Part shown: one piece after another, positions 1-64,000 of the stretch
How the letters are laid out: the number at the start of each line of letters is the position of its first letter
Numbering within the stretch: position 1 is the stretch's first letter
DNA from: Caldilineales bacterium
Lineage (GTDB): Bacteria; Chloroflexota; Anaerolineae; J102
Assembly: GCA_024102915.1 (NCBI GenBank)
Contig: JAGFJG010000044.1
Coordinates: 1 to 64,000 of the forward strand
Length of the DNA stretch: 64,000 bases
Direction: 5' to 3'
Program-made: the position numbers and the translations under genes
Notes under the pieces: model-generated
What the model was told of the DNA's origin: nothing
The model's database searches: none
Seen by the model: the letters and a program-made list of their open reading frames with translations, nothing else

Positions 1-2
1 TC

Positions 3-347
3 GCCCTCGACCGCGACCTCGCCCGCGACCTCGCCAAAGAACTGAAGCTTGATGACCTGGCCGCGGCGTTGGATGCGTTGACAGTACCCAAGTCTGGCGC
101 ATCCAGGAGCGAGTGGCAAGCCTATGCCGAACAATTGCAGGCTATCATCGCCGCCCATCGCCCATCCGTGCTGGTGTTGCGCCGCGTGCAACAGGAGATC
201 GCCGAGAGCGATTCCTATCCCAAACTGACTAATGAACAATGGCGGCGCATGGCCGATTACCTCAAGGCCACAGGCCTGCTGCTCGACTGCCTGGACGTGG
301 CCTACGTCAGCGACCGCCCGGCGATTGAGGAGCAGTTGCTGAGGTGA
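3..347 (+). CDS. C-terminal fragment of a truncated protein, possibly NACHT-type NTPase tail
   Basis: The frame is open from the window edge, so only the last 114 residues are visible; the true start lies outside. The first visible residues read ALDRDLARDLAKELKLDDL, a charged A/L/D/R pattern. The rest is helical and ends in DRPAIEEQLLR. Alternating Ala-Leu-Asp-Arg runs just before a helical C-terminus are familiar from long NACHT-domain NTPases of Chloroflexota and cyanobacteria, but no NTPase motif is in view. The family is a guess from composition; that it is the coding tail of a plus-strand gene is better supported. About 260 bases without a gene follow. Confidence 0.4.
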   Translation, partial: ALDRDLARDLAKELKLDDLAAALDALTVPKSGASRSEWQAYAEQLQAIIAAHRPSVLVLRRVQQEIAESDSYPKLTNEQWRRMADYLKATGLLLDCLDVAYVSDRPAIEEQLLR

Positions 348-556
348 CTGTCACTATGGGGTGGGAAGAGAGTGGGTTTGTTGGTGGGTTGGCTGGTTGG
401 TTAGGGGGAAGTGCCGCTGAACGTGCGTGATAAGGCAAGGAGAGGAACTTCTTGTTTGCAGCCTGCGTAAAAATGATTGATGATCGATAGTAAGCTCCTC
501 TCAACGCGATGATACGAAAAGAAAAAACCTGGAAACCCGGCCTTTCGCTGAGCCGT

Positions 557-584
557 CAGCCCTCAATCTTCAATCCTTATCTTC
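557..584. repeat. Heptad-periodic element (CAATCTT type)
   Basis: Four units of seven bases in one register (CAGCCCT, then CAATCTT, CAATCCT and TATCTTC) lie 22 bases before the DinB start. Only one arm is clear. A GATTGAT-like stretch near 476-490 could be a decayed partner. The remainder of 348-606 holds a G/T-rich TTGG-repeating stretch at about 374-408 and no convincing gene. Confidence 0.45.
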
Positions 585-606
585 ACCCACCCTCCGGAGC
601 ATCCCC

Positions 607-1116
607 ATGCGCATTGCCGATATCCGACTTCTCTACGAATACAACGCCTGGGCGACCGACCGTATCCTGCAGGCGGCAGCGGGTCTCAGCCAGGAGCAGT
701 ATGTGGCGTCGTCGTCGTCGAGTTGGGGCAGCATCGCCGAAACGCTCACCCATGCATTTGAGGCTGAGCACATCTGGCGAGTGCGTTGCCAGGAAGGACG
801 CTCGCCCACCTCGATGGGAACAGCGGCCGATTACCCCGATGTGGCATCATTACGAGTCGCGTGGCAGGCCGAACGCGAGATCATGAACGCGTATCTGGCC
901 GGGCTGAGCGACGCCGATCTGGACTCCGTCATTGACTTCAAAACCACCAAAGGCGTGTCCCATCGCATCCCACTTTGGCAAATCCTTTTGCACGTGCTCA
1001 ATCACGACACGCAGCATCGCAGCGAGGTCGCCATGGCCCTGACTGCGCTCGGCCACTCGCCCGGCGATCTCGATCAGATCCTCTTCTTCCGCCAGCTTGA
1101 GGCCGGGGGTAGTTGA
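607..1116 (+). CDS. DinB family protein
   Basis: A 169-aa four-helix-bundle protein of the DinB/YfiT superfamily, usually metal-dependent enzymes such as thiol (bacillithiol) transferases or proteins induced by DNA damage. The expected three-histidine metal site is visible: His49 in LTHAFEAEH, and His133 and His137 in LNHDTQH. The N-terminal EYNAWATDRIL matches the usual YNxWA start of the family. GGAG about 10 bases upstream supports this ATG. The stop codon lies inside the first heptad of the hairpin repeat at 1111-1182. Substrate unknown. Confidence 0.85.
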   Translation: MRIADIRLLYEYNAWATDRILQAAAGLSQEQYVASSSSSWGSIAETLTHAFEAEHIWRVRCQEGRSPTSMGTAADYPDVASLRVAWQAEREIMNAYLAGLSDADLDSVIDFKTTKGVSHRIPLWQILLHVLNHDTQHRSEVAMALTALGHSPGDLDQILFFRQLEAGGS

Positions 1117-1182
1117 AGGATGCAGGTTGAAGGTTGAAATGGCAGGCTCGCATCTTCAACCTTCAACCTTGAACATTCAACT
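1111..1182. repeat. Heptad-periodic inverted repeat (TTCAACC type)
   Basis: The left arm at 1111-1138 is four heptads ending GGTTGAA, GGTTGAA. The right arm at 1155-1182 is four heptads beginning TTCAACC, TTCAACC. The inner 15 bases of each arm (1124-1138 and 1155-1169) are perfect reverse complements, and the outermost heptads AGTTGAA and TTCAACT also pair. The first heptad contains the TGA stop of the DinB gene. There is no T-run after the hairpin, so a standard terminator is not indicated. Confidence 0.85.
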
Positions 1183-1218
1183 TTAGCCCCCGCCTCCATT
1201 CCCGGCTATCATAAATGG

Positions 1219-4077
1219 GTGAAACGACGCGCTGACATCCTCGCCCTGCTGGCCCTGACCCTGGCCGTGTTGCTGGTCTACAGCCGGGCGATCTTCGCCA
1301 ACCTGGTCCCAGCCAGCGGCGATTTCCTCACTTACTTCACGCCCTATTGGGATTACGTGAACGAGGCGCTGAGGGCGGGGCGGCTGCCGCTGTGGAACCC
1401 CTACATGTTCGCCGGTGCGCCCCTGCAGGCCAACCCGCAGACGGCGATCTTCTATCCGTTGCGCTGGCCCTTCGTTTTCGTCAGCGCTGAAAAGGGTATC
1501 CTCTATTCCGCCGCCTTCCACGCCTGGCTGGGCGGGGTTTTCACTTATGCCCTGGTTCGCCGCAGCGGTCGGGTCAGCCCGCTGGCCGGATTAGCCGCCG
1601 CCCTCATCTTCGCCCTCGACGGCTGGACCACCGGCCTGGCCGGAAACCCCAATCGCATGAGTTCCGTGGCCTGGCTGCCCGCCGCCCTTCTCGTTTGGGA
1701 AATGCGCCCGGATGCGGCGGGCTTTCGGTTGAATCGCGCCACGCGCCGCTGGTTGGTGTTGCTGACCCTGGTCTGGGCGATCACCCTCCTGGTTGGACAT
1801 TCGCAAACCTTCTACATCCAGGCTGTCATTTTCGCCGTATGGGTGGCGGGTTCTGTGTTGTGGGATTGGCGGCAGGCGCGGCGCAGCGGTTCGGATTCAT
1901 CCTGGCGCTGGCTGTGGCGACGCATCTGGCCCGACCTGCTCGCCCTAATCCTGGCGTTCGGCTTCGCCCTGGCCCTCAGCGCCGTCCAACTCCTGCCCAC
2001 GCTGGAATTGACGCAGCAATCATTTCGCAGCGGCGGCCTCAGCTTCCGCGAGCACGCCGCCCTCAGCCTGCCGCCCTGGCGTCTGGGCTACACCCTGTTG
2101 CCGCACTACGCCCGTGACCTGGGTCAGGCATTGGTCAGCGACGCTTACGCCGAATGGGTGGCCTATGTCGGGCTGATCGGATTGTTTCTGGCGGCGGTGG
2201 GACTGGCATACCGGCGGGGCGGGCGCATGCGCTGGCTGGCCGCACTGTTAGTTGTCCTCGGCATCCTCCTTTCCCTGGGCGGTTACAATCCCCTGAATTA
2301 CGTGCTGTTCCGCATCATCCCCGGCTGGGATTTGTTCCGCGTGCCCGCCCGCTGGCTGGAGATGACGATGCTGGGGATAGCCATCCTGGCCGGGTTGGGC
2401 GTGGAAAACCTGTTGCAGGGCTGGGGCATCTCTCGTCCTCGAAATCGATTGTTGTTTGGGATCATGCTGGCCGGGGTGGTCGTCGCCTTGATTCTGGCCG
2501 GGCTCAGTCAGCCGAACGGGATCACCGTCGTCGCCTGGATGATTGTCCTTCTCGCTGTGGCATTTGCCGCTTTCAGCCGCAAAAACCTGCGACGGCTGGC
2601 CGTGAGTTTGCTGTTATTTGTGATGGTCGCCGAACTCTACTTTGCCAGCTACGCCCTGGCGATCCAGCATCCCACCGCACCTGAGGCCATCCGCTCCTGG
2701 CGCACGGCCCCCACCCGCATCGCCGCCGAAGACCAACCCCTTTGCCGCACTCTCAGCCTCAGCGCCACCACCTACGATCCCGGCGATCTGGCCGATCTGC
2801 GGCGCATCTACGGCCCCTATCTGGATGATTGGGCGATGGCCGATCTCATCGATGCCGCCAAAGCCAGGGAAGTGATCGCCCCCAATCTCAGCCTGTTGGC
2901 GCGGCTGCCTTCGCTCGACGGTTTTGATGGCGGCGTTTTGCCCACAGAGCGCTTCGTGCAGGCCATGAGTCTGTTTCTGCCTGCCGATGTATTAGTGGCT
3001 GATGGCCGTCTGCGCGAGCAGCTACACGAAATCCCCGACGCCCGGCTGCTTTCGCTCTTCCACGTCTGTTTCGTGATCGCTGACAAGCAGTTCGATGTCT
3101 GGCAGGATGGCGTTTATTACGACCTGGCTTTCGGCGAGTTGCTGAGCGAGTCCCAACCTGAGTTGACGATCTTGGACACGCCGAGCTTCCCGGTGTCGTC
3201 CATCGGTCTGGTCAGCCACCTGCAGGGCGGGGCGGCGCTGACGGACGGGGCCGAGGTGGCCGAACTGGTGGTGACGACCACGGATGGCCGGGAGATCGTG
3301 CTGCCCATTCGCGCGGGCATCGAGACCGCCGAAGGGATGGATGAGACCCCCGGTTTGAATCACCAGCGAGATTTGCCGGCAGTGCGCTGGCGATTCGACG
3401 CGCCCGGACAGGATGTCATCGCTCGACTCCCGCTACACGAATCCGATTTGATTGACTCTGTGCAACTGCGCTTGACAGACCCGGCAGCGAGCCTTTTCGT
3501 ACGCGGGCTGGCCTTTATCGATGATGCCAGCAGCGCCCATGCCACGCCGGTCGTCTCGCGTCATCCCTGGCGGCGTATTCATTCCGGCGATGTCAAAATC
3601 TATCGCAATGATGGCGTTCTCCCCCGCGCTTTCTTTGTCCCCAACGTCGTCTTCAGCCCCGACGATGCCCAAACCCTGACCGCGATGAAAGACCCGAATT
3701 TCGATCCGGCCACGACCTTGCTGCTTGCTTCAGGCGATCCCGTGCAGGGCGGCGAGGGCAGCGCCGAGATCGTCAGCTATGCACCCGAACGGATCGAAAT
3801 GCAGATCGAGGCGCAAAGCCCCGGCACGCTGCTGATCGCCGAAGCCTGGTATCCGGGCTGGCAGGCGGAACTGGATGGCGAACCGATTCCCGTGCAGCGC
3901 GTCGACCTGCTCTTGCAGGCCGTGAACGTGCCCGTGGGCCGCCACGAACTGACTCTGGCATTCCACCCATCCACCCTGCGTTGGGGAGCCATCCTTAGCC
4001 TGCTGACCCTGGTCATCCTTGTTCTGGCGTGGCTATTGCCCGACCGGACGAACTCCCCCTCTCCCGGCCTGGGCTGA
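1219..4077 (+). CDS. YfhO-like large membrane protein
   Basis: A 952-aa polytopic membrane protein of the YfhO group, related to GT-C fold glycosyltransferases. The start has a first membrane helix and then the family-typical loop GDFLTYFTPYWDYVNEAL and LPLWNPYMFAGAPLQANPQT, which carries acidic residues and the W-N-P motif. About a dozen hydrophobic helices follow to residue ~480, then a soluble domain (~490-920) and a last helix near the C-terminus. The soluble part includes WYPGWQAELDGEPIPVQRVD, the classic YfhO ending. GTG is chosen because the in-frame run starts there and a nearby ATG at 1214 leads to an immediate stop. Members modify lipoteichoic or cell-surface glycans; the substrate here is unknown. 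The last codons overlap a GC-rich REP-like repeat. Confidence 0.85.
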   Translation: MKRRADILALLALTLAVLLVYSRAIFANLVPASGDFLTYFTPYWDYVNEALRAGRLPLWNPYMFAGAPLQANPQTAIFYPLRWPFVFVSAEKGILYSAAFHAWLGGVFTYALVRRSGRVSPLAGLAAALIFALDGWTTGLAGNPNRMSSVAWLPAALLVWEMRPDAAGFRLNRATRRWLVLLTLVWAITLLVGHSQTFYIQAVIFAVWVAGSVLWDWRQARRSGSDSSWRWLWRRIWPDLLALILAFGFALALSAVQLLPTLELTQQSFRSGGLSFREHAALSLPPWRLGYTLLPHYARDLGQALVSDAYAEWVAYVGLIGLFLAAVGLAYRRGGRMRWLAALLVVLGILLSLGGYNPLNYVLFRIIPGWDLFRVPARWLEMTMLGIAILAGLGVENLLQGWGISRPRNRLLFGIMLAGVVVALILAGLSQPNGITVVAWMIVLLAVAFAAFSRKNLRRLAVSLLLFVMVAELYFASYALAIQHPTAPEAIRSWRTAPTRIAAEDQPLCRTLSLSATTYDPGDLADLRRIYGPYLDDWAMADLIDAAKAREVIAPNLSLLARLPSLDGFDGGVLPTERFVQAMSLFLPADVLVADGRLREQLHEIPDARLLSLFHVCFVIADKQFDVWQDGVYYDLAFGELLSESQPELTILDTPSFPVSSIGLVSHLQGGAALTDGAEVAELVVTTTDGREIVLPIRAGIETAEGMDETPGLNHQRDLPAVRWRFDAPGQDVIARLPLHESDLIDSVQLRLTDPAASLFVRGLAFIDDASSAHATPVVSRHPWRRIHSGDVKIYRNDGVLPRAFFVPNVVFSPDDAQTLTAMKDPNFDPATTLLLASGDPVQGGEGSAEIVSYAPERIEMQIEAQSPGTLLIAEAWYPGWQAELDGEPIPVQRVDLLLQAVNVPVGRHELTLAFHPSTLRWGAILSLLTLVILVLAWLLPDRTNSPSPGLG

Positions 4078-4099
4078 GGGGGGCAGGGGGGTGAGGGCG
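4055..4099. repeat. GC-rich REP-like hairpin, copy A
   Basis: One of three similar elements in the window (also at 27722-27764 and 43150-43189). It has a C-run/CTCCCGGCC left part, a G-run right part, and ends in GTGAGGGCG. It can fold as a hairpin. It overlaps the last seven or so codons of the YfhO-like gene, so the tail PSPGLG and its stop are encoded by the repeat. Confidence 0.65.
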
Positions 4100-4102
4100 C
4101 TT

Positions 4103-4131
4103 TTGTTGCGCGTCCCGCTTTCGCCTATAAT
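4103..4131 (+). promoter_or_regulatory. Sigma70-type promoter for amaP-scpB
   Basis: TTGTTG at 4103-4108 and TATAAT at 4126-4131 are separated by exactly 17 bases. The predicted transcript start is about 30 bases before the amaP ATG. This separates amaP-scpB from the upstream gene. Confidence 0.6.
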
Positions 4132-4167
4132 CATTCGCATGTGGATTGACTTAAGACGGAGCCTCGC

Positions 4168-4722
4168 ATGAACACCTTGAACAGGGCCATCACAATTGTG
4201 GTGCTTGTGGCCATTTTGATTTTGATTTTATCCCTGGCGCTTTCGCCTAATACCGTCGGCGATTGGCTGCAAATGCGGCTTGGCGATGGGCTTTCAGCCA
4301 TCGACCGCTATCAGATGACGGATCCCACAAACTTCACGCTGGCCCGCATCGCCGTCGTCATTGCCGCCATACTGCTCATCGCCCCGTTGATCCTCGCCGA
4401 ATTTCAGCGGCAGGGCGAATCCGTCGTTCGCCTGGAAACGCCGAGCGGGACCGCCCAGGTTACCGCCGACAGCATTGCCCGACGCCTTTCATGGCATTTG
4501 GATCAATTGGCCGATGTGATTGCCGTTCAGCCTTCCGTGCGCGCCCGCGGCAATCAGGTCGACGTCAACCTCGATGTCGAGACATCGCCAGAGGTGGATG
4601 TGCCGATGAAAACCGAAGAGATCATGCTCGTCACCCGCGAGGTGGTCGAAGACAGCATGGGGCTGCGCATCGGCCGGTTGGATGTGCGGATCCGTCATAG
4701 CGAATATCCAGAGTATGGATAA
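4168..4722 (+). CDS. amaP: Alkaline shock response membrane anchor protein (AmaP-like)
   Basis: A 184-aa protein with two N-terminal membrane helices (about residues 7-29 and 59-80) followed by a cytoplasmic domain with an Asp23-like pattern: VRLETPSGTAQVTADSIARR, then VDVNLDVE and a C-terminal LRIGRLDVRIR strand. AmaP proteins tether Asp23 to the membrane in Firmicutes in cell-envelope stress. No asp23 gene is adjacent; scpB follows after 9 bases, so the two are probably cotranscribed from the promoter at 4103. Confidence 0.75.
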   Translation: MNTLNRAITIVVLVAILILILSLALSPNTVGDWLQMRLGDGLSAIDRYQMTDPTNFTLARIAVVIAAILLIAPLILAEFQRQGESVVRLETPSGTAQVTADSIARRLSWHLDQLADVIAVQPSVRARGNQVDVNLDVETSPEVDVPMKTEEIMLVTREVVEDSMGLRIGRLDVRIRHSEYPEYG

Positions 4723-4731
4723 TCCTCGATC

Positions 4732-5394
4732 ATGACTGAAGTCATTGAAGCGGTCATCGCCGAAATCGAGGAGCAAGAACCGGACGAGGCTCGTCTCGAT
4801 CTGTTGCTGGAGAGCCTGCTTTTCGTTGCCGGAGAGCCAGCCCAGGTGAACAAGCTGGCGACGGCTCTTGCGGTCAAACCCAGTCAGATCGAAGCCTCTC
4901 TGGTGCGCCTGCAGGCCGACTATCAGGTGCGGGGCATCCGCCTGCAACGCCACGGGGCGGCAGTGCAACTGGTATCCGCACCTGAGGCCAGCGAAGCGAT
5001 CGAGGCCTATCTCGGCCTTGATCTCACCACCCGCCTGTCGCGCGCCGCCCTGGAAGCCCTCTCGATTATCGCCTATCGCCAGCCGGTCACTCGCCCACAA
5101 TTGGAAGCGATCCGCGGGGTGAATTGCGACGGCGTGCTGCGCACCCTGCTCAGCCGCGGGTTGGTGGAAGAGGTGGGGCGATTGGAGCAGGCCGGGCGTC
5201 CGATCCTGTACGGGACGACCTTCGAGTTTCTGCAATATTTCGGCATTACCGCGCTGGACGAACTGCCGCCGCTGGAAGAGGAAGCGATGGAGCAACTGGC
5301 CGAACGCTCGCAGATAGCAGGAGCAGAGACATCCGGCCCTGGTGAAGACTATTTTGATGAAGCCGCAGATTTCGCCGATGATACAGATGGATAG
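4732..5394 (+). CDS. scpB: Segregation and condensation protein B
   Basis: ScpB is the winged-helix kleisin-associated (kite) subunit of the SMC-ScpAB condensin that compacts and segregates chromosomes. The 220-aa protein shows the family core: LLESLLFVAGEPAQVNKLA near the start, the first winged helix, then LEALSIIAYRQPVTRPQLEAIRG and the second winged helix with GRPILYGTT. An acidic tail follows. scpA, its usual neighbour, is absent; amaP sits there instead. The last codons (EAADFADDTDG) overlap the left arm of a heptad inverted repeat. Confidence 0.93.
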   Translation: MTEVIEAVIAEIEEQEPDEARLDLLLESLLFVAGEPAQVNKLATALAVKPSQIEASLVRLQADYQVRGIRLQRHGAAVQLVSAPEASEAIEAYLGLDLTTRLSRAALEALSIIAYRQPVTRPQLEAIRGVNCDGVLRTLLSRGLVEEVGRLEQAGRPILYGTTFEFLQYFGITALDELPPLEEEAMEQLAERSQIAGAETSGPGEDYFDEAADFADDTDG

Positions 5395-5429
5395 ATGAGG
5401 AGATAATCTGCATCATCTGCGGTAATCTT
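5364..5429. repeat. Heptad-periodic inverted repeat across the scpB stop
   Basis: The left arm (about 5364-5388) lies inside the scpB coding end and the right arm (about 5406-5429) after the stop. The reverse complement of the left arm, starting ATCTGTATCATCGGCG, matches the right arm ATCTGCATCATCTGCGG with few differences. The repeat therefore codes for the end of ScpB. It lies between convergent genes. Confidence 0.65.
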
Positions 5430-5451
5430 TCACTGAGCTGAGCGGCGATTA

Positions 5452-5871
5452 CTATTCTCCGCCGTTCAGCAGCCTCTCCAAAATCTCGGGCAATCGCGTG
5501 GGCCGGCCATCGTGGGTGATGCAAACGTGTTGGGTGAATCCGGTCACCAGAGTGACGCCATTCGCATTGATCACCTCATAGTCAATCCGTATCGAGCGAC
5601 TCTTCACTTCACCGATCTGCGTACGGACAGTCACCAACTCATCGTAAAAGCAAGGGCGAAGATAACGCGCCCCAATTTCGACCACGGTCAGATAATAGCC
5701 CATTTCCTGGAAGGCGGAATAGGGCAGCCCCGCCTCACGCATCCAATCCGAGCGCCCCACCTCGAACCAGGGGATATAGGCGCTGTGATGGACGATGCCC
5801 ATAGCGTCGGTTTCGGCATAGCGCACGCGAATGAGGCTTTCGCTAATGCGACTGTCAATTTGTGTATTCAT
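5452..5871 (-). CDS. Acyl-CoA thioesterase, YbgC/4-hydroxybenzoyl-CoA thioesterase family
   Basis: A 139-aa single hot-dog domain. The signature RVRYAETDAMGIVHHSAYIPWFE includes the catalytic Asp (Asp22), and the following GRSDWMREAG helix is typical. The family hydrolyses acyl-CoA thioesters; the natural acyl group cannot be read from sequence. It starts 8 bases after the end of the upstream ATP-grasp gene on the same strand, so the two probably form an operon. Confidence 0.88.
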   Translation of the reverse strand: MNTQIDSRISESLIRVRYAETDAMGIVHHSAYIPWFEVGRSDWMREAGLPYSAFQEMGYYLTVVEIGARYLRPCFYDELVTVRTQIGEVKSRSIRIDYEVINANGVTLVTGFTQHVCITHDGRPTRLPEILERLLNGGE

Positions 5872-5879
5872 GGCAGAGG

Positions 5880-7427
5880 TTACGCCAGGGCCGCCTGCGC
5901 CTCCATGTCCAACACACTCGCCACACGTTCGTAAAGCGTCTGAGCTTCCGCTGGCGAATTCGCCACGGCCGTAAAGCCGATGCGCCCGTGCTCGCCTAGC
6001 GCGCTCATCATGTGGAAAACCACGCCGGTCTGAGTGGATTGGTTGAATTGCAGGCCATGCCGGGCGATGATGTCGAATAGATCATCGGTGGTGAAAATAC
6101 GATAGAGCGGGTTTTCCAGGTGGTCGCTGGCGACGAAGTACTTGTCCTGCCCCAACGGCGTGGTGAAAACCCCGGCCTCGGCATCGTAGACCCCATCGGT
6201 GAGGAATTGCAGCGTCAGGAAGGGATGCGTGGTGCCGCCCTTACGCAGATTGATCTCGATTGCATAGGTTTCCCACTCGCCCTCCGCCGTGAGCACGGCC
6301 ACGAAATCGATAGCGAAACGTCCGAGCACGCCAGCCTCAGCCAGGAGTTTTCCCACCTTAGCCGCGTCACGCATGATGGCGGCGGCATAGGCGCGGTCGG
6401 CGGGGAACCGCGCCCCAAAATAGCTCTGGCCGCTGGGCCCGCCCAACAACTGGTCGTGCGTCGAAAGCATCTCCACCACGCCTAACGGCGTGATGCGCAA
6501 TTGGGCGCTGGGGCTGCGGAAAACTTCGCCCATGATCCGCTCTTCCACCACGCCGCCGTGCGCCTCGAAGCGTTCCATGAAATACGTGTAATTAACTTCA
6601 GGGATCTCGAATTCCATCGCCTGCACCTGGGCGAGGATGGCATCACGTTCTCCCGCTTCTCCCGAAGCCGGAATACCTTCCAGATGCACCAAAGAGTTTC
6701 CCATGCCGCCCACGCCCTCATCCAATTTGACGATCACCTGGCGCATGGCGGGGCGTTCTCGCCGCATCTCCATGACGGCGTCCACGATCTCATCCAGGCT
6801 GCGCAAACCTTGCATCCCCAGCGGATGCCTGATCCCGGCCTCCGTGAAAAGTCGCCTCGACCCGCTTTTCGTGCCCAGGGGGAAGAACTTGGGATCGGCC
6901 CCGTACATGGGGATGCCCAGCCGCAAAGCCAGGTCTCGTTCCAGGATCGTGGTATTGAACGGGACCAGGTGCGCCCGGTTCGGGTCCGGGATCAGCGAGC
7001 GGATACGGCGTAAAATATTGGGGCGTTCCAGCAGCTTCAGGCTGAGCGGCCGCGGCGAAGCGTCATCGGGGGCGACCAGAAACAGGCGCTTGCGGGCGTG
7101 GCTGGCAATGACGCCGGGCAGCATGTGCAGATAATAATCGACTACTTCGGGCTGGATGGTCTGCGAGGTCACGTAGATGAGCCGGGCTCGCGGCTGTCGC
7201 AAAAGCAGCAGCAGAAATAGAAATCGCTCTTCATACGCTTTCAACAACGACCCGCCAATCGGCGCATCCACTGTCAGCGAGGGCGTCACCACGATGGTTT
7301 GTTCGTCCTGGTTGATGGATTGAATCGAGCGCCAGAGTGGAGCCAGCTTTTTTTGCAGATCGTCGAATTGCGCTTGCGCTTCGGCGGCGGTCAGCCCCAG
7401 TTCGGGCCTCGGTAATGATTCGCTCAT
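5880..7427 (-). CDS. ATP-grasp peptide ligase-like protein (PGM1-related)
   Basis: A 515-aa protein resembling the PGM1-type ATP-grasp peptide ligases (pheganomycin pathway) with their pre-ATP-grasp domain. The N-terminal half reads IYVTSQTIQPEVVDYYL and later PMYGADPKFFPLGTKSGSRRLF. The ATP-grasp part has VIVKLDEGVGGMGNSLV, ERIMGEVFRSPSAQLRI, and FAIDFVAV ... AIEINLRKGGTTHP, where the Glu/Asn pair is the expected metal site. The start at 7427 rather than 7535 is supported by GGGAGG just upstream and by a promoter lying inside the longer frame. The product is probably a peptide or amino-acid conjugate. No recognisable biosynthetic cluster surrounds it. Confidence 0.8.
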   Translation of the reverse strand: MSESLPRPELGLTAAEAQAQFDDLQKKLAPLWRSIQSINQDEQTIVVTPSLTVDAPIGGSLLKAYEERFLFLLLLLRQPRARLIYVTSQTIQPEVVDYYLHMLPGVIASHARKRLFLVAPDDASPRPLSLKLLERPNILRRIRSLIPDPNRAHLVPFNTTILERDLALRLGIPMYGADPKFFPLGTKSGSRRLFTEAGIRHPLGMQGLRSLDEIVDAVMEMRRERPAMRQVIVKLDEGVGGMGNSLVHLEGIPASGEAGERDAILAQVQAMEFEIPEVNYTYFMERFEAHGGVVEERIMGEVFRSPSAQLRITPLGVVEMLSTHDQLLGGPSGQSYFGARFPADRAYAAAIMRDAAKVGKLLAEAGVLGRFAIDFVAVLTAEGEWETYAIEINLRKGGTTHPFLTLQFLTDGVYDAEAGVFTTPLGQDKYFVASDHLENPLYRIFTTDDLFDIIARHGLQFNQSTQTGVVFHMMSALGEHGRIGFTAVANSPAEAQTLYERVASVLDMEAQAALA

Positions 7428-7465
7428 GTTTTCCTCCCGACAAATGCACGTGAAATACGACGGCC

Positions 7466-7494
7466 ATTCTAGTGCGGCTGTACAGACTTGGCAA
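7466..7494 (-). promoter_or_regulatory. Sigma70-type promoter for the ATP-grasp gene
   Basis: On the minus strand TTGCCA (7494-7489) and TAGAAT (7471-7466) are separated by 17 bases. This gives a 5' leader of about 30 bases and excludes the longer alternative start for the gene. Confidence 0.55.
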
Positions 7495-7671
7495 TTAAGG
7501 CGACGGCGTTTTTTCTCTTTGACGTCTGCTCGCAAGCTCTCTTGTCAGCGCCTTGCATCCCGACTAAACTGACGGTTCATGTCCGGCCTGGGGTGACAAC
7601 AGAACGAATCCGATGGGGGGCTTTCCCTCATTCTTAGACACCGCAGCCCGGCGTGAAGTTGCGCTTATCCC

Positions 7672-10600
7672 ATGATTTGTCCGTCGTGTTCGTTCGAAAA
7701 CTCAGATAGCGCCCGCTTCTGCCAGAACTGCGGCGCCGGACTGCCGCGCCCCTGCCCGAATTGCGGGAACTCGACACCGTCCGACGCCCGCTTCTGTTCT
7801 GCCTGCGGTTTCCCGCAGTCTTCGTCCACTCCGGTCGCAGCACTGAGTATGCCAATGCCCGCGCCGGGCGTGTCTGGCGAGCGCCGTGTCGTCACCATCC
7901 TCTTCTGCGATGTCAAAGGCTCGACCGCCAGCGCTGAGCGTTTCGATCCCGAAGAATGGGCCGAGATTATGAACGGCGCGTTCGCCCCCATGATCCGGCC
8001 AATCTATCAATACGAGGGCACGGTGGTGCGACTTCAGGGAGATGGGCTTATGGCCTTCTTCGGAGCGCCGGTGGCGCACGAAGATGATCCGCAACGGGCT
8101 GTGCTGGCGGGGCTGGCCATCGTCCACGATATCCACGACTACGCTGGGTTGGTGAAACAGCGTTGGGGCATCGAGTTCGAGGTGCGGGTCGGGATCAATA
8201 CCGGGTTGGTCGTTGTCGGGGCGATGGGTTCGGAACAGGAAACCGAATACACCGCCATGGGCGACGCCGTGAATGTGGCGGCACGCATGGAACAAACCGC
8301 CGTCCCCGGCTCCGTGCAGATTGCGGAAGAGACCCATCGCTGGGTGGCCGCACGCTTCGATTTCGAAGACCTGGGTGCGATTGACATTCGCGGCAAGCGA
8401 GAGCCGGTGCGAAGTTTTCGCGTGCTCGGCCCCAAACAAATGCCCACCCATCCTCGCCAGGCCCGGCGGCTGAATACGACGATGGTGGGACGATCCAGTG
8501 AGAGCGCATTACTGTTGGGGTTACTGCAAAAGCTGGCGCAAGGCGAGGGCGGCATCGTCTGCCTGATTGGCGAAGCTGGTCTGGGTAAGAGCCGTTTGTT
8601 GCACGAGACGAAGCGGGCCTGGCAGCGCTTTGGCCCGCCCGAACGCTGGTACGAAACCGGCAGCCTCTCATACGAAACCGGCATCCCCTACGCGCAATTC
8701 CAACGGTTGCTGCGCCGCGGGGCTGGCATCGACAACCGGGATTCCCAGGACGAGGTGCGGCGGAAAATTGGTATTTATCTCGATCACCTTGCGCCGTTGG
8801 AGCGCGATAGAGCCGCACACCTGTTCGAGACGATGTTCGGGTTGACGCATCCTGGTCATCAACCGCCCGAGGGCGAGGCTTTTCGTAAACAACTGTTTGA
8901 TATGATGTTGGAACTGTGCCGCAATTGGGCGGATGAAGCGCCGATGGCCCTTGTCATCGATGACCTGCACTGGTCGGATCCGGCATCGGTCGATTTATTG
9001 ATGCACTTGTTGCAACTCGTCCCCCATGCGGCCTTGCTGCTTATTTGCGCCATGCGGCCCGATCGGGATGCGCCCGGATGGACGCTGACCAGCGAAGCCG
9101 CCCGACATTATCCCGACCACTACCACGAAATCGTGCTCACCCCTCTCACCTCTGGCGAAAGCGAGCAGCTCGTCGATCAATTCGCCGTGGACGCGCCGAT
9201 GTCCGTTCGGCTGCGCACCCGCATCCTGCAAAAAACCGAGGGCAATCCTCTCTTTCTGGAAGAGGTGGTGCTCAGTTTCCTGGCTGGGGACGAGAACGGC
9301 GATGACGGCGTCCGCAGCCTGTACGAGAACGACTCCCTCGACGATATCGACATCCCCGATAGCCTGCACACCCTGTTGCAGGCGCGTATCGATCGCTTGC
9401 CCGAACCGGCGCGCCAGACCCTGCAATTGGCCTCGGTGATTGGCCGAAAATTCGCTTATCGCGTCCTTCGCCAGATTGCCGGTCCGGCGGCCGATCTCGA
9501 TGCTCACTTGCAAACGCTGCAAAATCAAGAATTGATCCGCGAATCGGTGCAGGCGACTGAACGCGAATATATCTTCCATCACGCCCTGATCCAGGACGCC
9601 GCCTATTTCACCATCCTGCGCCGCCAGCGCCGCGAATACCACCGGCGCGTGGGCCAGGCCCTGGCCGACCTCTATCCCGGCCGGCTGGAAGAGTTGGCTC
9701 CCGTATTGGCGGCGCATTTCGACGAAGCGAACGATCTGGCCCAGGCTTTGCACTACTTTGCCCTGGCCGGGGATGTGGCGTTTCGTCTTTATGCCAATGT
9801 CGAGGCCGCCGCCCACTACGCCCGCGCTATCGAGGTGGCCGGGCAGGTACAGATGACGTCGGAGCAATGGAAACATCTCTATGGCCGCCGGGGGCGGGCG
9901 CTGGAGGTGGCCGGACAACCCGCCGAGGCTTTGCGAAACTATGAGGAGGCAGGCGAATTGGCAGTGCGCCTGCACGATCCGCAACTGGAATTGTTCGCCC
10001 TGGTCGCTCGTTCCACCCTGCATTCCACCCCCACCGCCGAACATGATCCCAAGCGGGCGCGCCAGCTTTCGGAGAGCGCATTGGGCATAGCCCGGTCTTT
10101 GAATGACTACGAGGCCGAGGCTGAAATTCTCTGGAACCTGATGTTGCTGAGCAAATTCTCCGGCACGCCCCAGGATGCCATCGGCTTTGGCGAAGCTTCG
10201 CTTGCCATTGCCCGCGCCCATGACCTGCGTCGTCACATGGCTTTTGCGCTCAATGATCTGGCGATTTACGGATATGTGGATTCCGGCGAATTTGGCCGCG
10301 CGCTCGATTGCTTGATCGAGGCCCGCAGCCTGTGGCAGGCGTTTGATGACAAACCGATGCTGGCCGACAACCTTGCCAGCGAGTCGCTTGTGCGTTATCT
10401 GAGCGGCGAGTTCGCCCGCTCACTTGAGGCTTCAGTCGAAGCCCGGAGAATCAGCGAGGAGATCGGCAATTTGTGGGGGCAATCGTACAGCCGCTGGAGC
10501 GAAGGTGAAGTCCTCTTCGCCCAGGGCGATGTTGATCGGGCGATCGCATCGATGCTCACCTGCCTCGAACAAGCCGAGGAAGCCGGGTTCGTGGCGGCGA

Positions 10601-11280
10601 TGGTCGGGGTCAGTATTTCGTTGGCGAACCTTTACGCCGACATGGGCATGCTCGATGCCGCCCTGGAACGAATCGAAATTCCAGTTAAACTGAGCGGGAA
10701 ACGGCTGCGGGGCTGGCGCATCTGGCCGTATGCCACCAAAGTGAGTCTCTTGCTGCGGCACGGCGATATTGATGCAGCCATTTCGCTGCATGAACAGATG
10801 GAATCCATCGAGGAGTGGAAGGCCGAAAAACTGCAATATCCTCAGCATGCGCCGACGGTGGTTTTGGCTCTGGCTGAGGTTGCTCTGGTCAAAGAAGATG
10901 TGGGCGCAGCGATGCGATATCTGGGGAAATTGCTCAATCTTTTTGAGGAAACCGGGCTGCGACCTCACAAATCGGCTGCACTGCAATTGCATTCTCACGC
11001 CTTGCGCCGGAATGGGCAAAGCGATGAAGCATATCGCGCTCTGCTGGCTGCCCGCGATGCCGCCGCCGAACTGGGTGCGCGTTCCGATCTGTTGCCGGTT
11101 CTCGTGGATCTGGGCGAGATGGAGATGATGCGCGGGAATAGCGCCGCCGCCATCGCCGCCGATGAACAGGCTTTGGCAGTCGTTGATTACATGGTCGCCC
11201 ATACCACTGACGCGGCAATGCGCAATGCTTTCTTGAATAGCGCCATCGTCACCCGACTTCTCGCTCGCCGACCTGCATGA
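7672..11280 (+). CDS. Zinc-ribbon / class III nucleotide cyclase / AAA ATPase / TPR protein, copy 1
   Basis: A 1202-aa multidomain signalling protein. Residues 1-46 hold two zinc ribbons (CPSC..FCQNC and CPNC..FCSAC). Residues ~70-250 are a class III cyclase domain with both metal Asp (Asp80 in LFCDVKGST, Asp124 in QGDGLMAFFG) and the transition-state Asn201/Arg205 (NVAAR). Residues ~270-600 are a STAND-like AAA ATPase with Walker A GEAGLGKS (300-307) and Walker B LVIDDLHWSD. The remainder is TPR-like helices. The base-selecting Lys position reads Arg (VVRLQGDG), so substrate preference is uncertain. It probably senses a partner through the TPRs and converts ATP state into cyclase output. It overlaps its paralogue downstream by 4 bases (ATGA). 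Confidence 0.9.
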   Translation: MICPSCSFENSDSARFCQNCGAGLPRPCPNCGNSTPSDARFCSACGFPQSSSTPVAALSMPMPAPGVSGERRVVTILFCDVKGSTASAERFDPEEWAEIMNGAFAPMIRPIYQYEGTVVRLQGDGLMAFFGAPVAHEDDPQRAVLAGLAIVHDIHDYAGLVKQRWGIEFEVRVGINTGLVVVGAMGSEQETEYTAMGDAVNVAARMEQTAVPGSVQIAEETHRWVAARFDFEDLGAIDIRGKREPVRSFRVLGPKQMPTHPRQARRLNTTMVGRSSESALLLGLLQKLAQGEGGIVCLIGEAGLGKSRLLHETKRAWQRFGPPERWYETGSLSYETGIPYAQFQRLLRRGAGIDNRDSQDEVRRKIGIYLDHLAPLERDRAAHLFETMFGLTHPGHQPPEGEAFRKQLFDMMLELCRNWADEAPMALVIDDLHWSDPASVDLLMHLLQLVPHAALLLICAMRPDRDAPGWTLTSEAARHYPDHYHEIVLTPLTSGESEQLVDQFAVDAPMSVRLRTRILQKTEGNPLFLEEVVLSFLAGDENGDDGVRSLYENDSLDDIDIPDSLHTLLQARIDRLPEPARQTLQLASVIGRKFAYRVLRQIAGPAADLDAHLQTLQNQELIRESVQATEREYIFHHALIQDAAYFTILRRQRREYHRRVGQALADLYPGRLEELAPVLAAHFDEANDLAQALHYFALAGDVAFRLYANVEAAAHYARAIEVAGQVQMTSEQWKHLYGRRGRALEVAGQPAEALRNYEEAGELAVRLHDPQLELFALVARSTLHSTPTAEHDPKRARQLSESALGIARSLNDYEAEAEILWNLMLLSKFSGTPQDAIGFGEASLAIARAHDLRRHMAFALNDLAIYGYVDSGEFGRALDCLIEARSLWQAFDDKPMLADNLASESLVRYLSGEFARSLEASVEARRISEEIGNLWGQSYSRWSEGEVLFAQGDVDRAIASMLTCLEQAEEAGFVAAMVGVSISLANLYADMGMLDAALERIEIPVKLSGKRLRGWRIWPYATKVSLLLRHGDIDAAISLHEQMESIEEWKAEKLQYPQHAPTVVLALAEVALVKEDVGAAMRYLGKLLNLFEETGLRPHKSAALQLHSHALRRNGQSDEAYRALLAARDAAAELGARSDLLPVLVDLGEMEMMRGNSAAAIAADEQALAVVDYMVAHTTDAAMRNAFLNSAIVTRLLARRPA

Positions 11281-14200
11281 TGATCTGCCCGCACTGTCAC
11301 ACCGACAATCGCCCCACGGCCAATTACTGCAAGAACTGCGGAAACTTGCTGACTGCCAACTGCCCGCGCTGTCGCGTTGCTTTGCCCGAAAACGCCCATT
11401 TTTGCGACAACTGCGGCCTGCCGTTGGTCAATCAGGCCATGGGGTGGTGGTCTGCAACCAGCCTGGTCATGACCTCGGCCAGTGAGCAAACTCGAGCGGC
11501 GCAACCGGCAGCGGACGAACTTGACGATCAGCGTCTCAGCCGCTACATCCCCGCCGAATTGCTGGCAAAGCTGGAAGCGGCCCGGCGCGGGCGGGCGATG
11601 GTCGGCGAGCGGCGCAATGTCACCATCCTGTTTTGCGATGTGATCGGTTCGACGGCGACGGCGGGGCGGCTGGACCCGGAAGAATGGTCGGAGATCATCA
11701 ATGGCGCGTACGAATGGATGATCCGCCCGGTTTACCAATACGAAGGCACTATCGCTCGCCTCACTGGCGACGGCATCATCGCCTTTTTCGGCGCGCCCAT
11801 CGCCCATGAAGATGATCCGCAGCGGGCTGTGCTGGCCGGGTTACAGATTCAGGCCGGGATCAAGTCCTATCACGACCAGGTCAAAGCGCGATGGGATATC
11901 GATTTCGATTGCCGGGTGGGGATCAACACCGGGCTGGTCGTAGTTGGCGAAGTCGGCTCCGACTTGCGCATGGAATACACCGCCCTGGGCGACGCCATCA
12001 ACATGGCCGCCCGCATGGAGCAGACTGCCCAGCCAGGCTCCGTGCAGATTTCCGAACACACGCACAAACTGGTCGCGCCCCTATTTGAAATCGAGGAACT
12101 GGGTGGCGTCGTTGTCAAGGGCAAAGAAGGGCTGGTTCCGGCGTATTGTGTGCTTGGCCGCAAAGCCGAACAGGGTCGACTACGCGGTATCCGCGGCCTG
12201 TCAACCGGAATGGTGGGGCGCACCCGTGAACTGGAGGCGATACGGGCGCGGCTGGCCGAGGTGCGCAAAGGCCGCGGCCAGATTTTGTGCATCATCGGCG
12301 AGGCCGGTCTGGGAAAAAGCCGATTGGTGGCCGAGGCGAGAACGTTGTGGTTGCAGGAAATAGGCGAGGCGACCGCCGCTCCGCTCCGATGGAGCGAAAG
12401 TCAGGGCATTTCCTATGAGACCGCCATTCCCTACCTGCAATTTCAGCAACATCTGCGCCATCTCTGCGGCGTGGCCGAAACGGACTCGCAGGAAACGGTG
12501 CGCGCTCGTCTGGCCGATGTGGTGCATTTATTGCCGCCCGATCAGCAAACCAGCGCCCAGATGACCCTGGCCCGGCTGCTGGCTGTCGGCGGCGTCGAGG
12601 TCGCGACCGGCGGCAGCGAGGGCGAAGCTTTCAAGCGGGAATTGTTTGCGTGTGTGCAGGCATTGTGGCAGGCCTGGGCCGAGCAAGGCCCCTTCATCTG
12701 CGTTTTCGATGATCTGCAATGGGCCGACAACGCCTCTCTGGAATTGTTGACGCATCTGCTGGCCCTCACGGATGCGTATCCTCTCCTGTTCGTCTGCATC
12801 TTCCGCCCCCGCCGCAAGGATGCAGCCTGGGAATTCAAGGTCAGAGCCGAGGTCGAGTACGCACATCGCTATTCCGAGATCACCCTCAGCCCCCTTTCCG
12901 CCGACGACAGCAACGCTCTGGTCGATAACCTGCTGGCCGTGGCCGACCTGCCCAATGCGCTGCGCCGCGAGATCATCACCAAATCGGATGGCAATCCATT
13001 CTTCGTGGAAGAGATGGTGCGGGCATTCATCGATCATGGTCTGCTGGTGCGAGATGGCGATAAGGGCTGGCGTGCGCGCGCGGATTTCGATCTGAGCCAG
13101 ATCAGTGTGCCGGATAACCTGCAGGCGTTGCTGATCGCCCGCATCGACCGGCTCGAGGAAGAGACTCGCCAGACCTTGCAACTCGCATCCGTGATCGGGC
13201 GGCGCTTCTTCCGCCGCGTGCTGGCGCAGATCAGCGAGGCTTCGGCGGAATTGGATCAGCAATTGCTGGCATTGCAGCGATCTGAACTCATCCTGGAAGC
13301 GTCGCGACTGCCGGAAGTTGAGTTCATGTTCCGCCATACGCTGACGCAAGAAGCTGCCTATAACACGATCCTGCGCAAACGCCGCCGGGAGTTTCATCGC
13401 CGTGTGGGCGAGGCCATCGAGCAGTTGTTCTCCGAGCGTCTGGAGGAGTTTTATCCTGTCCTGGCGCATCATTTCAGCCAGGCCGGGGACGCCCGCGCCC
13501 TGGCTTACGAAATCCGGGCCGGTGACGCCGCCTTCAGTTTGTACGCCATCCCGGAGGCTGTATCATATTACCAACAGGCCGCCGAAGGATTGCGCAAAGA
13601 TGCAAACGCTTCGCCGGACTCGCTGCGCCATGTCTTTTTACGGCTGGGTCGGTGTTTGGAATTGCAAAATCGATATATCGAAGCGCTCCAGCTTTATGAG
13701 GAATTGGAGACGTTGGCTTTGGGGCGAAAGGACCCACGATTAGAACTTGCCAGTTTGTCAGCCCAGGCCATCGCTGTAGCCATACCCTCTGATGTACACT
13801 CACCAGAGCGAGCCAAGACGCTTTCGGAACGTGCTTTGACCCTGGCCCGTGACTTGGGGGAGCGTGAAGCGGAAGCCCGTGCGTTGTGGGGCCATCTCAT
13901 TAGTTATCTCTATTCCGGGGAGGGTGCGTCTGGCATCTCTTATGGTGAACAAGCCGCCGCTCTGGCTCGTGAACTGAATTTGAGAGAACTTGAGGCTCAT
14001 GCCATGCAAGACCTTTCTCTGGCGTATTCAGGTTTGGGCAATATGAAGGCGATGCGCACCGCCCTGGATCGAGCCGCCGTGCTGTGGCAGGAATTAAATG
14101 ACTTGCCCATGTTATCTGAAACCCGTGCCAACAGCGCTTATCATCGCTTGCTGGTGGGGGCGTGGGATGAGGCCGTTTCCCTGGCCGACGAAGCCTACAA

Positions 14201-14996
14201 CATGAGTGTTGCCATCGGAAACCAGTGGGGACAGGTCAATTCCCAGATTTTTATAAACTTCGGCTACTTGAACTGGGGGGAGATTGATCGAAATCTGGAT
14301 AGTGTATCTATCATGTTGCCACTGGCAGATCAGGTTCGTCACCCCTCCGCCATACTCATCCGAGTGCAGCAAGCTCTGATGCGTGAAGCATTAGGCGATC
14401 GCACCGCTGCCATGCAACTGGTTGAGGAAGCAATAGCAATCTCTGATTTGTTCCCGCCGTTTCGTTCATTGGGCCTGGCAACGTTGGGCCGCTTTCAGTT
14501 GCAGGATGGCAATCTGGCTGAAGCGATACGATTGCATGATGAGGCATTGAGTACAGCCACGATACAGACGCTCGTCATCATCGAAATGTCAGTCAGATTT
14601 CTGGAAATAGAGATCGCTCTGGCGCAAGGGCGGCCCCCCGATGCCCGCGCCAAGGCTGAAAAACTCGTCGACCATTTGCACAAATCCGGGATCCTATATT
14701 TCCTTCCTGAGGCTTTGGGCATACAATCGCAAACGTTGCAAGCCTGCGGCGAAGGAGCGCTGGCGCACGCGGCGCTGGTTGAAGCGGTCGAGATCGCCGA
14801 ATCCATTGGCATGCGCCATCCTACCTGGCTTCTATTAGACCGATTGTCAGAAATGGAATCTGATCGCATTCAGGCTGACGATTATCGCCGCCAGGCCCGC
14901 GCAGCCCTGGATTTCATCATCGCCCACACCAATCAACCTGACCTACGCGCGACCTTGCTTGCGCGATCTGAGGCTCAGACTTTACTCAATTCCTAA
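11277..14996 (+). CDS. Zinc-ribbon / class III nucleotide cyclase / AAA ATPase / TPR protein, copy 2
   Basis: A 1239-aa paralogue of the preceding gene with the same order: zinc ribbons (CPHC..YCKNC, CPRC..FCDNC), a linker with LSRYIPAELLAKLEAARRG, a cyclase domain (Asp121 in LFCDVIGST, Asp165 in TGDGIIAFFG, NMAAR), an AAA module with GEAGLGKS and CVFDDLQWADN, and a long TPR region. The start overlaps the upstream stop as ATGA; a second ATG three bases on would serve equally. The cyclase and ATPase parts are much more alike between the copies than the TPR parts, suggesting duplication followed by divergence of the sensing end. The last third uses more A/T-rich codons than the front. Confidence 0.9.
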   Translation: MMICPHCHTDNRPTANYCKNCGNLLTANCPRCRVALPENAHFCDNCGLPLVNQAMGWWSATSLVMTSASEQTRAAQPAADELDDQRLSRYIPAELLAKLEAARRGRAMVGERRNVTILFCDVIGSTATAGRLDPEEWSEIINGAYEWMIRPVYQYEGTIARLTGDGIIAFFGAPIAHEDDPQRAVLAGLQIQAGIKSYHDQVKARWDIDFDCRVGINTGLVVVGEVGSDLRMEYTALGDAINMAARMEQTAQPGSVQISEHTHKLVAPLFEIEELGGVVVKGKEGLVPAYCVLGRKAEQGRLRGIRGLSTGMVGRTRELEAIRARLAEVRKGRGQILCIIGEAGLGKSRLVAEARTLWLQEIGEATAAPLRWSESQGISYETAIPYLQFQQHLRHLCGVAETDSQETVRARLADVVHLLPPDQQTSAQMTLARLLAVGGVEVATGGSEGEAFKRELFACVQALWQAWAEQGPFICVFDDLQWADNASLELLTHLLALTDAYPLLFVCIFRPRRKDAAWEFKVRAEVEYAHRYSEITLSPLSADDSNALVDNLLAVADLPNALRREIITKSDGNPFFVEEMVRAFIDHGLLVRDGDKGWRARADFDLSQISVPDNLQALLIARIDRLEEETRQTLQLASVIGRRFFRRVLAQISEASAELDQQLLALQRSELILEASRLPEVEFMFRHTLTQEAAYNTILRKRRREFHRRVGEAIEQLFSERLEEFYPVLAHHFSQAGDARALAYEIRAGDAAFSLYAIPEAVSYYQQAAEGLRKDANASPDSLRHVFLRLGRCLELQNRYIEALQLYEELETLALGRKDPRLELASLSAQAIAVAIPSDVHSPERAKTLSERALTLARDLGEREAEARALWGHLISYLYSGEGASGISYGEQAAALARELNLRELEAHAMQDLSLAYSGLGNMKAMRTALDRAAVLWQELNDLPMLSETRANSAYHRLLVGAWDEAVSLADEAYNMSVAIGNQWGQVNSQIFINFGYLNWGEIDRNLDSVSIMLPLADQVRHPSAILIRVQQALMREALGDRTAAMQLVEEAIAISDLFPPFRSLGLATLGRFQLQDGNLAEAIRLHDEALSTATIQTLVIIEMSVRFLEIEIALAQGRPPDARAKAEKLVDHLHKSGILYFLPEALGIQSQTLQACGEGALAHAALVEAVEIAESIGMRHPTWLLLDRLSEMESDRIQADDYRRQARAALDFIIAHTNQPDLRATLLARSEAQTLLNS

Positions 14997-15020
14997 TCAT
15001 CACACACAGGAGACGCAATC

Positions 15021-15536
15021 ATGCACGCTGTCGAAAGCCAACGCCAGGCCTTCAAATGGGCTACCGAATTACTCGAAATGACCATAGCCGGAACCTCGCC
15101 CGAACACCTGCACTGGAATCCGCCCGGCACTGCCAACACCCTCGCCGCCCTCTACGCCCATGCCGTGTGCGGCATCGATGGCGTGCTCAATCTCTTATTG
15201 CGCAACACAGCGTCGCATTTTTCCACCGACTGGGCCGGGCGCACCGGCGTCAGCGAACCGCGCTGGAATATCACCCCGGAATGGTCGCGCAGCGTCCGCA
15301 TCGATCTGGCAGCCATGCGGCCTTATGTGGAAATGGTCTACGCTGAGGCCGATGCCCATATGGCGGCGCTGACCGAAGATGATCTGGAACGTGAAATCAA
15401 TCTGAGCAGCCAGGGTCTGGGCAAGCGCAACGTAGATTGGTGTCTCTCGGCATTGATGACGGGACATGTAAACAACATGGCGGGCGAGATATCCTGCCTG
15501 AAAGGCGTCCAGGGCTTGCAGGGTTATCCCTTCTAA
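15021..15536 (+). CDS. DinB superfamily protein
   Basis: A 171-aa helical protein of the DinB superfamily. It shows the pattern LHWNPPGTANTLAALYAHAVCGIDGVL near the start and a second histidine in SALMTGHVNNMAGEI. It is diverged from the DinB protein at 607 and may have only part of the metal site. CAGGAG lies about 10 bases before the ATG. It precedes the PIG-L gene by only 5 bases, suggesting cotranscription. Confidence 0.75.
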   Translation: MHAVESQRQAFKWATELLEMTIAGTSPEHLHWNPPGTANTLAALYAHAVCGIDGVLNLLLRNTASHFSTDWAGRTGVSEPRWNITPEWSRSVRIDLAAMRPYVEMVYAEADAHMAALTEDDLEREINLSSQGLGKRNVDWCLSALMTGHVNNMAGEISCLKGVQGLQGYPF

Positions 15537-15541
15537 ACGCC

Positions 15542-16351
15542 ATGAGCAATCAACCCACACTACTGGCGATATTCGCTCATCCCGACGACGAAACGATGAG
15601 CAGCGGGACGATGATCCAGGCGGTTGAGCGCGGCTGGCGCGTCGTGCTGGTTTGCGCCACCGGCGGCGAGGCGGGCGAGATCAGTGATCCGACGCTGGCG
15701 ACGCCGGAGACGCTGGGGCTGGTGCGCGCTCAGGAATTGCATTGCGCCTGCGATGTATTGGGCGTCTCCGATCTGGTCATGCTTGGCTATTGCGATTCGG
15801 GCATGGCGGGGACGCCGGAGAACGAACGGCCCTCCTCTTTCGTCCAGGCCGAACCTCAGACGGTGGTCGCTCGCCTCATCGATTTGATGATGAAGCTGCG
15901 CCCGACCGTCACTGTCACTTTCGAGCCGAACGGCGTTTACGGCCACCCTGATCACATCGCCATCAGCCGGCACGCCACCGCCGCTTTCGACCAGTTTGCC
16001 GCCGGGGTCGAGGATGCCGGTCGGTTGTTTTATGGCGCGATTCCGCTGCAATTCTTCCGCAATTTCCAGACACGAGCGGCTTCAATGGGCATCGAAATGG
16101 AAGAATCGCAAGAAATGATTGAAAGCTTCAAAGACATTGACAGGCAAATCACCCACAGGGTCGATATCTCGACCGAGCAGCCGCGCATCTTCGAAGCCCT
16201 GCGCTGTCATCGCACCCAGATTGGCGGCGGCAACATGTTCGACCTGCTGTTACTCCCCCAATTCCATGACCTACAGAGCCACGAACATTACATCCAGGTG
16301 CGCCCCGCCCCCGATACCGACGGCGAAGTGGCGACCAGTTTACTGGAATGA
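15542..16351 (+). CDS. PIG-L family deacetylase (LmbE-like)
   Basis: A 269-aa zinc-dependent N-acetylglucosaminyl deacetylase-like protein. The metal and catalytic motif FAHPDDETMSSG lies at residues 11-22, and the second motif GHPDHIAISRH carries the third ligand. The family includes MshB and BshB, which make low-molecular thiols, and lipid-sugar deacetylases. A DinB protein just upstream fits loosely with thiol metabolism, but that is inference. The start is placed at MSNQPTLLAIF rather than the longer frame because the longer frame overlaps the DinB gene. Confidence 0.9.
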   Translation: MSNQPTLLAIFAHPDDETMSSGTMIQAVERGWRVVLVCATGGEAGEISDPTLATPETLGLVRAQELHCACDVLGVSDLVMLGYCDSGMAGTPENERPSSFVQAEPQTVVARLIDLMMKLRPTVTVTFEPNGVYGHPDHIAISRHATAAFDQFAAGVEDAGRLFYGAIPLQFFRNFQTRAASMGIEMEESQEMIESFKDIDRQITHRVDISTEQPRIFEALRCHRTQIGGGNMFDLLLLPQFHDLQSHEHYIQVRPAPDTDGEVATSLLE

Positions 16352-16383
16352 AAATTGTCGTAGACCTCTGTCGTCGCCAGCCC

Positions 16384-16418
16384 CTTCTTCAACTTTCGAC
16401 CTTCAACCTTCAACAACC
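16384..16418. repeat. Heptad-periodic element (AACCTTC type)
   Basis: Five heptads in register (CTTCTTC, AACTTTC, GACCTTC, AACCTTC, AACAACC) fill the gap between the convergent PIG-L and SMR genes and run into the SMR stop codon at 16418-16420. It shares CTTCAACCTTCAAC with the right arm at 1155-1182. Confidence 0.7.
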
Positions 16419-16744
16419 TAATGCCCGCCTCCGCTCAGATTCAGGATAACGACCCCGCCTAAAATCAGCAGAATGCCAATGCCCTTGACGACGGTGAATT
16501 GTTCGCGGAAGAGAAAAACGCCGATCGTCACGATCAGCGCTGTGCCGATCCCTGACCAGATGGCGTAGGCGACGCCGACATCGATCTTCTTCAGCGAAAG
16601 CGTTAATAGCCCGACCGAAGCAATATAAAAAACGGCCATGCTCACCGTAGGCAGCCATTTGCTAAAGCCATCGGACAGTTTCATCGAGGTGGTTCCGGCA
16701 ACTTCGAGAACAATGGCAGCGAGTAGATAGAACCAGTAGACCAT
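16418..16744 (-). CDS. Small multidrug resistance (SMR) family transporter
   Basis: A 108-aa inner-membrane protein with four predicted helices and the essential Glu14 (AAIVLEVAGTTSMK) that couples proton entry to export. The motif VGVAYAIWSGIGTA and the ending GIGILLILGGVVILNLS are typical of the EmrE/SugE group. It works as an antiparallel dimer. EmrE-type drug export and Gdx-type guanidinium export cannot be separated with certainty here. No clear guanidine riboswitch was seen upstream. Confidence 0.92.
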   Translation of the reverse strand: MVYWFYLLAAIVLEVAGTTSMKLSDGFSKWLPTVSMAVFYIASVGLLTLSLKKIDVGVAYAIWSGIGTALIVTIGVFLFREQFTVVKGIGILLILGGVVILNLSGGGH

Positions 16745-16892
16745 AATGGACGCTCCTTGCCTGCCCGCTTGAACTTATCGATTACAGGGCAATGGCACGA
16801 GTGCGGATAGTAAGCTGACTTGATTCAGAAATCAAGGATGGTGCGACGAGAATCACCCCAACCAATTGACACAAAACTGAGCCTGCCTGCGG

Positions 16893-16921
16893 TTGCCGCC
16901 CCGCGCTCGCTGCGCTAAAAT
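16893..16921 (+). promoter_or_regulatory. Promoter giving a probable leaderless mRNA
   Basis: TTGCCG (16893-16898) and TAAAAT (16916-16921) have 17-base spacing. The response regulator ATG begins at 16928, six bases after the -10 box, which is where transcription would start. No Shine-Dalgarno sequence fits in the gap. Confidence 0.5.
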
Positions 16922-16927
16922 CGAACC

Positions 16928-17650
16928 ATGAGCGCCACCAATCCCTTCGCCGGCAAACTGATCCTCGTGGTCGATGACGAGCCGCGCATGATCAAGTTCG
17001 TGCAGTTCAATCTGGAACTGGACGGCTTTCGCGTGATCAGCGCTGAAAATGGCCTGCAGGCGGTTGACAAAGTCCGCACCCAACTGCCCGATCTGATCAT
17101 CCTGGATGTGATGATGCCGCAAATGGATGGATTTGAGGCGCTCAAACGCATCCGGGTTGTGTCGGATGTGCCGGTGATTATGCTCACGGTCAAGGATGAG
17201 GAGGACGACAAACACATCGCCTTCTCCGCCGGAGCCGATGATTATCTCACTAAGCCGTTCAGCCCACGGGAATTGGGGGACAGAGTGAAGGCCGTGTTGC
17301 GCCGGGTGTCCGGGCCGTCATCGACGGCTCAGGAGGAATTGCGAGTCGACGACCGGCTGCAAATCGATTTCGCCCGCCGTGAGGTGCTGGTGGATGGCGA
17401 GCGCAAGAACCTGCGCCCGACCGAATGGCGGCTCCTCTACCACCTGATCCAAAACGCCAATTGGGTGGTGCCCTCGGAGATTTTGCTGCAAAAGGTCTGG
17501 GGTTATGAATATCAGGACGATGTGCAACTGTTGCGGCTGTATATCGCCTACCTGCGCAGCAAAATCGAGATCGATACCGGCAATCCGCAATACATCCTCA
17601 CCGAGCGCGGGGTAGGGTATCGTTTCGCCATGCCGGAAGCGGCGGAATAG
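16928..17650 (+). CDS. Response regulator, OmpR/PhoB family (orphan)
   Basis: A 240-aa regulator. The receiver domain has VVDDEPRM, the phosphorylatable Asp60 ([15 protein letters not shown]), and the conserved TKPF Lys. The DNA-binding winged helix follows ([15 protein letters not shown] ... VWGYEY ... RGVGYRF). No histidine kinase lies next to it, so the partner is elsewhere or it may be served by the kinase at 20217-21572. Transcription appears leaderless from the promoter at 16893-16921. Confidence 0.93.
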
Positions 17651-17656
17651 AATCGG

Positions 17657-17747
17657 TTCCGAGTTCCGAGTTCCGAGTTCCGAGTTCCGAGTTCCGAGTT
17701 CCGAGTTCCGAGTTCCGAGTTCCGAGTTCCGAGTTCCGAGTTCCGAG
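17657..17747. repeat. Perfect tandem array, 13 x TTCCGAG
   Basis: The heptamer TTCCGAG is repeated thirteen times without a single substitution over 91 bases, 6 bases after the stop of the response regulator gene. It is the purest heptad array in the window and the likeliest to vary in copy number by slippage. A degenerate relative with GAGTTCC units is at 25827-25861. Confidence 0.97.
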
Positions 17748-17783
17748 AACCCGTATTGATTCCGGGTGAGAGATTTCCCGCGG

Positions 17784-17825
17784 CTATTCAACTTTGAACC
17801 TGCGACTTTGAACCCCAAACTGGAG
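17784..17825. repeat. Heptad-periodic element (ACTTTGA type)
   Basis: Six heptads in register, including ACTTTGA twice, ACCTGCG and ACCCCAA, end exactly at the base before the recF stop codon (17826-17828). Together with the array at 17657-17747 they occupy most of the 175 bases between two convergent genes. Confidence 0.7.
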
Positions 17826-19031
17826 TTACCCAACCTCCGGCTCGATCACCTCGTCCATCCGCCCCTGGTGCACGTGCAGCCGCTGGGCCGTTGCCAGCAG
17901 TTCGGGACTGAAATGATGCCAGTCGGTGGTGGTGACAATGGCTTGCGGGGCAGTGGTCAGGGCATCCTGCAACATCGCCCGGCGCTTGGCGTCCAGTTCC
18001 GACATCACATCGTCCAATAATAGCAGCGGGGCGACGCCGGCTGTGGCCGTCATCACCACTACCTCCGCCATTTTGCTGGCCAGGGCGGCTGTACGCTGTT
18101 GCCCGCGCGAGCCGAAACTGCGCAGGTTATGTTCGCCCAGATAGAAACCGAGATCATCGCGGTGCGGCCCGGACAACGTCATGCCTGCGGCCAGGTCGCG
18201 GCGACGATTGGCAAGCAGATAGGCCAGAAATGTCGCCCGCACCGCCGCCACCGCGAAGGATTCATCCCGATTTGCGCGGGTGACGCCGCCCGAATTCCGG
18301 CCGGGCTGAGCGGGATCAAAACTGGGTTCGTAGCGCAGTTTCAGGCGCTCATAGCCACCGCTGAGGTCGAGATGGCGCAGGCTGGCCTCGGCGTCGAGGT
18401 CCTTGATCAGCCGGTATCGTTGGGCGATGATCAGGCTGCCTGTTTCGGCCAATTTGTCGTCCCAAAAACGCAATTGCTCGCCCGCATTGCCCCCGTTTTG
18501 CAGATTGCGCAACAGGGCGTTGCGCTGCTCAACCGTCTTGTTGTACTCGTTCAACGCCCGGCAATAGGGCGGGTCCATCTGGCATAGGGCGATGTCCAGA
18601 TAGCGGCGGCGGACGCTGGGCGAGCCGGAAACCAGGTCTACATCCTCTGGCCGGAATAGCACGACCGGCATCAAGCCGACCAGGTCGAGGGCGCGGCGCG
18701 GCGCACCATTGATCCGCACCTGCTTACGGAACCCGCCATTGCCCTTCGCCGGCAGCAGCGTGATATCCACCCGCTCCAATCTCTCCCCTTTTTTTAATTC
18801 CGCCGAGAGTCGGGCGAACGGCAGATCACTTTCCTGAGCCAGCCAGTTCACTAACTCGGTGTCGCTGCCAGAACGAGGCGAACGGCTGGTCGCCAGCACG
18901 GTGATCGCCTCCAACAGATTGCTCTTGCCCTGGGCGTTTTCGCCCTGAACGATGCTCAAACCCGGCGGTAGATTGAGTTCCAGCCGGGCATAATTCCGAT
19001 AGTTCGTGAGCGAGAGACGTTGCAGGTGCAT
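17826..19031 (-). CDS. recF: DNA replication and repair protein RecF
   Basis: A 401-aa SMC-like ATPase that binds single-strand gaps and helps load RecA with RecO and RecR. Walker A is GENAQGKSN at about residues 34-42, the signature motif is SGPHRDDLGF, and Walker B is LLLLDDVMSELD. The N-terminal MHLQRLSLTNYRNY is the family hallmark. There is no dnaA, dnaN or gyrB nearby, so this is not the usual replication-origin cluster. A TATAAT box on the minus strand (19045-19040) sits 8 bases before the ATG, suggesting a very short leader. Confidence 0.95.
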   Translation of the reverse strand: MHLQRLSLTNYRNYARLELNLPPGLSIVQGENAQGKSNLLEAITVLATSRSPRSGSDTELVNWLAQESDLPFARLSAELKKGERLERVDITLLPAKGNGGFRKQVRINGAPRRALDLVGLMPVVLFRPEDVDLVSGSPSVRRRYLDIALCQMDPPYCRALNEYNKTVEQRNALLRNLQNGGNAGEQLRFWDDKLAETGSLIIAQRYRLIKDLDAEASLRHLDLSGGYERLKLRYEPSFDPAQPGRNSGGVTRANRDESFAVAAVRATFLAYLLANRRRDLAAGMTLSGPHRDDLGFYLGEHNLRSFGSRGQQRTAALASKMAEVVVMTATAGVAPLLLLDDVMSELDAKRRAMLQDALTTAPQAIVTTTDWHHFSPELLATAQRLHVHQGRMDEVIEPEVG

Positions 19032-19052
19032 GGCCTGCGATTATAGCATAGG

Positions 19053-20207
19053 TCAGGGTTGGCTTCCCTTCACATATCGGTCGAAAAAGTCTAACGTGTG
19101 TTGCATGGCGGCGCTGAAACTCTGCGAGATGTTGTGATCCGCCCCCGCCCATTCGTAGTATTCGACCGTCCCGCCCGCATCCCGAATCTGCGTTTCCAGG
19201 ATGCGCGAGAACTCGACCGGGACGTCGGCGTCGCGGTCGCCATGATGGATTTGCACCGGCCCCGACAGATCAGTGAGGTATGAATTGGCGGAGATGCTTT
19301 GCCAGAATCCCGGATTTTCCGCGGGCGTCCCGTGTTCATTGAACATTTCCTGCCGCCATCGCCCCAGCCCCTGCGGGATCGAATGCGGCTGTATGTATTG
19401 TGGTTGGGTCCAAATCTCCAACATGTCGGGATACGAAGCCACCGCGCCCGCCCAGATCACCCCGGCCCTGATAGCCGCATCCACCACCATCGCCCGCAAC
19501 GTGATAAACCCGCCCTGTGAATGTCCCCACATGCCGATGCGGTTGGGGTCGGCATCCGCAAAGTTCTTCATCGCAGCCGTGGCGTTGAGCACGTCGATCA
19601 CATAGCCGGGATGGAGATACGCGCTCACGGGTTCACCCTCCGAATCGCCATGCCCGCGATAATCAGGACGGAAGACGATATAGCCGTTGCGAGCGAAGGC
19701 GTCCACGTAAGTCTCGTAGCGTTCGGTGGTGCGATATTTTTTCGGCGGGATGTAGCCGTGGTTGAATAGGATCACCGGCCAGCCGGATACAGGCTTTTCA
19801 CCGCGCGGCATCGTCAATAATGCGAATAGCTTGTTGCCCTCGGAAAGATAGGAGGCGATGTAGCGGTCGTAGTTTGCGCCGGGTTCGAGAGTCCGTTCGA
19901 TGGTCAATCCCTCTCCGAGATAGGTTTGCTGGCGCAGGAATTCGATGGAAAGCGGGTGCGGCGATTCGGGCGATGGCGTGGGAGTGGGGCTGGTCGTCAC
20001 CGTAGCCGTGGGCGAGGGCGAGGGTGTTGTCGTTGGGTTGGGGGTGGGCGTGAAGGTGGGGGTAGGGCTGGCTGGCGGCGAGGTCGGCGTAATGAGGACG
20101 CCCGGCGTTTGTGGGATTGACGGCGATTGTTGGCAAGCGACGAGCAATAGAATTAATACGACCAGGGCAAGCAGACGCGCCATCCAGCCGGAAGTGCGCT
20201 GCGCCAT
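19053..20207 (-). CDS. Alpha/beta hydrolase lipoprotein (prolyl oligopeptidase-like)
   Basis: A 384-aa exported protein. The N-terminus is a lipoprotein signal with the lipobox LLVAC, followed by a Pro/Thr linker of about 60 residues typical of surface-anchored proteins in this genome. The hydrolase domain has the nucleophile GHSQGG, the acid in HHGDRDADVP and the His in GADHNISQSF. FNHGYIPPKKY supplies the oxyanion region. It probably cleaves peptides or esters outside the cell. ATG 20207 is preferred to the TTG six bases upstream. It follows the histidine kinase by only 9 bases, suggesting one transcript. Confidence 0.85.
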   Translation of the reverse strand: MAQRTSGWMARLLALVVLILLLVACQQSPSIPQTPGVLITPTSPPASPTPTFTPTPNPTTTPSPSPTATVTTSPTPTPSPESPHPLSIEFLRQQTYLGEGLTIERTLEPGANYDRYIASYLSEGNKLFALLTMPRGEKPVSGWPVILFNHGYIPPKKYRTTERYETYVDAFARNGYIVFRPDYRGHGDSEGEPVSAYLHPGYVIDVLNATAAMKNFADADPNRIGMWGHSQGGFITLRAMVVDAAIRAGVIWAGAVASYPDMLEIWTQPQYIQPHSIPQGLGRWRQEMFNEHGTPAENPGFWQSISANSYLTDLSGPVQIHHGDRDADVPVEFSRILETQIRDAGGTVEYYEWAGADHNISQSFSAAMQHTLDFFDRYVKGSQP

Positions 20208-20216
20208 TTCCAATTA

Positions 20217-21572
20217 TCAGGCCGGGCTGCCGGGCAGGGCGATCGTGAACGTGGTCCCCACTCCCAACTTACTCTCCACCCAAATCCGGCCCCCGTGCGC
20301 CTCCACCAGCGATTTGGCAATCGCCAGCCCCAATCCGGATTCCCCTTCCTGGATATTGCGGGCGGCATTGCCGCGATAGAATCTCTCGAAAATATTGGGC
20401 AGCGCCTCAGGCGTGATGCCCTGGCCCGTATCGCGCACCTGCAAGTGAACCTCGTCCGCCGCGCTGTCGGCGCTCAGGCTGATCTCGCCATCGGCGGGGG
20501 TGTAGCGCAGGGCATTGCTGACCAGATTGCCCAACACCTGCGCCATGCGTTCGGGATCAACATCCACGGACGGCACATCGTCCGCCGCCTGTACACGAAT
20601 GCGAATCTGTTTGGACTCGGCTTCGGCGGCGTGGGCGGCGGCTGTGCGTTCCAGCATGAGCAACGGCGGCGTGGGTTGGCGATCCAGCGAGAGTTCGCCA
20701 GCGTCGGCCAGGGAGAGCGTGCGTAGGTCATCGATCAGGATTTTCAGGTGCGAAGCCTCATCGTGCATGATCTCGAAAATCTCGGGATTCCCCGGCAGCT
20801 TGCCGTCCGACAGCGCTTCGGTGTAGCCCAGGATGACGCTGAGCGGCGTGCGCAGGTCATGGGCGATGTCGGCGGTCATCTGGCGGCGCAGTTGGCTGGC
20901 GCGGGCGAGATCGGCGCTCATCTGGTTGAAGGACTGCGCCAGTTCCCCCACTTCATCCTGCGAGCGCACGGCGACCGCATGGCCCAGTTCTCCCTGCGCG
21001 ACCCGTTGGGTGGCGACTGTCAGTTCACGCACGGGGCGGGAGATGGTACGGGCCAGGAGGATGCCCAATAGAAGGGCGACCAATGTCGCTCCCAAAGCGC
21101 TCAACACCACCGCCAGACGGAATCGTTCGAGGAAGGCGGATTCGGGCGTATCAGCCGGGGGCGCCGAATAGGGATCGGCGGCAAACAGGATCCAGCCCAC
21201 GGTCTCGCCATCCACCTCGACGGGCACGGCTTTCTCCATGGCGTATCGGGGCAACTGCTCGTTTGGCTGATATTGCCTGCCCCCGTACACCACCCTGCCA
21301 TCTGCGTCGGCCAGCACGACGGACGACCGCGCTAGTTCCGGGCGCGCCCGCGGGCCGGGCCGGGCGACCACGATAGCCCCGATGTCATCCCAACTGCCAT
21401 TCTCCTGAAAATATTCTCCCATGCGCGCCACGAAGTTCGCTTGATAATTATCGAGGACGAAGCGGTCAAACGCCGAGCGAGTTTGCAGGCCGACGATCAG
21501 CGCCACCAGTAAGGCCCCGATCAGGCCGACGGCGAGGAAAGCCAGGGTGAGTTTGACGGTCAGGGAACGCAT
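20217..21572 (-). CDS. Sensor histidine kinase
   Basis: A 451-aa membrane kinase. It has membrane helices at about 8-30 and 152-175 around an extracytoplasmic sensor, a HAMP domain (about 176-228), and a HisKA domain with the phosphorylated His238 (DIAHDLRTPLSVILGY). The ATPase domain has GNLVSNALRYTP (N box), VRDTGQGITPEALPNIFERF and GLGLAIAKSLVEAHGG. Its partner is the response regulator gene just upstream on the same strand, 59 bases away. The hydrolase lipoprotein gene follows and could be part of the same response. Confidence 0.95.
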   Translation of the reverse strand: MRSLTVKLTLAFLAVGLIGALLVALIVGLQTRSAFDRFVLDNYQANFVARMGEYFQENGSWDDIGAIVVARPGPRARPELARSSVVLADADGRVVYGGRQYQPNEQLPRYAMEKAVPVEVDGETVGWILFAADPYSAPPADTPESAFLERFRLAVVLSALGATLVALLLGILLARTISRPVRELTVATQRVAQGELGHAVAVRSQDEVGELAQSFNQMSADLARASQLRRQMTADIAHDLRTPLSVILGYTEALSDGKLPGNPEIFEIMHDEASHLKILIDDLRTLSLADAGELSLDRQPTPPLLMLERTAAAHAAEAESKQIRIRVQAADDVPSVDVDPERMAQVLGNLVSNALRYTPADGEISLSADSAADEVHLQVRDTGQGITPEALPNIFERFYRGNAARNIQEGESGLGLAIAKSLVEAHGGRIWVESKLGVGTTFTIALPGSPA

Positions 21573-21584
21573 GGAGGCGGTTGG

Positions 21585-21641
21585 CAGTGGACAGTAATCA
21601 GTGGGGGAGTGATATCGATTCTGTCTTCTGGCTACTGGTTA
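21585..21641. repeat. Heptad-periodic inverted element (CAGTAAT / CTGGCTA type)
   Basis: Three heptads (CAGTGGA, CAGTAAT, CAGTGGG) at 21585-21605 and three of complementary outline (CTGTCTT, CTGGCTA, CTGGTTA) at 21621-21641, 15 bases apart. The right arm covers the stop codon and last two codons of the response regulator gene. The element fills the gap between that gene and the kinase gene. Confidence 0.7.
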
Positions 21642-22330
21642 TTTTCGAGGGAAAAGCGATAACCCGCACCGTAGACGGTTTCGATATAGATCGGGTTCTT
21701 GGGGTCGGGCTCGATTTTGGTGCGCAGGTTGCGGACATGCACATCGATGGTGCGTTCGTAGCCTTCGTACGAGTTGCCCTGCAAATGATCGAGCAAGTCC
21801 AATCGTGAGCACACGCGGCCGGGCTTGATCATCAGCGCTTCCAGTAGGCCGAATTCCGACGGCGTGAGATCGACCGTGCGCCCGGCCACCATGACAAGAT
21901 GATTATCGCGATACAACTGGATGTCGCCCGATTGCAGCAAATTGCCGTTGCTCGATTCCTTATCCACCCGCCGCAGCACCGCCCGCACCCGCGCTGTCAA
22001 TTCGCGCATGCTGAACGGCTTGGTCACGTAATCATCGGCGCCCAGCTCCAGCCCCAGCACCTTGTCGCCTTCCTCCAATCGGGCGGTGAGGATGATGACG
22101 GGCGTGCTACGCTCTGGGCTGTAAGTGCGGATGAACTCGTAGCCGCCCATCTCCGGCATCATCAAATCGAGGATGATGAGATCGACCGATTCGCGCTGGG
22201 CAGTTTCCAGGGCCTGGCGGCCATTGGCGGCAGTGATCGTGCGGAAGCCTTCCTCCTGCAAATAGCTGCTGATCAGGGTGCGGATGTTTGGCGCGTCGTC
22301 GACGATCAAGATGGTGGTGGTCATAGTCAT
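21632..22330 (-). CDS. Response regulator, OmpR/PhoB family
   Basis: A 232-aa regulator with the receiver acidic pair DDAPN, phosphoacceptor Asp55 (LIILDLMMPEMGGYEF), the TKPF Lys, and a C-terminal winged helix (LTPSEFGLLEALMIKPGRV ... DVHVRNLRTKIEPDP ... VYGAGYRF). It is the first gene of a kinase-regulator operon on the minus strand. Its final residues NNQ and the stop are encoded inside a heptad repeat. Confidence 0.94.
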   Translation of the reverse strand: MTMTTTILIVDDAPNIRTLISSYLQEEGFRTITAANGRQALETAQRESVDLIILDLMMPEMGGYEFIRTYSPERSTPVIILTARLEEGDKVLGLELGADDYVTKPFSMRELTARVRAVLRRVDKESSNGNLLQSGDIQLYRDNHLVMVAGRTVDLTPSEFGLLEALMIKPGRVCSRLDLLDHLQGNSYEGYERTIDVHVRNLRTKIEPDPKNPIYIETVYGAGYRFSLENNQ

Positions 22331-22380
22331 TCGGGTTGGGCTTTTTCAGTCCTATAGGTGACATTCTTCATGCAAAGAAA

Positions 22381-22430
22381 AGGCCACGGACGATAGGTCG
22401 AATCAGATCATTTCGGCGTGTCCGTGGCCT
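22381..22430 (-). terminator. Rho-independent terminator after the YceI gene
   Basis: A perfect 11-base stem AGGCCACGGAC (22381-22391) with GTCCGTGGCCT (22420-22430). Read on the minus strand it is followed by TTTCTTT. It ends transcription from the YceI-like gene before the response regulator. Confidence 0.8.
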
Positions 22431-22486
22431 CTGCTGTCTGTCACTTGTGAGACGAGAATCCGCTCGAAGCGACCCTGATCATCCCA

Positions 22487-23458
22487 TCAGGATGACTTGG
22501 GCACGGCCACGAACTGTAATTCCAGGGTGACATCATCCGCCACCGTGTCCACGGCAGGCGCATCGGGGATAGTCAGGCCGAAATCGCGCCAGGCGATGGT
22601 GACTGTAGCCAGTCCTTCGATGCGTTCGGCGGAGACCGGCGTCACCGTCACGTCGAAAACGACCTCGTGGGTTTCATCGGTCACGGTCAGATCGCCCACA
22701 ACCTGGAAACTGAACGGTTCGCCCACGGTGACGTTGTCGGGCATGCCCTGAATTGCGGTGGGGTTGAACTCGACGAACTCGAAATCGTTGGTGAGCAAAA
22801 TCCGATTCTTGATGGCGTTGTTGCGGAAATTGTTGTCTGTGGTCAGCGTGCGGGCGTTGACTCGAACCACGCCGATCTGCGAAGCGGCGGGATTGGCAGG
22901 GTCCAGAGAAATCTCGGCGGCTGCTTGATTGGTGATCCCGACCACTTCATTATCTGACCCGCGTAATACTTCCTGGATTCGGAAGCGTGCTTCGGATTCT
23001 TCGGGGACGATGGTGAAGAGGATGGGGCCGGCGGAAGCCGCAGCCCCGGTCGATTCGCTCGACGATTCGGGGGATTTTTCCGCTTCTGGGGCCGGGGCCG
23101 CTTCTTCGGCGGCGGGCGTCGGCAGGGGGGATTCCCCAGCGGATGGGGTTGCCAGCGGCGATTCGGCTGCGCCAGGGGCCTGTAGCGGCGATTCAATCTG
23201 GGGGAAGCCATCTTCGTTCACCGGGGCCGTCTTGGGCTCTTCCTCGGCTTCAGCGGGAGCGGCGGCGGGCGCTTCCGTGGCGACGGCTACGGCGTCCTCG
23301 CTACGTGTCTCCGAAACCGGCGTTGCTTCCTGCGAAATGGGCACGGCTTCGATGGGGGCGCTGGCATCGTCCGGCGTCCTGAAAACTGAGAACAGGATAA
23401 GGCCAACAGCTATTATGGCAACGACGGCGACGATGATGATGATGTTTCTGGCGGTCAT
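22487..23458 (-). CDS. Membrane-anchored YceI family protein
   Basis: A 323-aa protein. It has one N-terminal membrane helix (about residues 5-27), then a long Ala/Pro/Glu/Ser linker (28-150) with repeated SPLATPSAGESPLPTP-like segments, then a YceI lipocalin-like domain starting FTIVPEESEARFRIQEVL and ending VTIAWRDFGLTIPDAP. YceI domains bind isoprenoid-like lipids in a barrel and are linked to stress and lipid carriage. GGAG lies upstream of the ATG. A strong terminator follows. Confidence 0.88.
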   Translation of the reverse strand: MTARNIIIIVAVVAIIAVGLILFSVFRTPDDASAPIEAVPISQEATPVSETRSEDAVAVATEAPAAAPAEAEEEPKTAPVNEDGFPQIESPLQAPGAAESPLATPSAGESPLPTPAAEEAAPAPEAEKSPESSSESTGAAASAGPILFTIVPEESEARFRIQEVLRGSDNEVVGITNQAAAEISLDPANPAASQIGVVRVNARTLTTDNNFRNNAIKNRILLTNDFEFVEFNPTAIQGMPDNVTVGEPFSFQVVGDLTVTDETHEVVFDVTVTPVSAERIEGLATVTIAWRDFGLTIPDAPAVDTVADDVTLELQFVAVPKSS

Positions 23459-23574
23459 AGGTATTCAACTCCGGTGGGTCTTTGAAACGCGGCTGTTTTT
23501 GGATTCAAGGGCAGGGAACGTTTGAAATCCCTGAAATTGATCGAGAAGGTCAAGTCGTTCAGATGCGCTATCTT

Positions 23575-24864
23575 CTACGGACGCTCTCCCAGTGTCAATT
23601 CTAACTCAACCAGTTTACCATTACGAAGCGATTTAATGTGAATAGTCTGTCCAACTGACGCATTCAATAACAGATAACTGTTCAAGTCGGAGAAGCTGTT
23701 GATAGCCTGCCCGTCGATCTCGATGACGAGATCTCCCCCGCGACCGGTGTTCGGGTCCGCTGCACGCAGGCCGGCCACATCGGCTGGTCCGCCCGGCGTG
23801 ATGCCTACAACATAAGCGCCCTGGATTTGGGGGAGATCATAGGCTTGCGCGTCCGCCAACGAAATCTCGTCGACAAAGCTCACGCCCATGTGAGGATAGA
23901 CGTATCCGCCCTCGGAAATGAGACTGGGCGCAATCCGCGCCACAGCCGCAGCCGGAATCGAAAAACCCACACCGGAATTCGTGCCGGTGTCGGTAGCAAT
24001 CGCTGAATTCACGCCGACGACTTCGCCATCCAGATTCAACAATGGCCCGCCAGAATTGCCAGGGTTGATCGGGGCGTCGGTCTGGATGACCTGGGGAAGG
24101 GAATAGGAACGGGCGAGCTGACTACGCCGGGAACGCAGGCTGCGGTCAAGCCCGCTGACAATGCCCAATGACATCGAGCCCTGTTCGCCAAAAGGATTGC
24201 CGATGGCGATCACAAACTGCCCCACCTGCACATCGCCGGGCGCGGCCAGGGGCAACGGCGTGATCTCGGCAGGCAGGTCCTGAACCTGCAGAACGGCCAG
24301 ATCACTATCGATGTCTCTGCCGGTCAAGCGCGCTGAGCGGCGCTCGCCATTAGCGAAAACGACCTCGTAACTCTGCCCGCCATCCACGACATGATTGTTG
24401 GTGACGATGTGGCCTTCATCGTCGAACACAAAGCCGCTGCCGCTGCCCACCGGCGGCACGATGATGTAAACGACCGCGGGATTGGTGCGGCGATACAGAT
24501 CGATCAGCCTCTGTTCCAGTTCGACATCGACCTGCGCATCCCCGACCGTTTCACCGAACCCCACCTGCAATGTCGAGTCCCGCTGTTCGTTCTGAGCCTC
24601 AATCCGGGCCACTACCTGATCGATGATGGCGTTGACATCGATGCCGAGTTCGCTGCTGGCTGCCGCGGGCGTTGCCTGGGCCAGTCGCACCAAAACCTGA
24701 TCGATAATGGCGTCGGTATCGACCGTCGCCGCCACAGGTTTTACCTCAACGAGAGGTTCCGTATCCTTTGGTACGCCGACAGTGCAGGCAGTGAGGGGGA
24801 GGACGAAGGCGAGGATGAGGGCGGCGAGGATCGCACGGGGGGATGTTCGTTTGGTTTGTGTCAT
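23575..24864 (-). CDS. HtrA/DegP-type serine protease lipoprotein
   Basis: A 429-aa exported protease. The signal ends in the lipobox PLTAC (Cys27). A helical, possibly coiled segment with two DAIIDQV/NAIIDQV repeats (50-90) precedes the trypsin-like domain. The triad is visible as His158 (NNHVVDGG), Asp188 (DSDLAVLQ) and Ser271 (NPGNSGGPL). A PDZ domain follows (about 325-425) with GAYVVGITPGGPADVAGLR and LVIEIDGQAINS. It is expected to degrade or hold misfolded envelope proteins. No Shine-Dalgarno sequence is seen. Confidence 0.93.
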   Translation of the reverse strand: MTQTKRTSPRAILAALILAFVLPLTACTVGVPKDTEPLVEVKPVAATVDTDAIIDQVLVRLAQATPAAASSELGIDVNAIIDQVVARIEAQNEQRDSTLQVGFGETVGDAQVDVELEQRLIDLYRRTNPAVVYIIVPPVGSGSGFVFDDEGHIVTNNHVVDGGQSYEVVFANGERRSARLTGRDIDSDLAVLQVQDLPAEITPLPLAAPGDVQVGQFVIAIGNPFGEQGSMSLGIVSGLDRSLRSRRSQLARSYSLPQVIQTDAPINPGNSGGPLLNLDGEVVGVNSAIATDTGTNSGVGFSIPAAAVARIAPSLISEGGYVYPHMGVSFVDEISLADAQAYDLPQIQGAYVVGITPGGPADVAGLRAADPNTGRGGDLVIEIDGQAINSFSDLNSYLLLNASVGQTIHIKSLRNGKLVELELTLGERP

Positions 24865-24907
24865 GGCGTGTGTGGTGGGTGAATGGGGGTGGGTTGAGTG
24901 ACGGCAG

Positions 24908-24992
24908 CGCCTGGCGCCACAGTGATCATGCGACGCCAGGCGACGGAGGAGGAGGCGAATGAGTGCGAAGGCGGCTATCGACCCGCACTCAT
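24908..24992. other. Two consecutive hairpins between genes
   Basis: The first stem is CGCCTGGCG (24908-24916) with CGCCAGGCG (24934-24942); the second is ATGAGTGCG (24959-24967) with CGCACTCAT (24984-24992). They lie between the repeat-protein gene and the protease gene on the minus strand. Neither is followed by a T-run, so they may be processing or stability elements rather than a terminator. Confidence 0.5.
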
Positions 24993-25002
24993 CCTGGCGA
25001 GA

Positions 25003-25794
25003 TTAGAAGCTGGAGAAGGAAGAGGGTGTAGTTGTTGTGTTGTTATTGGGCGGGGTGACCTGAGGGCCGAATCCATGGCCGCGCATCCCTCCGAAACCAG
25101 GCATGCGACCGAATCCGCGCATGCCGCCAAAGCCGCGACCGGTATTGCTCAAGAGTTGATCCGCCTGTTCCTGGGTGATGACGCCAGCATCGACAGCGCC
25201 CTGGATCGCATCGCTGTACAGCGAGCGCACGTTATCTTGTAAGCCCTGCTCTTGCAGGTACTCTTGCAGATTCTGCATGGCCTTCATCTGGTCGGCCTGT
25301 TCCTGGGTGATGCGGCCGGCTTCGACAGCGGCGGCCACGGCTGCGTCCTTAGCTTCGGTCTGTGCAGCTTGCAGTTCGTCAACCGAGATGTTCAAAGCAT
25401 CAGCCAAAAGGGCTTTCATGTCGATGGTGTCGCTTCCAAAGAACCTGAGGTGCAGGCCCTTGCCCATCAGCCCGAACGCACCCTGGCGCTCTTTCAGGGC
25501 GTCGGCCTGCGCCTGGGTGATCAGGCCATCGGCGACGGCCTGGTCGATGGCTGCTTCGGCAGCCTGTTGGTGGGCGGCCTGCAATTCTTCACTGGTGATG
25601 CCCAGGGCTTCGGCCAGATAATCATCGTCTGCTGCCTGGGGGCCGGCGATGCCAAAGCCGCCGCGTCCGCCCATGCCGCCCGGCCCGCCGTGTGCGGATG
25701 CAATTTGGGGAGCGGCGATGGCTCCAACTGCGGCGAAGGCCAGTACGGCTGCGGTGGCGGCCAGCCCGCCAATCCATTTCTTAGTCAGTTTCAT
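25003..25794 (-). CDS. Secreted protein with three ITQ-EQAD helical repeats
   Basis: A 263-aa protein with a signal peptide (about residues 1-34, ending IASAHG) and a Gly-rich stretch. Three repeats follow, of the form LxxALxIsxxELQAA ... A(V)xxGxITQxQADxL, near residues 60-102, 128-171 and 192-217. The tail is rich in Gly, Arg, Phe and then Thr/Asn. Similar repeats occur in small secreted actinobacterial and Chloroflexota proteins of unknown role. AGGAGA 8 bases before ATG 25794 fixes the start; the longer frame runs into a heptad repeat. No function can be assigned. Confidence 0.75.
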   Translation of the reverse strand: MKLTKKWIGGLAATAAVLAFAAVGAIAAPQIASAHGGPGGMGGRGGFGIAGPQAADDDYLAEALGITSEELQAAHQQAAEAAIDQAVADGLITQAQADALKERQGAFGLMGKGLHLRFFGSDTIDMKALLADALNISVDELQAAQTEAKDAAVAAAVEAGRITQEQADQMKAMQNLQEYLQEQGLQDNVRSLYSDAIQGAVDAGVITQEQADQLLSNTGRGFGGMRGFGRMPGFGGMRGHGFGPQVTPPNNNTTTTPSSFSSF

Positions 25795-25826
25795 AGACGT
25801 GTCTCCTGAAGTTGAGAAGTTCACCT

Positions 25827-25919
25827 GAGTTCGGAGTTCCAAGTGTCGAGTTCCGAGTTGTCCGCCCGAGATCGGGTCGGTGTCCAACTTTGAATCTGAA
25901 ACTTTGAACTTCAAACTGA
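25827..25919. repeat. Two heptad-periodic stretches upstream of the repeat-protein gene
   Basis: Five heptads at 25827-25861 (GAGTTCG, GAGTTCC and relatives) and five at 25885-25919 (CAACTTT, GAATCTG, AAACTTT and relatives), 23 bases apart. The first is the TTCCGAG subfamily of 17657-17747; the second matches the ACTTTGA units at 17784-17825. This locus is upstream of its nearest gene rather than at a stop codon. Confidence 0.65.
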
Positions 25920-26036
25920 GGTTGGTGAATGTGCCGACATGTCGTAGCTATGAACTGAGTATAGAGGAGGACGATGAAGCGATGGTTTAGAAAATATGAA
26001 GAACATGTTGGAAAAATGCTAAGATTGGGGTGAAGG

Positions 26037-26106
26037 GTTTCATGTGTCACGTGTCATGTGTCATGTGTCAGGCGGCTTCAACCTGAAACCTTCAACTTTC
26101 AACTAT
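26037..26106. repeat. Ten heptads in one register (GTGTCAT then CAACTTT type)
   Basis: Seventy bases are all in one 7-base register. Units 1-5 are GTTTCAT, GTGTCAC, GTGTCAT twice and GTGTCAG. Units 7-10 are CAACCTG, AAACCTT, CAACTTT and CAACTAT. The consensus changes mid-array while the period holds. The element ends 8 bases before the metallophosphoesterase ATG, leaving no room for a Shine-Dalgarno sequence. Confidence 0.8.
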
Positions 26107-26114
26107 ATCCCGAT

Positions 26115-27059
26115 ATGAATCGCAGGAATCTCATTCTCGTCACAATCATAGTCATAGCGCTGTTGATCGGCTGGTATCTGTGGCGGCATTTCGGCCTCAA
26201 CGTGTATGCCATTGACGCGCCTATCACCGCCAGTCCTTACGATTGCCAGGGTGGTGTGCGGTTCGCCGTGATTGGGGATTTTGGCGATGCCGGGCCGGCG
26301 GAGGCAGGCGTGGCGGAATTGGTCGATAGCTGGCAGGTCGATTTTATCGTGACGGTGGGGGACAACAATTATCCCAACGGTGGCGCCGATACCATCGACG
26401 ACAACATCGGCCGGTATTACCAGTCATACATTTATCCCTACCAGGGCGACTACGGCCCTGGCGCTGTCGAGAATCGCTTCTTCCCCGCCCTGGGCAATCA
26501 CGACTGGCGAGACCCGACCCTGCAACCCTACCTGGATTACTTCACCCTGCCCGGCAACGAGCGCTATTACGATCTCGTGCGCGGCCCCGTCCATCTCTTC
26601 ATCCTTGATAGCGACCCGCACGAGCCGGATGGCCGCACGGTCGATTCGGTGCAGGCTGCCTGGCTGCAAAGCCGACTGGCGGAATCGACTTCGCCCTGGC
26701 AACTGGTGTTCATGCACCATCCGCCCTACGCTTCCTCACTCACCCGCGACAATGACGAGGAAGTGGCATGGCCCTTCACAGCCTGGGGCGCGGATGCCGT
26801 TTTCGCCGGACACCACCATTTCTACGAGCGCTTGCAGCACGACGGCATCCCCTATTTCGTGAATGGGCTGGGCGGCCGGGCGGGCGTGGTCAACCCCATC
26901 TACCGCTTCGGCCTACCCGCCGCCGGCAGCCAGGTGCGCTACAACCAGGATTATGGGGCGATGCTGGTCACCGCCGACGATAGCTGCGTGAATTATAGTT
27001 TTTACAACCGCAATGGCGAGTTGATCGATAGTTTGACATCTGAGAATTTGCAGCGGTGA
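26115..27059 (+). CDS. Exported metallophosphoesterase (purple acid phosphatase-like)
   Basis: A 314-aa protein with an N-terminal membrane helix (about 5-23) that exports or anchors it. The calcineurin-like metal motifs are present in order: VIGDFGDAG, TVGDNNYPNGG, ALGNHDW, FMHHPPYAS and FAGHHHFYERL. The set and spacing resemble tartrate-resistant acid phosphatases. The substrate is probably a phosphate ester outside the membrane. The start at 26115 is chosen because upstream codons lie in the heptad repeat and the helix starts MNRRNLILV. No ribosome binding site is visible. Confidence 0.9.
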   Translation: MNRRNLILVTIIVIALLIGWYLWRHFGLNVYAIDAPITASPYDCQGGVRFAVIGDFGDAGPAEAGVAELVDSWQVDFIVTVGDNNYPNGGADTIDDNIGRYYQSYIYPYQGDYGPGAVENRFFPALGNHDWRDPTLQPYLDYFTLPGNERYYDLVRGPVHLFILDSDPHEPDGRTVDSVQAAWLQSRLAESTSPWQLVFMHHPPYASSLTRDNDEEVAWPFTAWGADAVFAGHHHFYERLQHDGIPYFVNGLGGRAGVVNPIYRFGLPAAGSQVRYNQDYGAMLVTADDSCVNYSFYNRNGELIDSLTSENLQR

Positions 27060-27060
27060 T

Positions 27061-27079
27061 TGTCACTATCGAAGTGACA
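27061..27079. other. Small perfect hairpin
   Basis: TGTCACT (27061-27067) and AGTGACA (27073-27079) form a 7-base stem with a 5-base loop directly after the phosphoesterase stop codon. It sits just ahead of the strong terminator at 27099 and may protect the mRNA end. Confidence 0.4.
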
Positions 27080-27098
27080 GTCACCTTATCAACAACAA

Positions 27099-27143
27099 AA
27101 AACCGGCGCTCGACTGCCACATGGCGGCCTCAGCGCCGGTTTT
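27099..27143. terminator. Bidirectional Rho-independent terminator
   Basis: A 12-base perfect stem AAAACCGGCGCT (27099-27110) and AGCGCCGGTTTT (27132-27143), with A-rich and T-rich ends that give a U-run in both directions. It separates the convergent phosphoesterase and ferritin-like genes. Confidence 0.88.
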
Positions 27144-27165
27144 ATTTGATGGGATGGTTTGAAGC

Positions 27166-27591
<426 letters not shown>

Positions 27592-27721
27592 TTTCGGCTC
27601 CTTTGTACGAATGAAATCGGAGGCCAGCACAACGATGACCTCAGATTGTGGTTGCTATTACCATCCTAGCATTGTTGGCGGAAATCGGAAAGGCTTACAA
27701 AACACGAGTGGCCGGAATGCA

Positions 27722-27764
27722 CCCCTTCTCCCGGCCAGGGAAAAGGGGGCGAGGGATGAGGGCC
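27722..27764. repeat. GC-rich REP-like hairpin, copy C
   Basis: Starts CCCCTTCTCCCGGCC and ends GATGAGGGCCG, similar to the copies at 4055-4099 and 43150-43189 and in the same orientation. It lies just after the stop of the membrane protein gene on the minus strand. Confidence 0.6.
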
Positions 27765-27782
27765 GTCATGGACGCAGCAGTT

Positions 27783-28259
27783 TTATGCCGTCTGGGCGGA
27801 TGGACTTGTTTTCTGCACCGCCTCATTGGTTTTGCGTAGGGCCACATGGTTATAGGTGGCGGCGATGGCCAGCAAAGCGCCAAAGGCCAGGATGCCGGGA
27901 GCCAGCAGCGGGGCGGCTCCGAACAGGGCATCGATGAATACAGTTGCCATGCTCGCGGCTGGCTTGATTTCTTGAGCGAATTCCAGATTGCTTTCCAGGT
28001 GTTCCCAGCCGCCGAACAGGCTGCCGAAGACGATCACGGCCATGATGACGCGCAATCCCAATAGCCTGCTGCGGACCGGCCGCAGCCACACCAGAGCGAC
28101 GGCCACCAGGCCCAACGCGCAGAGGACGAAGGGGATGTACTGCGGCAGGCTGTCGAAGTGCTCGCTGAAAATCAGTTCGATGGGGGTGACAATGAAGACG
28201 GCGGCCGCCATGATCAGAAGGAACTGGCGTATGCGATTGAGTGTAGTCTTTTCGTCCAT
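27783..28259 (-). CDS. Hypothetical four-helix membrane protein
   Basis: A 158-aa protein not recognised as a named family. Four hydrophobic segments are evident (about 12-30, 40-58, 68-84 and 112-134). The short N-terminus is charged (MDEKTTLNRIRQ) and the C-terminus is polar. A loop between helices 3 and 4 reads GGWEHLESNLEFAQEIKP. A terminator of the upstream gene separates it from 28334, so it is probably transcribed alone. No function is suggested. Confidence 0.65.
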   Translation of the reverse strand: MDEKTTLNRIRQFLLIMAAAVFIVTPIELIFSEHFDSLPQYIPFVLCALGLVAVALVWLRPVRSRLLGLRVIMAVIVFGSLFGGWEHLESNLEFAQEIKPAASMATVFIDALFGAAPLLAPGILAFGALLAIAATYNHVALRKTNEAVQKTSPSAQTA

Positions 28260-28279
28260 GAGATGCGCTGCTCAAAAGA

Positions 28280-28310
28280 AGACCTGCCGGAATGGCCTGC
28301 CGGCAGGTCT
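28280..28310 (-). terminator. Rho-independent terminator after the helix-hairpin-helix gene
   Basis: An 11-base perfect stem AGACCTGCCGG (28280-28290) and CCGGCAGGTCT (28300-28310). On the minus strand it is followed by TCTTTTGAG. Confidence 0.8.
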
Positions 28311-28333
28311 GTCCGATACTATGCTGAATGGCG

Positions 28334-28906
28334 TCAGTTGGCGCTGAGATAACTGGCCGCGACCGCCAGATCAGCGTTGGGCACGCGTGCGGCCAGGACA
28401 GTCAGGAAGGCTTCGTTCGAGCCATAAGGACGCCCGGCCATCAGATCGGCGGCGATGGCGTCATCGACGCCGGGGATTTGCTTGAGCGTTTCCGCATCCG
28501 ATTGATCGACCTGCACCGGCACGTAGACGTATTGTTCCCAGGCGGCGACCTGCGCATCGCCTACGTATTTGCCAATCTCGCTGCGGAATTGCTGGATGCT
28601 GGCGTAGGGACGATATTCGAGGAATTCACGCACCATGCGGTTGGGGAAGTCGGGGATGGCGGAAAGGTATTCGTCGCCGCTGGCGGTGTTGAGATTCAGT
28701 TTGGTGTTGGCGATGGCCTCCGGCATTGAAACCGGTTCTGCGGCTGGCTGTTGGCTGGCGTTCGTGTCTGTGGTCTGGGTGATTTTGGAGACGGGGGCGG
28801 CTGTGGGAGCAGCGCTCTGGTTGGCCGAGACGGCGCCGCTGCAGGCGGCCAGGGCGACAGTGAGGAGAAGGATTGCAAAGGTTGGGAGAAAGTGTGTGCG
28901 TTTCAC
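28334..28906 (-). CDS. Helix-hairpin-helix lipoprotein (ComEA-like)
   Basis: A 190-aa lipoprotein. The signal KRTHFLPTFAILLLTVALAAC has a clear lipobox. After a low-complexity linker come two helix-hairpin-helix motifs: LNLNTASGDEYLSAIPDFPNR and DQSDAETLKQIPGVDDAIAADL, each followed by RPY. HhH pairs bind DNA without sequence preference; ComEA-type proteins use them to take up DNA at the cell surface. Whether this is a competence protein is not shown, as no comEC or pilus gene is nearby. GTG 28906 is chosen because it starts the signal peptide. Confidence 0.78.
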   Translation of the reverse strand: MKRTHFLPTFAILLLTVALAACSGAVSANQSAAPTAAPVSKITQTTDTNASQQPAAEPVSMPEAIANTKLNLNTASGDEYLSAIPDFPNRMVREFLEYRPYASIQQFRSEIGKYVGDAQVAAWEQYVYVPVQVDQSDAETLKQIPGVDDAIAADLMAGRPYGSNEAFLTVLAARVPNADLAVAASYLSAN

Positions 28907-29126
28907 GAAAAGTATCTCTTTTGTCTGAGTAATGAGGCCGGATTCGTCGGGATCAGCGATGCCGGTCGGATGGTTGAATGAATTCGGAGGACGGTTCGGG
29001 AGTGAAAGCGGCGCCGGTGATTGACCAATCTTTCGCGCTCTGACCGAGCCCACAAGACAAGAGTATGCGCCTTTCGTGTTGCCGCAAGGTTAAGGAAATG
29101 TGTAGATTTGAAAACAGGCGGACACG

Positions 29127-29984
29127 TCAGCGAATCACGAGATCGTTGTCATAATCTGCCACATTCACCACCGGATAGTACGGCCCTTCGCCCTGCGCGG
29201 GCGTGAGCGTCAGAGAGCCAGCGCCGATGCCCGTATCGATGACGAGATCATTGGTCAACACCCGCATGTTCCCGCCATTCGCTGCGACGTTTTCAGCCGC
29301 CTTCAGGATCAGCAATTCGCCCTGATCCCCCGCCTGCCGGAACAAACCCTCACCGGCCAGCCCATCCCGATCTTCCTCGAAATAGAACTGCGTCGTCAGC
29401 ACTTCCCTGCCGTCGAGCTTGACCTTGACGTGGATATGCTTGGGCCGGGGCTCGTAATAGCCAGGCGAGATCGTTCGGAAAGCGTACCGGCCGTCCGCAT
29501 CGGTTATTGATGTACCATAAAACTGGAAAGTCTGATCCCGACTGCCGGTGCTGGCATCGCCCGGATGATCATAGACGCCGTTGGCATCGGTCTGCCAGAA
29601 CTCCACCGCAGCATTGGCGACAGGCTCGCCGTTGGCATCGAGCACGCGCCCGGTCACAAGGATGACCTCGCCCTGCGCCTGAGGTTCACCGGGAAACTCA
29701 GCAAGCAGCCGTTCGCCCAATGTCGGCGCCGACGTGGGTTCCGGTGTCGCCACCGGTATGGATGTGACAGTTGGTTCGGGCGTATCCGTGGGGTTAAGTT
29801 GCGCGGTCGGTTGTGGTGGCAAAGTGGGTTCGGGCGCTGGCGTGTCTGCGGGTGCAACCGTCGGAGCCGCCGTGGCGACTTCCACAATCGGTACGGGCGT
29901 CGCAGCGCTGGTGCACGCAGCCAGAACTGCCAGTAACGCCAGTGAGAAGACAAGCAAAATCAGGTTGTTTCGTAAGTGTGTCAT
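29127..29984 (-). CDS. Intradiol ring-cleavage dioxygenase-like lipoprotein
   Basis: A 285-aa exported protein with lipobox LAVLAAC (Cys24), a Pro/Thr/Glu linker (about 25-95), and a domain of the protocatechuate 3,4-dioxygenase fold. Conserved stretches are GRVLDANGEPVANAAVEFWQ, GVYDHPGDAS, YGTSITDADGRYAFRTISPG and YYEPRPKHIHVKV. The two Tyr and two His iron ligands of the family appear to be present. Secreted relatives in other bacteria are poorly characterised; aromatic ring cleavage outside the cytoplasm is plausible but unproven. GGAGAA precedes the ATG. Confidence 0.85.
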   Translation of the reverse strand: MTHLRNNLILLVFSLALLAVLAACTSAATPVPIVEVATAAPTVAPADTPAPEPTLPPQPTAQLNPTDTPEPTVTSIPVATPEPTSAPTLGERLLAEFPGEPQAQGEVILVTGRVLDANGEPVANAAVEFWQTDANGVYDHPGDASTGSRDQTFQFYGTSITDADGRYAFRTISPGYYEPRPKHIHVKVKLDGREVLTTQFYFEEDRDGLAGEGLFRQAGDQGELLILKAAENVAANGGNMRVLTNDLVIDTGIGAGSLTLTPAQGEGPYYPVVNVADYDNDLVIR

Positions 29985-30177
29985 AGGTTCTCCTTCCAGT
30001 TTGTGTGTGGGAGCTTATTATAACCGGTCGGGCTGGGCGAGTGGTTTAAGAAATGTGAAGGGCACAGACAAGAGGAGATCGTGTCATAGAAATAAGAGAG
30101 GCTGTCTAATAAATGTCACGCACATAACAGGTGATGAAATTGGAATTATGCTCACGATAAACGAATCATTTGTAACA

Positions 30178-30213
30178 TATAATACTTTTGCAAACGATTG
30201 CGCAAACGATTGC
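30178..30213 (+). promoter_or_regulatory. -10 box and tandem LacI-type operators
   Basis: TATAAT at 30178-30183 is followed by two abutting copies of GCAAACGATTGC (30190-30201 and 30202-30213). Each is a GCAA-4-TTGC palindrome with a central CG typical of LacI/PurR/RbsR sites. They cover the transcription start, so binding would block initiation of the regulator gene (autorepression). No good -35 box was found. Confidence 0.75.
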
Positions 30214-30237
30214 TACTGCGTATTACCAAGGTGAGTC

Positions 30238-31245
30238 ATGGCAACGATGCGAGATGTAGCGGAGCGTGCAGGCGTTTCCGTGACATCCGTTTCCCATGTG
30301 ATTAATGAGACCCGTGCCGTCAGTGATGAACTGCGAGCGCGGATTTTGGCGGCGATGAGCGAATTGGAGTATCAGCCGAATCGCCTGGCGCGCAGCTTGC
30401 GTAGTGGCAAATCACAGACCATCGGCATCATCATCCCCGACAATTCCAATCCGTTTTTCGCAGAGGTTGTGCGTGGCGTTGAAGCTACTAGCTTTGCCTA
30501 TGGCTACAGCCTGATTCTCTGCATCTCGAATGCCGATCTGGAAAAGGAAGAGCACTACATCGGCGTACTGATCGAGAAGCAGGTCGATGGCATTCTCTTC
30601 ATGGCTGTGGGCGCAAGCACGAACCAGATCCTTTCCTTACAACAACGACGGGTCCCTGTGGTGGTGGTCGACCGGGAGGTGGCGGGGGTAGCGGTGGATA
30701 CGGTGCTGGCCGACAATGCGCGCGGCGGCTGGTTGGCCACGCGCCATCTCCTCGAACTCGGCCACAAGTGCATCGCCTGCATCACCGGTCACAATGCTTT
30801 TTCGTTAAGCGCCGAGCGTGTGGATGGCTACCGCCGGGCGTTGCACGATGCCGACATTCCGCCTGATGAAGCATTGATTGTCCCAGGAGATTTCAGCTTT
30901 GCCAGCGGTTATGATGCGATTCAGCATCTGCTGGCTTTGAGAGACGCGCCCACGGCCGTTTTTGCTTGCAATGATTATATGGCGGTCGGCGCTATTTGTG
31001 CGGCCGTCGAAATGGGACGCCTCGTTCCCGCCGATCTGTCGGTGATCGGTTTCGACGATGTCCTTCTCACGTCTTTTACCAATCCGCCCCTGACTACCAT
31101 CGCCCAGCCTTGTTACGACATGGGGGTCGCTGCCGCCACCCTGTTGTTAGAACGAATGCATGACCCAGAATTACCCACACGCCGGCAGACATTGGGTATT
31201 GATTTGAAAGTTCGTGGTTCCACTGCACCTTTAGTCGGAGATTGA
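30238..31245 (+). CDS. LacI family transcriptional regulator
   Basis: A 335-aa repressor. The N-terminal helix-turn-helix is MRDVAERAGVSVTSVSHVIN, with the hinge helix NRLARSLRSGKS inserting into the minor groove. The C-terminal periplasmic-binding-like effector domain has IGIIIPDNSNPFFAEVVRG and VIGFDDVLLTSFTNPPLTTI. It lies directly upstream of a ribose-type ABC transporter and behind two tandem operators, so it probably represses itself and perhaps the transporter in the absence of a sugar. AAGG precedes the ATG. The stop codon is inside a heptad repeat. Confidence 0.95.
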   Translation: MATMRDVAERAGVSVTSVSHVINETRAVSDELRARILAAMSELEYQPNRLARSLRSGKSQTIGIIIPDNSNPFFAEVVRGVEATSFAYGYSLILCISNADLEKEEHYIGVLIEKQVDGILFMAVGASTNQILSLQQRRVPVVVVDREVAGVAVDTVLADNARGGWLATRHLLELGHKCIACITGHNAFSLSAERVDGYRRALHDADIPPDEALIVPGDFSFASGYDAIQHLLALRDAPTAVFACNDYMAVGAICAAVEMGRLVPADLSVIGFDDVLLTSFTNPPLTTIAQPCYDMGVAAATLLLERMHDPELPTRRQTLGIDLKVRGSTAPLVGD

Positions 31246-31308
31246 ATATTAATGATTGATTTGTTTGCATAACATGCGATTTAATCATTAATCATCAATC
31301 TTTGATTT
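31241..31308. repeat. Heptad-periodic inverted element (ATTAATC type)
   Basis: The left arm at 31241-31261 (ATTGAAT, ATTAATG, ATTGATT) covers the LacI stop codon. The right arm at 31281-31308 (TTAATCA twice, TCAATCT, TTGATTT) lies 20 bases on. ATTAATGATT (31248-31257) pairs perfectly with AATCATTAAT (31284-31293). The right arm shares CATTAATCATCAATCTTT with the element at 58404-58431. Confidence 0.75.
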
Positions 31309-31357
31309 TGCTTGATAAGTTGAAATAGTTGAAAAGATACCGACAGGAGCGCTTATA

Positions 31358-32869
31358 TTGACTGAACAAATTTTGTTACGCATGGAAGGCATCACAAAAG
31401 CCTTTTTCGGCGTGCCGGTTCTCAAGGGAATCGATTTTGATCTGCACTATGGCGAAGTCCACGTACTTCTGGGCGAGAACGGGGCTGGCAAGTCCACGCT
31501 GATGAAAATCCTCTCGGGAGCGTATACGGCTGATGCCGGGACGCTCGCATTGGATGGGCAGGCAGTCGACCTACAGGGCTTCAATCCCAGGGCGGCGGAG
31601 GACATCGGCATCGCCACCGTCTACCAGCATTTCCACCTGATTCCGCATCTCAGCGTGGCTGAAAATCTGGCTATGCCTATGTTCACGCGCGAAGGAGGGG
31701 CCGTCCGCTGGAAGGAAGTTTACGCCCACGCGGATGAGGCTCTGGCTCGCATCCATTACGATATCGATCCAAAAACGCAAGTTCGGCATCTGCCCGTGTC
31801 GCAGAAGCAAATGCTGGAGATAGCGATTGCACTCTCCAAGAATGCCAAAGTGCTCATCTTGGATGAACCGACGGCATCACTCAGCCGGAATGAGACGGAG
31901 ATCCTGTTTGAGGCGATTGCTGAGATCAAGTCGCGCGGCATTGGCATCATCTATATTTCGCACAAACTGGAAGAATTGAAGCAGGTGGGTGATCGTATAA
32001 CGATCTTGCGGGACGGTGAGAAAATAGCCACCCTGCCCTCGGATGGCGCTGAGGTCGACGAGATCGTGCGGCTGATGATCGGCAAGGAATTAGCCCAGAG
32101 CCAGGGGGTGGAGTCCCTGGCTATCGATCAGAATCTCTTTCGAGTGGAGGGATTGCAAAGCGAGCAAATCGCATCGCCGATCAGTTTTTCGTTGCGTAAG
32201 AAAGAGATATTGGGGATTACCGGGCTGGTTGGGTCGGGGAAGACGGAGTTAGCGCAAGCGATTTTTGGCGTGGACAAGCTGACCGGGGGCGCGACTTTTC
32301 TCGACGAGCGCGAGGTGCGCATCGATTCACCTCAAAAAGCAGTGGCGCTGGGTCTCGGTTTTCTGCCCGAAGACAGGGATGCGGACGGTCTTTGCCTGAA
32401 CCTAAGCGTGAAGGACAATATTTCGCTGGCGCTCATGTCGAAATTGAGAGGGTTCTTTTTCGATACGGCGGCTGAAAAACGCACAGTGCTGGAATCGATC
32501 CGATCAATGGATGTGAAGACGACGGGGATGTCGCAACAGGTGCAGTATTTGAGCGGCGGCAACAAACAAAAAGTCGTGTTTGGCAAGTGGCTGTCGGCCA
32601 AATGCAACCTGCTGATCCTCGATGAGCCGACCATTGGCATCGACGTGGGCGCTCGCAAGGATATCTACGACTTGATCAGAGATTTCGTGGCCGAAAATGA
32701 CGAGCGTGGCGTAATCTTTATTTCCAGCGATATGACAGAGGTACTGGATGTAACTGATCGCATTCTGGTTATGGCGGGCAGGCGTATCGTGGCCGAACTC
32801 GACCCCAAGCAAACGACCAAACAACGAATCTTACGATATAGCCTTCAGGCTAATAAAGCAGCGGAGTGA
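31358..32869 (+). CDS. Sugar ABC transporter ATP-binding protein (RbsA/MglA type)
   Basis: A 503-aa protein with two fused ATPase domains, as in importers of ribose, xylose or galactose. The first has Walker A GENGAGKST (about 40-48), Walker B LILDEPTASLS and H-loop YISHKL. The second has GLVGSGKTE (about 288-296), YLSGGNKQKVVFGKWL and LILDEPTIGIDVGAR. In this class the second site is often weaker. TTG start at 31358 with CAGGAG upstream. The stop overlaps the permease start (GTGA). Confidence 0.94.
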   Translation: MTEQILLRMEGITKAFFGVPVLKGIDFDLHYGEVHVLLGENGAGKSTLMKILSGAYTADAGTLALDGQAVDLQGFNPRAAEDIGIATVYQHFHLIPHLSVAENLAMPMFTREGGAVRWKEVYAHADEALARIHYDIDPKTQVRHLPVSQKQMLEIAIALSKNAKVLILDEPTASLSRNETEILFEAIAEIKSRGIGIIYISHKLEELKQVGDRITILRDGEKIATLPSDGAEVDEIVRLMIGKELAQSQGVESLAIDQNLFRVEGLQSEQIASPISFSLRKKEILGITGLVGSGKTELAQAIFGVDKLTGGATFLDEREVRIDSPQKAVALGLGFLPEDRDADGLCLNLSVKDNISLALMSKLRGFFFDTAAEKRTVLESIRSMDVKTTGMSQQVQYLSGGNKQKVVFGKWLSAKCNLLILDEPTIGIDVGARKDIYDLIRDFVAENDERGVIFISSDMTEVLDVTDRILVMAGRRIVAELDPKQTTKQRILRYSLQANKAAE

Positions 32870-33918
32870 TCACAAATCCCATGAAAAAAGCGGAAAACGA
32901 CCAGGCATCGGGAAAAAGAGCGTTTAGCATGGGCGCGCCGGGCGGCGGCGGGAATTCAGGATTCACATCGGGATTGCGCGGCCTGTCGCGCAATCAGGGG
33001 TTTTCTATGCTCATCATTCTGGCGGGGATGTGGTTGATTTTGGGCCTCCTTTCACCCTATTTCTTTACGCGCGACAATCTCCTCGAGATTACCCTGCAGA
33101 CAGCTGTGATCGCCATTATCGCCGCGGGTGAGACGTTCATCATCATTTCGGCGGGCATCGATCTATCGGTGGGCGCTGTGTTCGCCGCCTCGGCGGTGGT
33201 GGGTGGACTCGTCTTGGATGCCACGGGCAGCCTGCCTTTGGCGCTGGCGTCAACGGTGGGGTTCGGTGCGCTGCTGGGGTTGACGAATGGCGTCCTCATC
33301 ACCAAACTCTGGGTCCCGCCTTTCATCGCCACCCTGGGCATGATGGGGGTGGCGCGCGGTCTGGCTTTGATTCTATCGAATGGCATCCCTATTTACGGTT
33401 TGCCCGACGCATATAAATTCATCGGTCAGGGCAGATTGTTCGACATCATCCCTGTCCCCACCGTGATCATGATCGCCGTTTTCGCGGTGGGCTATATCAT
33501 TGCCAATCGTTCCCGCTTCGGGCGTTTTATCTATGCCATAGGCAGCAACGCAGAGGCGGCGCGTTTATCAGGCATCAAGGTCGTGCGAGTGATCATCGGC
33601 GTTTATATCATTGGCGGTCTGCTGGCCGGTCTGGCATCCATCATCGAGTCCGGCCGCCTGGGTATCATCCAACCTGCGGGCGGCAACGGTTATGAGTTGT
33701 TGGCCATCGGTGCGGTCGTCATCGGCGGCACCAGCCTGTTCGGCGGCGAGGGCAGCATCATTGCCACCCTGATTGGGGCCATCATCATGACCACGCTGCG
33801 CAACGGCTTGAATATCCTGGGCGTAAACGCCTTCTGGCAATATGTTGTGAACGGGGCCATCATCATCGCCGCTATCGCCATCGATCAGTACCGCCGACGG
33901 CGGCAGCAAGGAGGGTAG
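32866..33918 (+). CDS. Sugar ABC transporter permease (RbsC type)
   Basis: A 350-aa inner-membrane permease with about ten helices after a 45-residue polar N-terminus. Family motifs include AAGETFIIISAGIDLSVGAV, FIATLGMMGVARGLALI, NAEAARLSGI and GGTSLFGGEGSI. GTG at 32866 overlaps the upstream stop. An ATG 15 bases later is an alternative. Only one permease gene is present, so it should act as a homodimer. Confidence 0.94.
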   Translation: MITNPMKKAENDQASGKRAFSMGAPGGGGNSGFTSGLRGLSRNQGFSMLIILAGMWLILGLLSPYFFTRDNLLEITLQTAVIAIIAAGETFIIISAGIDLSVGAVFAASAVVGGLVLDATGSLPLALASTVGFGALLGLTNGVLITKLWVPPFIATLGMMGVARGLALILSNGIPIYGLPDAYKFIGQGRLFDIIPVPTVIMIAVFAVGYIIANRSRFGRFIYAIGSNAEAARLSGIKVVRVIIGVYIIGGLLAGLASIIESGRLGIIQPAGGNGYELLAIGAVVIGGTSLFGGEGSIIATLIGAIIMTTLRNGLNILGVNAFWQYVVNGAIIIAAIAIDQYRRRRQQGG

Positions 33919-34008
33919 CTATTGCATCAAATTTCCGATCTAACGGCTCGACACCCAACGACTCGTTTCAATTCAAACCAAATTCGATTCGATCCTTAGG
34001 AGAATCCA

Positions 34009-35031
34009 ATGTCTAAGAAACTCATTCTGAGCCTGATCATCGTGATTGTCTTCGCACTGTTGGCTGCATGTGCGCCGCCGCCCGCTCCTGTCGCACCCGC
34101 TGCCGAAGCGCCCGCCGCTGAGGAACCTGCCGCCGAGCCTGAGAGCAAGGGCGAGATCGTCTTCATCCCCAAATCGACATCAGCCACCTTCTACCTGTTT
34201 TTGGTGAAAGGGGCGCAGGATAAAGCCAAAGAACTCGGCTACACCGTCGATTATATTGGCCCCGCCACCGAGGCTGATATCGCCGCCCAGGTCGATCTGG
34301 TGCGCAACATCACCAAGAAAAAACCGGCCGGCATCTTGTTAGCAGCCCTCGATTCTGAAGCCCTGATCGCCCCTGTTGAGGAAGCGATGGCCGCCGGTGT
34401 GCCGGTCGCCATGGCGGATTCGGGCATCAACGGCGACGCGCCTCTGGCCAGCATCATTACCGACCAATATGCGGGCGGTTGGATGGCCGGTGAGGAGATG
34501 GCGAGATTGCTGGGCGAGAAAGGTCTCGTCGCCAACCTCGGTATCCAGGCCGGATCGGTCAGCGCAGGACGCAGCGTTGGTTTTGCCGATGCTATTGCCC
34601 AATATCCCGATATGGCCGTGCTGGAAACCAAGTGGACGGATGCCGATGCCGCGAAGTCGCTGGATATCGCCACCGACCTGCTAACCGCCAACCCCGACCT
34701 GGTCGGATTCTTCTCGGCTGCGGCGCCGATCGCTGGCGGCATCGCCCAGGCTGCGATCGCCAAGGGCGTGGACAAAGACCTGGTCATCATCACCTTTGAC
34801 CCCAGCCCCGAGATTCTGCCCCTGTTCGACGATGGCACCATCCAGGCCATTATCGCCCAAGACCCCTATCGCATGGGGTATGAGGGCGTAGCGGCGATTG
34901 ACGCTTTCATCAACGGCAAGCCATTGGAGAAAAAGAGCGTTGAATTGGCTCCCGTGTTGATTACGCCTGAGAACGTCAATTCGCCTGAAGTGCAGGCATT
35001 GCTGCAAACTCCGGACAAGTTCGAGAAGTAA
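34009..35031 (+). CDS. Sugar ABC transporter substrate-binding lipoprotein (RbsB type)
   Basis: A 340-aa lipoprotein with signal FALLAAC (Cys21) and a short Ala/Pro/Glu linker. The periplasmic-binding domain begins EIVFIPKSTSATFYLFLVKGAQDKA. Typical elements are GILLAALDSEALIAPVEEA, DSGINGD and GFFSAAAPIAGGIAQA, then QDPYRMGYEGVAAI. The ligand is a sugar, probably a pentose, but it cannot be read from sequence. AGGAG lies before the ATG. It completes the importer, and a terminator follows. Confidence 0.94.
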   Translation: MSKKLILSLIIVIVFALLAACAPPPAPVAPAAEAPAAEEPAAEPESKGEIVFIPKSTSATFYLFLVKGAQDKAKELGYTVDYIGPATEADIAAQVDLVRNITKKKPAGILLAALDSEALIAPVEEAMAAGVPVAMADSGINGDAPLASIITDQYAGGWMAGEEMARLLGEKGLVANLGIQAGSVSAGRSVGFADAIAQYPDMAVLETKWTDADAAKSLDIATDLLTANPDLVGFFSAAAPIAGGIAQAAIAKGVDKDLVIITFDPSPEILPLFDDGTIQAIIAQDPYRMGYEGVAAIDAFINGKPLEKKSVELAPVLITPENVNSPEVQALLQTPDKFEK

Positions 35032-35052
35032 TCGCCAAAATCCGCTGTTCAC

Positions 35053-35085
35053 AGAGGCCTGGGCGTCATCGTCCGGGCCTCTTTT
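35053..35085 (+). terminator. Rho-independent terminator of the sugar importer operon
   Basis: AGAGGCCTGG (35053-35062) pairs with CCGGGCCTCT (35073-35082) with one T/G pair, followed by TTTT. Confidence 0.82.
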
Positions 35086-35101
35086 GTGGTATGCTGGCCC
35101 T

Positions 35102-36241
35102 ATGAACGACGTCACCCTCATCGCCATCATGACTTTCGGTCTGGAAGCCGTGGTCAAGCGCGAAGTTCAGGCGCTCGGATTTGAGGATGTGCGGGTTTCG
35201 GAGGGGAAGGTCGAGTTCGATGCCACGCTGGCCGATATCCCTCGCGCCAACCTGTGGCTGCGCAGCGCCGACCGGGTGCTCATCAAAATGGGGGAATTCC
35301 CCGCCCTTACTTTTGACGAATTGTTCGAGCAAACCAGGGCTTTACCGTGGGAGGATTGGATTCCTCGCGAGGGCGCATTCCCGGTTGCGGGCAAGGCGGT
35401 TAAATCGACGCTGGGCAGCTTTCGCGCCTGCCAATCGATCGTGAAGAAAGCAGTGGTGGAGCGGCTGCGCCAGGCCTATGCCACCGACTATCTGCCGGAA
35501 TCCGGCCCTGAGTACGCCATCCAGATTTCCATGCTGCGTGATGTCGCCACCCTCACCATCGACACTTCCGGCTCCGGGCTGCACCGCCGGGGATACCGCC
35601 AGCAGGCGGGGGAAGCGCCGCTGCGCGAGACATTGGCGGCGGCGTTGGTGCAATTGAGTTTCTGGGACAAAGATCGGTTGCTGATCGACCCGATGTGCGG
35701 TTCCGGCACGATCCTGATCGAGGCGGCGCTGATCGGGCGCAACATCGCGCCCGGCCTCAATCGCGAATTCGCCGCCGAATCCTGGCCGGTGATTCCTGCC
35801 CGGCTGTGGCACGACGCCCGTGCCGATGCCCGCGCCGCCATCGACCAGGACAGCGTCCTGCAAATTTACGGCTACGACATCGACGAATCCGTGATCGAGA
35901 TCGCCCACTCGAATGCCCGGCTGGCTGGCGTCGGCGACGACATCGAGTTCGCCCAGAAGGATGTCAAAGACCTGTGGATCGATCAGCAGTACGGGATCGT
36001 CATCTCCAACCCGCCCTATGGCATCAAACTCGGCGACTTTCAGGAGATGAACCAGATCTACATCTCTCTGCACAAAACCTTTCGCAAGAAAACCGGCTGG
36101 TCGATCTACATCCTCACCGCCGACAAAAAGTTCCCCGACTATTTCAAACGCGCCTGGCCCGACCGGGTGCGCAAGCTCTTCAACGGCGGCATCGAGGTGA
36201 ATTACTATCAATATTACGGGGAGCGCCCGCCCGTTCCGTGA
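35102..36241 (+). CDS. THUMP-domain class I RNA methyltransferase (RlmL/TrmN-like)
   Basis: A 379-aa protein. The N-terminal THUMP domain (about 1-165) binds RNA. The catalytic domain has DPMCGSGTILIEAA (SAM motif I) and ISNPPYGIKLG near residue 303, the N2-guanine methylase motif. It resembles RlmL, which methylates 23S rRNA G2445, and tRNA G6 methylases; the target is uncertain. ATG 35102 is preferred to a TTG 18 bases upstream inside the terminator. It overlaps the next gene by one base (TGATG). Confidence 0.9.
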   Translation: MNDVTLIAIMTFGLEAVVKREVQALGFEDVRVSEGKVEFDATLADIPRANLWLRSADRVLIKMGEFPALTFDELFEQTRALPWEDWIPREGAFPVAGKAVKSTLGSFRACQSIVKKAVVERLRQAYATDYLPESGPEYAIQISMLRDVATLTIDTSGSGLHRRGYRQQAGEAPLRETLAAALVQLSFWDKDRLLIDPMCGSGTILIEAALIGRNIAPGLNREFAAESWPVIPARLWHDARADARAAIDQDSVLQIYGYDIDESVIEIAHSNARLAGVGDDIEFAQKDVKDLWIDQQYGIVISNPPYGIKLGDFQEMNQIYISLHKTFRKKTGWSIYILTADKKFPDYFKRAWPDRVRKLFNGGIEVNYYQYYGERPPVP

Positions 36242-37185
36242 TGCCTCCCACCTGTCCCATCTGCCAGACTGATGATACGCGCTTGAAACTGTTCGCATCC
36301 GACCTGCATTTCCGGCAGCCGGGCCAGCATGAAATCTGGCAATGCCGGCGCTGCGGATTGGGCATCACGCAGCCGCCCTGGGACGAGACGAACCGCGCCG
36401 CCGCCTATCCCGCCGATTATGCCTGTTATCATCGGGAAAGCCGGGCGGCAACCGGCGTACGCGCATCTTTAGCGGCGGCGGTTTTGGGCAGCATGGGCTA
36501 CCCTCAGCCTGGCGGGCGAGGCTGGCCGGGTTGGGTCACGAGACCGCTGGCCACGGTTCGGGCATGGAGCTGGCAACCGCCGCCGCCGCCGCCCGGCCGT
36601 TTGCTGGATGTGGGCTGCGGCAGCGGGGCGTACGGCGCCAGCATGATGCGGCTGGGCTGGCAGGTGGATGGGATCGAACCCGATGCCGGAGCCGCCGAAC
36701 TGGCAAGGCAGGCAGGTTTGCGCGTACAAACCGGCGACATTCTCGACATTGATCTGCCGGAATCGACCTATGATGTGATCACCTTCTGGCATGTACTCGA
36801 ACACATCGATGACCCGGTGGCGGCGTTGCAGCATGTGCGTTCGGCTCTGCGCCCTGGCGGCCTGCTGATCGTGGAATCGCCGAACTGGAATAGCGCCACG
36901 GCTTTGCTGGCGGGACGCTATTGGTTTCATTTGGATGCGCCGCGGCATCGCGTGCATTTTACGCCGCGCAGCCTGCGCCGCGCCCTGGCTGCCGCCGGAT
37001 TCGGAGTGACCGACCTCTCGTATCCTCCCAACCCGCACGGTCTGGCCGGGGCAATCGGCTATCGCTGGGGCGATGATCTGCGCTGGTCGTGGCCGGTGCA
37101 GGGGGCTGGCTGGCTGGCCGGGATCACGACCGCCGCTCTGGGCCGGGGTGATATCCTGCGGGCGACCGCCATTGCCGTCAAATAA
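36241..37185 (+). CDS. Class I SAM-dependent methyltransferase with N-terminal zinc ribbon
   Basis: A 314-aa protein. The N-terminal ribbon has CPIC and CRRC about 33 residues apart. The Rossmann methylase domain begins LLDVGCGSGAYGASMMRLGW with a post-I acidic residue in GIEPDAG, and motif VITFWHVLEHIDDP follows. Ribbon-plus-methylase proteins of this layout often act on sugars or polyketides in envelope glycan pathways. No such pathway surrounds it, so the substrate is open. It is translationally coupled to the preceding gene and followed 4 bases later by the permease gene. Confidence 0.85.
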   Translation: MPPTCPICQTDDTRLKLFASDLHFRQPGQHEIWQCRRCGLGITQPPWDETNRAAAYPADYACYHRESRAATGVRASLAAAVLGSMGYPQPGGRGWPGWVTRPLATVRAWSWQPPPPPPGRLLDVGCGSGAYGASMMRLGWQVDGIEPDAGAAELARQAGLRVQTGDILDIDLPESTYDVITFWHVLEHIDDPVAALQHVRSALRPGGLLIVESPNWNSATALLAGRYWFHLDAPRHRVHFTPRSLRRALAAAGFGVTDLSYPPNPHGLAGAIGYRWGDDLRWSWPVQGAGWLAGITTAALGRGDILRATAIAVK

Positions 37186-37189
37186 TCCG

Positions 37190-38872
37190 ATGCGAACCCT
37201 CATTTCCTCAACCCCCCGCCTGATCCTCGCCCTCATCCCCCTCGGTTTCCTCGCCCTCTTTTTCTTTTATCCGCTGGCAGCGATCTTCCAGGTCAGTCTC
37301 TTCCCGGAAGGGCGGTTTGCCGGAGAAGCGCTGCGACCGTTGTGGGAAAAGACCTATTATCTGGAAGTGCTCTGGTTCACCATCTGGCAGGCGGCGCTGA
37401 GCACGATGGGCGCGTTCATCCTGGGCCTGCCCGCGGCCTTCATCTTCGCCCGCTATCGGTTCCCCGGCAAGACATTGATGCGCGCCCTCACCACGCTGCC
37501 ATTTGTCATGCCCGTGGTGGTGGTGGCTGTGTCCTTCAGCGCCCTGATCGGCCCGCGCGGGCTGGTCAACGAAATCCTGGCTGCTTTGCGCCTGGCCGTT
37601 GGTCCCATCGACTTGCAGCGCACGATCTGGATCATCCTGATCGCCCACACCTTTTACAACACGTCGGTGGTGATCCGTTTGGTGGGCGGATTCTGGGCGC
37701 ACCTCGACCCGCGTTTGGGAGCGGCGGCGGCCACCCTGGGAGCGAGTCCCTGGCAGCGCTTCCGGCATGTCACCACACCGCTGCTGATGCCCGCCATCAC
37801 CGCCGCCGGGGTGCTGGTCTTCCTCTTCAACTTTACATCGTTCGGCGTGATCCTGATCCTGGGCGGGCCGGGGTTTTCCACGCTGGAAGTCGAGATTTAC
37901 AACACGGCTGTGCGCCTGTTCAACCTGCCCCTGGCCGCGGTGCTGGCCCTGATCCAGCTCGCCTTCACCCTGGCGTTGATGGTGGTCTACACGCGTTTGC
38001 AGGCCCGCGTGACCGTGCCGTTGGATCTGCGGCCGGGCGAGTACAGCCAGCGTCGCCCGCGCACGCTGGTCGAGCGGGCATTCGTCTACGGCACCCTGAC
38101 TTTTCTGGCCCTGTTTTTCCTTGCCCCGTTGGCGGCCCTGATCTTCCGTTCGCTCAGCGTCGGCGGCGAAACCGGGCTGATGAACTATCAAAATCTGTTC
38201 GTCAATCGCCGCGATTCGGTATTTTTCGTGACGCCGATCATCGCCGCCCGTAATTCCTTGATGTTTGCCGCAGCCACGGTTCTGTTTTCACTGATGGTGG
38301 GGGTCAGCGCCGCCTATCTGCTGGCCGGAAAGAAGAGTGCCAACTCACGCCTGACCGCGGTGCTCGACCCGATTTTCATGCTGCCGTTGGGGGCCAGCGC
38401 CGTCACGCTGGGCTTCGGCATCATCATCGCCCTGGACGAGCCGCCGCTGAACCTGCGCACCAGCCTGCTGATCATCCCCATCGCCCATACGCTCATCGCC
38501 TTCCCTTTCGTGTTGCGGGCGTTGCTGCCCGTGCTGCGCGGTTTCAATCCTCGTTTGCGTGAGGCGGCTGGCGTCATGGGGGCGCAGCCATGGCGCGTGA
38601 TCCGCCATGTCGATCTGCCCATCATCGCCCCTGCCCTGCTGGTCGGCGTGATTTTCGCCTTCACCATCAGCATGGGCGAGTTCGGCGCGACCCTCTTGAT
38701 CAGCCGCCCGCAATTCCCCACCCTGCCGGTCGCCATCTATCGCTTGCTCGGCCAGCCCGGCGCCGCCAACTACGGCCAGGCCCTCGCCCTCAGTGTGATC
38801 CTGATGCTGACCACCACCATCGGTTTCCTGGGCATCGAGCGCCTGCGGTATGGGGATATTGGGGAATTCTAG
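37190..38872 (+). CDS. Fused iron/thiamine-type ABC transporter permease
   Basis: A 560-aa membrane protein with two permease modules in tandem, as in ThiP and FbpB. Each half carries an EAA-type loop: GAAAATLGASPWQRFRHVTTPLLMP and REAAGVMGAQPWRVIRHVDLPIIAP. About twelve helices. The family takes up iron(III), thiamine, sulfate or molybdate with a binding protein and an ATPase. Neither partner gene is adjacent. ATG 37190 gives the typical charged N-terminus; the longer frame lies inside the methyltransferase gene. Confidence 0.9.
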   Translation: MRTLISSTPRLILALIPLGFLALFFFYPLAAIFQVSLFPEGRFAGEALRPLWEKTYYLEVLWFTIWQAALSTMGAFILGLPAAFIFARYRFPGKTLMRALTTLPFVMPVVVVAVSFSALIGPRGLVNEILAALRLAVGPIDLQRTIWIILIAHTFYNTSVVIRLVGGFWAHLDPRLGAAAATLGASPWQRFRHVTTPLLMPAITAAGVLVFLFNFTSFGVILILGGPGFSTLEVEIYNTAVRLFNLPLAAVLALIQLAFTLALMVVYTRLQARVTVPLDLRPGEYSQRRPRTLVERAFVYGTLTFLALFFLAPLAALIFRSLSVGGETGLMNYQNLFVNRRDSVFFVTPIIAARNSLMFAAATVLFSLMVGVSAAYLLAGKKSANSRLTAVLDPIFMLPLGASAVTLGFGIIIALDEPPLNLRTSLLIIPIAHTLIAFPFVLRALLPVLRGFNPRLREAAGVMGAQPWRVIRHVDLPIIAPALLVGVIFAFTISMGEFGATLLISRPQFPTLPVAIYRLLGQPGAANYGQALALSVILMLTTTIGFLGIERLRYGDIGEF

Positions 38873-38901
38873 GGACGAGGCCGAAAGCGGCTACTCGACA
38901 G

Positions 38902-40620
38902 TCAAGAACTCTCAGCGATATTTACCTCTCGATTCGCTGCTCCTTCGAGCGTCAGTGGGAAATACATCAGCCAGTTTGGGATTTTCGTAACGGGTCCGAC
39001 AGCGGTTAGTGAGACCTCTACTTTCTCGCCGCTGTGCAGGTCGAACGGGTCGAAATCTGTATTCTGTGGGGTCACCGTAATGTTCCCAAATCGGGAAATG
39101 ACGGTTGTGGTTTGTCCCTGGTTGGACCGGGTGGTGTGGAAATGCGTGACTCCCAGGGAGTTGATAGCGACTTCGGGCGACATCACCGTCATCTGTAGAG
39201 TGGGTTCTCTGATTACCACGCCCAAGCCGCCCTCTTCCAAAGCAAGTGTAAGCGATATCTCCGGTGTCGCAGCCAGGGCTGACGATGAACACGCCCGGAC
39301 AACGGCAGCTGCCAGCAAAACCAGATTCAAGGTCGGGAAAGAGCCGCCAGGGGGATTATCGGGCACCATCCACATCAGGAAATTCAGGAAATCCAAAACA
39401 TCAGTGCAGCGAAGTTGCAAACTAGCCTGACCTTCATCCCCTGATATTTCGATAACGTCGCCTTCGCCCAGCGTTTGGGCCGAGCCCGGAGCCAGAGGTA
39501 TTCCATTGACGGTGACATTTGGCCCTTCCGCCTGTAAATTGAGGGATGGAGCATCGGTAAAGCGCAACGACCTCAATTCCGCCTCTCCCGGAAAAACGTT
39601 ATAGCGCACGGCTGCATATACCGTCGTGCCGGCTGCCTGGATTTGCATCCATTGCCCGCCGGTTTCCTCGCGGAAGTAACCCGCCTCCACCGGTGAAAGG
39701 GGGGCGGCAAGGCTGTACACATGCAGCCCATCGCTATTGGCAGTGTATAGCAGGCTGCCTGCGATTTGCAGATTCCCCGTAAAGCCGGGAATTGGCGCTG
39801 GCTGCATTTCGGTGGGTGAACCGGGGTCAGTGACATCCACGATAATCAACCCCCCGGCTGTTTTCACGTAAGCATAAGACCCGAAGACTGCGATCTGCTG
39901 CACAGCTCCGCGAGGCGCATTAAAATGCAACGCTCCCAACTCGGCTGGGCTGGTCGGCGTGCCCAGGCTGAGGATTTTTATTCCATTGTTGATGCCCGCA
40001 TAGGCTAACACACCCGAAGTCGTCACATTGAGCAAAGCGTCTGCGCCTGAGTAGCCACCCACTTCGGGAAAAACCCCATTGTCAGGGTTGGTCAGATCGA
40101 TAGTTTTGAGACTTCCCTGGCGCAGCAGTACGGCGTACTGACTGTCGCTGTAGATTACCTGGCCGGGAATCGAGGATCCGACGAAAGCCGGGCGGGATGC
40201 ACCCTGGATGTTGTAAACATGGGTCTCGAATTTGTTGGTTCCAACTTTCGTCTCGCCAAATAGGCGGTTGCCATCCGTGTATAATTTTTCCAGGAATGTA
40301 TCTGGAATGGTCGCTGTGTGGACGGGCGCGTCCGGCCTGGAGATATCCACGACAGCGACACCGATGATTCGTTCGGTAGCGGGGTCGATAGCCTGGATAA
40401 ACGCGACATCTTCAGTGAGGACGAATGGCTCGGAGCGAGGCCAGATCGTATCCAATGTCCCCACCCAATGAACATTGAGCGAGGATTCTAAAGGGGCGCC
40501 CGCGCTCTGGGCTGCCGATAAAAAACCGGTGGTGAGAAAGACAAGAAGTAAGAGTACCGAAATTCGTTGAAATCCGACAGAGATCCAAAGCAGTCTATTC
40601 CGGTTTCGATTTTCTTGCAC
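38902..40620 (-). CDS. Exported LVIVD-repeat beta-propeller protein
   Basis: A 572-aa protein with an N-terminal signal (about residues 18-42, SVLLLLVFLTTGFLSAAQSAG). Residues ~50-370 contain repeats ending in VAVVDISRPDAP, LKTIDLTNPDN, IKILSLGTPTSP, LIIVDVTDPGSP and LHVYSLAAPLSP: the LVIVD repeat, which forms a beta-propeller. The C-terminal part has QTLGEGDVIEISGDEGQASLQL, reminiscent of FecR-like beta domains, then two further beta-rich blocks. It is probably secreted or surface-attached; the role is unknown. A terminator was not identified. Confidence 0.75.
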   Translation of the reverse strand: MQENRNRNRLLWISVGFQRISVLLLLVFLTTGFLSAAQSAGAPLESSLNVHWVGTLDTIWPRSEPFVLTEDVAFIQAIDPATERIIGVAVVDISRPDAPVHTATIPDTFLEKLYTDGNRLFGETKVGTNKFETHVYNIQGASRPAFVGSSIPGQVIYSDSQYAVLLRQGSLKTIDLTNPDNGVFPEVGGYSGADALLNVTTSGVLAYAGINNGIKILSLGTPTSPAELGALHFNAPRGAVQQIAVFGSYAYVKTAGGLIIVDVTDPGSPTEMQPAPIPGFTGNLQIAGSLLYTANSDGLHVYSLAAPLSPVEAGYFREETGGQWMQIQAAGTTVYAAVRYNVFPGEAELRSLRFTDAPSLNLQAEGPNVTVNGIPLAPGSAQTLGEGDVIEISGDEGQASLQLRCTDVLDFLNFLMWMVPDNPPGGSFPTLNLVLLAAAVVRACSSSALAATPEISLTLALEEGGLGVVIREPTLQMTVMSPEVAINSLGVTHFHTTRSNQGQTTTVISRFGNITVTPQNTDFDPFDLHSGEKVEVSLTAVGPVTKIPNWLMYFPLTLEGAANREVNIAESS

Positions 40621-40650
40621 AATCCTTTCTCCTCTGAAGCTGAGCGGTGC

Positions 40651-41124
40651 TTACTCGTCGTTGTAGGCTTTTTCCAGTTCAGCGATATCCAACTTCGTCA
40701 TCTTGAGCAGCGCTTCCATCACTCTTTCTGTGGCGTCGCTGTTCTCACTCTGCATCAACCTTTCCAGGTCGGCGGGCACAATCTGCCACTGCACGCCAAA
40801 AGGATCGATCAGCCATCCGCACTGGCTTGTCTCACCACCGTCCGATAGTCTCTCCCACAGGTAATCGATCTCAGCCTGATCCTGGCAATTCACCAATAAC
40901 GACATTGCCGGGCTGTGCGGGAAACCCGGCCCTCCATTGATGATCGTGAATTCCTGTCCCTCCAGCTCGAAATTGGCGACCAGGATTTCGCCTTTGGGGC
41001 CGGGGCCGGCATCGCCATAACGGCTGACGGAGTTCAGTTTTGAATTCTTGAAAATCGAGAAATAAAAGTCCAGCGCCTCTTCGACACGGCCATCGAACCA
41101 GAGATTGGTGACGATTTTCTGCAT
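40651..41124 (-). CDS. VOC family protein (PhnB/3-demethylubiquinone methylase-like)
   Basis: A 157-aa single vicinal-oxygen-chelate fold. Family landmarks are KIVTNLWFDGRVEEALDFYFSIF, GEILVANFELEGQEFTIINGGP, MSLLVNCQDQAEIDYLWERLSDGG and CGWLIDPFGVQWQIVP. The function of this group is not established, though the fold suits small-molecule binding or metal catalysis. The C-terminal 20 residues form a helix (MEALLKMTKLDIAELEKAY). Confidence 0.88.
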   Translation of the reverse strand: MQKIVTNLWFDGRVEEALDFYFSIFKNSKLNSVSRYGDAGPGPKGEILVANFELEGQEFTIINGGPGFPHSPAMSLLVNCQDQAEIDYLWERLSDGGETSQCGWLIDPFGVQWQIVPADLERLMQSENSDATERVMEALLKMTKLDIAELEKAYNDE

Positions 41125-41275
41125 GTTGCCTCACGAGTTCAGAAATGGAGTTGACGGGCCTCAACCTGGGAAGTCTAGCGATTCTAGCAGCCTCTTGCAA
41201 CCGATAGTGAGAGGACGACCTATGGTAAAATAACAGCAGTTTGACGGATTCGCTTTTTCACCGGAGGTAGCCAGG

Positions 41276-41758
41276 ATGGCAGATATAGCGGCGACGCCTA
41301 AGCTGGACGATCTGGATCGCATGATCCTGGAATTGTTGCAGGAAAATGGCCGTATCAGTAACGCCGATCTGGCGCGGGCCATCAACCTTTCCGCGCCGGC
41401 CACCCATGCTCGCATCAGGCGTCTGGAACAGGAAGGCATCGTCGATCGGTATGTCGCCCTGTTGGATCGAGAACAGGTGGGATACAACATGCTTTGTTTC
41501 GTGCGCGTCAGCCTGGAGAAACATCACATCGATCAGGTGCAGACTTTCCGCGCGGCCGTGCAAAAGATGCCGGAAGTGTTGGAATGTTATTTCGTTACCG
41601 GCGACGCCGATTATCTGCTAAAGGTGGCCGTGCGTAACCGTGAGGACCTCGAGCAGTTTTTGGTCGACCGGCTCACGCCCACGCCCGGCGTCGCCCGCGT
41701 TTACACCAGCCTGGTTTTGACCGAGGTCAAATCGACCACCGCTCTGCCTTTGGAGTAA
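41276..41758 (+). CDS. Lrp/AsnC family transcriptional regulator
   Basis: A 160-aa regulator with an N-terminal helix-turn-helix (LDRMILELLQENGRISNADLARAINLSAPATHARIRRLEQEGIV region) and a C-terminal RAM ligand-binding domain (FVRVSLEKHH ... VLECYFVTGDADYLLKV). Such proteins form octamers that respond to amino acids. It overlaps the flavin reductase start by one base (TAATG), so the two are probably coexpressed. Confidence 0.94.
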   Translation: MADIAATPKLDDLDRMILELLQENGRISNADLARAINLSAPATHARIRRLEQEGIVDRYVALLDREQVGYNMLCFVRVSLEKHHIDQVQTFRAAVQKMPEVLECYFVTGDADYLLKVAVRNREDLEQFLVDRLTPTPGVARVYTSLVLTEVKSTTALPLE

Positions 41759-42390
41759 TGGCGATGGAATGCCCGGCACAGACACTGGCTCCTAAATCCA
41801 TCCACAAGCTCCTGCTCGGCTCGATCGTGCCCCGACCGATTGGCTGGATTTCGACTGTCGACGAGCGCGGCGTGCCCAATCTCGCCCCCTATTCTTATTT
41901 CAACGCGGTCAGCGCCGATCCGCCCTGCCTGATGTTCTCCGCCCAATTGCGGCGCGGCAGCCCCAAGGATACGCTGGCCAATGTGCAAGCGACCGGCGAA
42001 TTCGTCGTCAATATCGTTACCGAAAAGCTGGCCGAGGCCATGAACGCCACTTCGGCTGAATTCCCCGCGGACGTGGACGAGTTTCAGGCGGCCGGGCTGA
42101 CCGCAGCAGCATCGGTGGCGGTGCGGCCCCCGCGCGTGGCCGAAAGCCCCATCCATTTTGAATGTCGCGTTTACCAGATCGTGCCGTTGACCGATGGGGA
42201 ACTGGGCGGACATCTTGTCATCGGCCGCATCGTCCACATCCACATTCACGACGATGTGCTGATCGGCGACGACAAGATCGACCTGGCGGCGTTGCGCCCG
42301 ATCGGGCGTCTCTCCGGCCCAAGCTATGTGCGGATCAACGACATCTTCGACATGACCCGGCCGACCGTGCCAACGAGCAAAACCCCATGA
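41758..42390 (+). CDS. Flavin reductase family (FMN-binding) protein
   Basis: A 210-aa split-barrel flavoprotein. The FMN-binding core reads LLGSIVPRPIGWISTVDERGVPNLAPYSYFNAVSADPP in outline, followed by KDTLANVQATGEFVVNIV. Such proteins reduce flavin with NAD(P)H or use bound FMN. The ATG overlaps the lrp-like stop and the last ATGA overlaps the next gene, making a tight three-gene unit. Confidence 0.9.
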   Translation: MAMECPAQTLAPKSIHKLLLGSIVPRPIGWISTVDERGVPNLAPYSYFNAVSADPPCLMFSAQLRRGSPKDTLANVQATGEFVVNIVTEKLAEAMNATSAEFPADVDEFQAAGLTAAASVAVRPPRVAESPIHFECRVYQIVPLTDGELGGHLVIGRIVHIHIHDDVLIGDDKIDLAALRPIGRLSGPSYVRINDIFDMTRPTVPTSKTP

Positions 42391-43139
42391 GCGATGCGCC
42401 CTGGTATCACAGCTTTTTCGGCGACGATTACCTGCGCAATTATGCCTCAATCCTCACCGCCGACCGCACCGAGCAGGAACTGAATGGCATCGTCAACCTG
42501 CTGGATTTGCCGCCCGGCAGCGCTATCCTCGACCTGCCATGCGGACATGGCCGCCATAGCATCGGCCTGGCCCAAGCGGGGTATCGGGTGACCGGCCAGG
42601 ACCTGAGCGAAGTCTTTCTGAAAAAAGCCCGGGCGGATGCCAGACGTGCGGGCGTGGAAGTGCGGTGGGTGCACGGCGACATGCGCCAGATCCCTTTTCA
42701 AAACGAATTCGACGCCGCCATCAATATCTTTTCCGCATTCGGCTACTTCGATGATGAGACGGAAGATATGCGGGCTTTGCAGGCGTTCCGACAGGCGCTG
42801 AAACCGGGCGGGTTGTTTTTGATGGAACTGATGCACCGCGATAATCTGCTGACGCGGCTTATGCCCAGCGAGATCGACGAGCATGAGGATGGTCGTCTGG
42901 TCTTGCACGAACGTCGGTTCGACCTGATCGGCAGCCGGATCGAAGACCAGGTGACGATCATCGATCCGGACGAAACCCGCCATCGTTACTTCACCAGCCT
43001 GCGTCTCTATACCGTTCGAGAATTGGTGCGCATGTTCGCTGAGACAGGGTTTCGCATCGAGGGCGTTTTTGGCGGCCTCGACGGCAGCGAACTGAGATTG
43101 CAATCCCATCGCATGGCTATACTTTCCCGCAACGCCTGA
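42387..43139 (+). CDS. Class I SAM-dependent methyltransferase
   Basis: A 250-aa methylase. It has SAM motif I AILDLPCGHGRHSIGLAQAGY, then GQDLSE and INIFSAFGYFDDETEDM, as in methyltransferase domain 25 proteins. The C-terminal beta part (VTIIDPDETRHRYFTSLRLYT) matches the same group. The substrate is unknown. The start at 42387 overlaps the flavin reductase stop by 4 bases; the longer frame lies inside that gene. Confidence 0.88.
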   Translation: MSDAPWYHSFFGDDYLRNYASILTADRTEQELNGIVNLLDLPPGSAILDLPCGHGRHSIGLAQAGYRVTGQDLSEVFLKKARADARRAGVEVRWVHGDMRQIPFQNEFDAAINIFSAFGYFDDETEDMRALQAFRQALKPGGLFLMELMHRDNLLTRLMPSEIDEHEDGRLVLHERRFDLIGSRIEDQVTIIDPDETRHRYFTSLRLYTVRELVRMFAETGFRIEGVFGGLDGSELRLQSHRMAILSRNA

Positions 43140-43149
43140 GGATCACTTT

Positions 43150-43189
43150 CCCCTCTGCCGGCCTGAGAGAGGGGCCAGGGGTGAGGGCG
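43150..43189. repeat. GC-rich REP-like hairpin, copy B
   Basis: CCCCTCTGCCGGCC at the left and GAGAGGGGCC then GTGAGGGCG at the right. It has a similar outline and the same strand sense as the copies at 4055 and 27722. It begins 11 bases after the methyltransferase stop. Confidence 0.65.
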
Positions 43190-43215
43190 AACTGCGCCGC
43201 GCCGCGTCAATAAGG

Positions 43216-43244
43216 GTGACGGCGGCTGAGAGATCGCATATAAT
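43216..43244 (+). promoter_or_regulatory. Candidate promoter for the MarR-like gene
   Basis: GTGACG (43216-43221) and TATAAT (43239-43244) with 17-base spacing. The -10 box is perfect and the -35 box weak. The leader would be about 45 bases. Confidence 0.42.
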
Positions 43245-43295
43245 GGAATTGCGTTGGTCAATTCGTAGCCTACCTTCGACGCTGGAGGTTCTGTC

Positions 43296-44210
43296 ATGCA
43301 AACCTACGCCAAACAATGTGAGATCTGGCGGGCGGCGCGAGAGGCGGTCGAGCAGCTTGGCCCTTTTCTTGACGCCACCATCCAACACTATAAAACCGAA
43401 ACCGGCTTGGATCGGTCGACCTGGTTCTTGCTTGTGCGTATGCTCGCCATCGAGCCTGAACCCATAACAGATGAGCTCTTGAGTCTGCGTTCGCCCTACA
43501 GCAGCGCCTCTCGCCACATATCGCATTTGCAGGCTGCGCAGGCGAGAGACTATATCGAGGAGCGCGATGGCGCCTACCATCTGACCGCCAAAGGCCAGGC
43601 GGAAACGCAGGAATTTGTGGATGATCTGCGTATGGTGATGGTTGCGTTCGATCCTCTGCCTGAGCCGCAGAGTGAACGTTTAGGCGGCTTGCTCAATGGC
43701 CTGGTGCAGGCCAGCCTGGATGCGCCTGAGCCCGCCGAGCGCTGGCGACTGCGACATAGCTACACTCTGATGCCGGAACCGCACCCCCCCTTCCCCTTCA
43801 CCGAACAGGCCATCTCCTGTCTGGCGGCGTTTCGGGATGACTGCCATCTGGCTGCCTGGCAACCCACCGGACTCACCGGCCCCGCCCTTGAGTCCCTGAC
43901 CTATTTGTGGCGGGCGGACGACCACACGCTGGCTGGGCTGCACAAGCAACTCGTGCGCCGCGCGCAGCCGCGGCAAGTGTATCGCAATGCCCTGGACGTG
44001 CTTTGTGAACGCGGTTATATCGAGGGAGAGGAAGAGGAAATTCGGGTCACCGAGGCCGGGCGGGAATTTCGCCAGCAGGTGGAGGACGAGACCGATCGCC
44101 TCTTCTTCACGCCCTGGGCGATCCTCGACGCCGCCGAACAGGACGAGTTGCGCACGTTACTGACGCGACTGAGTGAAGGCTTGAAGCAAAGCGAAGGCGC
44201 ACCGGGATGA
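43296..44210 (+). CDS. Winged-helix (MarR-like) regulator, hypothetical
   Basis: A 304-aa protein. Residues ~30-110 look like a winged helix (ITDELLSLRSPYSSASRHISHLQAAQ, then ARDYIEERDGAYHLTAKGQ, a typical wing). A second similar unit occurs near 215-270 (LHKQLVRR ... LCERGYIEGEEEEIRVTEAGREF). Two winged helices in one chain with a helical middle suggest a regulator, but the exact family was not recognised. It overlaps the AlkD gene by 4 bases (ATGA). Confidence 0.6.
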   Translation: MQTYAKQCEIWRAAREAVEQLGPFLDATIQHYKTETGLDRSTWFLLVRMLAIEPEPITDELLSLRSPYSSASRHISHLQAAQARDYIEERDGAYHLTAKGQAETQEFVDDLRMVMVAFDPLPEPQSERLGGLLNGLVQASLDAPEPAERWRLRHSYTLMPEPHPPFPFTEQAISCLAAFRDDCHLAAWQPTGLTGPALESLTYLWRADDHTLAGLHKQLVRRAQPRQVYRNALDVLCERGYIEGEEEEIRVTEAGREFRQQVEDETDRLFFTPWAILDAAEQDELRTLLTRLSEGLKQSEGAPG

Positions 44211-44944
44211 GCGCCCTCGACATCTCGGCGGAATTGGCATCGATCCGGAGCCAGATCATCGCTTGCGCTGACCCCGAATATCAGGCTGGCTCCAGCCGGG
44301 TTGGCCCCACCGCCCAACATGTCTACGGCGCCCGCACGCCCGACATGCGCGCCATCGCCCGCAACTGGCTGGCCGCGCATAAACATGCGCCCGTTCCCGA
44401 TCTTCGGGCCGTCGTCGAGGGTCTGTGGTCGGCAAACTCGCGCGATGAGCGCATGATTTCACTATTCCTGCTGGAAGGATTAAAGCGTCGGTGGCCGCAA
44501 TTGCTTGATTGGCCGGACTTCGACCACTGGCGGCGCGACATCGATAACTGGATCGTGTGCGATGAGTTAGGCACCAAGGTGTTCGGACCGTGGATTGCGC
44601 TTGAGCCAGAATTGCGTCTGGGCTACCTCAACCTGCTCATCGTTGACAAAGATTTGTGGAGCCGCCGTCTGGCCCTTGTCGCTGCCGCCCCTCTCAACCG
44701 CCACCCGAAGACCGCCATCCCCGACCAAACTCTGGCGATGATCGACCGGGTCAAACAGGAGCGCGACCCAATGATAACGAAAGCCGTATCGTGGGTATTG
44801 CGCGAGATGACCAAAACCAATCTCGATCGAGTCGTCGCCTATCTTCACGCCAACCGCACCACCCTGACCCCGCACGTCCGCCGTGAAGTCGAGAACAAGC
44901 TGACAACCGGGTTGAAGTCGGGGAGGTCGGCTGGTGCAGATTAA
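44207..44944 (+). CDS. DNA alkylation repair protein (AlkD-like)
   Basis: A 245-aa HEAT-like helical DNA glycosylase of the AlkC/AlkD superfamily, which excises N3- and N7-alkyl purines without flipping the base. The stretch [15 protein letters not shown] and the active-site region [19 protein letters not shown], with the conserved Asp after Trp, match. The later repeats [12 protein letters not shown] and [14 protein letters not shown] follow. Coupled to the upstream regulator by an ATGA overlap, so the regulator may control it. Confidence 0.85.
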
Positions 44945-44948
44945 CAAG

Positions 44949-45027
44949 TATTTGGTATCGGATATTGGGAATTGAACGGTGCAGAAAGCGACTGCGAAAA
45001 ATATCCAATAGCGAATACCCAATACCT
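44949..45027. repeat. Heptad-periodic inverted element (AATACCC type)
   Basis: The left arm at 44949-44976 (TATTTGG, TATCGGA, TATTGGG, AATTGAA) starts 4 bases after the AlkD stop. The right arm at 45000-45027 (AATATCC, AATAGCG, AATACCC, AATACCT) is complementary in outline. The subfamily is shared with 48595-48651. Confidence 0.75.
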
Positions 45028-45054
45028 GCCTCCCACTTCCCTGGAGCCTTTCTC

Positions 45055-46092
45055 ATGACTGCTCTCCGCCTCGGCCTCAACCTCGGCTATTCTGGTCGCA
45101 CCATGCAACTGCCCACCGACATGGTGTTGGAAGCTGAGCGCCTGGGGTATTGGGCAGTGTGGACCGCCGAATCGTATGGCTCGGATGCTGTCACGCCTCT
45201 GGCCTGGCTGGGCGCGCTGACGAAGACCATCCATCTCGGCTCGGCCATTTTGCAGATGCCCGCCCGTACCCCCGCCAACGCCGCCATGACCGCCATGACC
45301 CTCGACCAACTTTCGGACGGGCGTATGCTGCTGGGATTGGGATTATCCGGCCCGCAGGTGGTGGAAGGCTGGCATGGGCAGCCCTATGGCAAGCCGCTGG
45401 GCCGCACCCGCGAGTATGTGGCGATCGTGCGCGAGATTTTCCGGCGGGAAGGCCTGCTGGAATTCCAGGGCGACCATTACCAGATTCCTTACCAGGGTGA
45501 GGACGCCACCGGTCTGGGCAAGCCGCTGAAGAGTATCCTGCATGGCCGCGCCGATCTGCCGATCTATCTGGCCGCCATCGGCCCCAAGAATGTGGAACTG
45601 ACCGCCGAGATCGCCGATGGCTGGCTGCCGATTTTCTTCTCGCCCCGCCATTATGCCGAAACCTACCAGGCGCAGATCGAGGCCGGGTTCAGCAAGGCGG
45701 GCGGGAAGAGCCTGATCGATTTCGACATCGCCGCCACCGTGCCGGTCGTGATGGGCGATAACCTGGAAATGTGCTTCAATCAGGTCAAGCCTTTCGTGGC
45801 TCTGTACGTGGGCGGCATGGGCGCTCGCGACAAGAATTTCTACTATAATCTGGCCTGTCGCTTTGGCTACGAGGAAGCGGCGGATCGCATCCTGGATGCC
45901 TTTCTGGCCGGTGACAAAGGCGCGGCCATGGCCGCTGTGCCTAATGCTCTGGTGGACGACATCGCCCTGGTCGGGCCAAAAGAGCGGATTGCCGAGCGGC
46001 TGACCCTGTGGCAAGATAGCCCGGTGCGCACGCTCAATGTCTCCACCTTCGACATGGCCGCCGTGCGCATGATGGCGGAACTGGTTTTATAG
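45055..46092 (+). CDS. F420-dependent LLM-class oxidoreductase
   Basis: A 345-aa TIM-barrel protein of the luciferase-like monooxygenase group. The start [32 protein letters not shown] and [20 protein letters not shown] match the F420-binding family, and [23 protein letters not shown] is the usual loop. Reactions in this group range from F420-linked reduction to FMN monooxygenation. GGAG lies before ATG 45055; the longer frame begins in the heptad element and was rejected. Confidence 0.9.
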
Positions 46093-46123
46093 GCTGCTTT
46101 GATCAGCCAAGGAGGTAAATTGA

Positions 46124-46441
46124 ATGAATCCTATGTCCCAACCCAAATTCGAGCGACAACTGGTCGGTGAGCCGCAGCATTTCGGCGATCAAGAAATTCA
46201 ACTTTTTGCCAGGCTGAGCGGGCGCAGTTGGGAATCGCCGGATGGAATAGGCGGCGGAGCGATGGTGAACATCGTCCCCACCGAAGTGGTCGTGCGTAAT
46301 CGTGACGGCACCGAAACCGTGCTGGAGATCGTCGACGACGAGCGTAAAGCCATGCTCGGCATGGTCGCAGGCGCTATTTCGTTAGCGGTCATTTGTCTGC
46401 TGATTATCGCCCTGGCAGGTCGACTTTCGCGTGGTCGCTAA
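46124..46441 (+). CDS. Hypothetical single-helix membrane protein
   Basis: A 105-aa protein not recognised as a named family. A polar N-terminal domain of about 75 residues (with VNIVPTEVVVRNRDGTETVLEIV) precedes one C-terminal helix (about 78-98) and the basic end RLSRGR. AAGGAGG is upstream. It sits 65 bases before a GerW-like gene and may act with it, which is inference from position only. Confidence 0.6.
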   Translation: MNPMSQPKFERQLVGEPQHFGDQEIQLFARLSGRSWESPDGIGGGAMVNIVPTEVVVRNRDGTETVLEIVDDERKAMLGMVAGAISLAVICLLIIALAGRLSRGR

Positions 46442-46506
46442 CGAACAACACCTGACTTGCAATCTCAAAAACCAATCGAAATCTCAATTCAATGGAGACC
46501 AAAACC

Positions 46507-46917
46507 ATGGAGACAATTGCCAATAAAACCCTTGAACCCATTGCCGATATGCTCAATCACATCGATGTCAAGAGTGTATTTGGGGAGCCAACCAGCGAAG
46601 GCGCCAATACGATCATCCCGGTGGCGCAACTCATGTACGGGTTTGGCTACGGCTTCGGCGGGGACAACAATACCAACAGCGGCGGGGGTGGCGGCGCCGG
46701 TGGCCGGGCTACCCCACGCGGCTACATTCGCGTCGGCGAGGATGGGGTCAGCTATACCCCGGCCAATAACGAAACAATGCTCGGCATTATGGGTATGCTC
46801 ACCGGCATCTGGTCCATCTTCTGGATCGCCGTGACGCTGATCGTCCTGATCAAAAGCCTTAGCGGCGAGCCGCTGGGCGAAGAGGAAGTGTTCGAGGAGT
46901 TGATGGCCGAGGCGTAA
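46507..46917 (+). CDS. GerW/YtfJ-like membrane protein
   Basis: A 136-aa protein resembling the GerW family: ANKTLEPIADMLNHIDVKSVFGEP then GANTIIPVAQLMYGFGYGFGG, a Gly-rich stretch, and VGEDGVSYTPANNE. Unlike the Bacillus protein it has a membrane helix (about 101-120) and an acidic tail. In Bacillus GerW acts in spore germination, but relatives are common in non-sporing bacteria with unknown role. ATG 46507 is preferred over 46492 because GGAG from the earlier site lies 9 bases ahead. Confidence 0.78.
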   Translation: METIANKTLEPIADMLNHIDVKSVFGEPTSEGANTIIPVAQLMYGFGYGFGGDNNTNSGGGGGAGGRATPRGYIRVGEDGVSYTPANNETMLGIMGMLTGIWSIFWIAVTLIVLIKSLSGEPLGEEEVFEELMAEA

Positions 46918-46932
46918 ACGAGCGTCGCCCGC

Positions 46933-47190
46933 CTAACCCCTCGCCTCCCAGATACCCTCGGTCAGAGTGATGACCGAGAGGCACGACCGGCATTCAGCGT
47001 GATCCGCCTCGGTCAGCTTGGCGTAGTGCCCGCATGTTGGGCAGGTGATCGCCACGCGCTGCACAGCCTGGCGCACCAACAACTGCATAACGGCCTCGCG
47101 ATCGTCCAAACCCATATCCTGCTGTAAAAGGTCAACCATTTCCTGTTCCTCGTCCGACAATTTGATGGTGACTGAATTTTGCGCGTCCAT
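46933..47190 (-). CDS. Small ribbon-helix-helix-like protein with zinc ribbon
   Basis: An 85-aa protein. The first 50 residues (SVTIKLSDEEQEMVDLLQQDMGLDDREAVMQLLVRQAV) have the strand-helix-helix outline of a ribbon-helix-helix DNA-binding domain. The rest carries CPTCGHYA and CRSC, a four-cysteine zinc site. Probably a small regulator. No antitoxin partner or target is evident. Confidence 0.62.
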   Translation of the reverse strand: MDAQNSVTIKLSDEEQEMVDLLQQDMGLDDREAVMQLLVRQAVQRVAITCPTCGHYAKLTEADHAECRSCLSVITLTEGIWEARG

Positions 47191-47389
47191 AGATTTGTAT
47201 CCTTACGTGAAGTGGCACCTGCTCAACGTGATCATGCCGACCATCGCCAGCATGAAAAACAGGTGAAAAACCAACAAGATCGGTGTCTACATTCTAGCCA
47301 GGAACGTGGGGATTGCGGTATGATCCTAATCATCATTACGCGTTTTCGGGTCGAAATGACCTGACGCTGACAACGGAGCAGCAACGACA

Positions 47390-48607
47390 ATGGCTCGTGA
47401 ATTTGTAGATGGCGCCACCGCCATCGCCCGTGGCGCTTTACGCGCCGGATGTGACTTCTTCGCGGGGTATCCGATCAGCCCGGCCACGCCCATCCTTTTA
47501 CATATGCTCAACGAATTGCCCAAAGTCGGCGGCGTGGGCATCCAGGCTGAGGACGAGATCGGCGCAATCAGCATGTGCATCGGCGCTGCCATGGCAGGGC
47601 GACGCCCCCTGACCGCCACCTCCGGCCCCGGCATTTCCCTCTATTCCGAGAATATCGGCCTGGCGATCATGGGTGAAACGCCCCTGGTGATCGTGGATGT
47701 GATGCGCATGGGTCCGGCCACAGGCGGGGCGACGACCGTGGCCCAGGGCGATGTGCAATTTGTGCGCTGGGGAACCAGCGGCGGCTATCCGATCATCGCC
47801 CTGGCCCCTAGCTCGGTAGCCGAATGTTATACATTGACACAGGTGGCGTTCGATCTGGCCGAACGACTGCGCACGGTCGTCTTCCTCATGCCCGACAAAG
47901 AATTGATCATGTCGATGGCGACGGTGGACATCGAAGATTACGCGGATGTCGTCGTGGGCGAGCGCCCGCTGGTCCCGGCTTTGGCCGCCAGCAATGGCGA
48001 CAGCCCGCGTGTCAACGCTGTCACCGGCCTGACCGACGCGCGCCTGCGCCCGGAAGAAACTTATCTGCCCTATGCCTTCGATCCGATCGATGCCATCCCC
48101 CCCACCAGCCCCTACGGCGGGCCGCACATCACACGCTTCACCACTTCTAGCCACGACGAGCACGGCTTCTTGACCAAAGACCCCGTCAAGGTCGGGCGGT
48201 TGAATGAGCACCTGCGGCTGAAGATAGAGAATCGCCGGGATGAGTTGGGATTTGGGCTGATGGACATTCATCCCGAAGCGGAGACGCTGTTCATCAGCTA
48301 TGGCACTACGGCCAGGGCCATGCGCGAGGCGGCGGACCGCAGCCGGCTGGTGGGGCGACCGGCCAGCGCCCTCACCCTGCACACCCTCTGGCCCCTGCCC
48401 GAAACGATGATCCTGCAAGCCGCCGAGGGGCACAGCCGCGTGGTCGTGGCCGAACTCAATCACAGCCAATACTTGCGCGAGATCGAGCGCCTGCTTTACC
48501 GCCACGCCGCCCTCAATCGCCTGGCCCCGCCGGAAATCATCGGAATCAACCGCGTCGATGGCGAGATGATCACGCCGGAGCAATTCATCGGAGCTATTGG
48601 ATATTAG
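47390..48607 (+). CDS. korA: 2-oxoacid:ferredoxin oxidoreductase subunit alpha
   Basis: A 405-aa subunit of an enzyme that oxidises 2-oxoacids such as 2-oxoglutarate or pyruvate to acyl-CoA and CO2 with reduction of ferredoxin. The start REFVDGATAIARGALRAGCDFFAGYPISPATP is the typical pyrimidine-binding domain. FISYGTTARAMREAADR and ALTLHTLWPLPE mark the transketolase-like C-terminal part. The gamma domain is not at its N-terminus; it is fused to KorB. The last two codons and the stop lie inside a heptad arm. Confidence 0.93.
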   Translation: MAREFVDGATAIARGALRAGCDFFAGYPISPATPILLHMLNELPKVGGVGIQAEDEIGAISMCIGAAMAGRRPLTATSGPGISLYSENIGLAIMGETPLVIVDVMRMGPATGGATTVAQGDVQFVRWGTSGGYPIIALAPSSVAECYTLTQVAFDLAERLRTVVFLMPDKELIMSMATVDIEDYADVVVGERPLVPALAASNGDSPRVNAVTGLTDARLRPEETYLPYAFDPIDAIPPTSPYGGPHITRFTTSSHDEHGFLTKDPVKVGRLNEHLRLKIENRRDELGFGLMDIHPEAETLFISYGTTARAMREAADRSRLVGRPASALTLHTLWPLPETMILQAAEGHSRVVVAELNHSQYLREIERLLYRHAALNRLAPPEIIGINRVDGEMITPEQFIGAIGY

Positions 48608-48651
48608 GTAGTTGGTATTCGCCGACCCTCAATACCCAATATCCAGAATAC
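48595..48651. repeat. Heptad-periodic inverted element between korA and korB (AATACCC type)
   Basis: The left arm at 48595-48622 (TATTGGA, TATTAGG, TAGTTGG, TATTCGC) includes the korA stop. The right arm at 48631-48651 (AATACCC, AATATCC and a relative) ends 5 bases before the korB ATG. GTTGGTATTC and GAATACCAAC pair perfectly. Confidence 0.78.
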
Positions 48652-48656
48652 CAACC

Positions 48657-49997
48657 ATGACTCAAGCACATACACTTCTCCTCCAACCCATCGAGTCCTA
48701 CAAAAACGAACGCCCCGACCCCTTTTGTCCGGGCTGTGGGCACACGTTCATCCTCAACCATCTCGACGCCGCCCTGACCAAGCTGCAACTTGACCCGCGC
48801 CAGGTGGTGCTGGTCAGCGATATCGGCTGCGTGGGGCTGAGCGACCAGTATTTCACCACCAACGCCTTTCACGGCCTGCACGGGCGCAGCGTGGCCTATG
48901 CCACCGGCATCAAGCTGGCGAACCCCGACTTGAAGGTGATCGTCCTTATGGGCGACGGCGGCACCGGCATCGGCGGCACGCACATCATCAACGCCGCCCG
49001 CCGCAATGTCGGCGTCACCGTGCTGGTCTTCAATAATTTCAACTTCGGCATGACCGGCGGCGAGCATTCCGTCACCACGCCCGCGGGCTACGTCACGGCC
49101 TCGACCCGTACCGGAAACCTGGAAGGCCCGCTGGACGTGTGTGCGTCGGTGGCGGTGAACGGGGCGGGCTATGTCTATCGCGGCACTTCTTTCGACAAGG
49201 ACCTGCCCGACCGCATGGCCGAGGCCATCAGTTACGACGGTTTCAGCCTGCTCGATATTTGGGAACTATGCACAGCCTATTTTGTGGTCAACAATGATTT
49301 TGGTCGCAAGGAGATGATGGGCATGTTGGATGGGTTGGGTATGCAGGCCGGGTTGATTCAGCGTCGTGAGGTGCAGGAATACGCCCGTAATCTGCACAAA
49401 CAGGCAGGATTCGTGGCCGGAAAACCGGCGCTGCCCATCCGCGGGATCGAACCCCAATTCTCAGCCAATCTCGACCGTAAATTCCATCTGATCATCGCCG
49501 GTTCCGCCGGCGCCAAAGTGCGTTCAGCCGCCAAGGCGGTGGGATATGCGGGCGTGCTTTCCGGCCTGTGGGCGACGCAGAGCGACGATTATCCCACCAC
49601 GGTGAAATCGGGTCACAGCATCAGCGAGATCGTCTTCAGCCCTGAAGAGATTCGCTACACCGGCATCGCCAAACCCGACGCTCTGGTATTGCTCTCGCAG
49701 GATGGCCTGGGCAAAGTGCGGCATCATCTGGCCCGGATGACGCCTGACGATGTCGTCATCACCACGCCCGAGTTCGAGAGCTTGCAAACCAAAGCCCGGG
49801 TGGTTGTGCTGCGACCGCGCGAGGGAGGCGTGCGCATCACTCGCACCAACCGCTCGCTGATCGTCACCGCCGCGGCTTTGCGCCTGCTCGACCTGTTCCC
49901 CATCACTGCGTTAGAAGAATCGATCTGCCGTTTCCAGGGCCGCTTCGCTGACGAGAATCTGCCGGTGGTGGAGGCCAGCGCCGGGTTGTTGGATTGA
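48657..49997 (+). CDS. korB: 2-oxoacid:ferredoxin oxidoreductase, beta-gamma fusion
   Basis: A 446-aa protein. Residues 1-270 are the thiamine-diphosphate subunit: PFCPGCGHTFILNHL, LVSDIGCVG and GDGGTGIGGTHIINAARRN (about 99-117), then FNNFNFGMTGGEHS. From about residue 275 a second domain, FHLIIAGSAGAKVRSAAKAVGYAG ... WATQSDDYPTTVKSGHSISEIVFS, matches the gamma subunit that is separate or fused to alpha elsewhere. No Shine-Dalgarno sequence precedes the ATG; a heptad element occupies the site. Confidence 0.9.
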   Translation: MTQAHTLLLQPIESYKNERPDPFCPGCGHTFILNHLDAALTKLQLDPRQVVLVSDIGCVGLSDQYFTTNAFHGLHGRSVAYATGIKLANPDLKVIVLMGDGGTGIGGTHIINAARRNVGVTVLVFNNFNFGMTGGEHSVTTPAGYVTASTRTGNLEGPLDVCASVAVNGAGYVYRGTSFDKDLPDRMAEAISYDGFSLLDIWELCTAYFVVNNDFGRKEMMGMLDGLGMQAGLIQRREVQEYARNLHKQAGFVAGKPALPIRGIEPQFSANLDRKFHLIIAGSAGAKVRSAAKAVGYAGVLSGLWATQSDDYPTTVKSGHSISEIVFSPEEIRYTGIAKPDALVLLSQDGLGKVRHHLARMTPDDVVITTPEFESLQTKARVVVLRPREGGVRITRTNRSLIVTAAALRLLDLFPITALEESICRFQGRFADENLPVVEASAGLLD

Positions 49998-50111
49998 GGT
50001 ATCATAAACATCAGTCATCGTCTCTTTCGTCCGAACATCTCTGTCCTGATTTCTATGAGATTGATTCTGGTCGCAATGGCAGAGAATTGAGGCGAAGATA
50101 ATAGCCAATTC

Positions 50112-51605
50112 ATGCAACAACTGTCGTTACTTCCCCAACTGACTGATAACTACGAACACCTAGCGAGACGGACATTCTCACATTCAGGTGTTTGTGAGGA
50201 TGGTGCGCGTCAGGCGCTTGACGCGCGTTATGCCGGGCTATTCGAGGAAACAGATAAATTCAATCGTAGGCTGGTCAGTTTCCAGGCGAATAAAACAGAA
50301 ACTTTGCACAGTTGGGTGAAGTATCGCGAGGGTTTTTCGGCGGCGCTGGTTGAATTGCTCATCTCCGAACTGGGAATTCGCGCAGGCGACACCATACTCG
50401 ATCCATTTGCCGGTTCGTGCACGACCTTGTTGACTGCGAAAATGCTTGGGATTCATGCCCTGGGCGTCGAGCTATTGCCTCATTGCCATCTGGCCTGGCG
50501 GGGAAAATCGGCAGTTTTTGATTATGATCTAAGTGAACTGCGCATGCTCCGCGATCTCATCGAAACTACCGATCCGCCTCCCACCAGGGATGCTTTTCCC
50601 CACCTCGCCATCACCGAAACGGCATTTCCCATAGAAGCCGAAGCCGAATTGATGCGTTATGTGCGTTGGTTCGAGATGTTGGAAATTAGTGAGTTAGCGC
50701 ATACTCTTCTTAAGATGCTGATCATGAGCATTTTGGAAGAGATAAGTTACACACGTAAGGATGGTCAATATCTGCGTTGGGATCGTCGTGCTGGAAAGAT
50801 GCAGGCCAATAACGCCAAACGTATCGAGCACGGCAAAAAACCGGTGCGGGGCATTCACAAAGGTAAATTACCGACTGTCAAGCAAGCGCTTTTGGAATCC
50901 TTTGGAAAGGTCATATACGATGTTACTCGCTTGCAAACAGACCCCCCGCTAGAAAGTCGGCAAGAATTACTGTTTGGAAACGCTCTTTACGTGCTGCCAA
51001 CACTCGACTCGGACCAAATTGATGGTGTGATTACCTCACCGCCTTATGCCAACCGCTATGATTACACCCGCACATACGCTCTGGAACTAGCGTTCTTGGG
51101 TGTGGAAGACGGCATTTTTGATCTACGGCAGAATTTGCTGTCCTGTACGGTCGAAAATCGATCGAAGGAAGAGATGCTATATGGAACTTATCGGTCGCTG
51201 GGAAGAGCGGACTTCTGCGAAGAAACTTTAGCGGCTGCGCGCCGCAACGCCGCTCTGTCCGAGATCAATGCAGCGTTGCGGGAACGAGATCGGCTGGGTG
51301 AGATCAACAATCGAGGCGTATTATCAATGATCGATCAATACTTTATCGAGTTGGCCTTCATATTTGCTGAGCTTTACCGAGTGTGTCGCCATGGAGCGAA
51401 GGTTGTTTTTGTCAATGATAATGTGCGTTATGCAGGCGAGATCATCCCGGTTGATACTTTGAGTACAAGTTTGGCGGAGAGTTTGGGATTCATACCTCGA
51501 AAAATTTATGTGTTGCCGCAGCGAAAGGGTAATAGTAGCCAACAAATGGGACGCTATGGTCGCGAGGAACTACGCAAAAGCATCACCATCTGGCAAAAAC
51601 CGTAA
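50112..51605 (+). CDS. DNA methyltransferase, probable N4-cytosine type, of an R-M system
   Basis: A 497-aa amino-methyltransferase. Motif I is ILDPFAGSCTTLL (residues 96-106) and the catalytic motif IV is TSPPYANRYDY (309-312 SPPY), the N4-cytosine or N6-adenine signature. About 200 residues lie between them, leaving room for a target-recognition domain, so the order is I, recognition, IV. The endonuclease gene starts 15 bases after it. Codons are clearly more A/T-rich than in the neighbours, which suggests recent acquisition. The target sequence cannot be read. Confidence 0.85.
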   Translation: MQQLSLLPQLTDNYEHLARRTFSHSGVCEDGARQALDARYAGLFEETDKFNRRLVSFQANKTETLHSWVKYREGFSAALVELLISELGIRAGDTILDPFAGSCTTLLTAKMLGIHALGVELLPHCHLAWRGKSAVFDYDLSELRMLRDLIETTDPPPTRDAFPHLAITETAFPIEAEAELMRYVRWFEMLEISELAHTLLKMLIMSILEEISYTRKDGQYLRWDRRAGKMQANNAKRIEHGKKPVRGIHKGKLPTVKQALLESFGKVIYDVTRLQTDPPLESRQELLFGNALYVLPTLDSDQIDGVITSPPYANRYDYTRTYALELAFLGVEDGIFDLRQNLLSCTVENRSKEEMLYGTYRSLGRADFCEETLAAARRNAALSEINAALRERDRLGEINNRGVLSMIDQYFIELAFIFAELYRVCRHGAKVVFVNDNVRYAGEIIPVDTLSTSLAESLGFIPRKIYVLPQRKGNSSQQMGRYGREELRKSITIWQKP

Positions 51606-51620
51606 GACTGAAGCGTAACC

Positions 51621-52553
51621 ATGGATTATCGGGAACAAAAACGAGTCTGGTCGGTCGATCAGCTTTCCAAGAGTGAATTCTTTCATCAAAAAGTGCATGA
51701 GTGGGGCTTGATTGAGGTCTCTGATGCAATTGACTCGTTGCATGGCGAAGAATTGACCTGGATGCTTGGTGAATTGAATATCTCAGAGAACGCTTGGAAT
51801 AGACTTATCCATCGGGGCATCAAACCGGTTGTCGTATTTTCTCATCCCATCGTACTAAAAACCATCCGGCGTGCCGTTGGGTATTACCGAATGTTAGCGA
51901 TGGTCTCACAAAAATCGATGAACCGAGTGCGATTATCTACCAAGCAATTCGAGGAAGGCGCTTTTCCTGATGACGAAATCGCTCTAGCGCTTGCCCGTCA
52001 TTTCAACGCCATCATTAGTGCGTTGATCAAAGCCGATGAAACACTCGACGAACGAGAATTCGATTTGTGGCGCGGCATGGCCGCTGGCTCGCAAGCCCAG
52101 GGATCATGGCAGAATACGAAAGGAGCTAAGGCGGAAGCTATTTTGCGTGGTTTGCTGCTGAAGCGTCTTCGCGAGCAACATCTTGGCGGCATTCAGCCAG
52201 ACGACGAGCGACGTATCTTTCTGCCGGATGATCGCGTCGTTGTATTCTCCGATGAACCTGATATCGGCATTTTCAGCCAGGGCATTCCACTCGCTGCTGT
52301 AGAAATAAAAGGCGGCATTGATACTGCCGCCGTGCTTGAAAGAATCGGCGCAGCAATAAAAAGTCTGCGTCGTATCAAAGACCTCAATAGCGACGCAGTC
52401 ACTTTGGTCATCATTCAGGAGCCATCGCTGACAGCGCAAGCTGAACGAGATTTGAATGCAAACCAATCTGTTGTCAACCACTGGATGACTATTGAAGAAG
52501 TCCTTACATCGCACGAGTATCGTCGAAAACTATTCTCGCTTCTGAATCTTTAG
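51621..52553 (+). CDS. Type II restriction endonuclease (XcyI-like, PD-(D/E)XK)
   Basis: A 310-aa protein. SENAWNRLIHRGIKPVVVFSHP and the overall layout recall the XcyI family, whose founder cuts CCCGGG. A PD-(D/E)XK nuclease motif is visible as EPDIGIF (Asp214) and VEIKGG (Glu228, Lys230). The adjacent methylase fits a type II system in which the methylase protects host DNA. The family assignment is from memory of the motif and needs a profile search. Base composition resembles the methylase, not the surroundings. Confidence 0.65.
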   Translation: MDYREQKRVWSVDQLSKSEFFHQKVHEWGLIEVSDAIDSLHGEELTWMLGELNISENAWNRLIHRGIKPVVVFSHPIVLKTIRRAVGYYRMLAMVSQKSMNRVRLSTKQFEEGAFPDDEIALALARHFNAIISALIKADETLDEREFDLWRGMAAGSQAQGSWQNTKGAKAEAILRGLLLKRLREQHLGGIQPDDERRIFLPDDRVVVFSDEPDIGIFSQGIPLAAVEIKGGIDTAAVLERIGAAIKSLRRIKDLNSDAVTLVIIQEPSLTAQAERDLNANQSVVNHWMTIEEVLTSHEYRRKLFSLLNL

Positions 52554-52603
52554 TCCCAAATCATGGGATATCACAGTTGATCATCGAACCGATAAGAACC
52601 ACA

Positions 52604-53824
52604 ATGACCCCAACCAATTTCCTCTCTCACGCTCAGGCCATCGCTCCCGAACTCATACGCACGCGCCGCCAGATCCATCAATGGCCGGAATTGGCCTTCG
52701 AAGAACATCGTACCGCCGCCCTGGTTGCGCATAAGCTGCACGAACTGGATATCCCCTATGAAACCGAAGTCGCTCGTACCGGCGTGATCGGCTGGGTTGG
52801 CAATGGCGCTGGCCCTACCATCGCCCTGCGCGCCGACATGGACGCTCTGCCCATCCACGAAACCACCGGCCTATCCTTCGCCTCGCAGCGGCCCGGCCTG
52901 ATGCATGCCTGCGGCCACGACGCCCACACCACTATGCTCTTGGGCGCGGCCGAGATATTGAAACGCCATGAAACGGAACTGAACGGGCGGGTCAAACTCA
53001 TTTTTCAGCCCAGCGAAGAATACATCGGCGATGATGGCCGCAGCGGGGCCAAACTGATGATGGAAGAGGGCGTTGGTGAAGGCATCGACGCCATTATCGG
53101 TGTGCACGTCGATCCCAGCCTCAATGTCGGCAATGTTGCCCTGCGCCCCGGCCCCATGATGGCCTCCGCCGATCGGTTCGAACTCGAAATCCTGGGACAG
53201 GCCGCGCATGGCGCTTACGCTTATCAGGGTGTTGATGCCATCGTCCTGGCCGCACAGGTGATCAATGCCGCCCAAACCGTGATCTCGCGGCGCATCCCGG
53301 CGGTGAAAGAGGGCGTCGTCACTTTCGGCGTCATCAATGGCGGCACACGTGAAAATGTGATCTGCGACCGGGTGAACCTGGTGGGCACGTTACGCAGCTT
53401 CGAGCCTGCCATTCGCGATGCGCTGGAGCAGGAATTGACCAATTGCGCCGGCATCGCCCGCCAGTTGGGCGGGGATTATCGGCTGCATTTCATTCGCGGC
53501 AACCCGCCCGTGATCAACGACGGCCAGCTCACCGGATTCCTGGCGCGCGTGGGCGGGCAGGTGCTGGGCGCGGAGCATGTGCACGAAGCGCCGAAGACGA
53601 CCGGCGGTGAGGATTTCTCCTGGTTCAGCTGCGAAGTCCGGGGCACGTTCATGCGCGTGGGTGTGCGCAATCCGGCCTGGGAGGGCATCCGGCCTTTGCA
53701 CACGCCCAATTTCGACATCGACGAAGGCTCGCTCAGCGTGGGCGCGGCGGTATTGGCGCAAGCAGCACGGCGCTGGCTTTATGAATATGATCCTGAAAAC
53801 TGGCCGCAAGTCTCCAATTGTTGA
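52604..53824 (+). CDS. M20 family amidohydrolase
   Basis: A 406-aa metallopeptidase-like amidohydrolase (IAA-amino acid/hippurate hydrolase group). Key regions are RRQIHQWPELAFEEHRTA, RADMDALPI, MHACGHDAHTTMLLGAAE, FQPSEE, IIGVHVDP and GGEDFSWFS. Two metal ions activate water for amide hydrolysis. The substrate is an N-acyl amino acid of unknown kind. ATG 52604 is chosen; a TTG 27 bases upstream is possible. Followed 6 bases later by an SDR gene. Confidence 0.92.
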   Translation: MTPTNFLSHAQAIAPELIRTRRQIHQWPELAFEEHRTAALVAHKLHELDIPYETEVARTGVIGWVGNGAGPTIALRADMDALPIHETTGLSFASQRPGLMHACGHDAHTTMLLGAAEILKRHETELNGRVKLIFQPSEEYIGDDGRSGAKLMMEEGVGEGIDAIIGVHVDPSLNVGNVALRPGPMMASADRFELEILGQAAHGAYAYQGVDAIVLAAQVINAAQTVISRRIPAVKEGVVTFGVINGGTRENVICDRVNLVGTLRSFEPAIRDALEQELTNCAGIARQLGGDYRLHFIRGNPPVINDGQLTGFLARVGGQVLGAEHVHEAPKTTGGEDFSWFSCEVRGTFMRVGVRNPAWEGIRPLHTPNFDIDEGSLSVGAAVLAQAARRWLYEYDPENWPQVSNC

Positions 53825-53830
53825 TCAATC

Positions 53831-54592
53831 ATGATCCCCGACTATGATTTCAGCGATACCGTTGTTTGCGTGACCGGCGCCGCGCGCGGCATCGGGCTGA
53901 CTATCGCCCAGGCGTTCGCCGCGACCGGTGCGAAGGTCTGCCTGAACGACATCGACGAAGCCGCCGTCGAGCAAGCGACAGAGGCTTTGCGACGCGAAGG
54001 CCGTGAGGTGATGGCATTCGTGGCGGACGTGGCTGATCCGTCCGCGGTCGAGCGCATGTTCACGGCCATCGATCAGCGATGGGGCCAGGTGGATGTTCTG
54101 GTCAACAATGCCGGGGTCGAGCCGGTGAGTTCGATCCTTGACCATAGCCTGGCCGATTGGCAGCGCACATTGGATGTCAATCTCACCGGAACATTTTTGT
54201 GCACGCAGCAGGCCGCTCGCCGCATGACTGGTCGTGGCGGCGGCATCATCAACATCGCCTCCATTGCCGGCAAATCCCAACCGCTGTACCTGCGCTCGGC
54301 CTATGCCGCCAGCAAAGCCGGGCAGATCGGGTTCACGAAGGAGGCCGCCCGCGAGTTCGCCAGTTACGGCGTCCGGGTGAACGCCATCTGTCCGGGCGTA
54401 ATCGTCACCCCCATGACCGAGCACCTGCGAGAAAATGAGGCGCAAATGGCGCGCTGGCGATCGGAAATCCCCCTGGCCCGCCTGGGCGAGGCGGACGAGA
54501 TCGCCCAGCTTTGCCTGTGGCTGGCTTCGGATGCCGCCAGTTATGTGACGGGCGCGGCCTGGCACGTGGATGGCGGCAAGAATATGGCCTGA
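53831..54592 (+). CDS. Short-chain dehydrogenase/reductase
   Basis: A 253-aa classical SDR. It has the cofactor loop VTGAARGIGLTIAQ, VNNAGVEP, the catalytic Ser in NIASIAGKSQ, and the Tyr and Lys in SAYAASKAGQ. Motif VNAICPGVIVTPM is typical. The residue after the second strand is Asp (LNDIDEA), suggesting preference for NAD. Substrate unknown. It lies between an M20 hydrolase and an enoyl-CoA hydratase. Confidence 0.93.
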   Translation: MIPDYDFSDTVVCVTGAARGIGLTIAQAFAATGAKVCLNDIDEAAVEQATEALRREGREVMAFVADVADPSAVERMFTAIDQRWGQVDVLVNNAGVEPVSSILDHSLADWQRTLDVNLTGTFLCTQQAARRMTGRGGGIINIASIAGKSQPLYLRSAYAASKAGQIGFTKEAAREFASYGVRVNAICPGVIVTPMTEHLRENEAQMARWRSEIPLARLGEADEIAQLCLWLASDAASYVTGAAWHVDGGKNMA

Positions 54593-54663
54593 TGTGCTAC
54601 GTATTCCGCGACGCAAAATTGATCCAATCCTTTCCTTCCTCCAACCAAACAGGAGGCCTATCG

Positions 54664-55440
54664 ATGACATACGAGAATATTATCGCCGAGATCGTTGACG
54701 GGCGCGTCGGCGTGATTCGCTTCAATCGCCCCAAAGCCCTGAACGCACTTAGCCCGGAATTGATGGCCGAGTTGGGAGATGCGCTGGTTGAATTCGACGC
54801 TGATCCCAATATCGGCTGCATCCTCATCACCGGCAACGAGCGGGCATTCGCCGCCGGGGCCGATATCAAGGCGATGGCGCAGGCAAGCGCCATGGACATG
54901 GTCGCCACCGATCTGATTTCGCGGTGGGAGACGATTCACAGCATCAGCAAACCGATCGTCGCGGCTGTCAGCGGGTTCTGCCTGGGCGGCGGCTGCGAAC
55001 TGGCGATGAGTTGCGATATCATCGTCGCCAGCGAAAGCGCTCAGTTCGGCCAGCCGGAAATCAACCTCGGCATCATCCCCGGCTTCGGCGGCACCCAACG
55101 CCTGACCCACGCTGTGGGCAAAAGCGCCGCCATGGAAATGGTGTTGACCGGACGCACGCTCAGCGCCGAAGAAGCGCGCAGTTATGGCCTTGTCAATCAT
55201 GTCTACCCGGTCGAAGTCTATTTCGCCGAAGCCGTGAAGCTGGCCGCCAAAATCGCCGCACAGGCCCCCATCGCCGCCCGGCTGGCCAAAGAAGCCGTGA
55301 ACAAAAGCTTTGAAATGAGCCTGCATGAAGGGCTGAATTACGAACGCCGACTTTTCCATATGCTCTTTGCATCCGAGGACCAAAAGGAAGGGATGGCGGC
55401 CTTTATCGAAAAACGTAAACCGAATTGGACGGGGAAATGA
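54664..55440 (+). CDS. Enoyl-CoA hydratase/isomerase
   Basis: A 258-aa crotonase. The oxyanion loop AFAAGADIKAM, the first catalytic Glu region LGGGCELAMSCDI and the second QPEINLGIIPGFGGTQRL are all present, consistent with reversible hydration of enoyl-CoA in fatty-acid degradation. AGGAGG 8 bases before ATG 54664 sets the start. The stop overlaps the next gene (ATGA). Confidence 0.95.
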   Translation: MTYENIIAEIVDGRVGVIRFNRPKALNALSPELMAELGDALVEFDADPNIGCILITGNERAFAAGADIKAMAQASAMDMVATDLISRWETIHSISKPIVAAVSGFCLGGGCELAMSCDIIVASESAQFGQPEINLGIIPGFGGTQRLTHAVGKSAAMEMVLTGRTLSAEEARSYGLVNHVYPVEVYFAEAVKLAAKIAAQAPIAARLAKEAVNKSFEMSLHEGLNYERRLFHMLFASEDQKEGMAAFIEKRKPNWTGK

Positions 55441-56063
55441 TGACAAACGTACTTTCTGCCCGCCTCACCGGACTCAGTATCACCGTTGGCGATTTCCTGC
55501 CGCGGGTGCGGCTGCCCAGCCTGGCCGGGCCTATCCTCACCCCCGCCGACATCGTGGAAGAACGGTCGTTGGCCGTCTGCGTGTACAACCCATCCGACGT
55601 CAATCCTTTCCCGCTGCCGCCGCGCGGGGTCGATCTGAGCGGGCGGGTGGGGATGTTGAAGGAGCGGAACGTTTCACTTTTTGTGATCTCAGGCCTGACC
55701 CTGTCCAGGCTGGCTAATTGGATGGATTTGCTCGGCCATGATTTCTACGCCCTGAGCGATGCCGATCGGGCGTTTGCCAGTCGGGCGGGCATCCCGATCA
55801 AGCGTGTGGACGAGCGCAATTTTCGCACCCATGCCGCCTTCGTGCTGCAAGAAGATCGGGTGCTCGCTACTCTGATGGAGACCGATCCGATTCACAACTT
55901 CGAGGGATTGTTGCAGGCGATTGACATAGCGACGGGCAGCGAGCCCGGCGATTATCGGCTGGAAGATCAACCCTGGTATCGGCAGCGCTCATCTGAGTTT
56001 GGCTCAGAGGGTGACGATAGCGACGATGACTCCGACGTGTCATGGGGTGAATTCGAGGACTAG
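55437..56063 (+). CDS. Peroxiredoxin-like protein lacking the catalytic cysteine
   Basis: A 208-aa protein with a thioredoxin-like fold outline: VGDFLPRVRLPSL, then SLAVCVYNPSDVNPFP, LFVISGLTLSRLANWM, LLGHDFYALSDADRAFASRAG. In AhpC/TSA proteins the second stretch reads F-P-x-D-x-T-P-x-C, with the peroxidatic Cys; here it reads NPSDVNPFP and has no Cys there. The only visible Cys is earlier (VCVYN). The acidic tail SEGDDSDDDSDVSWGEFED is unusual. It may be a non-catalytic relative. Coupled to the hydratase gene by ATGA. Confidence 0.65.
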   Translation: MMTNVLSARLTGLSITVGDFLPRVRLPSLAGPILTPADIVEERSLAVCVYNPSDVNPFPLPPRGVDLSGRVGMLKERNVSLFVISGLTLSRLANWMDLLGHDFYALSDADRAFASRAGIPIKRVDERNFRTHAAFVLQEDRVLATLMETDPIHNFEGLLQAIDIATGSEPGDYRLEDQPWYRQRSSEFGSEGDDSDDDSDVSWGEFED

Positions 56064-56065
56064 AA

Positions 56066-56827
56066 TTGGCGACAGAGTCGATCCGACTACGGGCGTTACG
56101 CACCTATGTGCGTTCTCAGCTTGCCAGCGTCCAATTCTGGTACACGCATTTTGGTCTGTGGCCGGATGAAGATGGCAACCCGATCTATCAGTTTGACGAG
56201 GTGACCTGGCGACTGCTTTCCGGGGCGGAACCTTGCGGAACGCGTGGCCCGCATGGCGTTCTGCCTGCATTTGGCATCGACGATTTCGGCAGCGCCCGCG
56301 GCTATTTGCGAGCGCAGGGCATTGCCAATGTATTTGAAGAAATGCTGCCGGGGATGAATCTGCTCATCTTTCTTGATCCGGACAGCACGCCGATTGAATT
56401 GGTGCAATGGACGGACCCGCGCGCCTGGGATATCGCCGAACGGCGGGAATTGCGTACACGGCGTCGCCAGGATGCCGCGCCGGGCCAATCCCTGTCGTTG
56501 GGTTCGCTGCAAGAACTGACCATCTATTCGCACGACATCACGGCCAGCGTGCGTTTTTATCGAGATGTGGTGGGCATTCCGGTCGGTCTCTCTTTTTACG
56601 GCCACGTGCATCTGGCCCTGGAAAATCTGCCACTGGTTTTGCGGTCGACCAACTGGCGCTGTAAATCGCCCCACAGCCCTCATGCCACCGAACCAATTTT
56701 CGAGATCGACGATCTGGCGGCGCTGGCCCATCGATTGCAGAGTGCGGGCCACATGCCGCATGAGACTGAAGATGGGTTGAGCGTACTCGATCCTTGCGGA
56801 ATTCGCCTGCACTTTCGGGCCGATTGA
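56066..56827 (+). CDS. Two-domain VOC (glyoxalase-like) protein
   Basis: A 253-aa protein with two vicinal-oxygen-chelate modules: RLRALRTYVRSQLASVQFWYTHFG and later ELTIYSHDITASVRFYRDVVGIPVGLS. The second module ends LSVLDPCGIRLHFRAD, a usual VOC end. Metal ligands are not obvious in the first. The function is unknown but may involve a small metabolite. TTG start 56066, 2 bases after the previous stop. Confidence 0.78.
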   Translation: MATESIRLRALRTYVRSQLASVQFWYTHFGLWPDEDGNPIYQFDEVTWRLLSGAEPCGTRGPHGVLPAFGIDDFGSARGYLRAQGIANVFEEMLPGMNLLIFLDPDSTPIELVQWTDPRAWDIAERRELRTRRRQDAAPGQSLSLGSLQELTIYSHDITASVRFYRDVVGIPVGLSFYGHVHLALENLPLVLRSTNWRCKSPHSPHATEPIFEIDDLAALAHRLQSAGHMPHETEDGLSVLDPCGIRLHFRAD

Positions 56828-56892
56828 AGTTTATGAAGGCGATCTGGCGTATGTGGTCGAGGTTCCTTAAATTTCCTTGGGGTTGTTCGCTT

Positions 56893-56921
56893 TTGCACGA
56901 TACTGGGCTTTCAGTTATACT
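56893..56921 (+). promoter_or_regulatory. Promoter of the ATP synthase operon
   Basis: TTGCAC (56893-56898) and TATACT (56916-56921) with 17-base spacing, inside a 230-base gap ahead of the operon. The leader would be about 130 bases; nothing else recognisable lies in it. Confidence 0.58.
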
Positions 56922-57057
56922 CCCACCCAGCCGCGAAACGGCTTCTTTCTTTGTCCTCAGTTTTCGACCACGATCCCACCGCATGTCGCCGAAAAACCGA
57001 GGACAACTTGTAAGAACGTCCCAATGCAACGAAGCATCCGGAACCTGGGTGCAATAA

Positions 57058-57276
57058 GTGACACGACTACTCATCTCTATTGTGCTCGTAATGTCGGCGT
57101 CGCTACTCTTGGGCGTCCTCATGGACACAGCGCTGAGCGCATCGCCCTGGGGCGTCGTCATCAGCATGTTGGTCGGGATGTCGTTGTCACTTTTATTGGT
57201 CGTTCGTTACTTCAATCGCTCCTATTCCACACTTGCCCCTCCTTCAGACACTGAGGACACATCCGAGAGGTTCTAG
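57058..57276 (+). CDS. Small AtpI/AtpZ-like membrane protein
   Basis: A 72-aa protein with two predicted helices (about 4-24 and 30-50) and a polar tail. It occupies the first-gene place in the ATP synthase operon where AtpI or AtpZ normally lies. Those proteins assist c-ring assembly or ion supply. GTG start; its stop overlaps the atpB GTG start by one base (TAGTG). Confidence 0.65.
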   Translation: MTRLLISIVLVMSASLLLGVLMDTALSASPWGVVISMLVGMSLSLLLVVRYFNRSYSTLAPPSDTEDTSERF

Positions 57277-58337
57277 TGCGTAAACTGTTTCAGGGAACAA
57301 ATCTCATTGTTTTGATTGCCGTTCTGACGGCGATCGTGATTTCGGTGCTGTTCATCAAGGTGCCGATGCCTACGATCCAGCTTCCGGCTGAGAAGATCCC
57401 CGGCCTGAACATCGGCGGGTTTGCCGTTACCAACACGTTCCTGGCAACGTTGTTGGCCGATATCACCGTGTTGATTATCGGATTTCTGGCTGTCCGCAAG
57501 ATGAAAGACATCCCCAGCGGCCTGCAGAATCTGTTCGAGACCGTCTACGAGATATTCGACAACATGGTGGTTGATATTGCCGGTAAGGAAAACGGCCGCA
57601 AATGGTTGAATATGTTTCTGACGATTCTGCTATTCTTGCTCTTCGCCAATTGGTACGAGCTTATCCCCGGCTTCGATAGCATCGGTATCATCGAGCCGCT
57701 GGAAGTGACTTATGTGGAGTCGGGGGGGACTGTGAAGACGGGTTCAGCGAAAGGGACTTATCTGGGATTGCCGTCGATTTTGCGTCCGGCGGATGGGCAA
57801 TCGATTGCACTCACGCCGGAGCAACAAGAAGCTGCGCTGCATGAGGCCGAAGAGGCGGAAGCCCGTGGCGATGTCTATCATGGCCCCCATGACCCTGAAC
57901 ACGCTTCGGGCGGTTACACCTTGCTGCCATTCTTCCGCGCCGCCGCCACCGACCTGAACCTGACGATCGCTTTGGCTTTGATTTCCGTAATCGTCAGCCA
58001 GGCGATTGGCTTGCGCAGGCTGAAAGGGACTTATCTCCGTCGTTTCGTCGTGCCCTATTATACCGGCAACAAACTGATCGACGGCTTTGTCGGCATCCTC
58101 GAATTCATCTCCGAGATCGCCAAAATTATCAGTCTGGCTTTTCGTCTCTTTGGCAATATCTTCGCCGGGCAGGTGCTGCTCTTTGTGATGGCCTTTCTCC
58201 TGGCGTTGCTGCTACCCCTGCCGTTCATGGGCCTCGAACTCTTCGTGGGCTTTATGCAGGCTTTCGTATTCGCAATCCTGACCGTTATCTTCTTCGAGCA
58301 GGCGACCCACAGCCATGCCGGGGGCGAGCATCACTGA
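57276..58337 (+). CDS. atpB: ATP synthase F0 subunit a
   Basis: A 353-aa membrane subunit that carries protons past the c-ring. The essential Arg lies in the last-but-one helix motif ISLAFRLFGNIFAGQVLL (about Arg290). It is about 100 residues longer than usual because of an acidic, His-rich polar insert (about residues 138-215, with TPEQQEAALHEAEEAEARGDVYHGPHDPEH) between helices. GTG start. Confidence 0.95.
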   Translation: MRKLFQGTNLIVLIAVLTAIVISVLFIKVPMPTIQLPAEKIPGLNIGGFAVTNTFLATLLADITVLIIGFLAVRKMKDIPSGLQNLFETVYEIFDNMVVDIAGKENGRKWLNMFLTILLFLLFANWYELIPGFDSIGIIEPLEVTYVESGGTVKTGSAKGTYLGLPSILRPADGQSIALTPEQQEAALHEAEEAEARGDVYHGPHDPEHASGGYTLLPFFRAAATDLNLTIALALISVIVSQAIGLRRLKGTYLRRFVVPYYTGNKLIDGFVGILEFISEIAKIISLAFRLFGNIFAGQVLLFVMAFLLALLLPLPFMGLELFVGFMQAFVFAILTVIFFEQATHSHAGGEHH

Positions 58338-58351
58338 TGCATCGGTAAGTC

Positions 58352-58431
58352 AATGATTGAGGATTAAGCATCAAAGCGGGTCTGCTTTCATGGCATTCCG
58401 ATCAACCATTAATCATCAATCTTTCGCTATT
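58352..58431. repeat. Heptad-periodic inverted element between atpB and atpE (ATTAATC type)
   Basis: Left arm 58352-58379 (AATGATT, GAGGATT, AAGCATC, AAAGCGG). Right arm 58404-58431 (AACCATT, AATCATC, AATCTTT, CGCTATT). Arms are complementary in outline. The right arm shares 18 bases with the element downstream of the LacI gene. atpE keeps its own GGAGG site further on. Confidence 0.72.
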
Positions 58432-58439
58432 AAACCTGA

Positions 58440-58712
<273 letters not shown>

Positions 58713-58766
58713 GTTTACCTTTCCGACATAGCGTAAACGCCACCCCCCAACGCACGGAGGTGCACA

Positions 58767-59258
58767 ATGTCCCAATTGGGAGTCAATGGGCCATTCCTAC
58801 TCTCACAAATCGTCAATTTCGTCATCCTGTACTTGCTGCTCAGCCGGTTCGTTTTCCCGCCGGTGCGTAGAATGTTGGATGAACGAAAACAACGAATCGC
58901 CGACGGCCTGGCTGCAGCCGAAGTCGCTCGCAAGGAAGCTGACGAAGAGCGCAAAAAGCTGATGTCGCAGATCGAAGCTGAGCGAGCCGATGCACAGAAA
59001 CGCATTGCCGAAGCTTCGGCCCAGGCGGAACGCGTGCGCGCCGACATTCTGGCAGAAGCGCGTCGTGAGGCCGAGGGAATCAAGGCCAAGGCAGTGGAAG
59101 AAGCCGAGGCCGAGAAGCAGCGAATCCTGGCCGATGCCAACAAGCAGATCGCCGAACTGACGGTGCTGGCCACTGAGCGCGTCGTTCGTCGCGGGCTTGA
59201 TGATTCGATGCAGCGGCAACTAATCGACGATTTTCTTTCTGATACGAGCCTGAACTGA
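58767..59258 (+). CDS. atpF: ATP synthase F0 subunit b
   Basis: A 163-aa stator protein with one N-terminal helix (about residues 10-28) and a long charged coiled coil (about 40-150) with many Ala/Glu/Lys/Arg repeats, which links F0 to F1. Only one b gene is present. GGAGGTG lies before the ATG. Confidence 0.95.
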   Translation: MSQLGVNGPFLLSQIVNFVILYLLLSRFVFPPVRRMLDERKQRIADGLAAAEVARKEADEERKKLMSQIEAERADAQKRIAEASAQAERVRADILAEARREAEGIKAKAVEEAEAEKQRILADANKQIAELTVLATERVVRRGLDDSMQRQLIDDFLSDTSLN

Positions 59259-59259
59259 T

Positions 59260-59784
59260 ATGGAAAGACCCCCTGAAGCTTATACCCGAGGAATTCTGGC
59301 CGCTGTGCTGGAGCCGTGGATCGACGGGCTGAGCCAGGTCAATGCCGCCTTGCAGTCGAACAGGAAATTCCGATCATCCCTCTATGATCCGGACCTGGAT
59401 ACATCGACGAAGCTGGAAGCGACCGAAGGTATCCTGCCTCAGGGCGCACCGGTCGAAGTCCGCAATTTTCTGGGCGTGCTGCTTGAGAACAACGATATCG
59501 GTCTGCTCGACGAGATCCTCGACTCGCTGGACAACATGATTCGCGCCAAAGTGGCTGGCCCGCAACGAGCCATCGTCACCAGCGCCGTTGTTCTCAGCGA
59601 TGCCGAACAGGACAAGCTGCGCGAGCGATTGGCGAAAGACTTTGGCCCGCTCGAACTCAGCTTCCAGGTAGAACCGGAAATCCTGGGCGGCATCATCGTG
59701 CGCGTTGGGGATCGGCTGATCGATGACAGCGTGCGCGGCCGTCTCGACGCCCTGCGCAATGCTCTGGGCGTGCGAGCCGCCTGA
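59260..59784 (+). CDS. atpH: ATP synthase F1 subunit delta
   Basis: A 174-aa stator subunit joining the b subunits to the top of the alpha/beta ring. It shows the family helical N-terminus (YTRGILAAVLEPWIDGLSQV), then a C-terminal part ending GGIIVRVGDRLIDDSVRGRLDALR, which is diagnostic. It begins one base after the atpF stop. Confidence 0.95.
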   Translation: MERPPEAYTRGILAAVLEPWIDGLSQVNAALQSNRKFRSSLYDPDLDTSTKLEATEGILPQGAPVEVRNFLGVLLENNDIGLLDEILDSLDNMIRAKVAGPQRAIVTSAVVLSDAEQDKLRERLAKDFGPLELSFQVEPEILGGIIVRVGDRLIDDSVRGRLDALRNALGVRAA

Positions 59785-59822
59785 ACCCGGTTAAATTAAC
59801 GAAATCCTTGTAGGAGTAACCT

Positions 59823-61328
59823 ATGGCAGTCGGACTTGACGATCTGACTTTGCAACTCAAACAGCAGATACAGCAATTCGAAGCGCCCAAGCGCATGGTC
59901 GATGTGGGAACCGTGGTCGAGGTCGGCGACGGTATTGCCCGCATTCGCGGCTTGCGCAACGCCATGGCCAGCGAGCTTTTGGAATTTCCATCCGGCACGT
60001 TGGGCATCGCCCTCAACCTCGACGAGGAAACCGTGGGCGCCATCATCATGGGCGAGTATAGCGACATCCAGGAAGGCGATCTGGTGCGCGGCACCGGGCG
60101 TATCGCCTCTGTGCCTGTGGGTGAAGCGATGATCGGGCGCGTGATCAACGCCGTCGGCCAGCCTATCGATGGCAAAGGGCCGATCGAAACCGACACTTTC
60201 CGTCCAGTCGAGCGCATTGCCCCCAACGTGGTCGTGCGTAAGAGCGTGGACACGCCGGTGCAGACGGGCATCAAGGCCATCGACGCCATGATTCCGATCG
60301 GTCGCGGCCAGCGCGAGTTGATTATCGGCGACCGCCAGACCGGCAAGACCGCAGTTGCCATTGATACGATCATCAATCAGAAGGGCAAAGACCTGATCTG
60401 CATTTACGTCGCCATTGGTCAGAAGCGCGCCAGCGTGGCTCAGGTTGTGGCCATCCTGGAGGAACACGGGGCCATGGAGCACACGATCGTTGTCGCTGCC
60501 ACCGCCTCCGAACCGGCCGCTTTGCAATATCTGGCGCCCTACGCCGGCTGCGCCATCGGCGAAGAATTCATGGAGCAAGGCAAGGATGCCCTGATCGTCT
60601 ATGATGACCTGAGCAAGCACGCCTGGGCTTATCGCCAGGTCTCGCTGTTGCTGCGCCGCCCGCCCGGCCGCGAGGCCTATCCCGGCGATGTGTTCTATCT
60701 GCACAGCCGCCTGTTGGAACGAGCCGCCAAGCTGGCAGAGGAATTCGGCGGCGGGTCACTCACCGCCCTGCCTGTGATCGAGACCCAGGCTGGCGACGTC
60801 TCCGCCTATATCCCCACCAACGTCATTTCCATCACCGACGGCCAGATCTATCTCGAAGCCGACCTGTTCTATGCCGGCATTCGCCCGGCCCTCAACGTCG
60901 GTCTTTCGGTGTCACGTGTGGGTTCGTCCGCACAGACCAAGGCGATGAAGAAGGTGGCTGGCCGCATGAAGGGCGAGTTAGCCCAGGGCCGTGAATTGGC
61001 CGCATTTGCCCAGTTTGGCTCCGATCTGGATAAATCCACGCAACGGCAGCTCGATCGATTCCAGCGCCTGACGCAGTTGTTGAAGCAGCCGCAATACAGG
61101 CCGGTTTCGCTGTCCAATCAAGTCATGGTGATCTATGCCGGCACCAACGGTTATCTGGACGAGGTCGCCGCAGATCGTATTCCTGACTGGGAACAAAGAT
61201 TCTATCAGTACATGTCATCCAATTATCCCGAAGTCGGCAATGCCATCGACCGCGAGAAGGTTCTGTCCGACCAGACAGAGGACAGTCTCAAGCTGGCGAT
61301 AACCGAATTCAACAAGCAGTTTGTTTAG
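59823..61328 (+). CDS. atpA: ATP synthase F1 subunit alpha
   Basis: A 501-aa regulatory nucleotide-binding subunit of the F1 head. Walker A is GDRQTGKTA, and [17 protein letters not shown] and the Arg finger region ([12 protein letters not shown]) are present. The C-terminal AITEFNKQF is typical. GTAGGAG precedes the ATG. Confidence 0.98.
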
Positions 61329-61332
61329 GCAT

Positions 61333-61394
61333 GTAATGAGTAATGAAGTGATAGAGCGAGTCACACTTCACTAATTACTGATTACTCAATTACT
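61333..61394. repeat. Heptad-periodic inverted element between atpA and atpG (ATTACTG type)
   Basis: Left arm 61333-61353 (GTAATGA twice, AGTGATA) starts 5 bases after the atpA stop. Right arm 61367-61394 (TTCACTA, ATTACTG, ATTACTC, AATTACT) ends 6 bases before the atpG ATG. The arms are complementary in outline. Confidence 0.78.
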
Positions 61395-61399
61395 ATCCA

Positions 61400-63807
<2,408 letters not shown>

Positions 63808-63842
63808 TTCATAATTCGTATTTGGAAATCCGCAATCTTCGA
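63808..63842. repeat. Heptad-periodic element between atpD and atpC
   Basis: Five heptads in register (TTCATAA, TTCGTAT, TTGGAAA, TCCGCAA, TCTTCGA) fill the gap exactly from the base after the atpD stop to one base before the atpC ATG. Only one short partial inversion is seen. Confidence 0.7.
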
Positions 63843-63843
63843 C

Positions 63844-64000
63844 ATGGCTACCCTACGATTTGAATTCGTCGCCCAGGACCACATTGTTTTTCAGGGTGAC
63901 GTGAATATGGTCATCATCCCCGGCGCAGATGGCGTTCTGGGCGTGTTGCCTCGCCATGCTCCGCTGATGGCTGTGGTGAATCCGGGCGAAGTCATGGTGC
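63844..64000 (+). CDS. atpC: ATP synthase F1 subunit epsilon (5' part)
   Basis: The first 52 codons are present before the window ends: MATLRFEFVAQDHIVFQGDV, then VIIPGADGVLGVLPRHAPLMAVVNPGEV, the classic start of the epsilon beta-sandwich. It regulates rotation and couples the stalk. No ribosome binding site is visible. The rest lies outside. Confidence 0.93.
   Translation, partial: MATLRFEFVAQDHIVFQGDVNMVIIPGADGVLGVLPRHAPLMAVVNPGEVMV

Follow-up and report, generated by a model that had tools for sequence, protein, structure and literature searches.

What fills the gap between a response regulator gene and recF, two convergent genes whose stop codons enclose a long perfect array of a seven-base word followed by a second, irregular array? 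The question arises in the window, by which we mean the whole 64,000-nucleotide stretch analysed here, taken from an 86.8-kb contig of a Caldilineaceae-like MAG (5.33 Mb, 198 contigs, 97.9% complete, 6.8% contaminated) whose genus consists of this one genome; its relatives are Caldilineae (Chloroflexota), and among named RecF matches the closest come from Chloroflexota and Caldilineae MAGs. On the reading that we think probable, a heptad inverted-pair element is dispersed through the genome and the feature is a copy of it, the arms of the element having been changed by slippage after its spread. With gene calls made by our own script, Pfam domains bear out the convergent flanks: the response regulator gene on the plus strand (16928..17650; Response_reg PF00072 and Trans_reg_C PF00486) and recF on the minus strand (17826..19031; SMC_N/RecF PF02463) point at each other, and both end, while neither starts, at the array.

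The left array is by far the strongest in the window. Tandem Repeats Finder delimits it at 17656..17747 on the plus strand, with period 7, 13.1 copies, 100% match, and no indels, so that the thirteen perfect TTCCGAG copies of the original prediction are present at 17657-17747, their number being that of the assembled MAG, in which an error of array length is possible. We describe this 5′, GT-rich arm as a perfect, expanded run of thirteen GTTCCGA units, a word that was also searched in the rest of the genome. A literature search for strings of the repeat or its peptides gave no match. The arm is followed by a 39-base spacer (17748..17786) that is unrelated to either array and contains a small inverted repeat of 5 bp, ACCCG...CGGGT, at 17749-17753/17763-17767.

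The second array, at 17787..17825 on the minus strand, ends at the recF stop codon, as predicted (TAA on the minus strand, 17826-17828). It is CA-rich and runs through the words TTCAACT, TTGAACC, TGCGACT, and TTGAACC, the reverse complement of the arm reading GTTCAAA, GTCGCAG, GTTCAAA, GTTGAA. Six degenerate heptads had been proposed here, and a repeat does precede the recF stop, although its period is clearly 14 bp and weakly 7 bp: at about 17781-17826, shifts of 7 and 14 give self-identities of 38% and 50%, respectively, and ACTTTGAACC is the sole sequence repeated exactly, at 17791 and 17805 (a distance of 14 bp), with no further copy on that strand of the window. These values indicate about four heptads in a 14-bp form, and not six clear ones. 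The second array matches the 5′ arm as an inverted partner with p=0.036, as judged against about 3000 pieces drawn at random from the genome, and its words TTGAACC and TTCAACC are found again elsewhere in the genome. Since the inverted match is modest alone, the status of this array as a second, 3′ arm rests mainly on the order that such arms follow genome-wide.

That order emerges from a recurrent build, in which a GT-rich heptad arm and a CA-rich arm of the opposite strand are separated, in this order, by a short spacer, each arm usually having about four heptads. A significant inverted partner lies within 130 bp of 14 of 40 arrays, where about 2 would be expected, and direct partners number 6. 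Among adjacent arrays no more than 80 bp apart, with MITE copies removed, GT-rich precedes CA-rich 15 times and the reverse occurs 0 times; nine of these ordered pairs lie in the sequence in which the order was first noticed and six in later sequence, including that of a different genus. The window pair fits this build, which supports the view that both of its arrays belong to one kind of element. The accompanying idea of a young perfect state and an aged degenerate one finds no such support, as the second array has different words and the opposite strand type, in keeping with the fifteen-to-none order; it is best read as the opposite arm of a pair, not as an aged copy of the first. Genome G226, from another family of the class, has at L300:5968-6032 a clean hairpin of four AGTTCCG units, TAATT, and the complement, its word being that of the window, and at L299:10113-10164 of the same genome GACCGCC is followed by GGCGGTC, an order that looks reversed by eye and means that the rule may not be absolute.

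Three further heptad features are found in the window. At 1112..1184 a GTTGAAG-type arm of four units, a 14-nt spacer, and a CTTCAAC-type arm of four units form a canonical 4+4 inverted pair, whose inverted match score of 19.2 was reached by 0 of 60 random flanks. A lone CA-rich array (TTCAACTTTCGACCTTCAACCTTCAAC) at 16388..16414 appears in the period-7 array count, and at 26037..26103 a GTGTCAN-type GT-rich arm precedes a TTCAACC-type CA-rich arm, as seen by Tandem Repeats Finder and in the sequence. The window also holds an imperfect 18-bp tandem repeat (25078-25137; 3.3 copies, 69%), which is probably coding, its period being a multiple of three.

Such arrays are numerous throughout the genome. 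A first 1.0 Mb contains 40 period-7 arrays and another 0.64 Mb contains 21, making 61 in 1.64 Mb, which extrapolates to an estimated 200 or so in the whole genome; shuffling the 1.0 Mb with an order-5 Markov model leaves 2 at the threshold that gives the 40 real ones. Periods 5, 8, 10, 11, and 13 account for 0, 11, 1, 1, and 1 arrays, respectively, over the 1.64 Mb, and the high counts at multiples of three and at 14 are attributable to coding and to the harmonic, respectively. Head-to-tail 7-bp units, the mark of bacterial heptanucleotide simple repeats, are therefore present beyond chance. The modal arm length is about 4 units, with a detection floor near 3; most arrays of the genome have about four, but other loci bear longer arms, perfect or nearly so, of 9 to 14 units. 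In a sister genus (G017, L282-L289) heptads are much denser, with 28 in 160 kb, words of the forms CGTGNNN and CACGNNN, arms longer than those of the window's genome, and one array of about 36 units; it would be a good model genome for the element. More distant Chloroflexota carry an 8-bp repeat of the ACTTTGCG type just after recF (L050, L052), which suggests octads of similar style elsewhere.

One rival account of these arrays is plain local slippage: a 7-bp duplication arises by chance and lengthens, steps of 7 bp being those in which the polymerase slips most readily, with neither spread nor a paired build. In its favour, many bacteria have heptads as their most frequent long simple repeat, a polymerase footprint of 7 nt has been suggested (Mrazek 2007, cited in PMC4679880 and PMC4692102), and an arm as long and perfect as the 13-copy one resembles slippage growth. 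However, slippage predicts neither the GT-then-CA order nor the occurrence of shared words at loci of one genome that lie far apart. In the window's genome the fraction of unit pairs within one mismatch is 0.086, against a null of 0.033 ± 0.005 from genomic 7-mers of the same composition; this value counts both arms of an element separately, and about 15 such pairs among 2556 explain about 0.006 of it at most. Within G017 the corresponding figures are 0.131 and 0.033, whereas between the two genomes the excess is small (0.037 vs 0.021), all of these being taken from a test without MITE copies, by which a first test had been inflated. When a word motif is trained on one portion of the genome, it predicts the words of the remainder (3.18 vs 1.58 ± 0.23) and not those of G017 (p=0.64). 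Because words are common within a genome and little shared between genera, slippage alone is not enough and some spread or copying within the genome is needed; as the sole cause it is already strained, and we regard it as unlikely.

A second perfect GTTCCGA array, of nine copies, lies at about C180:102199 in the same genome, directly before an ORF read as 5-enolpyruvylshikimate-3-phosphate synthase, and is followed, as in the window, by a CA-rich heptad arm. As a conserved word of the whole class GTTCCGA was rejected, as it was found in 7 of 396 genomes and its reversed control in 3 of 396. A finer grammar of four fixed and three variable positions, suggested by eye from CAGTNNN and CGTGNNN, was likewise dropped: column permutations gave p=0.15 overall and 0.96 in a second data set, and its strong raw z-scores stem from duplicated variant units.

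Five sister genomes have recF and the same regulator in convergent orientation, their stop codons being separated by 0 to about 21 bp with no heptads, so the filling of about 175 bp was either gained in the lineage of the window or lost repeatedly. We infer insertion as the putative origin of the element, on the basis of array-free family orthologues that are 62-72% identical and not of a near-identical strain. The array-free orthologous sites also bear on the idea that the array is a transcription terminator or a regulatory site for the convergent genes, to which its location between two convergent stop codons would be suited. No terminator-like site, with a stable stem and a T run, was found at the locus, there is no Rfam match, the region as a whole folds as RNA no better than shuffles do (z of -0.06 and -1.44 for the two strands), a result that speaks against the inverted-pair reading as well, and about half of such arrays lie inside called genes; such a role is therefore barely credible to us. 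Most likely the element in the window has no coding or regulatory task and is a gap filler between two convergent stops, where extra DNA costs little.

The arrays are 4.6-fold enriched outside called genes (19 in 157 kb, vs 22 in 840 kb inside), so that 22 of 41 lie within called ORFs, two or more of which may be over-extended ORF ends. In the window's genome, in-frame heptad inserts are found in PfkB, GlpA, GlpB, aconitase-like, sulfatase, and methyltransferase genes, several of them being genuine insertions into conserved enzymes. Alignments with sister genera place those of PfkB, GlpA, and the aconitase-like protein in linkers, and the same linkers hold different heptad inserts in some sister genera and none in others, which implies that these linkers have been repeatedly invaded or refilled. 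A polyketide/fatty-acid synthase-like gene (L025:13250-13909) carries heptad inserts between its repeated carrier-protein-like segments, with one and the same insert in more than one linker. In being read in-frame within protein genes the heptad inserts are like the Rickettsia palindromic elements, which are palindromic as well, although those have a recognisable consensus sequence and lack a 7-bp periodicity.

The dispersal of heptad inverted pairs could also mean that they are strict mobile palindromic elements of the MITE or REP type, with the heptad arms as terminal inverted repeats moved by a transposase. A GACGAT heptad hairpin is in fact carried by a MITE-like element that is about 190 bp long and occurs in high copy, with 371 pattern matches against 27 for a reversed control; it runs from TAAACTGA(A/C)GTCA to TGACTTCAGTTTA, has an apparent TA target duplication and the heptad hairpin in its middle, and was seen at L162, L165, L204, L221, and other loci of the genome outside the window. 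Heptad pairs can thus hitch-hike. However, lone heptad pairs exist without those ends and share no common terminus (L187, L189, L202), and a search of the window for the MITE ends found none; definite ends with a target-site duplication, as in a MITE, could not be made out at the lone pairs. A candidate transposon in L137 with heptad ends 4 kb apart was rejected, as each end proved to be a MITE-like element of its own with its own heptad hairpin. The REP/RAYT systems, defined by a GTAG- or CGTC-tagged hairpin and a cognate Y1 transposase (PMC3733652), do not describe the heptads either, as the Y1/RAYT gene on contig C163 sits among other palindromes. REP-like palindromes, GAATTCGTTGGCTTA...AAATCCCTGCAGGGATTTGCCGCCGACAGC, stand on either side of this RAYT-like gene (L307, C163:38516), with two copies downstream, and are unrelated to the heptads. 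Two genomes, G005 and G019, have heptad arrays although neither a Y1 transposase nor RVT_1 was detected in them. A strict mobile element is, in our judgement, improbable.

The arm order might instead reflect chromosome breaks whose two ends were given filler before being joined: GT-rich heptads added to each 3′ end would make the product read GT-then-CA. Such filling would explain not only the order, but also the differing words of the two arms, the absence of fixed ends, and the scattered, tolerated sites. Telomerase-like addition by a reverse transcriptase was discarded as unlikely, however, as the genome has no Pfam RVT_1 match, and Ku-dependent end joining because Ku was found in 0 of 20 family genomes; any break-filler system would need other enzymes, and we consider it very improbable. 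A broader possibility, to which we would give an outside chance, is that an undescribed process adds or copies heptads with a fixed strand sense, GT-rich toward the middle and about four units per side, in unrelated bacteria, with species-specific words and without reverse transcriptase, Ku, or RAYT, in which case the heptad "simple repeats" of several phyla would form one class and would not be slippage products.

Returning to the dispersed inverted-pair element, we picture its history as follows. The element would be inserted or copied into tolerated sites such as gene gaps and loops, spreading related words within one genome, and single arms would then grow or shrink in 7-bp steps by slipped-strand replication. 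In the window, the left arm would have expanded to its 13 perfect copies and the right arm would have retained its mixed words, and the thirteen identical copies are likely to have come from slippage growth of a perfect arm.

The paired four-unit build is already known from Xanthomonas (PMC4692102), and what we describe here is a variant of it. The GGGAATC repeats of Xanthomonas have mostly four units, form 70 and 75 convergent inverted pairs, are mainly intergenic with a minority inside genes, and differ in length between related species (PMC4692102). The 7-bp units, the four-unit habit, the convergent inverted pairs, and the mainly intergenic location are the same in the genome of the window, where the modal arm has 4 units (the left arm of the window, 13) and the G-rich strand points inward genome-wide (15:0), the window pair alone giving p=0.036. 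The difference is that Xanthomonas uses one G-tract word tied to G-quadruplexes, which its authors discuss, finding no function for the repeats (PMC4692102), whereas the genome of the window has many words, in a genus-specific set, and frequent in-frame linker inserts. The quadruplex explanation does not carry over: a GGG or CCC is present in the unit of 8 of 79 arrays, GTTCCGA has no GGG, and since most words here cannot form quadruplexes, the four-unit habit needs another cause.

Other heptad systems resemble the element in part. The cyanobacterial heptanucleotide repeats (STRR; GGGGA(C/T)T of Nostoc) are likewise intergenic and dispersed, and a CCCCAAT word of the window's genome (L016) is close to them, but Nostoc heptads form few inverted pairs (PMC4692102). 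The TAACTGA repeats of the Beggiatoaceae are dispersed intergenic heptads, sporadic across phyla and with up to 43 copies in some; they have one word, lie mostly just before start codons, and are presented without a description of paired arms in the portion of the source available (PMC4679880). Within the same phylum, the (GATAGRA)n satellites of Chloroflexus aurantiacus are a dispersed heptamer family of one species, also with a single word, and paired arms are not described in the accessible part of that report (PMC6749651).

The heptad inserts described above show one way in which protein linkers acquire short low-complexity peptides. Heptad repeats in bacteria are usually ascribed to polymerase slippage or G-quadruplexes. 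The fixed arm order, the arms of about four units, the genome-specific words, the linker inserts, and the mostly non-quadruplex words argue that something else places them, and these traits give measurable predictions for any pair of closely related strains.
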